Shown here piece after piece: positions 1 to 35,543 of a stretch of DNA of 35,543 nucleotides. The DNA is from Myxococcaceae bacterium (GTDB lineage Bacteria; Myxococcota; Myxococcia; Myxococcales; Myxococcaceae): NCBI GenBank assembly GCA_022842905.1, contig JALHOS010000027.1, forward strand, positions 1 through 35,543, written 5' to 3'. The stretch's first letter is position 1; each line of letters opens with the position of its first letter. Under the pieces are notes generated by a model. That model was not told the origin of the DNA and ran no database searches. It saw only the letters and a program-made list of their open reading frames with translations. The position numbers were made by a program, and so were the translations under genes.

Positions 1-2418
1 GGGGGCACCGGGGGCGTTCCCGTCCTCGACGGCGGCGTGGACGCGGGCCCCGCGCCAGACGCCGGCGGGACCGACGCGGGCTGCACGACTGACGTCAGCT
101 GCTACCCGTTCGACGCCGGCCTCGGCTTCGGGGCGTGCCGCGCCGGTGTCCGGCAGTGTGTCGGCGGACAGCTCGGCGCCTGCACCGGGGCGATCGGCCC
201 GTCGCCTGAGTCCTGCAACGGGCTCGACGACGACTGCGACGCGACCCCGGACAACGGACTGGGGCAGGTCAGCTGCGGGCTGGGCGTGTGCCGCACGACG
301 GTGAACGCCTGCATCGCCGGGCTCCCCGCGGCCTGTACTCCAGGGACGCCGCAGCAAGAGAACTGCGGCAACACGCTCGACGACGACTGCGATGGCGTCG
401 TCAACAACGGCTGCAACTGCATTCACGTCTCGCCGCAAGGGAACGACACCAACCCCGGCACGCCGGCCAACCCGAAGCGGACGATCCAAGCGGCGATCAC
501 CACCGCCAGCACCATGGGCGTCCCCAGCGTGTGTGTCGCCTCGGGAACCAACTGCCCGTCGAGCCAGGACTACCCGGAGTCGATCGTCATGGCGAACGGC
601 GTGTCGGTGTACGGCCAATACCGGCACAACGGCAGCACCTGGTCGCGCAACGCCACCTGCGTGACGAGCATTTCCCCGCCGACGAGCCAGGGCGTGCTCT
701 TCGGGGGGAGCGTCGTCACGCCGACGGCGCTCGACGGGTTCACGGTGCAGGCGGCGAACTTGCCCACCAACGCGGCGGTCACCATCGCCGGGTCGAGCGG
801 GGCCATTCTCAGCAACGACCGCATCAGCGGGGCCAGCTACGGCCAGGCGCAGACGTCGATTGGCGTGGACATCACCGGCAACGTGATCGCCGTCGGCAAC
901 CCGCTCATCACCCGCTCGCTCGTCACTGGCGGCCATGGCGCGCTCGCCACGTACGGCGTGCGCAGCACCAACGCCGCCCCGCAGCTCGTCGCCAACTGCG
1001 CGACGTTCGATGCCCGCGGCCGGTGCAGCGTCGGCTGCTTCAACGCAGCGCCAGGGATCCCAGGCGGCGCGGCGGGCGGAGCGATTCAAGGCCGGGTCGG
1101 CGGGACGGACGCCGGCACGGGTGAAGCGTACGCGGTCCTCCTGGAGAGCTCCCCCGGCGCGCAGATCGACTCGAGCGCGCTGTGCGCGTCTCAGAACGCC
1201 TCCATTCCAGACGGTGGGTCTGGCCAGGTCGAAGCCGCGGCGGTCCGCATTCGCGGGAGCGGCGCCCGCATCGTCGTGCGGCGCAGCAACGTGCAGAGCA
1301 TCACCGGCGACCGGAACTCGGTGGGCGTCTGGGCCGAGAACTGCCAGGGCCAGTCGCCCTGGGTGTTCGACAACTTCCGCATCTTCGGCAGCTCGACGGT
1401 GCGCGGCGCCCGCGGTGACGGCGTGCGCAGCGTGGGCGACTGCCACGTGCGCATCGACTCGAACGTGGGCATCGCCGGGGGTGAAGAGCGCGCCGCGGCG
1501 GACACCAACGGCGTCTACTGCGCGCGCGATCCAGGCACCGGCATCGCCAGCCGCTGCACCGTGCTGAACAACACACTCATCAGCGGCGCGCTGGCCGGCT
1601 TCCCGCCGCGCTCGGTGGGCGTGCGCTGTGACGACGGCGCCTGCGCGCGGATCGAGAACAACGCCCTCATCACCGGGCGCAGCGGCGTATCGACCGCCGG
1701 CGTGGTCGTCAGCCAGGCGGGCCCCGTCATCGCGCGGAACACCATCGCGGCGGGGTGTGCGCTGACGAGCGGCGTCGGCCTCCAGTCGACCAACGCGTAC
1801 GCCCGGGTCGAGAACAACGTCATTCGCGGCGCGGCGCTGCCCAACGGCTTCAACTGCGTGCCGAACCCGAACGCGACCAGCACCGCCGTGCTGCTGCAGA
1901 GCGCGCCTGGGGGCAACGAGCTCGATCTCCACTCGAACACCGTGCTGGCCGACGGGTACCTGACGTCGTGCAGCAGCCACGGCCTGCTGGTGGAAGCCCT
2001 CGACGGCGGCGTGGCGACCGGGCGCGGGCTGGTGCGCAACAACCTGCTGGGCGGCGGCGTCTGCCCCACCCGCTACTCCGCCCGCGAAGCGTCGGCCGGC
2101 GCGGATCCGCGGGTGTTCTGGAACAACCACTTCCACGTGCAGGTCGGCTCGTCGGCCACGCCGTCGGTGCACTACCGCGACGAAGCGGCGACGGACCTGA
2201 GCACCCCGGCGGCCGTCAACGCGCTGGGCGACATGGCGTCGGCGGGCAACATCGAAGGCAACGCGGCGCTCGGCGGAGGCGGCGGCATTCACCTAGGGGC
2301 GCTGTCGGTCTGCCGGAACGCGGGCTCCGACGCGGGCGCGCCAGCCGTGGACTTCGACGGCGATCGCCGGCCGCGGGAGACGGGCTACGACATCGGCGCG
2401 GACGAGTACGTGCCGTAA
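1..2418 (+). CDS. Secreted MopE-like / right-handed beta-helix surface protein (5' truncated)
   Basis: The frame is open from base 1, so the start lies upstream; the GTG at 37 is probably internal. The visible part opens with an Asp-Ala-Gly-rich linker, typical of myxobacterial secreted proteins. Two Cys-rich modules follow, each with the acidic CNGLDDDCD or LDDDCDG signature of MopE-type calcium or metal-binding repeats. Next comes a DUF1565-like entry motif (HVSPQGNDTNPGTPANPKRTI), then about 600 residues rich in N, G, V and S with recurring short beta-strand units (ARIENNALI, ARVENNVIR, HSNTVLA) as in parallel beta-helix proteins. The end is DFDGDRRPRETGYDIGADEY, a common C-terminal tail of such proteins. 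Many cysteines suggest an extracytoplasmic location. Substrate or ligand unknown. It converges on ftsZ. Confidence 0.8.
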   Translation, partial: GGTGGVPVLDGGVDAGPAPDAGGTDAGCTTDVSCYPFDAGLGFGACRAGVRQCVGGQLGACTGAIGPSPESCNGLDDDCDATPDNGLGQVSCGLGVCRTTVNACIAGLPAACTPGTPQQENCGNTLDDDCDGVVNNGCNCIHVSPQGNDTNPGTPANPKRTIQAAITTASTMGVPSVCVASGTNCPSSQDYPESIVMANGVSVYGQYRHNGSTWSRNATCVTSISPPTSQGVLFGGSVVTPTALDGFTVQAANLPTNAAVTIAGSSGAILSNDRISGASYGQAQTSIGVDITGNVIAVGNPLITRSLVTGGHGALATYGVRSTNAAPQLVANCATFDARGRCSVGCFNAAPGIPGGAAGGAIQGRVGGTDAGTGEAYAVLLESSPGAQIDSSALCASQNASIPDGGSGQVEAAAVRIRGSGARIVVRRSNVQSITGDRNSVGVWAENCQGQSPWVFDNFRIFGSSTVRGARGDGVRSVGDCHVRIDSNVGIAGGEERAAADTNGVYCARDPGTGIASRCTVLNNTLISGALAGFPPRSVGVRCDDGACARIENNALITGRSGVSTAGVVVSQAGPVIARNTIAAGCALTSGVGLQSTNAYARVENNVIRGAALPNGFNCVPNPNATSTAVLLQSAPGGNELDLHSNTVLADGYLTSCSSHGLLVEALDGGVATGRGLVRNNLLGGGVCPTRYSAREASAGADPRVFWNNHFHVQVGSSATPSVHYRDEAATDLSTPAAVNALGDMASAGNIEGNAALGGGGGIHLGALSVCRNAGSDAGAPAVDFDGDRRPRETGYDIGADEYVP

Positions 2419-2454
2419 GCCCTCACGGCAGTCACCGCCGACAAAGCGTCCTTC

Positions 2455-2500
2455 GAAAAGCCCGACGCCGCGCCCCGGGGAGGGGAAGGAGCGCGGCGTC
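2455..2500 (-). terminator. Rho-independent terminator of the ftsZ end of the dcw cluster
   Basis: Arms GACGCCGCGC (2464-2473) and GCGCGGCGTC (2491-2500) are perfectly complementary over 10 bp. On the minus strand the hairpin is followed by GGGCTTTTC, a short U tract. It lies 31 bases past the ftsZ stop, between convergent genes. Confidence 0.7.
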
Positions 2501-2531
2501 ATGGGACGGCTGGGTGCTGGAGCCCCGAGCG

Positions 2532-3806
2532 TTACGGCAGCTCGGTCGCGCCCTGCCGACGGAGGAAAGTTGGAATGTCGTACTGGTCGTCGTCCAGCGA
2601 CAGGCTCGCGTCGCGAGGGCTCGACACGCGCGGCGCGGGGATCTTGTGCTCGCCGGTCGTCAGCGTGCGCGCGCCGGACTTCTGCGGGACCAACGTCGCC
2701 ACTTCTTCACGCGCCGGCACCGTCACCAAGGCGGGCGAGGCGGGGCTCGTGTGCACGAGCGGCTGGGCGGGCTGCGCGGTGACGCGGGGCATGAGCGAGC
2801 CCTGGACCGGCCGCTGCTCCTGAGCGGGGCGCACGCCGGACTTGGTCACCGGCTGGCTGACGAAGCCGGTGGCGATGACGGTGATCTTCACCTCGTCGCG
2901 CACGTTCTCGTCCACCAGCGAGCCGAAGATGATGTTGGCTTCGGGGTCCGCGGCCTCCTGGGCGATGGAGATCGCCTCGTGGATCTCCTGCAGGGTGATG
3001 TCGCGGCCCGCGGTGATGTTGATGAGCAGCCCCCGCGCCCCGTCGATGGTGACGTCCTCGAGCAAGGGCGAGCTGATCGCCTGCTCCATCGCCCGCAGCG
3101 CCCGCTTCTCACCCGACGCGAAGCCGGTGCCCATGAGCGCCAGGCCCTGCTCGGCCATGATCGTCTTCACGTCGGCGAAGTCGACGTTGATGTACCCGTG
3201 GTACTGGATGAGATCGGAGATGCCCTGCACGGCGTTGAGCAGCACCGCGTCCGCCTTCTTGAAGGCGTCGAGCAGCGGGAGCGGCTCTCCCGTCAACGAC
3301 AGCAGCCGCTGGTTGGGAATGGTGATGAGCGTATCCACGGCGGCCTTGAGCTCGGCCAGGCCCTGCTCCGCTGCCTTGCGCCGCCGGTTGCCTTCGAAGG
3401 TGAAGGGCTTGGTCACGACGCCGACGGTCAGCGCGCCCAGCTCCCGGGCGATGTCGGCCACCACGGGCGCGGCGCCGGTGCCGGTGCCACCGCCCATGCC
3501 GGCGGTGACGAAGACCATGTCCGCGCCTTCGAGGATCTTGGCGATCTCGTCGCGCGACTCGGTGGCCGCCTGCCGCCCCATCTCCGGGTTGGCGCCGGCG
3601 CCCAGGCCCCGCGTCAGCTCCTTGCCGATCTGCAGCCGGCTCGGCGCGCGGTTGGCCGCGAGCGCCTGAATGTCGGTGTTGAGCGCGATGAAATCCACGC
3701 GCTCCAGGCCGGACGAGATCATGGTGTTGACGGCGTTGCACCCTGCCCCGCCGACGCCCACCACGCGGATCCGCGCCGTCTGCTTGCTCTGCTCGAACTC
3801 GTTCAT
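2532..3806 (-). CDS. ftsZ: Cell division GTPase FtsZ
   Basis: Tubulin-like GTPase that polymerises at midcell into the Z-ring and recruits the septal machinery. Visible hallmarks are the N-terminal nucleotide motif [12 protein letters not shown] (about residues 16-27), the tubulin signature GGGTGTG at 105-111 and the catalytic T7 loop NVDFADVK at 207-214. A low-complexity linker rich in P, V, Q and S covers about 325-400, and the conserved C-terminal peptide [14 protein letters not shown] near 404-417 binds FtsA and other partners. The 424-residue length suits a myxobacterial FtsZ. The ATG has GAAGGA upstream. It is the last gene of the cluster, with a 164-bp leader after ftsA that carries the shared GCTACAGCC box, so it can probably be transcribed separately. 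Confidence 0.98.
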
Positions 3807-3895
3807 TGTCCGTTTCCTTCGTGTCGCTGCTTTGGGGTTGGAGCGCGTCGTCGTCTGGTGAAGCCGGCGAAGAACGATGACCTGGCCAGATCGCC

Positions 3896-3924
3896 GCGCA
3901 AGTTTTCAGCCACGTGGCTGTAGC
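3896..3924 (-). promoter_or_regulatory. Putative ftsZ promoter with GCTACAGCC box and palindrome
   Basis: On the minus strand GCTACAGCC (3916-3924) runs into the perfect palindrome CAGCCACGTGGCTG. TTGCGC (3896-3901) begins exactly 14 bp after the box, the same spacing as from the mraZ box to its -35 element. No good -10 hexamer is evident, so the promoter call is tentative; the shared box is directly visible. Confidence 0.45.
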
Positions 3925-3970
3925 ACTTGGGGGGTGGGAGGCCGGTGCACCGGCGCCCCGCCCGGCTTGC

Positions 3971-5203
3971 TCAGAACACTTCCTGGAGCCACTCACCCAT
4001 GCGCCGCTTCACCTTCTTGAAGACGTTCTCTTCGCGGATCCGGAACATGGTCCGGTCCTGGCGCCGCGCGCCGTAGACGACCAGGCCCACGCCGGTGGCG
4101 TAGACGGGGCTCTTCACCACGTCGACCAGCCCCCCGACGCCCTGCGGCCCACCCCGGCGCACCGGCATGCCCAGCACCTCTTCGGCCAGCTCGTACATGC
4201 CCGGCAGCAGCGTCGAGCCGCCGGTGATGACGACGCCGGACGCGAGCATTTCGGTGAAGCCGTTGCGCTCGAGCTCGTGGTGCACGAGCTGGAAGATCTC
4301 CTCCACGCGCGGCTCGAGGATCTCCGAGAGGATCTGCTTGCCCATGACGCGGGACTCGCGGCCCCCGACCGACGGGACTTCGATCGTCTCGCCCTTGTCC
4401 ACCAGGCGGGTCAGCGCGCAGCCGTACTTCTGCTTGAGCCGCTCGGCCTGGTCCTGCGGCGTGCGCAGCCCCACCGCGATGTCGTTGGTGAGGTTGTGCC
4501 CGCCCAGGGCGATGACCGCGGTGTGGACGATGGAGCCGTTCTGGAAGATCGCGATGTCGGTGGTGCCGCCGCCGATGTCCACCAGGCACACGCCCAGGTC
4601 CTTCTCCTGCTCGGACAGCACGGCCTCGCTGGACGCGAGCGGCTGCAGCACGATGTCGGCCACGTTGAGCCCGGCGCGGTTGGCGCACTTGATGATGTTC
4701 TGCGCCGACGCCACGGCGCCGGTGACGATGTGCACCTTGGCTTCCAGCCGCGTGCCGGACATGCCCAGGGGCTCCTTGATGCCGGACTGATCGTCGACGA
4801 TGAACTCCTGCGGGAGCACGTGAATCACTTCGCGGTCGACGGGAATGTTGACCGTCTTGGCCTGCTCGATGACGCGGGCGATGTCGCCGTCGCGCACCTC
4901 GCGCTCTTTGAGCGCCACCACGCCGCGCCCGCCGAAGCTCTTGATGTGCCCGCCGGCGATGCCCGTGTACACGTGGGTGATCTCCGTGCCAGCCATGGCT
5001 TCGGCTTCGTCGATCGCCCGCTGAATGGACTGCACCGTCGTCTCGATGTTGACGACGACACCCTTGCGCAGCCCCTTCGACGGGTGGCTGCCGATCCCGA
5101 TGATGTCGATTCCCTCGTCGGTCACCTCGCCGACGATCGCGCAGATCTTCGTGGTGCCAATGTCGAGCCCGACGACGATCTCCCCGTCCTTCTTCGTTGC
5201 CAT
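3971..5203 (-). CDS. ftsA: Cell division protein FtsA
   Basis: Actin-like ATPase that tethers FtsZ filaments to the inner membrane and signals to FtsQLB and FtsWI. Actin-fold motifs are visible: phosphate-1 GLDIGTTKICAI near residues 12-23, phosphate-2 VDIGGGTTDIAI near 207-218, and the adenosine loop VVITGGSTLLPG in the last quarter. The FtsA-specific 1C domain lies in between (VNIPVDREVIHVLPQEF). The C-terminus ends in a basic, amphipathic stretch RRMGEWLQEVF, the usual membrane-targeting helix. The length of 410 aa is normal. It sits 40 bp downstream of ftsQ in the usual ftsQ-ftsA-ftsZ order. Confidence 0.98.
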   Translation of the reverse strand: MATKKDGEIVVGLDIGTTKICAIVGEVTDEGIDIIGIGSHPSKGLRKGVVVNIETTVQSIQRAIDEAEAMAGTEITHVYTGIAGGHIKSFGGRGVVALKEREVRDGDIARVIEQAKTVNIPVDREVIHVLPQEFIVDDQSGIKEPLGMSGTRLEAKVHIVTGAVASAQNIIKCANRAGLNVADIVLQPLASSEAVLSEQEKDLGVCLVDIGGGTTDIAIFQNGSIVHTAVIALGGHNLTNDIAVGLRTPQDQAERLKQKYGCALTRLVDKGETIEVPSVGGRESRVMGKQILSEILEPRVEEIFQLVHHELERNGFTEMLASGVVITGGSTLLPGMYELAEEVLGMPVRRGGPQGVGGLVDVVKSPVYATGVGLVVYGARRQDRTMFRIREENVFKKVKRRMGEWLQEVF

Positions 5204-5243
5204 GTCGCCCTTCCTCCCAATGCGTGCTCTCTCGAGCGCGCGC

Positions 5244-6101
5244 TCACTTCGCCTGGGCTTTGGCCCCTCTCGGAGCCGCCGCCAGTAGTTCCACCGTCAC
5301 CCAGCCGGCGCGTCGCCGGTTGTCCAACCGCACCACCGACGCCTGCAGCTGCCGTTGCTCCAGCTGCGCGCGCACCTTCGAAAGACGCTCGAGCTTCTCG
5401 CCCACCGCGCCCTCCCCCAACTGCACCCGCTGCCCGTCGACGGTGACGAGCGTCACGCCGTCGTCGGACACCGCCACTTCGGACAAGCCGAAGCCCTTCG
5501 ACACCTTCGCGCTCGAGTACGCGCGCGCCGCCTCGACGGCCTGCCGCAGCGCCGTCAGCGTGGCCTCGCGGCGCTCCACCAGCGCGTCGCGATCGAGCCC
5601 CGTCACCAGCGGGAGATCGACGCCGTCCTGCGGGCTGAGCCGCTTGAACGGCACGCCTTCGGCGTTCACCAGATACAGATCGCCCATGGCCAACACGGCG
5701 ACGGCCTCTTGCTCCACCACGTCGACCGTCAGCCGCCTTGGGAAATGCCGGCGCACGTTCGCGCGCTTCACCCAGGGGTGCGTGGCGAGCGTCGCCTCGA
5801 GCGCGTACGTGTCCAGCGACACCAGGTTCTGGCCCAGCTCGAGCTGGCCGAGCCGAATCAGCTCGGCTTCCGGGGCGTGGGCGTTGCCACGCACCACCAC
5901 GTCCGCGAGCGCGAAGGTGGGGCTCGTCGTCGCCCAGCGCCAGCCGTGGATCGACCCGAACACCAGCACCGCCGCCCCGGCGAAGAGGCCCACCACCTTG
6001 AGCACCGCCGGCGCGTGCGTCTTCACCGCGGCCTTGAGCTCGCCGGTCTTCTTCGCGACGTCGACCTTTCGGCGGTTCTTCTTGGCTCGGAGCATGGGCA
6101 C
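5244..6101 (-). CDS. ftsQ: Cell division protein FtsQ
   Basis: Bitopic divisome protein that forms the FtsQLB complex and scaffolds late division proteins. It has a basic cytoplasmic N-terminus (residues 1-30, with KKNRRK), one membrane segment at about 34-50, a POTRA-like domain at about 63-131 (beginning FALADVVVRGN, with the conserved HPWVKRANVRRHFPRRLTVDVVE), and a periplasmic FtsQ beta domain. At 285 aa it has a normal length. In many bacteria murB and/or ddl lie between murC and ftsQ; here the gap is 104 bp with no gene but with a copy of the GCTACAGCC box. Confidence 0.93.
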   Translation of the reverse strand: MPMLRAKKNRRKVDVAKKTGELKAAVKTHAPAVLKVVGLFAGAAVLVFGSIHGWRWATTSPTFALADVVVRGNAHAPEAELIRLGQLELGQNLVSLDTYALEATLATHPWVKRANVRRHFPRRLTVDVVEQEAVAVLAMGDLYLVNAEGVPFKRLSPQDGVDLPLVTGLDRDALVERREATLTALRQAVEAARAYSSAKVSKGFGLSEVAVSDDGVTLVTVDGQRVQLGEGAVGEKLERLSKVRAQLEQRQLQASVVRLDNRRRAGWVTVELLAAAPRGAKAQAK

Positions 6102-6158
6102 GGCTTCTCTTGGGGACTGCGGTCAGCGGGTCGAGAGCGTCAGGGCGGATCCGGGGGT

Positions 6159-6193
6159 GGGCAACTTTTTGGCCACAGCGATGTGGCTGTAGC
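6159..6193 (-). promoter_or_regulatory. Putative ftsQ-ftsA promoter region with GCTACAGCC box
   Basis: The minus strand reads GCTACAGCC (6185-6193), then a small dyad GCCACA-tcgc-TGTGGC, a run of A, and TTGCCC (6159-6164) 20 bp after the box. It lies between the murC stop and the ftsQ start. The arrangement parallels the ftsZ leader, with 6 extra bases. No strong -10 is seen. Confidence 0.4.
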
Positions 6194-6205
6194 TGTCGGG
6201 GCCCA

Positions 6206-7597
6206 TCAGCCTTCCTTGAGGGCCGCGAGCAGCTCCGGCCCCACGTTGGTGATGTCGCCGGCGCCGAGCGTCAGCACCAAGTCCCCGGGCAGGAGCCGGG
6301 GGAGCAGCGTCTTGACCAAGTCGGCCCGCTTCTCGACGTGCGTGACGTCGCGGTGGCCGAAGCTGCGCACGCCCTCGGCCAGCCGCTCGGAGCTGACGCC
6401 GGGCAGCGGCTCTTCACCCGCGGCGTAGATGCCGGCCAAGAACAGCACGTCGGCGTCGTTGAAGGCGCTGAGGAACTCCTCGTAGCAGTCGCGGGTGCGC
6501 GTGTAGCGGTGCGGCTGGAACGCGACGACGAGGCGGCGGCCGAACGCGCGCCGCGCACCGGCGAGCGTCGCCTTCACTTCGGCCGGGTGGTGGCCGTAGT
6601 CGTCGACGACGGTGATGCCCTTCGCCTCACCCCGCACGGTGAAGCGGCGCTGCACGCCCTGGAAGTTGGCCAGCGCTTCGCGCACCGTCGCCAGCGGCAC
6701 GTCGAGCTCTTCGGACGCGGCGATCACCGCCAGCGCGTTGAGCGCGTTGTGGGCGCCCACCATGCGCACCGAGAACTCGCCCAAGTCCACGTCGCGCCGG
6801 TACGCGCGGAAGTGCGTGCTGAAGCCCTCGAGCCGCACCGACTCGAGCCGGTAGTCCGCCGCGTGGGAGCTGCCGTAGGTGACGAAGCGCTTCTCGACGT
6901 GCGGCAACAGCGCCTGGACGTTGGGGTGATCCAGGCACAGCACGTTGAGCCCGTAGAAGGGCACGCGGTTGCAGAACTCGACGAAGGCGTTCTTCAGCGC
7001 GTCGAGCGTGCCGTAGTGATCCATGTGCTCGGGATCGACGTTGGTGACGATCGCGATCGACGGGTGCAGCTTGAGGAAGCTGCCGTCCGACTCGTCGGCC
7101 TCCACCACCATGAGCTCGCTCTTGCCCAGCTTCGCGTTGGACCCGAGCACGTTGACCTTGCCGCCGACGACGGCGGTGGGATCGAGCCCGGCGGCGTTGA
7201 GCACGGTGGCCACCATGGACGTGGTGGTCGTCTTCCCGTGGGAGCCGGCGATCGCCACCGCGTACTTGAGCCGCATGAGCTCGGCGAGCATCTCCGCGCG
7301 GGGAATGACGGGGATCTTCCGGCGCTTCGCGGCGACGACCTCGGGGTTGTCCTTCTTCACCGCCGAGCTGATGACGACGGTGTCCACCTGCGCCACGTTC
7401 TCCTCGCGGTGGCCGTAGGCGATCACCGCGCCCAGCGAGGTCAGCCGCTTGGTGACGTCGCTCTCCTTCAGATCCGAGCCGGACACGGTGTGCCCCAGGT
7501 TGATGAGCACCTCGGCGATGCCGGACATGCCGATGCCGCCGATGCCGACGAAGTGCACCCGCGCGGCGTGCCGAGTGCGGTAGCGAGACTCGATCAT
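6206..7597 (-). CDS. murC: UDP-N-acetylmuramate--L-alanine ligase MurC
   Basis: Cytoplasmic Mur ligase that adds L-Ala to UDP-MurNAc, the first amino acid of the stem peptide, using ATP. The N-terminal Rossmann motif [15 protein letters not shown] spans residues 15-29, and the ATP-binding P-loop GSHGKTTTT lies at 118-126. The central domain holds [10 protein letters not shown] and [12 protein letters not shown], and the C-terminal domain holds [14 protein letters not shown] and [12 protein letters not shown]. The 463 aa length is typical. Its ATG overlaps the murG stop as ATGA, implying translational coupling. Confidence 0.98.
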
Positions 7598-8748
7598 GGT
7601 GTTCCCTCCGGCGACGCCGGCTTGGGCCTCAGCGGAGGCCCCTGCCGCGCCCTGCCCTTCTCGCCCCAGCGCCCCTTGGTCAGCGCCACCAACACCTCGG
7701 CGATCTCATGCGCCGCCCCCGGGTGCCCCAGCGCGCCCGACGCCTTCTGCATGCGCGCCAGCCGCTCCGGCTGCGCCTTGAGCTCGAGCACCGTCTTCGC
7801 GAGCAGCTCGCCCGTCAGCTCCGCTTCTCGGAACATGAGCGCCGCGCCCGCATCGACCAGCGCCTTGGCGTTGACGGCCTGGTGATCGTCCGTGGCGAAG
7901 GGGAACGGCACGAGCACCGCCGCTTTCTGGCAGACGGTCAGCTCGGCGATCGTCGTCGCCCCGGCCCGGCAAACGACGAGGTCCGCGTCCAGGTACGCCT
8001 GCGCCATGTCGTCGATGAACTCGCGCACGTCGGCCTGCACGCCGGCCTTCTCGTAGCCCGCACGCACCGCCTCGAGGTCCGCCTTGCCCGTCTGGTGGAC
8101 GATGCGCAGCGCTTCCTTCTGCCCCGCCAAGTGCGGGAGCGCGTCGAGCACGCGCTGGTTGAGCCCCTTGGCCCCCAGCGAGCCGCCGAAGACGAGCAGC
8201 CGAAACTGGCTCGAGCGCACTGCGGGCTTGAGCAAGTTCTCGGTGAGCTTCTTGCGAATCGGGTTGCCCAGGACGTGGCACTTCTTCGCGGGGAAGAACG
8301 CCCGCGCCCCTTCGAAGCAGAGGAACACCGCGCGCACGAAGTGGCCCAGCACCTTGTTGGTGAAGCCCGGCAGCGCGTTCTGTTCCTGCACCGCGGTCGG
8401 CACGCCGAGCAGCCAGGCGGACAGCACCACGGGCCCCGACGAGTAGCCGCCGACGCCCACCACCACGTCCGGCCGGTACTTGAGCACCAGGCTCAGCGAG
8501 CGCACGAAGGACAAGGGCAGCGTCAGCAGGCCCAGCACGAACTTCACGAAGCCCATGCCCTTGAGCCCGCGCGACGGAATGGCCTCGAAGACGAAGCCCT
8601 GCGCCGGGACGACGCGCGCTTCCAGGCCGCGATCCGTGCCCACGAAGACGACGTCGTTCTGCGGGTGCCGCGTCACCACTTCCTCGGCGATCGCGATCCC
8701 CGGGAACAGGTGCCCACCCGTGCCGCCGCCGGCGAGCAGCACTCTCAT
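7594..8748 (-). CDS. murG: Lipid II synthase MurG (GlcNAc transferase)
   Basis: Peripheral inner-membrane glycosyltransferase (GT28) that transfers GlcNAc from UDP-GlcNAc to lipid I, giving lipid II. The start is the ATG at 8748 because [23 protein letters not shown] is the family N-terminus with the glycine-rich G-loop at residues 7-12. The reading frame stays open further upstream, but only as antisense-like sequence inside ftsW. Other marks are [17 protein letters not shown], the [12 protein letters not shown]-loop of the C-domain, and [14 protein letters not shown] at the nucleotide-sugar site. At 384 aa it is slightly longer than the E. coli protein. ATGA overlaps link it to ftsW upstream and murC downstream. 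Confidence 0.97.
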
Positions 8749-9935
8749 GCGGGCGCCTCGAGTCCGGCCCCGACGGGCGCCGCTGGGGCCGCGGGCTTGA
8801 CCGCCTTCATCACCTTCGACGGGCGCCGGCCGCCTTCGGCCGTGCCGCTCACGCTCAGCAGCAGCCCCGCCGCGCCGAGCAGGACAATGAGCGACGAGCC
8901 TCCGTAGGAGATGAAGGGCAGCGTCAGGCCCTTCGTCGGCACCATGCCCATGGCCACCGCCATGTTGACGATCGCCTGGAACGCCACGAGCGAGGTGATG
9001 CCCAGCGCCAGGTACGTGCCGAAGGCCTCGCTCGCGTGGAGCGCGGCGCGGATGCCCCGCCAAATGACGATCGCGTAGAGCGCCACCAGCGCCCCCACGC
9101 CCAACAGCCCCAGCTCCTCGCCGATGATCGCGAAGATGAAGTCGGTGTGCGCTTCGGGCAGGAAGAACAGCTTCTGCCGACCGTCGCCAAGGCCGAGCCC
9201 CGTGACGCCGCCGGAGCCGATCGACATGAGCGACTCGGCGACCTGGTAGCCCGAGCCCTGGCGGTTGGCCCACGGGTCCAAGAACGCGGTGATGCGCTTC
9301 ATGCGGTACGGCGAGCTGGCGATCGCCATGTACGCCATGGGCAGCGCGGCCAGCACCAGGCCGATCAAGTACGACAGCTTCGCGCCCGCGGCGAAGAGCA
9401 TCACGAACATCAGAAACAAGAGCGCCACCGAGCTGCCGAAGTCGGGCTCGAGCATGCACAGACACACGAGCATGCCGGCCAGGCCCAGGTGCGGGAGGAA
9501 GCCGATGCTGAACTGCTTCACCTTCTCGCGCTTCTTCGCCAGCGAGTACGACAGGTAGATGACCCAGGCGACCTTGGTCAGCTCCGCGGGCTGCAGGGAG
9601 ATGCCGGGGAACCGAATCCACCGCTTCGCGCCACCGGCCGCGGTGCCCAAGCCGGGGATCAACACCAGCACCAGCAGCACCACCGACACCACGAGCAGCG
9701 GGTAGGCCAGCCGCGCCATGCGCCGGTAGCCCAGCTTCATCGCCACCATCATCGCGAAGAGGCCCAGGCCGGCGGCGGTCAGCTGGCGCTTGACGAAGAA
9801 GAAGCTGTCCTGCGTCTTGTCGAACGCGGCGATCGCGCTGGCCGAGTACACCATCACCAAGCCGAAGCCGACCAACGCCAACACGGCGAACAACAGGAGC
9901 GGGTCGTACGCGACGCCCTTCTTCGAATCGCTCAC
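8745..9935 (-). CDS. ftsW: Septal peptidoglycan glycosyltransferase FtsW (SEDS family)
   Basis: Polytopic SEDS protein that polymerises lipid II at the septum together with its cognate class B PBP, FtsI. The GTG at 9935 is chosen because it overlaps the murD stop as GTGA and gives a normal cytoplasmic start (SDSKKGVAYDPLLLFAVLAL); upstream in-frame sequence is antisense to murD. About ten membrane segments can be read. Conserved SEDS motifs include PAELTKVAWVIYLS, PDFGSSVALLFLMF, GSGYQVAESLMSIGSGGVTGLGLG, PEAHTDFIFAIIGEELGLLG and MGMVPTKGLTLPFISYGGSSL. The length of 396 aa is typical. The C-terminus has a short basic, Ala/Pro-rich tail. Confidence 0.96.
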   Translation of the reverse strand: MSDSKKGVAYDPLLLFAVLALVGFGLVMVYSASAIAAFDKTQDSFFFVKRQLTAAGLGLFAMMVAMKLGYRRMARLAYPLLVVSVVLLVLVLIPGLGTAAGGAKRWIRFPGISLQPAELTKVAWVIYLSYSLAKKREKVKQFSIGFLPHLGLAGMLVCLCMLEPDFGSSVALLFLMFVMLFAAGAKLSYLIGLVLAALPMAYMAIASSPYRMKRITAFLDPWANRQGSGYQVAESLMSIGSGGVTGLGLGDGRQKLFFLPEAHTDFIFAIIGEELGLLGVGALVALYAIVIWRGIRAALHASEAFGTYLALGITSLVAFQAIVNMAVAMGMVPTKGLTLPFISYGGSSLIVLLGAAGLLLSVSGTAEGGRRPSKVMKAVKPAAPAAPVGAGLEAPA

Positions 9936-11293
9936 AGGGCCCTCACCAGCGCTTTGAAGTGATCGCCGCGGTGCTCGAAGTTGTTGAACTGATCGTAGGA
10001 AGCGCAGGCGGGCGACAGCAGGACGACGTCCCCCGCCGTCGCCAGGCCGCGGGCCTTGGCCACCGCGGCGTCGATCGTCTCGCAGGCGTGCACCGGGAAC
10101 GCGGCGAAGGCCTGCGCGATGACCGGCGCGTCCTTCCCCACCGTGAGCACGCCCTTCACCTTGCCCTTCGCGGCGTCGACGAGCGGCGTGTACGGCGCGC
10201 CTTTCCCTTTTCCACCGGCGATGAGCCAGACGTTGCCCGGCAGCGCGTTGAGCGCCACCAGCGAGCTGTCGACGTTGGTGGCCTTCGAATCGTTGAGCCA
10301 CTCGACGCCGGCGACTTCGCGGACGAACTCGAGCCGGTGTGGCAGGCCGCCGAAGCCGTCGAGGCCGGCCTGGAGCTGCGAATCGGACACGCCAGCGAGC
10401 TTGGCCATGAGCGCGGCGGCCATGGCGTTCTCCAGGTTGTGCGCCCCACGCAGCGCCCGGCTGCGCACCAGCAGCCGCCCTTCCCCACCGAAGTCGAAGC
10501 GGAAGGAACCAGCCTCACCGAACGCCATGCCCGCAAAGCCCTCGGGCCGCGCCTGGAGCCGCCGCGTGAAGCCGTACAGCGGCACCTTGGCCGCCCGCCG
10601 CGCGAAGCGCAGCACCGCCTCGTCGTCGACGTTCACCACCGCGAAGCCGATCGCCGGCTGCCGCGCGAAGATGCGCGCCTTCGCCTGTCCGTACGCGTCG
10701 TGCGACGGGTAGCGGTCGAGGTGATCCGGCGTCAGGTTCAGCCACGCCGCGCCGAGCAACTCGGCCGTCTCCAGGCCCTCGAGCTGGAAGGACGACAGCT
10801 CCACCACGTGGCAGTCGAAGGCCGGGCTCGCCGCGTCGGTGATCGCGCTGCTCAGCGGCGTACCCAGGTTCCCGCCGACGAAGGTGCGCGGCCGGGCCTG
10901 CTTCATCAGCTCGCCGAGCAGCGCGGTCGTCGTCGACTTCCCGTTCGTCCCGGTGACGCCCAGCAGCGGCCCGGCGCCCTTGGGCAACAGCCGCCACGCC
11001 AGCTCGATCTCCCCGTACACCACCGCGCCGGCCGCCTTGGCCGCCACCAGCTCCGGCTTCGACAGCGGCACGCCGGGGCTGACGACCACCGCCTCACAGC
11101 CTTCCCAGAAGCGCTCGGGCAGCGCGCCCTTCACCAACGTGCAGTGCGGGTGCGGGGCGGGCAGCGTCGCCTTGTCCGACTCGTCGAAGCAGCGCACCGA
11201 CGCGCCGCGGGCCAGCAGCAGCTTCGCCGCCGCGGCGCCGCTCTTGCCCAGACCCACCACACAGAACGTCTTGCCGTGGAGCGCATGCGCCAT
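9932..11293 (-). CDS. murD: UDP-N-acetylmuramoylalanine--D-glutamate ligase MurD
   Basis: Cytoplasmic Mur ligase that adds D-Glu to UDP-MurNAc-L-Ala. It shows the Rossmann-like start FCVVGLGKSGAAAAKLL (residues 10-26), the ATP P-loop GVTGTNGKSTTTALLGE, the central motif LNLTPDHLDRYPSHDAYGQAK, HNLENAMAAALMAKLAG, and the C-terminal WLNDSKATNVDSSLVAL plus LLSPACASYDQFNNFEHRGDHF. The 453 aa length is normal. The ATG is 3 bases after the mraY stop and its own stop overlaps the ftsW start. Confidence 0.98.
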   Translation of the reverse strand: MAHALHGKTFCVVGLGKSGAAAAKLLLARGASVRCFDESDKATLPAPHPHCTLVKGALPERFWEGCEAVVVSPGVPLSKPELVAAKAAGAVVYGEIELAWRLLPKGAGPLLGVTGTNGKSTTTALLGELMKQARPRTFVGGNLGTPLSSAITDAASPAFDCHVVELSSFQLEGLETAELLGAAWLNLTPDHLDRYPSHDAYGQAKARIFARQPAIGFAVVNVDDEAVLRFARRAAKVPLYGFTRRLQARPEGFAGMAFGEAGSFRFDFGGEGRLLVRSRALRGAHNLENAMAAALMAKLAGVSDSQLQAGLDGFGGLPHRLEFVREVAGVEWLNDSKATNVDSSLVALNALPGNVWLIAGGKGKGAPYTPLVDAAKGKVKGVLTVGKDAPVIAQAFAAFPVHACETIDAAVAKARGLATAGDVVLLSPACASYDQFNNFEHRGDHFKALVRAL

Positions 11294-11296
11294 GAC

Positions 11297-12472
11297 TCAC
11301 CTCAGCTTCAGCGACGCGAGCGCGATGCCGCCCAGCAGCACGGAGACGATCCAGAAGCGAATGACGATCTTCGTCTCGATCATGCCGCCCTTCTCGAAGT
11401 GGTGGTGCAAGGGGGCCATGCGGAACACCCGCTTGCCCGTCGTCTTGAAGCTCACCACCTGGATCATCACGCTCAAGATTTCGGCCAGGAACAGCCCGTG
11501 GATGATCGCGCTGACCAGCTCGTTCTTGCTGAAGACGGCCACGCTCCCCAGCGCGCCGCCGAGCGCCAGGCTGCCCACGTCGCCCATGAAGACGCTCGCC
11601 GGGTAGCTGTTGAACCAGAGAAAGCTGATGCCCGCCCCGACGATGGAAGCGCAGAACACGGCCAGCTCGGCGCCGCCGGCCACCCGGGCGATGCCCAGGT
11701 ACTCGTGCACCGGCACGCCGACGAGCTGCCGCACGCCGTTCGTCGTCACCATGTCCGCCACCATGAGCGACGTGCCCGCCACGTAGCAGAGGACCGAGAA
11801 CACCAGCGCCGCCACCACCGTCGGCGCGATCGCCAGGCCGTCGAGCCCGTCGGTCATGTTCACCGCGTTCGACGTGCCGACGATCACGAACCAGGCGAAC
11901 ACCACGTACAGCCCCGCGCCCAGGTCCGGGTTCGCGTACCGCGTGGGAATGAAGGGCACCGACAGCTTGGTGTCCAGCAGCAGCCGAGGCCCGCCCGCGC
12001 TCCAGTCCGTCATCAGCCCGAAGACGGCGATCGCGAAGAAGAGCGTCTGGAGAATCATCTTGTAGCGGCCGGCCAGGCCCTTCGAGTTGCGCTTGGACAG
12101 CTTGAGCCAGTCGTCGAGGAAGCCGGTGAAGCCGTAGCCCAGCGTCATGATCAACGCCGCCAACACCACGCGCTCGGACAGGTCGGCGAACAACAGCGTG
12201 CCGATGAAGATGCCCAGGAGGATCAGCGAGCCGCCCAGCGTCGGCGTGCCCTTCTTCTTCTGGTGTGTCTCCGGCGTGTCTTCGCGGACGTTGGACTGTC
12301 CGTGCTGGGCAATTCGCAGCCGCTCGATCAGCCGAGGCCCGACCCACATGCCCAGCAAGAGCGACGAGACGCCCGCCGCGACGATGCGGAACGTCGGGTA
12401 CTTCAGGAAGTTCACGTAGCGGGCGGCGTCCGCGTCCTGCTGCCTGAGCCACTCGTAGAACAGGTACAGCAT
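11297..12472 (-). CDS. mraY: Phospho-N-acetylmuramoyl-pentapeptide transferase MraY
   Basis: Polytopic inner-membrane enzyme that transfers phospho-MurNAc-pentapeptide to undecaprenyl phosphate to make lipid I. About ten membrane segments can be read. Catalytic and substrate signatures are all present: KKGTPTLGG near residue 75, GFLDDWLKLSKRNSKGLAGRYKM, NAVNMTDGLDGLAI, FMGDVGSLALGGALG, and MAPLHHHFEKGG close to the C-terminus. The 391 aa length is slightly above the E. coli enzyme. Spacing is 4 bp after murF and 3 bp before murD, firmly within the operon. Confidence 0.98.
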   Translation of the reverse strand: MLYLFYEWLRQQDADAARYVNFLKYPTFRIVAAGVSSLLLGMWVGPRLIERLRIAQHGQSNVREDTPETHQKKKGTPTLGGSLILLGIFIGTLLFADLSERVVLAALIMTLGYGFTGFLDDWLKLSKRNSKGLAGRYKMILQTLFFAIAVFGLMTDWSAGGPRLLLDTKLSVPFIPTRYANPDLGAGLYVVFAWFVIVGTSNAVNMTDGLDGLAIAPTVVAALVFSVLCYVAGTSLMVADMVTTNGVRQLVGVPVHEYLGIARVAGGAELAVFCASIVGAGISFLWFNSYPASVFMGDVGSLALGGALGSVAVFSKNELVSAIIHGLFLAEILSVMIQVVSFKTTGKRVFRMAPLHHHFEKGGMIETKIVIRFWIVSVLLGGIALASLKLR

Positions 12473-12476
12473 GGCG

Positions 12477-13877
12477 CTAGTGCCCCTTCCCGGCCTGGCC
12501 GGTCAGCGCTTCGACGACGCGCTCGAGCCGCATGCCGCGGCTGCCCTTCACCAACACCGCGTCGTTGCGTTGCACCGTGGCCAACAGCCACGCCTTGAGC
12601 GCGTCGATGTCGGTGAAGTGTCTGGCGCGGTCCGGGCCCAGCCGCTTGACGGCCTGCGCGTGCGCCAAGGCCATGCGCTCCCCGAAGAAAGCGACGAGCT
12701 GCGCCGCGTCGGAGGCGATCGTCCCCAGCTGCGTGTGGGCGCGCGCTTCGTCGGCGCCCAGCTCCAGCATGTCGCCGAGCACCGCCAGCGCGCGGCCGCC
12801 CTGGGTCACCTGCGCCAGCGTCGCGAGCGCGGCCGCCATCGACGCGGGGTTCGCGTTGTAACAGTCGTCGACCACCGTCTCGCCGTGCGCGCCGGCCAAC
12901 AGCTGCAGACGCCGGGTGTGAGCCTGGGCGGACTCGAGCCCGCGCACACACTCGTCCGGCTGGTAGCCCAGCGCCACGCCCATGGCGAAGGCCGCCGTCG
13001 CGTTGAGCGCGTTGTGATCGCCGATGAGGCGCAGCGCCACCGGCCAGTCCTTGCCGTCGTAGCGGACCACCAGCGACAGCCCACCGCGCCCGTGCGCTTC
13101 GACGCGGGCCAGCCGCACGTCGGCGTCGGCCGCTCGGCCGTAGGTCAGGCGCTTGGCGCGCAGCCCCTCGGCCCGCGCGCGGATCCGCTCGTCGTCCAGG
13201 TTCACCACCGCCGTCGACGTCGAAGGGAGCCCGACGAAGAGCTCAGCCTTCGCCTGGGCCACGCCGTCGATGCTGCCCACGCCCTCGAGGTGCGCCGGCT
13301 GCACGATGGTGATGAGCCCCGCGTCCGGCCGGGCAATGTCCGTCAGCCGGGCGATCTCGCCCAGGTGGTTCATGCCCATCTCGATGATCGCCGCCACGTG
13401 CCTGGGCTCGAGACCGAACAGCGTCAGAGGCACGCCGATCTCGTTGTTCAGGTTGCCGTGTGTCTTGAGCGCGGGCCCGCGGGTCTCGAGGATCGCCGCG
13501 ATCAGCTCCTTGGTCGTCGTCTTGCCGTTGCTGCCGGTGACGGCGCCGAGCGGCAGCTTGAAGCGCAGCCGGTGAAACCGCGCCAGGTCGCCCAGCGCCT
13601 TGAGCGTGTTGGGCACCTCGTAGACCGCGACGTGCGGGTCCTTGAGGCTCAGCGCCGCCCCCGCCTCCACCACGACGCCGGCCGCCCCCGCCTGCGCCGC
13701 CGCGTCGAGGAACTCGTGGGCGTCGAAGCGCTCACCTTTGAGCGCGACGAACAGGCAGCCCTTCTCGATCGCCCGGCTGTCGGTGCACACCGCGCCGTAG
13801 CTGGCCACCGCGCCGATCCGCTTGCGGATCGCCCCGGTCGCCTCCAGCACCTGTGGCTCGGCCAGGCGAATCGCCAC
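12477..13877 (-). CDS. murF: UDP-MurNAc-tripeptide--D-Ala-D-Ala ligase MurF
   Basis: Cytoplasmic Mur ligase that adds D-Ala-D-Ala to complete UDP-MurNAc-pentapeptide. N-terminal domain CTDSRAIEKGCLFVALKGERFDAHEF covers residues 31-56 and the P-loop GSNGKTTTK 115-123. The central motif is LNNEIGVPLTLFGL followed by EMGMNHLGEIARL; the C-terminal domain has DDCYNANPASMAAAL and VKGSRGMRLERVVEAL. Length 466 aa. It starts with GTG (MAIRLAEPQ), 3 bases after the murE stop. The ddl gene that would supply its D-Ala-D-Ala substrate is not in this cluster. Confidence 0.97.
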   Translation of the reverse strand: MAIRLAEPQVLEATGAIRKRIGAVASYGAVCTDSRAIEKGCLFVALKGERFDAHEFLDAAAQAGAAGVVVEAGAALSLKDPHVAVYEVPNTLKALGDLARFHRLRFKLPLGAVTGSNGKTTTKELIAAILETRGPALKTHGNLNNEIGVPLTLFGLEPRHVAAIIEMGMNHLGEIARLTDIARPDAGLITIVQPAHLEGVGSIDGVAQAKAELFVGLPSTSTAVVNLDDERIRARAEGLRAKRLTYGRAADADVRLARVEAHGRGGLSLVVRYDGKDWPVALRLIGDHNALNATAAFAMGVALGYQPDECVRGLESAQAHTRRLQLLAGAHGETVVDDCYNANPASMAAALATLAQVTQGGRALAVLGDMLELGADEARAHTQLGTIASDAAQLVAFFGERMALAHAQAVKRLGPDRARHFTDIDALKAWLLATVQRNDAVLVKGSRGMRLERVVEALTGQAGKGH

Positions 13878-13880
13878 CGG

Positions 13881-15386
13881 TCAGTCCCCCTTCACGCCGA
13901 GCGCGGTGCGCAGGTGTTGGAGATCGTCGAACGGAGCCTTGACGCCCTTCTCTTCCTGGAAGTGCTCGTGGCCCTTGCCGGCGACCAGCACCGTGTCCCC
14001 CGCCTTCGCCAGGCTGACGGCCAGCGCGATCGCCGCGGCGCGATCTGCCTCCACCAGGTACCCGCGCTCGCCGGTGCGCGCCTTCGCCGGCCCCATGCGC
14101 CGCAGCTCGGCCTTCTCGAGCCCCGGGGTGATCGCCGCGATGATGTCGTCCTTGTCCTCGCCACGCGGGTTGTCCGACGTGACGATCGGAACGTCGGCGT
14201 GGGAGGCGACCTCGCCCATGAGCGGCCGCTTGCCGGGGTCCCGATCGCCGCCGCAGCCGAACACCACCAGCAGCTTTCCCTTCGTCAGCCCGCGTGCCGA
14301 CTCCATGGCCTTGGCCAGCGCGTCGTGCGTGTGCGCGTAGTCGACCAGGCCGAGCACCTCGCCGTTGGACACCTTCTGCATGCGCCCCGGCACCCCGCTG
14401 ACGCGCTCGAGCCCGTCCTGCACGTCTCGCCGCGACGCGCCGGCGGCCTGGGCGATGCCCACCGCGCACAGAATGTTCTCCAGGTTGTGCGCGCCGAGCA
14501 GCGGCGAGCGAATGGCGATGTCGCCGGCCGGCGTCTTGAGCGTGGCCTTGATGCCGTTGTGCGTCAGCTCGACGTTGGCCGCGGACACTTCACCCGCGCC
14601 GGTGCGCGAGAACTTCCACGCCATGCGCTTGAGGTTGCGCAGCTCCGTGTAAATGCGGCTGGTGTGCGTGTCCTCGGCGTTCACCACGCCGACGCCGCCA
14701 GGAGACAACAGCTCGGTGAAGAGCCTTCGCTTCGCCTGGAAGTAGCTCTCCATGTCCGGGTGGAAGTCGAGGTGATCGCGGGACAGGTTGGTGAAGCCCG
14801 CCGCGCGGAACGACAGGCCGTGCACGCGGTCCTGCGCCAGCGCGTGGCTCGACACTTCCATGACCACCGTGTCCACGCCCGCGTCCAGCATGGCCCGGAG
14901 CGTCTTGTGCAGGGTGATGGGGTCCGGCGTGGTGTGCGTCGGCGTGAGCGACTGGCCGGCGTAACGAACGGCGATGGTGCCGAACAGGCCGACGCTGGCG
15001 CCGCCCGCGGCCATGATCGACTCGACCAGCCAGGCGACGGTGGTCTTGCCGTTGGTGCCCGTCACGCCGAGCAGCGCGAGCTCCTGCGCCGGGTTGCCGT
15101 AGAAATTGCCCGCGATGATCGCCAGCGCCTTCTTCGCGTTGGGCACCTTGAAGACCGGCACGCTCACGCCCGAGAGCGACTTCTCGGAGACGATCGCCAC
15201 CGCCCCGGCCTGCGCCGCCTGCGCCGCGAAGCTCGAGCCGTCCGCCTTCGTCCCCGGCACGGCCACGAAGAGATCGCCGGGCTTCACCGCCCGCGAGTCC
15301 GAACAGACGCCCGTGACTTCCACCTTGGCCTTCGTCGAGGCCACCGGTTCCGTCCCCACGCCGACCAACACTTCCGTGAGCTTCAT
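13881..15386 (-). CDS. murE: UDP-MurNAc-L-Ala-D-Glu--meso-diaminopimelate ligase MurE
   Basis: Cytoplasmic Mur ligase that adds the third amino acid of the stem peptide. N-terminal domain VCSDSRAVKPGDLFVAVPG spans residues 27-45, P-loop GTNGKTT 110-116, EVSSHAL 177-183, and the Lys in YFQAKR (about 219) sits where the carbamylated Lys is expected. The selectivity motif DNPR is at 405-408, which in this family marks meso-diaminopimelate rather than L-Lys as substrate, consistent with a Gram-negative wall. Length 501 aa is normal. It lies 64 bp downstream of ftsI. Confidence 0.97.
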   Translation of the reverse strand: MKLTEVLVGVGTEPVASTKAKVEVTGVCSDSRAVKPGDLFVAVPGTKADGSSFAAQAAQAGAVAIVSEKSLSGVSVPVFKVPNAKKALAIIAGNFYGNPAQELALLGVTGTNGKTTVAWLVESIMAAGGASVGLFGTIAVRYAGQSLTPTHTTPDPITLHKTLRAMLDAGVDTVVMEVSSHALAQDRVHGLSFRAAGFTNLSRDHLDFHPDMESYFQAKRRLFTELLSPGGVGVVNAEDTHTSRIYTELRNLKRMAWKFSRTGAGEVSAANVELTHNGIKATLKTPAGDIAIRSPLLGAHNLENILCAVGIAQAAGASRRDVQDGLERVSGVPGRMQKVSNGEVLGLVDYAHTHDALAKAMESARGLTKGKLLVVFGCGGDRDPGKRPLMGEVASHADVPIVTSDNPRGEDKDDIIAAITPGLEKAELRRMGPAKARTGERGYLVEADRAAAIALAVSLAKAGDTVLVAGKGHEHFQEEKGVKAPFDDLQHLRTALGVKGD

Positions 15387-15450
15387 CGCTCGCCTTCCTG
15401 TGGGCTCCGCGACTGCACGAAGCCAGCCACTGCTTGGTTGGGCGCAGCCC

Positions 15451-17466
15451 TCATGGGCTCGCCAACGCCACGGTCACCCGGGCGCCCTTCTCCACCACCG
15501 TGCCTGCTGGTGGTTCCTGCGACTGCACGCGTCCACTGCCGACGATCCGCGGCTCCAGCGCCACACCCATGAGCTGAAAGACGGCCACGCGCCCCGACAG
15601 CCCGTTGAGGTTGGGCACCCGCACCGAGTTGTCGCCGATGGGCTCCTTCTCGGCTTCGAGCCGCTCGATCGCCGCGACCACCACCGACTTCTCCAGCTTC
15701 TCCGGCTTGGGCGCTTCCACGTCGGCGACCGCGGGCCCTGCTGGCGCGGCGCGTGAAGGAGGCACCGCGAGGTGCGGCATGGCCTGCAGCGCGATCTCCT
15801 TGAACGCGGGGGCCGCGACGATGCCGCCGTACACGTCCGTCTTCGGCTCATCGAGCACCACCAGAATGACGAGCCGCGGGTCTTCCGCGGGCACCATGCC
15901 GATGAAGCTGGCCACCCGCTTGTCCGAGTAGCCGCGGGTGACGGGGTCCGCCTTCTGCGCGGTGCCCGTCTTGCCCGACACCCGGTACTCGTCGAGCCGC
16001 GCGCGCGGCGCGGTGCCTTCTTTCTCCACCACCGACTCGAGCATGGCGACGACGGCCTTCGCGCTGCCTTCGCTCACCACGCGGCGCAGCGGCGTCGGCT
16101 TGTTCTCGAGCAGCACCACGCCGTCGGGGTCCACCACCTTCGCCACGAGGTACGGCTTCATCAACACGCCGCCGTTGGCCAGCGCCCCGTAGCCCGCGGC
16201 GATCTGCAGCGCCGACGCCGTCAGCCCCTGGCCGAAGGACTCGGTGGCCAGGGAGATCTCCGCCTTGGGGAACGGGACCACGCCCTTGGCTTCACCGGGC
16301 ATGCCCAGGCCGAAGCGCTCGCCAAAACCGAAGCGCTTGTACGCGTCGACCAGCTTCTCGCGGCCCAGCTTCTGGCCGATCTTCGCCGCGCAAATGTTGG
16401 ACGAGACCTGCAGCACGCCCTTGGGCTTGAGCAGGCCATGCGGGTGCGTGTCGTGCACCACGTGGCGGCCGACGACCCAGCCACCCTTCTCGCAGTCCAG
16501 CTCGGTGTTCTCGGTGATCACCTTCTCGTCGAGCGCCGCCGCGACGACGAAGGCCTTGAAGGTCGACCCCGGCTCGAAGGTGTCCGTCAGCGCCCGGTTG
16601 CGCAGCGTGTCTCGGGCAGCGCCCGACGGGGTGTTCGGGTTGAAGCGCGGCGCGTTGGCGAGCGCCAGCACCTGGCCCGTCTTCGGATCGAGCACCACGG
16701 CCATGCCAGCGGTGGCCTTCGCGTCGTCGACCGCCTTGCCCAGCGCCTTCTCGGCCACGTACTGGAGGTGCCGATCCAACGTGAGCGTCAGCGTGGCGCC
16801 GCTGCGATCTTCGACGTCCTCGACGCCGTCGGTGAGCAGCTTGCGGCCCTTCGCGTCACGCACCGCGCCGCGCTTGATGCCGTCGCCCGACAGCTCGTCG
16901 TCGAACGCGAGCTCGAGGCCCTCGAGCCCCCGCGTGTCGGTTCCGACGATGCCTACGACGTGCGCAGCGAGCTCCCGCTGCGGGTAAAAGCGCTTGGGCT
17001 CCTTGGCGAAGCCCAAGCCCGGCAGGCCCAGCGCCTTGACCTTGAGCACGTCCTGCGGCGTCACCTGCCGCTTGACCCACGCGAAGCGGCGGCCCTTGGT
17101 GAAGCGCTCGTCGAGCTCGGCGAAGGACAGCCCGAGCACTTTGCCCAGCGCCTTGGCGGCGGCCTTCTGATCCACGAGCACCGACGGGTCGATCCAAATG
17201 CTGTCCACGTCGACGCTCTGGGCCAGCGGCACACCGCGCCGGTCGAGAATGTCGCCGCGCCGCGCGGGGATCTCGATCGCGCGCACGTACTGATCTTCAG
17301 CCAGCCCCTTGAGCTTGCTCTTCTGCTGGACCTGCAGCTCGTACGCGCGCGCCACGACGAAGCCCAGCAGCGCCAGGAACACGAAGCCCACGGCGAGCAC
17401 ACGGACGCGCATCCACCGGCCGGGGCCGGCGGCTTCCTGCGGCTGCATGTTCTTCAGGTCGCGCAT
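15451..17466 (-). CDS. ftsI: Septal transpeptidase FtsI / PBP3 with C-terminal PASTA domain
   Basis: Class B penicillin-binding protein that crosslinks septal peptidoglycan and partners FtsW. A short cytoplasmic N-terminus is followed by a membrane anchor (about residues 21-40) and the pedestal domain (PARRGDILDRRGVPLAQS near 68-84). The transpeptidase domain has the serine motif STFK at 301-304, SSN at 355-357 and KTG at 499-501. After an Ala/Pro- and charge-rich linker, one PASTA domain covers about 614-669 (VPNLNGLSGRVAVFQLMGV, then SQEPPAGTVVEKGARVTVAL). PASTA on FtsI is absent from E. coli PBP3 but common in Gram-positives and some deltaproteobacteria-like lineages. At 671 aa it is longer than the E. 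coli enzyme, mainly through this extension. Confidence 0.96.
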   Translation of the reverse strand: MRDLKNMQPQEAAGPGRWMRVRVLAVGFVFLALLGFVVARAYELQVQQKSKLKGLAEDQYVRAIEIPARRGDILDRRGVPLAQSVDVDSIWIDPSVLVDQKAAAKALGKVLGLSFAELDERFTKGRRFAWVKRQVTPQDVLKVKALGLPGLGFAKEPKRFYPQRELAAHVVGIVGTDTRGLEGLELAFDDELSGDGIKRGAVRDAKGRKLLTDGVEDVEDRSGATLTLTLDRHLQYVAEKALGKAVDDAKATAGMAVVLDPKTGQVLALANAPRFNPNTPSGAARDTLRNRALTDTFEPGSTFKAFVVAAALDEKVITENTELDCEKGGWVVGRHVVHDTHPHGLLKPKGVLQVSSNICAAKIGQKLGREKLVDAYKRFGFGERFGLGMPGEAKGVVPFPKAEISLATESFGQGLTASALQIAAGYGALANGGVLMKPYLVAKVVDPDGVVLLENKPTPLRRVVSEGSAKAVVAMLESVVEKEGTAPRARLDEYRVSGKTGTAQKADPVTRGYSDKRVASFIGMVPAEDPRLVILVVLDEPKTDVYGGIVAAPAFKEIALQAMPHLAVPPSRAAPAGPAVADVEAPKPEKLEKSVVVAAIERLEAEKEPIGDNSVRVPNLNGLSGRVAVFQLMGVALEPRIVGSGRVQSQEPPAGTVVEKGARVTVALASP

Positions 17467-17498
17467 GGGTGGAACCGTCGAAGCCGAAAGCGTCGACT

Positions 17499-17825
17499 TC
17501 AGTCCTTCACGTGAATGACGGCGCCGGCGGGAGGAGGAGCCAGCCCCAGCTTGGTGCGGGCGATCACCTCGAGCCGCGAGGGTGACTTGAGCGTCGCCAG
17601 CTCGAGCTTGAGCGCGTCGTTCTCGCGCAAGAGCTCGGTGGTCTGGGTGTCCAGCCGCGAAAGCTCGTAGCCCATCTTCACGACCATGACGCGGGACGTG
17701 ACGTGGACGATGCCGACGAGCGCGAGCAGCCCGACCGCGATCGCGGCGGGGAGGATCTCCCCGAAGATGACGGCCAGCGGCGTGCCGGCGCGGTGCTTGG
17801 CTTCGAGGACGACGGTCATGCGCAC
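17499..17825 (-). CDS. ftsL: Cell division protein FtsL
   Basis: Small bitopic divisome protein of the FtsQLB complex. The 108-residue product has a short cytoplasmic tail, one membrane helix at about residues 23-40 (PAAIAVGLLALVGIVHVTS) and a periplasmic coiled coil with heptad-like leucines (ELSRLDTQTTELLRENDALKLEL), ending in SRLEVIARTKLGLAPP, the usual FtsL C-terminal pattern. Sequence conservation is low in this family, so the call rests on size, topology and position between rsmH and ftsI. Its start overlaps the rsmH end by 10 bases. Confidence 0.92.
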   Translation of the reverse strand: MRMTVVLEAKHRAGTPLAVIFGEILPAAIAVGLLALVGIVHVTSRVMVVKMGYELSRLDTQTTELLRENDALKLELATLKSPSRLEVIARTKLGLAPPPAGAVIHVKD

Positions 17826-18739
17826 TTCTCCACGGCGCGCAGCTTGGCGCTGCGGGAACGAGGGTTCTTGTCGAGCTCCGCCTCGCTCGCGGTCTGGGGC
17901 TTCTTCGTCAGGCTTCGGAACGCAGGCGTAGCCTTGGGCTGGCGCGCGTCCAGTTCACGGCGCCTCGGATCGGCTGACGCCTGCTCGTCACCACACAGCG
18001 CCTTGAACGCGTGCTTCACCGCCCGGTCCTCGAGCGAATGAAAGGTGATGATCGCCGCTCGCCCGCCCGGCTTGAGCACCTGCGGCAGCGCCTCAAGCGC
18101 GAGCCCCAGCTCGTCGAGCTCGCCGTTCACCGCCATGCGCAGCGCCTGGAACGTGCGCGTGGCCACGTGGGTGTCCTTGGGCCAGGCCTTTCGAGGGACG
18201 GCGCCTTTGATCGCCTCGACCGCGGCCGACGTCGTCGAAGGCTTGGCCGCCTTGAGCGCCCGGGCGATCGGCCGAGACAGCCGCTCTTCACCCAGTTGGT
18301 AAATGACGTCGGCCAGCTCCGCCTCGCTCAGCCGGGTGATGAGCTCGGCGGCCGTCTCGCCGGCCTGGCTCATGCGCATGTCCAGCGGGCCGTCCTGCAT
18401 GAAGGAGAAGCCGCGGTCCGCCACGTCGAGCTGCGGTGAGGACACGCCCAGATCGAGCAACACCCCGTCCACCGGGCCGGGGACGACCTCGGCGAGCCGG
18501 CCGAAGGTGGCCAGCACCGGGCGGAACCGATCGCCGAAGGGCGCGAGCCGCTGCGACGCGGCGGCCAAGGCGGTCGGATCGCGGTCCAGGCCGATGACGG
18601 TCGCGCCGCGGGCGAGCAACGCCTCGCTGTGCCCTCCGCCACCCAGTGTCCCGTCGACAATCACCCGGCCGGCCTCCGCTTGCAGCAGCGACACCGCCTC
18701 GGTGAGGAGGACGGTGTCATGGTGAAACGGACGCGTCAC
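17816..18739 (-). CDS. rsmH: 16S rRNA (cytosine1402-N4)-methyltransferase RsmH (MraW)
   Basis: SAM-dependent methyltransferase that modifies C1402 in the ribosomal P-site region. The N-terminus has FHHDTVLLTEAVSLL and the SAM motif VDGTLGGGGHSEALL. Further on are GLDRDPTALAAA, VDGVLLDLGVSSPQLD, DRGFSFMQDGPLDMRM, the inserted helical domain (ELITRLSEAELADVIYQLGEER), and the C-terminal GGRAAIITFHSLEDRAVKHAF. Length 307 aa is typical. The start overlaps the stop of the STAS gene by 4 bp (ATGA) and the end overlaps ftsL. Confidence 0.97.
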   Translation of the reverse strand: MTRPFHHDTVLLTEAVSLLQAEAGRVIVDGTLGGGGHSEALLARGATVIGLDRDPTALAAASQRLAPFGDRFRPVLATFGRLAEVVPGPVDGVLLDLGVSSPQLDVADRGFSFMQDGPLDMRMSQAGETAAELITRLSEAELADVIYQLGEERLSRPIARALKAAKPSTTSAAVEAIKGAVPRKAWPKDTHVATRTFQALRMAVNGELDELGLALEALPQVLKPGGRAAIITFHSLEDRAVKHAFKALCGDEQASADPRRRELDARQPKATPAFRSLTKKPQTASEAELDKNPRSRSAKLRAVEKCA

Positions 18740-19167
18740 GCCAGCAGCGCGCGCGTCGACTTCGAGAAGGAAGCGCGCGCGTCGTCGGCCCGCGCGAAGT
18801 AGTCGAACGCGTCGTTGCCGCCGGCGCTGCGGAAGATGGCGAAGACGTACGGCGACAGCCCGGCCAGCTTCAGATCGCCGCCGCGAGAGCGCAGCCGCTC
18901 GGCGTGGGTGATCAGCGGCTTGACCCCTCGGAAGTCGAAGTGGGTGACTTGGCTTAGGTCCAGCACCAGGCGGTGCAGCCCGCCGGCCTGGAAGCGCTCG
19001 ACCATGCCGAGAATGTCGGGGAGGTCGACGCGATCGATCTCCCCTTCGAGGACCATGGTCATCACCTTGGGCCCGGGCTCGAGCACCCGCTGTCCCGCCC
19101 GCTCCAGATCTGTTGCAGTCGCCGCATTCACCGTCATGTGCCCCGCTGGTTGATCGTTCATGTCCAC
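18736..19167 (-). CDS. STAS-domain protein (anti-sigma factor antagonist-like) inside the dcw cluster
   Basis: 143-residue protein with a single STAS domain at about 33-140: VMTMVLEGEIDRVDLPDILGMV, then RLVLDLSQVTHFDFRGVKPLI. STAS proteins usually bind anti-sigma kinases or sense ligands. The position of the phospho-acceptor serine (DSSG in SpoIIAA-type proteins) reads D78-F79-R80-G81, so neither serine is present and classical switch phosphorylation looks impossible. The GTG at 19167 is preferred because GAGGA lies about 7 bases upstream; an ATG at 19161 is the alternative. It sits between mraZ (28 bp gap) and rsmH (4 bp overlap), so it is co-expressed with the division genes. The exact role is unknown. 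Confidence 0.85.
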   Translation of the reverse strand: MDMNDQPAGHMTVNAATATDLERAGQRVLEPGPKVMTMVLEGEIDRVDLPDILGMVERFQAGGLHRLVLDLSQVTHFDFRGVKPLITHAERLRSRGGDLKLAGLSPYVFAIFRSAGGNDAFDYFARADDARASFSKSTRALLA

Positions 19168-19195
19168 TTGAGGTCCTCGTCTCGAGCAGCCGGGC

Positions 19196-19648
19196 TCAGC
19201 CCTGGCGCAGCTCGGTCAACACGCGCATCACGTCGGCGGAGTCGGCTTCGGCGCGCGCTTCGTCCTGCGCGGCGTGCCAGCCGTCCTGGCTCCACAGCTC
19301 GATCACCTTGACCATGCCCGCCCAGACGACGTCGCGCTCGAGCTTGGCGTGGGCGCGCAGGCTGGGCGGCACCAGCACCCGGCCCAGCTTGTCCAACGGC
19401 ACTTCCTGCGCCGACGCCACGTAGAGGCGGAGCAGCGACTTCACGCCCGGCTCCATGGGGTTGCGGCGGGCCAGCGCCGTCTCGAGCGCTTCCCATTCGC
19501 GCACCGGGTAGCAGTGCAGGCAGGCGTCGAGCGCCGTCGTGAGAATGAGGCGGTCGTCGTACTGCCCGACGAGCGTCTCGCGCAGCTTCGCCGGGAAGCT
19601 CGTTCGCCCCTTCGCGTCGATCTGGTGCTCGTAGACGCCGCGGAACAC
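19196..19648 (-). CDS. mraZ: Transcriptional regulator MraZ
   Basis: DNA-binding protein that represses or tunes its own dcw operon and can inhibit RsmH. It has two SpoVT/AbrB-like halves, each with its conserved motif: [25 protein letters not shown] at residues 2-26, and [16 protein letters not shown] in the second half. Length 150 aa is normal. The start is a GTG giving the family N-terminus MFRG. It is the first gene of the minus-strand operon; its putative operator repeats lie 65-94 bp upstream. Confidence 0.95.
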
Positions 19649-19712
19649 GCGCTTGTCAGGCCTCTCTGGCTGCCGTGAGGAACTTGGTGCTGCTGATCCA
19701 CTTCAGACGGTT

Positions 19713-19742
19713 TCTGATCCGCCTTTTGCCACTTCTTGCCAC
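19713..19742 (-). promoter_or_regulatory. Putative MraZ operator: three tandem 10-bp repeats
   Basis: The minus strand reads GTGGCAAGAA, GTGGCAAAAG, GCGGATCAGA in exact 10-bp register. MraZ proteins bind tandem G-rich boxes at 10-bp spacing (TGGGN or AAAGTG types). The repeats begin a few bases after the expected transcription start of the promoter at 19752-19780, a position suited to repression. Confidence 0.6.
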
Positions 19743-19751
19743 CGCGGGGCT

Positions 19752-19780
19752 AAATTAGGGGCGGTTTGTTGGGGGGTCAA
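19752..19780 (-). promoter_or_regulatory. Sigma70-type promoter of the dcw operon
   Basis: On the minus strand TTGACC (19775-19780) and TAATTT (19752-19757) are separated by exactly 17 bp. This is the best promoter match seen in the window and directs transcription into mraZ; expected start near 19745. Confidence 0.7.
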
Positions 19781-19794
19781 GAAACGGGAAACAC

Positions 19795-19803
19795 GGCTGT
19801 AGC
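19795..19803 (-). promoter_or_regulatory. GCTACAGCC box upstream of the dcw promoter
   Basis: GCTACAGCC on the minus strand ends 14 bp before the TTGACC -35 element. The same nonamer occurs upstream of ftsQ (6185-6193) and ftsZ (3916-3924), so it may be a binding site for a shared activator. Confidence 0.4.
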
Positions 19804-19869
19804 GGGGTGCAGCGAGGCGGCGGCGGGCGTGCAAAGGGAACCGGGGCCCGGTAGGACGCGCGAACCCCC

Positions 19870-20586
19870 GTGGCAGACGCTCCGAAGCCGATCCGGCTCA
19901 AGGTTGGCTACAAGACCCCCGAGAAGTTGCTCGGCGAGCTGACCAAGAGCGTCGGCCGGGGCGGGGTCCGCATCGAGTCGAAGAAGGCGCTGGCGGTGGG
20001 GACGAAGTTCGTCTTCGAACTGCGCTGTGTGGGGCTCAAGACGTCGGTGGAGATCAACGGCTTGGTTTCGTCCGTCACCCAGTCCGCGCCGGGCGTGCAC
20101 GTGCTCCACATTCGCTACGAGCCGCCGAAAGAGCGGACGGGGATCGAGGCGGTGCTGCAGAAGATCTTCGCGTCGAGCGAGTTCGACAAGAAGCGAAAGC
20201 ACCCGCGGATTCCGCTGGCGGTGCGGGCGGTCGAAGGCCGCGCGGAGTCGAAGGGGTACCGGCTGCGCGATCTGTCGCTGGGCGGCGTGGGGCTGGCGGT
20301 GGAGGGCGACGAGCTGCCGCCGCACCTGAAGGTGGGCGAGCCTGCGTTCCTGCAGATGAAGCTGATGAGCGGGAGCCTGTCGCTGCACGGGGAGATCGTC
20401 TGGGTGCTCAGCGGCGTGCCTGGGAAGGTGCCTCCGAGCGCCGGGGTGCAGTTCGGCCAGCTCCAGCCGAAGACGGAGAAGACGCTGGCGGACCTGCTGA
20501 GCTTGCGGGTGCTGCCGTCGCCGCCGTGGATCGCCCGGCTCGCGTTTGGGCGCGAAGCCGTGGAGCAGATGACGGGCTTCCTGTAA
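19870..20586 (+). CDS. Tandem PilZ-domain protein (candidate c-di-GMP receptor)
   Basis: 238-residue soluble protein with two PilZ-like lobes. The first (about 5-95) has KVGYKTPEKLLGELTKSVGRGGVRIES, resembling a PilZ barrel but without the RxxxR loop. The second (about 110-215) has the canonical RKHPR (RxxxR) motif followed by RDLSLGGVGL, a DxSxxG motif, which together bind c-di-GMP in known PilZ proteins. This architecture is frequent in myxobacteria, where such proteins link c-di-GMP to motility or polysaccharide. The start is a GTG (protein ADAPKPIRLK); no strong Shine-Dalgarno is visible. It is divergent from mraZ across 221 bp that holds the dcw promoter on the other strand. Confidence 0.85.
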   Translation: MADAPKPIRLKVGYKTPEKLLGELTKSVGRGGVRIESKKALAVGTKFVFELRCVGLKTSVEINGLVSSVTQSAPGVHVLHIRYEPPKERTGIEAVLQKIFASSEFDKKRKHPRIPLAVRAVEGRAESKGYRLRDLSLGGVGLAVEGDELPPHLKVGEPAFLQMKLMSGSLSLHGEIVWVLSGVPGKVPPSAGVQFGQLQPKTEKTLADLLSLRVLPSPPWIARLAFGREAVEQMTGFL

Positions 20587-20597
20587 GGCCGCGCGCC

Positions 20598-20927
20598 ATG
20601 CGCTCCCCTCTCCTGTTGGCGTTGGGCTTGGTGGTGCTGTCCGGGTGTGGGCCGACCGTGGGCGACCCCTGCACGACGGCGATCGACTGCGGCCAGGGCA
20701 CCGTGTGCGTGAACCGAGACTTCGCGCCGGGCGGGTACTGCACGAAGGACTGCAACAACGGTCAGGCGTGTCCGGCGGGGACGATCTGCGTCGACGACAT
20801 GATCGGCCGCGGCGTGCGCGGTTGCATGCGGGAGTGTACGAGCGCGAAGGACTGCCGCACGGGGTACAGCTGCCTGCCGCAGAAGAACAGCCAACGGCCG
20901 GTGTGCGTCGGCCCGGAAGGGATTTGA
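20598..20927 (+). CDS. Small Cys-rich lipoprotein
   Basis: 109-residue predicted lipoprotein. The signal peptide MRSPLLLALGLVVLSGC ends in a good lipobox LSGC with the lipidated Cys at 17. The mature part has about a dozen cysteines in short repeats (DPCTTAIDCGQGTVCVN, ACPAGTICVDD, ECTSAKDCRTGYSCLP) like those of myxobacterial cell-surface proteins with EGF- or TIL-like disulfide modules. It starts 11 bp after the PilZ gene and ends 6 bp before hisS, so the three are probably co-transcribed. Function not recognised. Confidence 0.8.
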   Translation: MRSPLLLALGLVVLSGCGPTVGDPCTTAIDCGQGTVCVNRDFAPGGYCTKDCNNGQACPAGTICVDDMIGRGVRGCMRECTSAKDCRTGYSCLPQKNSQRPVCVGPEGI

Positions 20928-20933
20928 AGCGCG

Positions 20934-22286
20934 ATGAGCCTGGTTCAGCCGAGGACGCCGCCGGGGGTGATGGAGCTGCTGCCCAAGGAGCAGCGCGCCT
21001 TCCAGCAGATGATGGACACCGTGCGGACCACGTTCGAACGGTTCGGGTTTCAGCCGGTGGAGACGCCGGTGTTCGAGCTGACGAATGTCCTGCTGACGAA
21101 GTCCGGCGGCGAGACGGAGAAGCAGGTGTACTTCGCGCAGTCGACGGGGTCGCTCAAGCAGGGCGACACGCCCGAGTTGGCGCTGCGGTTCGATCTGACG
21201 GTGCCGCTCGCGCGTTACGTGGCGGAGCACGAGCACGAGCTGGTCTTCCCGTTCCGGCGCTACCAGCAGCAGCGGGTCTACCGCGGGGAGCGCGCGCAGA
21301 AGGGCCGGTACCGCGAGTTCTACCAGTGGGACATCGACATCGTCGGGAAGGACACCCTGCCCCTGGGCTTCGACGCCGAGGTGCCCGCGGTGATCTGGGC
21401 CGCGTTCCAGGCGCTGGGCTTGGGCGCGTTCACGATTCGGCTGAACAACCGGAAGCTCTTGCGCGGCGTGCTGGAGACGGTGGGCGTCGCGGCGGACAAA
21501 CACGAGGCCGTGCTGCACGAGGTGGATCGGCTGGGGAAGCTGGACCGCGCGCAGGTAGAGGGGCGGCTGTGTGGTGAGGCCGTGGGCATAACGGCGGACG
21601 GGGCGAAGCGGCTGCTCGATCTGCTGACCGGCGCCGAGGACTCCGACACGTGCTTCGCGAAGCTCGGGGCGTTCGAGACGACGTCAGCGGCCTTCGCGGA
21701 GGGCAAGGCCGAGCTCGAGCAGGTGTACGCGGGGGTGCTGGCGCACGGCGTGCCGAAGGACGTGCTGCGGGTGGATCTCTCGATCGCCCGCGGCCTCGAT
21801 TACTACACGGGCACCGTCTACGAGACGTTCCTCACCGGGCACGAGGGGCTGGGCAGCATCTGCTCGGGCGGGCGGTATGACAACCTGGCCGGGCACTACA
21901 CGAAGTCGAAGCTGCCGGGCGTGGGCATCTCCATCGGCGCGACGCGGTTGTTCTCGCAGCTGCTCGAGCTGGGGTTGGTGAAGGCCGGGCGGAGCGTGAC
22001 GGACGTACTGGTCGCGAACTTCGATGAGGGGCTGCGGGCGGAGTACGGGGCGATGGCGGCGGAGCTGCGGAAGGCCGGGGTGAACGTCGAGGTGTTCGCG
22101 TCGGCGGAGAAGCTGGGCAAGCAGTTCAAGTACGCCGAGCGGCTTGGCGTGCCGGTGGTGGTGTTGGTTGGGGACGCGGAGGTGTCGAGCGGGACGGTGA
22201 AGGTGAAGGACGCGGTGAAGAAGGAAGAGAAGGCGGTGCCGCGGGGGGAGCTGGTGGCGGCGGTGAAGGCCATGCTCGCGGGGTGA
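20934..22286 (+). CDS. hisS: Histidyl-tRNA synthetase
   Basis: Class II aminoacyl-tRNA synthetase that charges tRNA-His. The N-terminus has PRTPPGVMELLPKE. The class II motif 2 region reads RYQQQRVYRGERAQKGRYREFYQWDIDIVG, the HisRS-specific histidine motif is GLDYYTGTVYETF, and motif 3 lies near GVGISIGATRLF. The C-terminal anticodon-binding domain follows (DVLVANFDEGLRAEYGAMAAELRKAGVNVEVF). At 450 aa it has normal length. ATG start. The 3' end of the gene is also read, antisense, by the open frame of the adjacent integrase. Confidence 0.97.
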   Translation: MSLVQPRTPPGVMELLPKEQRAFQQMMDTVRTTFERFGFQPVETPVFELTNVLLTKSGGETEKQVYFAQSTGSLKQGDTPELALRFDLTVPLARYVAEHEHELVFPFRRYQQQRVYRGERAQKGRYREFYQWDIDIVGKDTLPLGFDAEVPAVIWAAFQALGLGAFTIRLNNRKLLRGVLETVGVAADKHEAVLHEVDRLGKLDRAQVEGRLCGEAVGITADGAKRLLDLLTGAEDSDTCFAKLGAFETTSAAFAEGKAELEQVYAGVLAHGVPKDVLRVDLSIARGLDYYTGTVYETFLTGHEGLGSICSGGRYDNLAGHYTKSKLPGVGISIGATRLFSQLLELGLVKAGRSVTDVLVANFDEGLRAEYGAMAAELRKAGVNVEVFASAEKLGKQFKYAERLGVPVVVLVGDAEVSSGTVKVKDAVKKEEKAVPRGELVAAVKAMLAG

Positions 22287-23652
22287 TCTCGTGCCTTGAC
22301 GAGGTGAGGTCAGGCAGGTACGAGGATCGCCGTCGTCGCGGTCGCTGTGCACAGTCGGGATACTTCGGGGAGTGGCTCAGCCTGGTAGAGCACTTGGTTC
22401 GGGACCAAGGGGTCGCAGGTTCAAATCCTGTCTCCCCGACTGGTGAGATTCGGCCCGGAAGCCTTCGGTAACACGAAGGTTTCCGGGCCGAGTCGCTTCT
22501 ACCGACCCTCCGTCTCACACACGTCTCCACGCTTTCGCCCAAACCCTGCGAGTCGGGCGAGGCCTTGGGGTCTGCACCGGCGTCGAGCAGCGCGATGGCC
22601 TGTTCCATCGCCGCCGTCGAGAGGTGCAGGTAGCGCTGCGTCGTCGACAGGCTCTGGTGCCCCGCCATGGTGCTGATGGCCACCGGCGTCGCCCCGGCCA
22701 TCGCGAGGCGGGAGCAGAACGTGTGCCTCAAGATGCGAATGCCGCCGGTCACCTTCAGCCCAGCCTTGCGTTGGGCCCGGCACATCCACTTCGCCAGAAG
22801 CACCTGGGTCACCTTGAGCGGCTTCCCGTTGGCGTCGAGGTCGGTGCGCCAGAGAACGCGGTCACCGTGTAGATGCCGGTTCGCGAGAAGCGCGGCCCTA
22901 AGCCTTGCCGTGAGACGCACCTTCCGTTCACGTCGGCTCTTCGGCGAGGAGATGTGGCCCTCCCACTCTGCGCGCCGCACCGTCAGCAGGCCTCGCTTGA
23001 AGTCCACGTCCGATTGTTCCAACGCGATGATCTCCCCGCACCGCAGCCCGGCATCACCACCAAGAAGAACGAAGAGGTGGATGCGCGAGTCGATGCCCCG
23101 CTCCGCCTCTACCAGCCGTTCGAAATCAAACGGCTCGTAGAACTTCGCCTCGGTGACTCGGTCGACCTTCACGAGCTCGATGGTGCAAGGCATGCGGTCG
23201 AGAATTCGCCACCGCGCTGCGGCCTTGAGCATCGTGTTGAGAACGGTGAGCACGTTGTTCAGCGTCTTGGGGTTGCGGTCGGCCAGGTCTGCCTTCAGCC
23301 GTTGAACATGGGCGTCGGAGATGTCGCCGAGCTTCCTCTTGCACAGGCGGGGCTTGAGGTAGTGCTCGATGACGCGCTCCTTCTGGATGATGGTCGACGG
23401 CTTCTGGCGGTTCGCCTTCGCGTGCTGCTCGATGTAGCGGGGCGCGAAAGCGACCAAGGTTGGAACCTCCTCCTTCTTCTCGTTGCCGTGCGCGGCGAGA
23501 AAGTTCTGCCGTTCCTCGCCCCACCGTTTAGCTGCGCTCTTCGACGAGACGTGAACCTTGCGGCGTTCGCGGATTCGCTGGCCGCCCGGCAACGTCACGT
23601 GCACATCAACCTCCCACCCACCTCGTTTGAACTTCCTCACTTTCACACTCAT
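22126..23652 (-). CDS. int: Tyrosine site-specific integrase
   Basis: Phage-type integrase that recombines attP with the tRNA-Pro attB site. The ATG at 23652 has AAAGGAG 8-9 bases upstream. An AP2-like arm-binding N-terminus (1-55) is followed by a SAM-like core-binding domain (about 65-160) and the catalytic domain (about 175-355): Arg I in GLRCGE (R204), Lys in SPKSRR (K238), LRHTF (R309, H310), GHQ (H332) and Tyr in TTQRYLH (Y341). The usual His of HxLR is Arg306. The functional domain should end near residue 360, but the frame has no stop there; it runs through the attL hairpin, the attachment core and the antisense tRNA (peptide VGETGFEPATPWSRTK) and stops inside antisense hisS at 22126. 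About the last 100 residues are therefore host-derived and doubtful. Confidence 0.93.
   Translation of the reverse strand: MSVKVRKFKRGGWEVDVHVTLPGGQRIRERRKVHVSSKSAAKRWGEERQNFLAAHGNEKKEEVPTLVAFAPRYIEQHAKANRQKPSTIIQKERVIEHYLKPRLCKRKLGDISDAHVQRLKADLADRNPKTLNNVLTVLNTMLKAAARWRILDRMPCTIELVKVDRVTEAKFYEPFDFERLVEAERGIDSRIHLFVLLGGDAGLRCGEIIALEQSDVDFKRGLLTVRRAEWEGHISSPKSRRERKVRLTARLRAALLANRHLHGDRVLWRTDLDANGKPLKVTQVLLAKWMCRAQRKAGLKVTGGIRILRHTFCSRLAMAGATPVAISTMAGHQSLSTTQRYLHLSTAAMEQAIALLDAGADPKASPDSQGLGESVETCVRRRVGRSDSARKPSCYRRLPGRISPVGETGFEPATPWSRTKCSTRLSHSPKYPDCAQRPRRRRSSYLPDLTSSRHEITPRAWPSPPPPAPPAAPPSLPSSPRPSPSPSRSTPPRPQPTPPPARQAARRT
22296..22324 (+). promoter_or_regulatory. Possible promoter of the tRNA-Pro gene
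   Basis: TTGACG (22296-22301) and TACGAG (22319-22324) are separated by 17 bp and lie about 40 bp before the tRNA, directly after the hisS stop. The -10 match is weak. Confidence 0.4.
22366..22439 (+). tRNA. tRNA-Pro (anticodon CGG)
   Basis: The acceptor stem CGGGGAG pairs with CTCCCCG (22432-22438), discriminator A at 22439. The anticodon arm CTTGG-TTCGGGA-CCAAG gives anticodon CGG, reading CCG codons. The T arm is GCAGG-TTCAAAT-CCTGT. CCA is not encoded. The 3' part from 22421 is the attachment core of the adjacent integrative element, which restores a full tRNA on this side. Confidence 0.95.
22421..22442 (+). repeat. attL: left copy of the 22-bp attachment core
   Basis: Begins TCAAATCCTG and ends CCCCGACTG. 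Identical over 22 bases to 27360-27381. It covers the 3' half of the T arm, the acceptor 3' strand, the discriminator and three bases beyond tRNA-Pro. Confidence 0.92.
22451..22490 (+). terminator. Element-borne hairpin just after attL
   Basis: Arms of 17 bases (CGGCCCGGAAGCCTTCG at 22451-22467 and CGAAGGTTTCCGGGCCG at 22474-22490) pair with a single G-T wobble around a 6-base loop. The tail AGTCGCTTCT is only modestly T-rich. It lies 11 bases after the tRNA 3' end and may replace the native tRNA terminator displaced to 27385. Confidence 0.6.
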
Positions 23653-23866
23653 CACCGAACTCCTTTGTTCGGCGACGGCACACGGTTTGATCGAGCCAAT
23701 GTACCAGCGCGCTCCGACGGAAAAGGAGCCGACGCCCAACGCGCACGCCGCCGGGCAGCAGCCCGCGGTCGTGCGTCGTGTACGTGGGCTTCTTGCTGGT
23801 TCTGAGCAGCGCTGCGACTTCCTCGACGGTCATCAACGGCGGTGACCCGGCGAGGTCATGCTTCAT
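23606..23866 (-). CDS. Excisionase-like helix-turn-helix protein (HTH_17/MerR type)
   Basis: 86-residue protein with a single winged helix-turn-helix at about residues 12-57: MTVEEVAALLRTSKKPTYTT, then RGLLPGGVRVGRRLLFRRSALVHWLDQ, the pattern of excisionase or AlpA-type DNA-binding proteins. Such proteins bend DNA at the att site to favour excision or repress the integrase. The ATG at 23866 has GAAGG just upstream. The gene overlaps the integrase start by 47 bases in another frame, so the pair is probably translated together. The frame remains open upstream to a GTG at 24076, which would give a 156-residue protein; that extension lacks the HTH family pattern and is not preferred. Confidence 0.8.
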   Translation of the reverse strand: MKHDLAGSPPLMTVEEVAALLRTSKKPTYTTHDRGLLPGGVRVGRRLLFRRSALVHWLDQTVCRRRTKEFGDECESEEVQTRWVGG

Positions 23867-24170
23867 CGAACCTTCGGACACACGGCACCGGTCGCCCCTG
23901 GTCAGAGGGCGCCTTGCTGCTTGGTGCCGGTCGGGAAGAGCCTGCGCTACGCAGGTGCCGAACGAGCTGTTCTTTTCGGGCAGCTCGCCGATGCGAGTGT
24001 GGCTCCCGAATTGGGGTGCTGCGCCAATCGCGCGGACGATCCGCCACTCGAAGAGCTTGGGTCGGTCTTTGGCCACCGAGCCCGCCCACGAGGTGGGACC
24101 TCGACGGACGAAATCTCAAGGCACGATCAACTGGTCAAGGTGTCGATGCTCTCCGTGGAGTCAACCCCGC
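23867..24170 (-). other. Gap between kinase and excisionase with a possible gene relic
   Basis: 304 bases without a firm gene. On the minus strand, in frame with the excisionase gene, a GTG at 24076 opens MAKDRPKLFEWRIVRAIGAAPQF. I recall similar N-termini in small uncharacterised proteins of mobile regions, but the similarity appears to stop after about 24 residues, and no continuing family pattern is seen in the other two frames. It may be a decayed gene or chance. No strong promoter or terminator was found. Confidence 0.25.
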
Positions 24171-25445
24171 TCAGCCACTGGGCGTGGCCGCACCTGAGTT
24201 CTGCAGCTGAGTTCTCAGCAAGCCGACAAGGGCTCGCGCTCGCACCACCGCCGACTGGCTGACGTGGCCTGGCTCCCCATGAACCGCGGCATTTCGAATT
24301 CGCCGAAGTTCGTTGAACTCGTTGCGAACATCAGGCTCGAGGTGCATTCGCTCGACGAGCGAGGCCACCGAGGGCACCAACCGTCGGGCACCGACTCGCC
24401 GGGGCTCATCGCCGCTCCCAGACACTCCATCCTGCAGGGCCCGCTCCACGTCTCCCCAGGCGGAAAGAAAGTCCGCAATCGGCGGCACAGGCGCCGCTGT
24501 TTCCCGTGTGGTCTTTTCGAAGACTGCCTGCACACCGGCGACGGTCGACTGGGGCTGAACCGCGGCCTCGAAGGTCGTGGCCAGTGCTCCCCGAGGCGTC
24601 TTTCGCAGGAGGTTGGTTAGAAGGGCCTTCAGCGATTCGACGTCGTCATTGGTGCCAAGTCGCCGGGTGCCCGAGGTCAGCTCGGAGATTGCCTTGTCGT
24701 TCATCAGGTCAATCAGCTTCGCGCCGCCCGCAGTGGGGATCATCACGTTGTCATCGTGCAGATCTCCGTGCACCAGTCCTTTGCCGTGAATGTGCAGGAG
24801 ACCAGCGGACACGGCGAGCCCGATGGCAACAGCCCGCTCAAACGGGATGTACTCGCGAAGCAGCTGCCCCACCGAGACGCCCTCGATAAATTCCATGACC
24901 ATCGCGGGCACGCGGAGGCGGGTCGTGGGGTGCTCAACTCCGTCGCAGTAGTAGACCAAGACCACATTGGGATGGTGACCGAGGGCGGCCAACGGAGCGG
25001 CGTGGGCTAGCACCGCCTTTTCGATCTCGGTCGTGGCAGCGGTCATGAATTTCACCGCAACTTGTCGTCCGAGCGCGTCGTTCGCTTTCCAGACCTGCCC
25101 GTAGCCACCTCGACCGAGCAATACGAAGTTACCTAGTGTTGAAAGATCACGCCCAGACTCGCCCGCCGCTACCCGGTGGTCTGGCACCTTCTGAAAGTGA
25201 CTGGCCAGCTTACGAAGCATTGGCCTTGAGATGCCCAGCTCATCAGCGAGCGCTCGTTCGCTGCCTGTTTGAACGAGCAAGTTGTTCAGTTCCTGATTCG
25301 CCCGCCGTCGACCAACAACATTTCCCCACACCATGAGAACCGAGAGTCGATACCCCCGGCTCGTCTTGCCGACCCCGACGTAGGCGTCTCGGGCGGCCTC
25401 GACCGTTCGAACAAGCGACCACGCAGGATCAATGACGACTTTCAT
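24171..25445 (-). CDS. Atypical protein kinase with N-terminal HTH-like region and C-terminal HEPN-like domain
   Basis: 424-residue soluble protein. The ATG at 25445 (MKVVIDPAWSLVRTVEAARDAY) is chosen because upstream sequence is not protein-like. Residues 60-85 contain an HTH-like stretch (ERALADELGISRPMLRKLASHF). A Hanks-type kinase domain covers about 103-290: glycine loop GRGGYGQV 111-118, ATP-binding K132 in VAVKF, catalytic HGDLHDDN 226-233 (HGD instead of HRD; D228 and N233 kept), and the magnesium-binding D246 in LIDLM, where DFG would stand. The C-terminal domain (about 355-415) contains NELRRIRNAAVHGE; R384-N385-x3-H389 fits the RX4-6H motif of HEPN-fold RNases and of DUF4145-like domains. 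No membrane segment. It lies in the island, divergent from the winged-helix/HEPN operon. Targets are unknown; a defence or toxin-control role is inferred. Confidence 0.85.
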   Translation of the reverse strand: MKVVIDPAWSLVRTVEAARDAYVGVGKTSRGYRLSVLMVWGNVVGRRRANQELNNLLVQTGSERALADELGISRPMLRKLASHFQKVPDHRVAAGESGRDLSTLGNFVLLGRGGYGQVWKANDALGRQVAVKFMTAATTEIEKAVLAHAAPLAALGHHPNVVLVYYCDGVEHPTTRLRVPAMVMEFIEGVSVGQLLREYIPFERAVAIGLAVSAGLLHIHGKGLVHGDLHDDNVMIPTAGGAKLIDLMNDKAISELTSGTRRLGTNDDVESLKALLTNLLRKTPRGALATTFEAAVQPQSTVAGVQAVFEKTTRETAAPVPPIADFLSAWGDVERALQDGVSGSGDEPRRVGARRLVPSVASLVERMHLEPDVRNEFNELRRIRNAAVHGEPGHVSQSAVVRARALVGLLRTQLQNSGAATPSG

Positions 25446-25750
25446 GGTTCTGTTGGTCGGCGAGTCTAGCTGACACCTGACATCACCATCTGCTGGTGCA
25501 GGCCTGAGTGCCATCGCCCGTCGGGGCCGCGAGCACCTCGAATGGGCCGAAAGGCACGGGGTGCTCTCTGAGGTGCTCCAGTACCTTCGCTCGCTGCCAG
25601 AGGAGGAGTGGCTCCGGCTCGGCGAAGGATGACGTGGTGCTCGCGAGGCGTGCCTGCTGATCGCACTTCCGAAGTTATGATCAGCTCGAGCGCTGCGTCG
25701 GTATGCTGGAGTTGCAGCTTCAGCTGCCAGGGGTCCAAAAGGAGATAGCC
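25446..25750. other. Divergent intergenic region of the cargo genes, with an unexplained open frame
   Basis: 305 bases between the kinase start and the winged-helix gene start, the likely control region for both. On the + strand 25474-25632 is an open frame of 52 codons with no ATG, GTG or TTG. Its second half reads AIARRGREHLEWAERHGV, then LSEVLQYLRSLPEEEWLRLGEG and TGA, a very protein-like, helix-prone composition. It may be the 3' remnant of a lost gene. No convincing sigma70 hexamer pair was seen. Confidence 0.4.
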
Positions 25751-26374
25751 TTGAGCACAACACCGGCGCCGAGCGGGGGCGCAAAATCAGATTTCATCGC
25801 CGCCGAAGAGATCAAAGCCCTCCTTCAGGGCCGCGACAAGAATGAGCAGGAACGCATCCTGCGCTGGGTCGCGGAGAGCTTAGAGCTGCCGCTTGTGCAC
25901 TCCCGCGCCAAGGCGGCGGGGCCCGAAGTCGCGCTGCAACCTGCGGCGGCGGTTCCACACGAGCCAGCCGGCCCCGCAACGCCATCGCGGGCTAAGGACC
26001 TGCGCACGTTCACCCAGGAAAAGCAGCCCAAGTCCGACATGCAGTTCGTAGTGGTTGCGGCTTACTTTCTTCGGTTCGTCGCGCCCGAGTCGGAGCGGAA
26101 AGAGGCGATGACCACCGACGATCTTCAAAACGCGGCCCGGCTCGCTCCGTGGCGTGTTTTCAAGAGGCCCAGCGTCACCTTGAACAACGCGGTTCAGCAG
26201 GGCTACCTTGACAGTGCTGGGCGCGGTGCCTATCGACTGAACGCCGTCGGTGAAAACCTTGTTTCGATGACGTTGCCGGCGGGCAAGCCTACGGGCAACG
26301 GCTCGCGTCCGAAGAAATCGCGGGAGCAGGGGGCAGGCAAGCCGCAGCGTGGCAGGAAAAGTTCGAGGGGCTGA
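25751..26374 (+). CDS. Winged-helix domain protein of the island cargo operon
   Basis: 207-residue soluble protein. The TTG at 25751 is chosen over an ATG at 25703 because AGGAG sits 6 bases before it. The N-terminal helix AAEEIKALLQGRDKNEQERILRWVAESLEL (residues 17-46) matches a pattern I recall at the start of many small uncharacterised proteins. A linker rich in Ala and Pro spans 52-92. Residues about 95-172 look like a winged helix: YFLRFVAPESERKEAMTTDDLQNAARL, then LNNAVQQGYLDSAGRGAYRLNAVGENLV. The tail is basic (KPQRGRKSSRG). The gene ends 5 bp before the HEPN-like gene, so they form an operon. It may bind DNA or act as partner of the HEPN-like protein; function not established. Confidence 0.75.
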   Translation: MSTTPAPSGGAKSDFIAAEEIKALLQGRDKNEQERILRWVAESLELPLVHSRAKAAGPEVALQPAAAVPHEPAGPATPSRAKDLRTFTQEKQPKSDMQFVVVAAYFLRFVAPESERKEAMTTDDLQNAARLAPWRVFKRPSVTLNNAVQQGYLDSAGRGAYRLNAVGENLVSMTLPAGKPTGNGSRPKKSREQGAGKPQRGRKSSRG

Positions 26375-26379
26375 GCGCC

Positions 26380-27189
26380 ATGTCGGATGCCCTCGAACAC
26401 ATCGAGGCAGCACTTCGCGAGGTGGAGAAGGCGAAGTTAGCTGTGGCGCGTGGGCGCGGCGTTCAGGTCCGCTCCTCCGACGAGAGGGATCGGCTGAAGG
26501 CCGTGGCCTTCGCTTGGTTCAAGAGCCATCGCCCGCACGTGGGTAGCCTGAACACCTCGCCCGTTGATGCTGCCTACCAGAACATCATGGACGCGACGGC
26601 TCGCGAGGCGGCCAGAGCCACCTACCGAGCGCAGCTCGCTGACGCGAAGGCAGCGCTGCTCGAGATGCGGGGGCGCGCCGCAGTCGCGGCTCCGGCGAAA
26701 GCGGTTGCCGGGGCTGCGCACGAGGCGCCGCCAGCGTTCGCCGGCTTGGCGGGCGACCCGACGATGCAAGCCATCCTCGAGCGGCGCTGGCTGGAGGTTC
26801 AGCAGTGTCTTGCTGCGAGCGTGAACCTCGCCGCCACAGTCATGATGGGCGGGCTGCTGGAATCGATGCTGTTGGCGCGGATTAACGTCGCCCCCCAAAA
26901 GGGTCCGATTTTCACGGCGAAGGCTGCTCCTCGAGACAAAGCTGGAAAGACACTGCCCCTGGCCGACTGGAAGCTTATTGCCATGGTCGAGGTAGCTCAC
27001 GAGGTCGGGTGGATCACCAAGTCTGCAAAGGACGTCGGCAACGTGTTGCGCGAGTACCGCAACTACATTCACCCGCACAAGGAGCACGCCGAAGGGATCA
27101 GCATCTCGAACGAGGACGCGCGGTTGTTCTGGGAGGTCTGCAAGGCGGTCTGCCGGCAGCTGTTGGCTTCGGTCGGAAAGCTACCTTAG
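26380..27189 (+). CDS. HEPN-like protein (candidate RNase effector) of the island cargo operon
   Basis: 269-residue soluble protein, last gene before attR. The N-terminal part (1-100) is helical and charged, with WFKSHRPHV near 46-54, followed by an Ala-rich linker. The C-terminal half (about 125-265) is all-helical with VMMGGLLESMLLARI and the signature LREYRNYIHPHKEH. R227-N228 followed by H231 and H233 resembles the RX4-6H active site of HEPN ribonucleases (R227-x5-H233 or R224-x6-H231). Similar RNxIHP motifs occur in abortive-infection proteins. The family was not identified by name. ATG start 5 bp after the winged-helix gene. Effector function is inference. Confidence 0.7.
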   Translation: MSDALEHIEAALREVEKAKLAVARGRGVQVRSSDERDRLKAVAFAWFKSHRPHVGSLNTSPVDAAYQNIMDATAREAARATYRAQLADAKAALLEMRGRAAVAAPAKAVAGAAHEAPPAFAGLAGDPTMQAILERRWLEVQQCLAASVNLAATVMMGGLLESMLLARINVAPQKGPIFTAKAAPRDKAGKTLPLADWKLIAMVEVAHEVGWITKSAKDVGNVLREYRNYIHPHKEHAEGISISNEDARLFWEVCKAVCRQLLASVGKLP

Positions 27190-27359
27190 GCGGCAACGTT
27201 GGCTGCGCCGTCTCCGCAATGTCTCCAGTCCGGGGGCGGATTCGAGGGGACTCAAGAGGACTGGCGGGGACGTGCCGGGAAGCTGATTCACTCCAACTGG
27301 CAGGGGGTTGGGGCAAAAGCCGTGTGCCGTCGCCTCGTTGGAAACCCCATTTCAGCCGG

Positions 27360-27381
27360 TCAAATCCTGTCTCCCCGACTG
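27360..27381 (+). repeat. attR: right copy of the 22-bp attachment core
   Basis: Identical to 22421-22442. It is an isolated tRNA-Pro 3' end with no tRNA 5' part before it, as expected for attR of an element that inserted into the tRNA gene. The 170 bases between 27189 and attR hold no gene; they may contain integrase arm sites, but none could be defined. Confidence 0.92.
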
Positions 27382-27384
27382 ATT

Positions 27385-27430
27385 GAAAGCCCCTGAGGTC
27401 CTTCGGGTTCTCGGAGGCTTTCTCTTGTCT
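27385..27430 (+). terminator. Displaced terminator of tRNA-Pro
   Basis: GAAAGCC (27385-27391) pairs with GGCTTTC (27416-27422), and the inner arms continue with a few mismatches to a TTCG loop. The tail TCTTGTCT is T-rich. In the uninterrupted chromosome it would lie a few bases after the tRNA 3' end, so it is probably the native terminator, now 5 kb away. Confidence 0.65.
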
Positions 27431-27551
27431 GGGGCGCGCGGGCGTCGCGCAGTCGCAAGCCGTCGGCGAGTACGCCTCGACCAAGTTGACCACGACCGAC
27501 AAGTTCTTCGTTCGGCACCTGAGGAAACTGGCCGTGAAGCTCGGTCAGTGA
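27387..27551 (+). pseudogene. Possible C-terminal gene remnant after attR
   Basis: Open frame without a start codon, ending GVAQSQAVGEYASTKL, then TTTDKFFVRHLRKLAVKLGQ and TGA. The last 35 codons look like genuine protein, while the first part overlaps the displaced terminator. It overlaps the antitoxin 3' end by a few bases. It could be the tail of a gene truncated by earlier insertions at this tRNA; no family recognised. Confidence 0.3.
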
Positions 27552-28012
27552 GCCGGCGCCTCAAAGAGAACGAGCTCGATCCTGCGTCCGAGCTTTCGAG
27601 GGCGTCGGAGCGCCTTCAGGTTGTCGAGGGTCGACGTCCTCCCCTCGAAGCGCTCGACCACCAGCGTGCCCACCACGCCCATCGCCCGGTGTTCCATCGG
27701 CTGCTTCCCGGTCTCCCAGCGAGACACCCTTTCAGGCGTCACGGCGAGGAGCTCGGCGAGTTCCAGCGCCCGCAGGCCAGCGGCCTTCCGCATGAACCGC
27801 ATCACCTCGCCCGTCGATTCGCCGGCCCTCGCCAGTTCAACGGCCGCCCGAAGTTCGAAGCGCTCCAGCGACGGGCCATCGAAATAGACCTCGCCGCACT
27901 CCCGGCACTTGAGCGCCGGCACCTTGGCGGTGAACACGTGCTTCCCAACTTCGATCGAGTCGGGAGCGACCGTCTTCTCCAGCTTGCCCGTCTTGCACCG
28001 TTCGCACTTCAT
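27545..28012 (-). CDS. MqsA/YgiT-type zinc-finger antitoxin and XRE regulator
   Basis: 155-residue protein with an N-terminal YgiT-type zinc finger (C3-x2-C6 and C36-x2-C39 within MKCERCKTGKL and LKCRECGEVYF) and a C-terminal XRE-like helix-turn-helix at about 70-105 (MRFMRKAAGLRALELAELL, then VTPERVSRWETGKQPM). This is the layout of MqsA, which neutralises a toxin and represses its own operon. An upstream toxin gene is expected, but only a 24-codon remnant remains (28022-28096), so the antitoxin looks orphaned. ATG start at 28012 with a purine-rich leader (AGGAGCG). Confidence 0.85.
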   Translation of the reverse strand: MKCERCKTGKLEKTVAPDSIEVGKHVFTAKVPALKCRECGEVYFDGPSLERFELRAAVELARAGESTGEVMRFMRKAAGLRALELAELLAVTPERVSRWETGKQPMEHRAMGVVGTLVVERFEGRTSTLDNLKALRRPRKLGRRIELVLFEAPAH

Positions 28013-28021
28013 CGTTCGCTC

Positions 28022-28096
28022 CTAAAAGAGGGTCACCACCAACAGACCATCGTCGATGACCACGACGAGCGTGGGGTCGTGAAGATCCTTGCTGCA
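28022..28096 (-). pseudogene. 3' remnant of a toxin-like gene upstream of the antitoxin
   Basis: In the frame ending at the TAG 9 bases before the antitoxin ATG, only 24 codons are open after an in-frame TGA. They read LHDPTLVVVIDDGLLVVTLF, a beta-rich ending like the C-terminus of DUF4258 or RelE-like toxins that commonly precede MqsA-type antitoxins. The rest upstream is interrupted in all frames. The remaining stretch to 28165 holds no gene that I can support. Confidence 0.4.
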
Positions 28097-28165
28097 TCAA
28101 CGGGTGATGGGGAAGACGCCGAGGACGGTCCCTCATGCGGCCTCACGCGCTGCGACGATCACCAT

Positions 28166-28858
28166 TCACTTGCTCCGGGACGCTACGAACGACGAGTCGT
28201 CACCGTCATGGAAGAAGATGCGGCCGTTCAGGCGGCCATCTACCTCAATCACCGCCCACCCACGGCCGCACACCTCGGTGCCATCATCGTCGCCCTGCCA
28301 AGAGAACTCGACCAGCGGCTGGCCGTCTCGCTCCCCGTACCGGCAGTCGAGTCCCCCACGGACGGCAATGAACTGACACTCCCCGGTCCCATCGAGATCG
28401 AACCTGAAGTAGCCGGGACCGAGCAAGTCGATCGCCTCGCGGTCCCACAGCTCCATTTCGGTGATGCGCCAGGCGCCCTCGAACACCGCCCCCGCGCCGG
28501 AGGGCTTCTTCAGCACTTCGACCTCCGGCCGGGCATAGCGGCGCAGGTCGGCGGCGGAGCCTTGCCAGTGATGAATGACGCCGTTCGTGCCGCAGGACGG
28601 GCAAGCCCAAGCGATGTCCTCCCGGTCGCGGCTCCTGGCCGTGACGATCCGGCCCGAGCAGGCTCGCCTCGCCGGCTTCGTGAAGCAGCGCACGTCGGTG
28701 CGGATGGTCCCCAGTGACTCCCGGCTGGCGATCCGCACGAGCTCGTCGAAGAACTTGGCGAGCTTCTTCGCCGGGGCGGGCGCGTTCGAGCCGGGTTCGA
28801 GCGCTCCCTCGAAGTGGGTGAGGTTGGTCACGTAGGTGGCGGGTTTGGCTCTGGGCAT
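28166..28858 (-). CDS. Conserved protein of unknown function with a probable zinc ribbon
   Basis: 230-residue soluble protein. The ATG at 28858 has GGAGG 5-6 bases upstream. The N-terminal YVTNLTHFEGAL and LAKFFDELVRIAS resemble a family I recall as uncharacterised. Four cysteines at about 58, 67, 86 and 89 (VRCFTKPARRACSGRI, then WACPSCGTNGVIHHWQG) could bind zinc. The C-terminal half is rich in beta-like segments with many acidic and aromatic residues (GYFRFDLDGTGECQFIAVRGG). It follows the oxidoreductase gene at a 98-bp distance on the same strand. Function unknown. Confidence 0.7.
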   Translation of the reverse strand: MPRAKPATYVTNLTHFEGALEPGSNAPAPAKKLAKFFDELVRIASRESLGTIRTDVRCFTKPARRACSGRIVTARSRDREDIAWACPSCGTNGVIHHWQGSAADLRRYARPEVEVLKKPSGAGAVFEGAWRITEMELWDREAIDLLGPGYFRFDLDGTGECQFIAVRGGLDCRYGERDGQPLVEFSWQGDDDGTEVCGRGWAVIEVDGRLNGRIFFHDGDDSSFVASRSK

Positions 28859-28956
28859 GTCGCCTCCGAGGAGAAAGCGCGGCCGAGAATACGACCGGCC
28901 CCGGCGACAGGCAGCTCTCTTCGGCGCCCTCGTGCGCCCGCCGCGGCGCCCCGCCG

Positions 28957-29943
28957 TCACGCGCCAGCGACGCGCAGCACGACCTTCCCGCTCACGTGCC
29001 CGCCTTCGACGTAGCGAATCGCCTCGGCGACCTTCTCCAGCTCGACCTCACGATCGATCACCGCCCGCACCGCCCCAGCCTCCAGCCACGCCGCCAGCTG
29101 CGCCATGTCCCCTTCCCGCTTCGCCTCGTCGATCGTCAGCGCCGCCGCCGTGCGCCCCGAGCCCGCGAACACCAGCCACCCGAGCAGCAGCGTCTCGAAC
29201 AGCTGCCGGCCAGTGCCGCCGACCATCACGTAGCGGCCGCCCGGCACCAGGCAGCGCCGGTACTCCGAGAGCGCCCGATACCCGTTGACCGCGACGATCA
29301 CCTCGTACTGCTTCCCGTCCTTCGTGAAGTCCCTCTGCGTGTAGTCGATGACGTCGGTCACCCCGAGCGAGCGCACCAACGCCACGCTCTTCGGCCCACA
29401 CACCGCCGTCACCTGCGCGCCGAGCGCCGCCGCGATCTGCACGGCGAACAACCCCACCCCGCCGCCCGCGCCCTGAATCAACACGCGCTGGCCCGGTCCG
29501 ACCTTCCCCAAGTGTCGCAGCCCTTGCAGCGCCGTCACCGCCGCCAGCGGCACCGCCGCCGCCTCTTCGAAGCGCAGGCGCGCCGGCTTCTTCGCCAACG
29601 CGCGTGCGTCCGCCACCGCGTACTCGGCGAACGCGCCTTGGCTCTTCATGGGCGTCTCGCCGAACACCTCGTCGCCGACCTGAAACTTCGTCACGCCCGA
29701 CCCGACGGCTTCGACCACGCCCGCCACGTCCATGCCCAACACCTGGCGCGACTTCGGCCGCAGCCACCCGTTGAACAGCCGCACCAGAAACGGATCCGCC
29801 CGCATCAGCCGGTAGTCCGCCGCGTTCACCGACGTCGCCCGCACCTTCACCAGCACCTGCCCCGGGCCGGCCGTGGGTCGTTCGAGCTCCGTCGCTTCGA
29901 GGACTTCAGGGCCGCCGTACCGCCGGTAGATGATGGCTCTCAT
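28957..29943 (-). CDS. NAD(P)-dependent quinone-oxidoreductase-like MDR dehydrogenase
   Basis: 328-residue medium-chain dehydrogenase/reductase. The ATG at 29943 gives MRAIIYRRYGGPEVLEATELERP, the family start. The GroES-like domain (about 1-125) has VKVRATSVNAADYRLMRADP, LGMDVAGVVEAVGSGVTKFQVGDEVFG and lacks the zinc-binding Cys cluster. The Rossmann domain has LIQGAGGGVGLFAVQIAAALGAQVTAVCG with the GxGxxG-like loop. The C-terminus ends with AEAIRYVEGGHVSGKVVLRV, a common tail in this group. It probably reduces quinones or enones with NADPH; the physiological substrate is not evident. Likely a monocistronic or two-gene unit. Confidence 0.88.
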   Translation of the reverse strand: MRAIIYRRYGGPEVLEATELERPTAGPGQVLVKVRATSVNAADYRLMRADPFLVRLFNGWLRPKSRQVLGMDVAGVVEAVGSGVTKFQVGDEVFGETPMKSQGAFAEYAVADARALAKKPARLRFEEAAAVPLAAVTALQGLRHLGKVGPGQRVLIQGAGGGVGLFAVQIAAALGAQVTAVCGPKSVALVRSLGVTDVIDYTQRDFTKDGKQYEVIVAVNGYRALSEYRRCLVPGGRYVMVGGTGRQLFETLLLGWLVFAGSGRTAAALTIDEAKREGDMAQLAAWLEAGAVRAVIDREVELEKVAEAIRYVEGGHVSGKVVLRVAGA

Positions 29944-29985
29944 GGCGTGCACCCTACGCAAGAGCTGGGCCGCGATTGCCCAGGC

Positions 29986-30543
29986 TCAGCGCGCCTTCAC
30001 CTCGACCGGGAGCACGAACGCCTTGGGCAGCGCGTCGACGATGAGCCAGATCGCAAACGCGGTCAGCGCGGTGGAGACCCCACCGACGATCAGCCCCGCC
30101 GTGCACATGCCCGCGCGGCGCGCCGTGTCGCTGCAGCCGACGGCCGTGAGCACCGTCCCGACCACCATGCCCATGCCGCCGAGCGTCGTGAACGTGATGC
30201 CGCTGACCTGCTCACCACGGTTGGGCCCCTGCGCCACCACCACCGCCCGCCGCGCGGCGATCGCGTCGGGGCCCACGTCGTGGAGGAACACGCCGTGCCC
30301 GTTCCCCAGCTCGAGCGTGATCGAGTCCGTCGCGGCGATCCGTTGCCCGCACGGCGTCTGACACACCTGCGCGTCCCCGGCGTACACGTTCCACGCGCGC
30401 TGATCCTCCGACGCGAAGTTCACGTCGACCATGCCGGGCGGCACGTCCTCTCCCAACGCCTCCGCCTCCGCGACGACCGCGCGGCGCACGCAGCCCGCCG
30501 ACACCAGCAGCACCGCGACCACCCCGACGCTCAGGCCTCGCAT
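29986..30543 (-). CDS. Putative lipoprotein with C-terminal membrane segments
   Basis: 185-residue protein with a signal peptide MRGLSVGVVAVLLVSAGC and a lipobox-like SAGC (Cys 18). The mature part has a PEGA-like beta segment (GMVDVNFASEDQRAWNVYAGDAQVCQTPCG) and two hydrophobic stretches (VSGITFTTLGGMGMVVGTVLTAVG and GLIVGGVSTALTAFAIWLIVDALP). The ATG at 30543 is chosen for the signal peptide; the frame is open further upstream without coding character. It is divergent from the methyltransferase over 90 bp. Function not recognised. Confidence 0.75.
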   Translation of the reverse strand: MRGLSVGVVAVLLVSAGCVRRAVVAEAEALGEDVPPGMVDVNFASEDQRAWNVYAGDAQVCQTPCGQRIAATDSITLELGNGHGVFLHDVGPDAIAARRAVVVAQGPNRGEQVSGITFTTLGGMGMVVGTVLTAVGCSDTARRAGMCTAGLIVGGVSTALTAFAIWLIVDALPKAFVLPVEVKAR

Positions 30544-30633
30544 GGAGGCACCATCTGACGCCGACCACCCGCACGATTCAACGCCCGCGACGTGTGGCTG
30601 GAGCCCCGCGCCCAGGCCACGTAAGCCCCGCCC

Positions 30634-32079
30634 ATGCGACGTTCGAGCCGCCTCGCGCACGGTGACTGGCAGACGCCGCTCGCGCTGGCGACCCAGACCG
30701 TCGAGCTGCTGGCCTCTCTGGCCGCCACCCCACCTCGAACCGTGCTCGAGCCGACCTGCGGCACGGGCGCCTTCCTCCAAGCGGCGGCGGCGAGGTTCCC
30801 CAAGGCCGCGCTGCACGGCTTCGACCTCAACCCCGAGCACGTGCGCGCCGCCCGCCGCGCGCTCACGGGAACCGACGCCACCGTCCGCCAGGCCGACTTC
30901 TTCGCGCACGACTGGGACTCAACGCTGGCCGCCCTCCCCGAGCCCCTGTGGATCGTCGGCAACCCGCCCTGGGTGACCACCGCACGCCAAGGCGCGCTGC
31001 GCTCCGACAACGCGCCCGTCCGCGTCAACGTGAGCAACCTCCCCGGCCTCTCGGCGCGAACAGGCCGCGGGACCTTCGACATCTCCGAGTGGATGACACT
31101 CCGGCTCCTCCGCGCGCTGGGCCGGCGCCGCGCCGTCGTCGGGCTGCTCCTCAAGCACGCCGTCGCCCGCCGCCTCCTCGAGCACGTCGAGCGCGAGCAG
31201 CTCCCCGTCGAGCCGTTGGGCCTCTTCGACTTCGACGCGCGCGTCCACTTCGACGCCGACGTGCCCGCGGTGCTCTTCGCCTGCGCGACGTCCCCGCGCG
31301 CGACGCACCACCGCTGGCCCCACTTCGAACGCTTCGACGCCAAGCGGCCCGCCAGACACCTCGGCGTGGTCGACGGTCAGCTCGTGCGCGACGTGCCCGC
31401 CTTCCTCCGCACCAAGCACCTGACGGCGACGACGCCCGCCCCGTGGCGCTCCGGCATCAAGCACGACTGCGCGGCGGTGCTCGAGCTGCGACGCACGCCC
31501 AAAGGCCTGATCGACGGTCGAGGTGAGAGCGTCATCGTCGAGCCGGCCTGCCTCTACCCGCTGCTCAAGAGCGCGGATCTCGCCCGAGGCGCCGACGAGC
31601 CCCGGCGCATGCTGCTCCTGCCGCAGCGCAGCCTCGCTGAAGACCCGGCCCACCTCGCCTCGACGGCCCCACGCGCGTGGGCGTACCTCCAGCGCCACCG
31701 AGCCCAGCTCGACCGCCGGCAGTCCTCCATCTACGTCGGCCGCCCGGCCTGCTCCGTCTTCGGGCTAGGCGACTACACCTTCGCGCCCTTCAAGGTCGCC
31801 ATCGCCGGGCTCTACAAGCGCCTCACCTTCCACCTCGTGACCCCGTTCGAAGGCCGGCCGGTCGTGTTCGACGACACCTGCTACTTCCTGCCGTTCGACG
31901 AGCTCGACGCCGCGCAGGCCACGCTCGACCGGCTCCGCGCACCCGACGCCACCGCCTTCTTCGAAGCGCGCACCTTCTGGGACGCCAAGCGCCCAGTGAC
32001 CCAAGCCCTGCTACGGCAGTTCAACCTCGACGCGGAGCCTCGCCATGTCCTTCCCCGCCCTCGCAGGCCCGCTCGCTGA
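30634..32079 (+). CDS. DNA N6-adenine-type methyltransferase (orphan, HsdM/TaqI-like)
   Basis: 481-residue SAM-dependent methyltransferase. An N-terminal motif HGDWQTPLALA (9-19) corresponds to motif X of gamma-type DNA adenine methylases. Motif I is VLEPTCGTGAFL (37-48), an acidic motif II follows (HGFDLNPEHV), and catalytic motif IV NPPW is at 110-113. The C-terminal region (about 250-480) carries RSGIKHDCAAVLEL, EPACLYPLLKSADL, RRMLLLPQRSL and GDYTFAPFKVAIAGLYK, the pattern of target-recognition segments in type IIG or BREX-PglX-like methylases. No endonuclease gene is next to it. The start codon is ATG; its 3' end overlaps the glycerate kinase gene by 35 bases. Confidence 0.85.
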   Translation: MRRSSRLAHGDWQTPLALATQTVELLASLAATPPRTVLEPTCGTGAFLQAAAARFPKAALHGFDLNPEHVRAARRALTGTDATVRQADFFAHDWDSTLAALPEPLWIVGNPPWVTTARQGALRSDNAPVRVNVSNLPGLSARTGRGTFDISEWMTLRLLRALGRRRAVVGLLLKHAVARRLLEHVEREQLPVEPLGLFDFDARVHFDADVPAVLFACATSPRATHHRWPHFERFDAKRPARHLGVVDGQLVRDVPAFLRTKHLTATTPAPWRSGIKHDCAAVLELRRTPKGLIDGRGESVIVEPACLYPLLKSADLARGADEPRRMLLLPQRSLAEDPAHLASTAPRAWAYLQRHRAQLDRRQSSIYVGRPACSVFGLGDYTFAPFKVAIAGLYKRLTFHLVTPFEGRPVVFDDTCYFLPFDELDAAQATLDRLRAPDATAFFEARTFWDAKRPVTQALLRQFNLDAEPRHVLPRPRRPAR

Positions 32080-32950
32080 CGCGCTCCCTCAGCCGATCGA
32101 CGAAGCCGAGTGGGCACGTGCTGCCTCGCTGCTCGGCACTCGGCTCGGCGCGCAGGCGACGAAGGAACGCGTGCACCACCTCACGCTCCCGCTGTTCTTC
32201 TGGATCCTCCACCGCGTCCGCGCCGCGAAGCGCCGCCCGGTGATGGTGGGCCTGAGCGCGCCCCAAGGCGCCGGCAAGTCGACGCTGTCGGAGCTGTGCT
32301 GCGCGCTGTTCGCCGAGCTCGGGCTGCGCGCGGTCGGCGTCTCGATCGACGACTTCTACCTGCGCCACGACGAGCAGAACGCGCTGGCCGCGAAGCACCC
32401 AGGCAACCCCTACCTCGAGCACCGCGGCTACCCCGGCACCCACGACCTGCCGCTCGGTGAACGCACGCTCGAGGCGCTGGCCGCCGGTCGCCCAACCGCC
32501 CTGCCCCGCTACGACAAGTCTGCGCACGGCGGGCGCGGCGATCGCTCGCTCAACACCGGCGAGGCCCTCCCGCCGTTGGACGTGGTGATCGTCGACGGGT
32601 GGATGCTCGGCTTCACGGCGCCGGCCGCCCCGTCCGCGGATCCCCACCTCGCGGCGATCGACGCGGCGCTGCCGGCGTACCAAGCCTGGCACCGCCACCT
32701 CGACGTGCTGATCGCCGCGTCGGCGGAAGATCCAACGGACGTGCTGCGCTGGCGCACCGAAGCCGAAGACGCTCGGCGCGCCCGCGGAGAGCCGGCGCTG
32801 TCTGCCCAGGCCATCGCCGACTACGTGCGCCGCTTCCTGCCGGCGTACGAGCGCTACGCCCAGACCGTGCGCAGCGGGCCGTGGCGAGGAGGCGATCTGC
32901 TCGCCTTCACGCTGGGCCCGAGCCGACAGCCTGTTCAGCTCATGCGCTGA
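32045..32950 (+). CDS. D-glycerate 3-kinase-like P-loop kinase
   Basis: 301-residue kinase of the plant-type glycerate kinase / YggC group. Walker A is SAPQGAGKST at about 71-80 (APQGAGKS core). DDFYL at 102-106 and HPGNPYLEHRGYPGTHDLPL are the family signatures that bind substrate, followed by PRYDKSAHGGRGDR and VVIVDGWMLGF (Walker B-like). The C-terminal helix has RRFLPAYERYAQTV, then a final LLAFTLGPSRQP. It would phosphorylate glycerate to 3-phosphoglycerate; related family members act on other small substrates. The start overlaps the methyltransferase end, suggesting co-transcription. Confidence 0.85.
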   Translation: MSFPALAGPLADALPQPIDEAEWARAASLLGTRLGAQATKERVHHLTLPLFFWILHRVRAAKRRPVMVGLSAPQGAGKSTLSELCCALFAELGLRAVGVSIDDFYLRHDEQNALAAKHPGNPYLEHRGYPGTHDLPLGERTLEALAAGRPTALPRYDKSAHGGRGDRSLNTGEALPPLDVVIVDGWMLGFTAPAAPSADPHLAAIDAALPAYQAWHRHLDVLIAASAEDPTDVLRWRTEAEDARRARGEPALSAQAIADYVRRFLPAYERYAQTVRSGPWRGGDLLAFTLGPSRQPVQLMR

Positions 32951-33153
32951 CGGAACTCGGTCAGCCGCTTCTTGAGGTCACCCGCGATCTCGCCGGTGAC
33001 GATCGCCGTGTTGCTCAGCGCCCGCTCCAGCTGCGGCTCGAAGCGCTCCCACTCCGTCTTCAGCTCCATGCCAGCCAGGTGCAGCTTCAGCTTCACCTCG
33101 TCTCGCAGCGCCTTGAGCGCCGTGAGCTCCGGGTTCGGTGTGGTGGGTGTCAT
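32935..33153 (-). CDS. Small conserved coiled-coil-like protein
   Basis: 72-residue protein, all helical by composition: ELTALKALRDEVKLKLHLAGMELKTEWERFEPQLERAL, then GEIAGDLKKRLTEFRQRMS. No signal peptide, no cysteine. The ATG at 33153 has GGAGG 5-6 bases upstream (AAGGAGGACGTCATG). Its end overlaps the glycerate kinase end by 16 bases in convergent orientation. A 15-bp motif shared with the next gene lies 24 bp upstream. Similar short proteins occur widely without known function. Confidence 0.7.
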   Translation of the reverse strand: MTPTTPNPELTALKALRDEVKLKLHLAGMELKTEWERFEPQLERALSNTAIVTGEIAGDLKKRLTEFRQRMS

Positions 33154-33177
33154 GACGTCCTCCTTCGAAGAACTCCT

Positions 33178-33192
33178 TGGGTCCAACGTACG
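33178..33192 (-). promoter_or_regulatory. Shared 15-bp upstream motif, copy 1
   Basis: Minus strand CGTACGTTGGACCCA, 24 bp before the start codon of the 72-residue protein. A second copy with one change (CGTACGTTGAACCCA) stands at 33520-33534, 22 bp before the 100-residue gene. TACGTT resembles a -10 box; the function is unproven. Confidence 0.4.
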
Positions 33193-33194
33193 CC

Positions 33195-33497
33195 TCACCG
33201 CCGCGCCGCCTCGGCCCGCTGCGCTCTGGCCTTCGCCGTCTGGCTGCGCGCGCGCACCGCTCGCATGATCCCCGTGTCCGCCCGCCCGTGGTGCGCCGAA
33301 GCCCGCGTCGACTTCCGCGACGGCCGCCCAGACTCCGAGTCTTCGAGCGCCATGCCGACCTGCTTGTCGCCGCGCTTGGTGACGTTGCGGGTGTCGGTGT
33401 GGCCTGGATCAACCACCCGCCGCGACTTCGCCGGCACTGCCTTCTTCGCGCCGGTCCGCTGCTGCGCCGCCTTGAAGTCCTGAGCCTTGGTCGACAT
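33195..33497 (-). CDS. Small basic protein of unknown function
   Basis: 100-residue, strongly basic protein: MSTKAQDFKAAQQRTGAKKA at the start, then NVTKRGDKQVGMALEDSES and SGRPSRKSTRASAHHGRAD, and a tail of alternating Arg/Ala (RARSQTAKARAQRAEAARR). It is likely disordered and could bind nucleic acid; this is inferred from composition only. The ATG at 33497 follows AGGAGG at a good distance. Related basic proteins with RPSRKSTR are familiar from other proteobacterial genomes, without assigned function. Confidence 0.7.
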   Translation of the reverse strand: MSTKAQDFKAAQQRTGAKKAVPAKSRRVVDPGHTDTRNVTKRGDKQVGMALEDSESGRPSRKSTRASAHHGRADTGIMRAVRARSQTAKARAQRAEAARR

Positions 33498-33519
33498 GGT
33501 GTGTCCTCCTGACACGAAG

Positions 33520-33534
33520 TGGGTTCAACGTACG
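33520..33534 (-). promoter_or_regulatory. Shared 15-bp upstream motif, copy 2
   Basis: Minus strand CGTACGTTGAACCCA, 22 bp before the start codon of the basic protein gene. See copy 1 at 33178-33192. Confidence 0.4.
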
Positions 33535-33647
33535 TGCCCACCGCATCCCCCTCAGACGCTAGGCGGTTGGCCTCAGGCGCGACCGCAGTTCGTGCGGAAG
33601 GGTGGCGCCGACGCAATCCGTGCGGCTTTGGCTACAGTGTGGCGCCC

Positions 33648-34022
33648 ATGACGCAGAGCCGCCCCATTCGCTTCGTTCGCGCGCTGGTCCTCGCGTCGGG
33701 CGTGTCGTCGCTCGGCGTGTCCTGCGGTCGCGCGGAGCTCGTCTCTCCGGACCCTGACGCAGGGCAAGCGCGCGCGGACGCCGGCCGAGGGACCGGCGAT
33801 GGAGGCCTCTTCGACGCTGGGCTCGCCGACGCGGGCGCCCACGACGCTGGCGGCCAGGACGCGGGGAACGCCGACGCTGGCGCGATCGATGCCGGCCCGT
33901 TCAACTGCGCGAGCTGCACCTGCTTCGTGCCCGATTCAGGCCGACCCGACTGCGTGGCGCTGGGGCACTTCGAATGCTGCCCGGCGATCGGCCCGCTCAA
34001 CCCGCCGAACCTGCCCGCGTGA
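33648..34022 (+). CDS. Asp-Ala-Gly-rich, Cys-rich lipoprotein, paralogue A
   Basis: 124-residue secreted protein. The N-terminus RPIRFVRALVLASGVSSLGVSC is a signal sequence with a weak lipobox (GVSC). The middle is a low-complexity DAG repeat (DAGLADAGAHDAGGQDAGNADAG), typical of myxobacterial exported linkers. The C-terminal module is Cys-rich: CASCTCFVPDSGRPDCVALGHFECCPAIGPLNPPNLPA. The start and end are clearly paralogous to the next gene, whose GTG overlaps this stop as GTGA. Function not recognised; the Cys cluster may bind metal or form disulfides. Confidence 0.75.
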   Translation: MTQSRPIRFVRALVLASGVSSLGVSCGRAELVSPDPDAGQARADAGRGTGDGGLFDAGLADAGAHDAGGQDAGNADAGAIDAGPFNCASCTCFVPDSGRPDCVALGHFECCPAIGPLNPPNLPA

Positions 34023-34321
34023 AGCGGCCGGCCCACGGCGCGCGCTTCGTGCGGGCCCTGCTCCTCTCCTCCGGCCTGACGCTCAGCGGAGCAAGCTGCG
34101 GTCGCGCCGAGCCGTACGAGCCTGGCAGCAGGCCGCCGACTCCCCTGCCCGACGCCTCGACCATCACCGACGCCGGGTCGACCTGCCGAAGCCTGTCGCG
34201 CTGTCCGCACTGTCAGTGCGCCATGGACACCGCCTGCGCCCTGCCGCAGTGCGCGCCGCCCGAGTCCTTCCGCTGCTGCCCCATCGAAGGGCCGCTGCCG
34301 CCGCCGGACTTGCCGGCATGA
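34019..34321 (+). CDS. Cys-rich lipoprotein, paralogue B
   Basis: 100-residue paralogue of the preceding protein. Shared parts are the signal region (RFVRALLLSSGLTLSGASCGRAE versus RFVRALVLASGVSSLGVSCGRAE) and the tail (CCPIEGPLPPPDLPA versus CCPAIGPLNPPNLPA). The lipobox SGASC is better than in paralogue A. The DAG linker is short, and the module CRSLSRCPHCQCAMDTACALPQCAPPESFRCC holds eight cysteines and one His. It starts with GTG overlapping the previous stop, and its stop overlaps the ATG of the diiron gene (ATGA), so the three are translationally coupled. Confidence 0.75.
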   Translation: MKRPAHGARFVRALLLSSGLTLSGASCGRAEPYEPGSRPPTPLPDASTITDAGSTCRSLSRCPHCQCAMDTACALPQCAPPESFRCCPIEGPLPPPDLPA

Positions 34322-35151
34322 ACTTCCCCGCGCCGCTCCCGGCCTCGAGCGCCCTGGCTCAGGAGTTCGCCAAGCTCGACGCAGCGCTCGGGCGGACGCC
34401 CCGGCCCGACGCGGTCTTCGACCGGAGCGCGTGCCCGCCGCACGTCCTGTCCCGACTCGTCACGCAGTGGCGCCAGCGCCAGGGCCTCGAGCACCGCTCG
34501 TCCATGGTGTTCACCCAGCTCGGCGTGCAGCTCTTCGAAGCGAACGCCGCGCCCGAGTTGACCGCGGTGATGCTGCGCATGGCCCAGGACGAGCTGCGCC
34601 ACGCGCGGCGGTGTGAAGTGGTGCGCGCGGCGCTGGGTGACTCGAGCCCGCTGGCCGCCGACCCCACCGTGCTCCCGCTCGCCCGGCACGAAGGCACCAG
34701 CCCGCGCGAGCGCGCGCTGCGCAACGTGCTCTACACGACCTGCTGCTCGGAGCTGGTGGCCTGCGCGCGCTTCGTCGCCACGCTCGACGTGTTGAAGGAC
34801 GCCTTCCTCGCCGAGCACGTGCGCGCGCTGTTGGCCGACGAGGTGCTGCACGGGCAGTTCGGCTTCCACTACCTGGTCCTCGAGGCCGACTGGCTCCGAG
34901 AATCACCCGCCGCCGTCGCTTCGACGAATCGCTTCCTCACCCACGCCTTTCACGTGCTCGAGCAGGAGCTGGGCATGCCCGGCGACTGGCCCGCGGTGGG
35001 CCCCGAAGAGCGCGCCTGGGGCCTCGAAGACGCCGAGACCGCGCGGGCCCTGTTCTTCGAGACCATCGAAGCGGCGGTGCTCCCAGGGCTCGACGCAGCC
35101 GGGCTCGACGCGACCGGCGCCTGGCGCCGCCGGGGCCACCTGCCTGGCTGA
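34318..35151 (+). CDS. Ferritin-like diiron-carboxylate protein
   Basis: 277-residue helical protein with the diiron ligand pattern of ferritin-like oxidases: E74 (LFEAN), E92-x2-H95 (AQDELRHAR), E145 (CCSELVACAR) and E175-x2-H178 (ADEVLHGQFG). Four to six helices are readable, without a signal peptide. Related proteins with such ExxH pairs hydroxylate or oxidise substrates, or are maturation factors. The start ATG overlaps the stop of lipoprotein B, and it ends 35 bp before the TetR gene, whose operator lies in between. A functional pairing with the two Cys-rich exported proteins is inferred from coupling only. Confidence 0.78.
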   Translation: MNFPAPLPASSALAQEFAKLDAALGRTPRPDAVFDRSACPPHVLSRLVTQWRQRQGLEHRSSMVFTQLGVQLFEANAAPELTAVMLRMAQDELRHARRCEVVRAALGDSSPLAADPTVLPLARHEGTSPRERALRNVLYTTCCSELVACARFVATLDVLKDAFLAEHVRALLADEVLHGQFGFHYLVLEADWLRESPAAVASTNRFLTHAFHVLEQELGMPGDWPAVGPEERAWGLEDAETARALFFETIEAAVLPGLDAAGLDATGAWRRRGHLPG

Positions 35152-35157
35152 CGGCGA

Positions 35158-35180
35158 AGAGACAGTGCGATACTGTCTCT
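35158..35180 (+). promoter_or_regulatory. Palindromic operator of the TetR-type regulator
   Basis: Perfect inverted repeat AGAGACAGT-gcgat-ACTGTCTCT with 9-bp arms and a 5-bp spacer. It ends 6 bases before the regulator's GTG start, the classic position for autoregulation by a TetR dimer. Confidence 0.75.
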
Positions 35181-35186
35181 CTCACT

Positions 35187-35543
35187 GTGTCTCAGACCCA
35201 CGATCGGATCGTCCAGGCGGCGCGGCGGCTGGCGCAGTCGCGGCTGCCGTTCTCCATGGACCAGGTCGCGCTCGGCGCCGGGGTGTCGCGGGCGAGCCTG
35301 TACCGCCACTTCCCTTCCCGCGACGCGCTGATCGCCCACCTGCGCGCGGCGGGCGTGTCCGCGGACGAGCTGCCCAAGGCGGTGCAGGAGCGGATCCTGG
35401 AGACCACCGGGCGAGTGCTGGCGCGGGAAGGGCTGGCGGGCCTGACGCTGGCGGCGATCGCCGCCGAGGCCGGCGTGTCGCTGGCGACGCTGCACCGACA
35501 CTTCACGGGGCGCGCCGGGCTGCTCCAGGCCTTCGCCGAGGCG
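35187..35543 (+). CDS. TetR-family regulator with two N-terminal HTH domains (3' truncated)
   Basis: 119 residues are visible up to the window edge; the stop lies beyond. The start is a GTG at 35187 (SQTHDRIVQAARRLAQ). A first TetR_N helix-turn-helix covers about 7-52: FSMDQVALGAGVSRASLYRHFPSRDALIAHL. A second complete TetR_N-like unit follows at about 68-117: ILETTGRVLAREGLAGLTLAAIAAEAGVSLATLHRHFTGRAGLLQAF. Two full HTH units in tandem are unusual, since TetR proteins normally have one. The palindrome directly upstream is the likely autoregulatory site. The ligand domain is outside the window. Confidence 0.85.
   Translation, partial: MSQTHDRIVQAARRLAQSRLPFSMDQVALGAGVSRASLYRHFPSRDALIAHLRAAGVSADELPKAVQERILETTGRVLAREGLAGLTLAAIAAEAGVSLATLHRHFTGRAGLLQAFAEA

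Follow-up and report, generated by a model that had tools for sequence, protein, structure and literature searches.

The window, a stretch of 35,543 bases that is the whole of contig G000:C27, ends in a gene for a TetR-family regulator with two consecutive HTH units. This tandem-HTH TetR protein is a real, conserved variant of the family and not a fusion artefact; in its relatives it is encoded in a conserved operon, and it is preceded by an operator that is conserved in both half-sites and spacing. Few bacterial switches have been studied as thoroughly as the TetR proteins, which also supply synthetic biology with a stock of parts and usually have a single HTH in each subunit. If the order HTH-HTH-ligand domain is indeed conserved together with a matching 37-bp operator, it would show how specificity can rise in the TetR family with no need of a second dimer.

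Two HTH units ahead of one C-terminal domain

The regulator frame is cut at residue 119, and the C-terminal domain is absent from the window because the window ends with its contig. The two complete TetR_N units that the preliminary description had placed within these 119 residues are borne out: PF00440 (TetR_N) matches two stretches of the protein (76.3 bits against a Pfam cut-off of 24, E 1.5e-21), and the AlphaFold2 model, built with 14 relatives aligned, consists of two complete three-helix HTH units (mean pLDDT 92.4) with helices at residues 3-17, 24-31 and 35-41 in HTH1, and 66-81, 88-95 and 99-105 in HTH2. All structures were modelled as single chains.

Table 1 Features of the regulator gene and of its upstream region in the window
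Feature	Position	Strand	Basis or remark
Tandem-HTH TetR-family regulator, GTG start	35187..35543	+	first 119 residues, open at contig end
HTH1, additional N-terminal unit, residues 3-41	35193..35309	+	AlphaFold2 model, TetR_N, conservation
HTH1 recognition helix, residues 35-41	35289-35309	+	
Short helix linking HTH1 towards HTH2, residues 45-54	35319..35348	+	AlphaFold2 model
HTH2, residues 66-105, equivalent to the usual TetR DNA-binding domain	35382..35501	+	TetR_N, model, fold of relative L078
HTH2 recognition helix, residues 99-105	35481-35501	+	
Perfect 9-5-9 palindrome of the preliminary description	35158..35180	.	left outer half-site plus additional TGTCTC
Conserved 37-bp predicted operator, TGAGAC-N25-GTCTCA, one mismatch	35158..35194	.	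covers start codon; conserved in relatives
Left outer half-site AGAGAC	35158..35163	.	
Right outer half-site GTCTCA	35189..35194	.	
Left inner half-site GTGCGA	35165..35170	.	
Right inner half-site TCTCAC	35180..35185	.	

Full-length relatives have HTH1, then HTH2, then one C-terminal TetR domain. One of them, L078, was modelled at full length (pLDDT 84.5, pTM 0.66); its C-terminal part is the all-helical ligand/dimer domain of the TetR fold, and residues 73-267 match MexL (Z 17.2, rmsd 3.2, 192 aligned); QacR chains are also found among the fold matches of HTH2 plus the C-terminal domain. Since this portion fits solved TetR proteins, HTH2 is the ordinary TetR DNA-binding domain and HTH1 an extra unit in front of it. 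The same fold match, by showing HTH2 to be canonical, rules out that it was the second unit which was added or has degenerated. The earlier suggestion that the second unit has turned into a dimer interface fits less well, HTH2 and the C-terminal region being the canonical TetR part and the extra HTH1 keeping its DNA-reading residues. None of the solved structures listed for the window model aligned both HTHs well, nothing being found at E <= 0.001, and where the fit is good it extends over one HTH (3qkx_B, 0.9 A over 54 columns). In the comparison by sequence, covering 60 of 277 solved chains, nearly all match from about profile position 60, i.e. from HTH2 onward.

A profile of the two-HTH region (A2), run on 195 Myxococcota genomes with E <= 1e-16, detected the tandem in 15 of them, the genome of the window counted. 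At the level of the order, the tandem proteins scored between E 4e-51 and 9e-25, and the next matches followed at about 1e-14, the best of these covering essentially one HTH. Surroundings were available for 14 relatives (L056-L069), of which 13 are 245-283 aa long; the remaining one, L069, has 222 aa and a shortened HTH1. Among the matches listed, further tandems belong to a Polyangia bacterium (L079), a Phycisphaerae bacterium (L080) and a 'proteobacterium' (L081), and at least nine tandem records (L082, L083, L085-L088, L090-L092) are assigned to Chloroflexi, to Dormibacterota or to an unassigned bacterium. Duplicates were counted once (L078 = L061, L084 = L065, L089 = L064), and L092, which is cut by a contig end, was used for operators and helices and left out of gene neighbourhoods and folding. 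The closest relative compared, L067, aligns with all 119 window residues with 55% identity and no gap, and the tandem is present in three single-contig genomes (G006, G085 and G088).

A conserved operator and the helices that may read it

The 9-5-9 perfect palindrome reported ahead of the gene stands, exact, at 35158-35180 (AGAGACAGT-GCGAT-ACTGTCTCT), and no second copy of it turns up in the window when as many as 3 mismatches are allowed. In the window as a whole, perfect 9-bp arms separated by 0-10 bases are not rare (2 observed; 4-11 in 5 shuffles), but such a palindrome in the 60 bases 5' of the start was met in 3 of 2000 shuffles of that stretch and in 2 of 2000 random 60-mers of the window; its occurrence at the regulator start is unlikely to be due to chance. 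A longer inverted repeat, 13-9-13 at 35158-35192 and 85% complementary, overlaps it. The palindrome had been called a perfect operator, which is true in part: the palindrome is real, but it is just a part of a conserved operator that reaches to 35194, over the start codon. The site in the window holds three GAGAC/GTCTC half-sites, including an additional middle TGTCTC that most relatives lack, and the exact sequence GAGAC-N25-GTCTCA occurs once in the 7.85-Mb genome.

Conservation of the operator was assessed in 18 upstream regions (the 14 Myxococcota loci L056-L069, the window, and L079-L081). TGAGAC-N-GTCTCA with a gap of 22-26 and at most one mismatch of 12 is found in 13 of these, versus 0.08 in dinucleotide shuffles, and without mismatch in five, versus 0. 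With one sequence per genus, the representatives being hand-picked and L066 and L069 omitted as members of genera already represented, the operator (at most one mismatch) is retained in 10/12 versus 0.035 in shuffles. The gaps of the matching operators are 24 (four regions), 25 (seven) and 26 (two), and gaps outside 24-26 occur in one region each, at 15 and 18; the centres of the outer half-sites are 30-32 bp apart, that is about three helical turns. Mismatches number two in L057 and L060 and three in L059; L069, with its shortened HTH1, retains a perfect outer site. In most regions it is the 3' arm that covers the start codon, and in L080, L056 and L058 this arm is found at other offsets with the same gap. 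A coding origin of the signal, as an artefact of ATG TCT C at the start, was considered and is ruled out, the spacing being kept at other start offsets in these three loci.

Between the arms lies an inner inverted repeat that is stronger than chance. Over 15 sites it scores 73, with 64 as the highest value among 500 shuffles, and over the 10 sites of the genus representatives 48, with 45 as the highest among 1000; these shuffles preserve base composition only. From locus to locus the outer half-sites stay fixed, whereas the inner ones vary and the inner repeats shift place. A consensus scan of the window found no sigma-70 promoter; by eye only, a TTGACA...TATAAT-like sequence can be seen in L080 and L056.

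The two recognition helices differ in a similar manner. Over seven positions in 18 proteins, the entropy of the HTH1 helix is 1.42 bits versus 7.00 bits for HTH2, where it should be considered that L079-L092 were found by the peptide pattern G[VC]SRATLYR, so that their helix conservation partly reflects selection. Of the DNA-facing parts of the protein the HTH1 recognition helix is conserved best, while that of HTH2 varies; HTH1 often has no aromatic residue after the recognition helix (YR-x-F), whereas HTH2 keeps it. L068 is the sole member with an altered HTH1 helix (SRPALYR), and its outer site is absent; L081 has the usual helix, yet its operator is absent too. A link between the HTH1 helix and the outer half-site is thus suggestive only, L068 agreeing with it and L081 disagreeing.

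As controls served 61 genes with G[VC]SRATLYR, mostly single-HTH, i.e. those of 65 loci (L093-L157) in which a rule could place a start. An exact GAGAC...GTCTC, mostly with a 15-bp gap, precedes 11 of them (counted as loci, not as orthologous groups), which supports the idea that the SRATLYR-type helix reads GAGAC. Actinobacterial-type TetR genes with the same helix motif (L104, L108, L111, L119, L122, L127, L129, L131, L134 and L147) carry upstream GAGAC-N14..15-GTCTC with GTCTT or a near match between; judged from these sites, GAGAC-N14..15-GTCTC is likely the operator of another TetR group.

In the Chloroflexi/Dormibacterota tandem group both HTHs carry an SR-type helix, and contiguous sites such as AGACGAGAC-GTCTCGTCT are found upstream, between presumed -35 and -10 elements; gap-0 repeats are present in 4/9 upstream regions of the group versus 0.03 in shuffles. 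These sites are a different arrangement of the same half-site, and the geometry is not uniform across the tandems.

The operon and its enzyme

In all 17 relatives of the type of the window (L056-L069 and L079-L081) the next gene encodes an enzyme resembling rifamycin phosphotransferase and PEP synthase, and the stop codon of the regulator overlaps the start codon of the enzyme in 13 of the 14 Myxococcota loci, L069 being the exception. According to Pfam (L057, L067 and L080), the enzyme comprises an ATP-grasp domain (PPDK_N) and a mobile phosphohistidine domain (PEP-utilizers) and has no C-terminal PEP domain. This is the layout of rifamycin phosphotransferases, and the enzymes of these three loci have it. 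The rifamycin phosphotransferase equivalog NF041857 (cut-off 999) is not reached by the enzymes of L057 (758.5 bits) and L068 (646.6 bits), nor is the PpsA equivalog TIGR01418 (cut-off 740; 401 and 349 bits, respectively), and the L057 enzyme passes NF004878, a subfamily model named PEP synthase. In L081 the match begins only at enzyme residue 247. In the L060 and L066 assemblies the enzyme frame is in two pieces, reflecting sequencing errors or decayed genes. In 9/17 loci a half-length ArsP-like permease of 168 aa follows (31.0 bits, just below the Pfam cut-off of 32.3).

In the genome of the window a C-terminal piece of such an enzyme lies at the end of contig C296, closest to the L067 enzyme (56%; 41%, 30% and 29% to the other three queries). 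We infer from this that C27 continues into C296, which would give this genome, too, the enzyme downstream of the regulator. The best explanation of the gene content is a detoxification-type operon with an ATP-dependent enzyme of the phosphotransferase type and, in about half of the loci, a small permease. That the palindrome belongs to a longer operator shared by the family, and the gene to a conserved operon of the detoxification type, are two points that go beyond the preliminary description. The tandem regulator also serves as a marker for a family of phosphotransferase-like enzymes that appear to be induced by a ligand, and the regulator studied here probably guards an enzyme of the antibiotic-modifying type.

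The records of the Chloroflexi/Dormibacterota tandem group contain no phosphotransferase-like enzyme. An ABC ATPase and an ABC-2 permease lie downstream in 5/8 neighbourhoods of this group, as judged by eye with a Pfam check on L087 only, and behind several of its tandem genes come an ABC-2 type exporter and a small protein with a pair of cysteines.

On the other side of the regulator, a 277-aa frame at 34318-35151 (+), the stop of which is 6 bases 5' of the operator, appears by eye to be ferritin-like or of the diiron type, with DELRH and DEVLH as its two ExxH motifs; Pfam gave no match for it above cut-off (Rubrerythrin E 0.26). Next to each other at 33519-34022 and 33974-34321 (+) are two small Cys-rich frames of the lipoprotein-like type, which are 35% identical to one another and have no match in Pfam.

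Proposed mechanism and relation to known systems

With somewhat more confidence than doubt, we propose that the protein is a doubled-HTH autorepressor of its own promoter and of the enzyme gene, whose dimer lines up four HTHs on one face of the DNA over about 37 bp and is released by a ligand. The dimer would form through the C-terminal domains, as in TetR proteins. Its two HTH2 units would lie near the operator centre, over the inner half-sites, and its two HTH1 units one major groove, i.e. one turn, further out, where they would read the conserved GAGAC half-sites. The spacing and the conservation suggest that the four HTHs occupy four consecutive major grooves (about 37 bp, one face, three turns); four consecutive grooves imply three turns between the outer sites, which matches the spacing observed. 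Because the operator spans the presumed promoter and either overlaps the start codon or adjoins it, binding would shut the operon, regulator and enzyme alike, and a small molecule bound in the C-terminal domain may release the repression, as is common in the family. The four-HTH dimer leaves the non-uniform inner spacing unexplained, the centres of the inner half-sites being 15 bp apart, not 10, in the window and about 10 bp apart in L056. The possibility raised earlier that one protein binds two half-sites in cis agrees with the operator of about 37 bp with its outer and inner half-sites, with the three turns between the outer centres and with the conserved HTH1 helix, the binding itself being a prediction. 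A wider version appears to us about as probable as its opposite: one dimer would read four half-sites over three turns, the outer pair fixed by HTH1 and the inner pair drifting with HTH2, and would have been recruited to at least two detoxification-type operons (phosphotransferase plus permease; ABC-2 exporter).

Two dimers might instead share the long operator in the manner of QacR, with one HTH used per subunit or with HTH1 and HTH2 interchangeable. Long operators with multiple half-sites are known from two-dimer TetR proteins, such as the QacR tetramer on 28 bp (PMC4482099), and both the three GAGAC/GTCTC half-sites of the window and the adjacent ones of the Chloroflexi/Dormibacterota group would suit such an arrangement. 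This reading, which we hold to be unlikely, leaves unexplained an HTH1 with a nearly invariant recognition helix as well as the three-turn spacing of the outer sites. More doubtful still is that HTH2 alone binds DNA and that HTH1 is an additional dimer or protein-protein interface, a reading that carries the earlier idea about the second unit over to the first. HTH2 with the C-terminal domain is already a complete TetR protein, HTH1 frequently lacks the aromatic residue that HTH2 keeps, and L069 has HTH1 in shortened form; against this reading stand the low entropy of the HTH1 recognition helix as compared with that of HTH2 and the number of half-sites in the operator, too large for two HTH2 units to occupy them all. 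Two independent HTHs joined by a linker could also bridge or loop DNA by binding separate sites, but the half-sites cluster at one place and the exact operator is single in the genome, which makes this very improbable. A frameshift or assembly error fusing two regulators, named in the preliminary description as the outcome that would overturn it, could be suspected in a draft genome of 667 contigs with the gene at a contig end, but is excluded for all practical purposes by the gap-free collinearity with L067 and by the same architecture in other genomes, including the single-contig ones.

The four-HTH dimer can be approached experimentally: the outer half-sites differ from the inner ones in how they vary, as does one recognition helix from the other, so that the contribution of each HTH is directly testable. 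If the bipartite reading is true, the tandem would let a repressor lengthen its operator and retune it by means of its own architecture, a device retained in several phyla.

In the literature searched, where part of the search terms were too strict or too loose, no TetR protein of the HTH-HTH-ligand-domain type was found, just double TFRs of the Mce3R type; this is weak evidence that the architecture is new to the literature. Mce3R of Mycobacterium tuberculosis (PDB 9b7y), described as a 'double TFR' in PMC11667970, consists of two whole TetR proteins fused into 406 aa and binds a non-palindromic 27-bp region. Mce3R resembles the present regulator in having two TetR HTH motifs per polypeptide and in being a local repressor, but it is ordered HTH-ligand domain-HTH-ligand domain, whereas HTH-HTH-one C-terminal domain is found here in proteins of mostly 245-283 aa, and its site is non-palindromic, in contrast to the palindromic predicted operator of about 37 bp. 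A double TFR has a ligand domain for each HTH (about 400 aa) and a non-palindromic operator; the relatives have 222-283 aa with adjacent HTHs, and an inverted repeat stands in 13 of the 18 upstream regions. As in other TetR systems, a predicted operator, the conserved inverted repeat, lies ahead of the regulator's own gene. An ordinary TetR dimer is described in PMC10663510. The single-HTH TetR repressors of the MexL and FadR type have the fold of HTH2 plus the C-terminal domain in common with the tandem proteins, but have one HTH per subunit and no counterpart of HTH1. The QacR tetramer, in which two dimers bind a 28-bp palindrome (PMC4482099), comes close to the proposed complex in that four HTHs would be set on one long palindromic operator; in QacR these belong to four subunits with one HTH each, whereas here a single dimer would carry all four.
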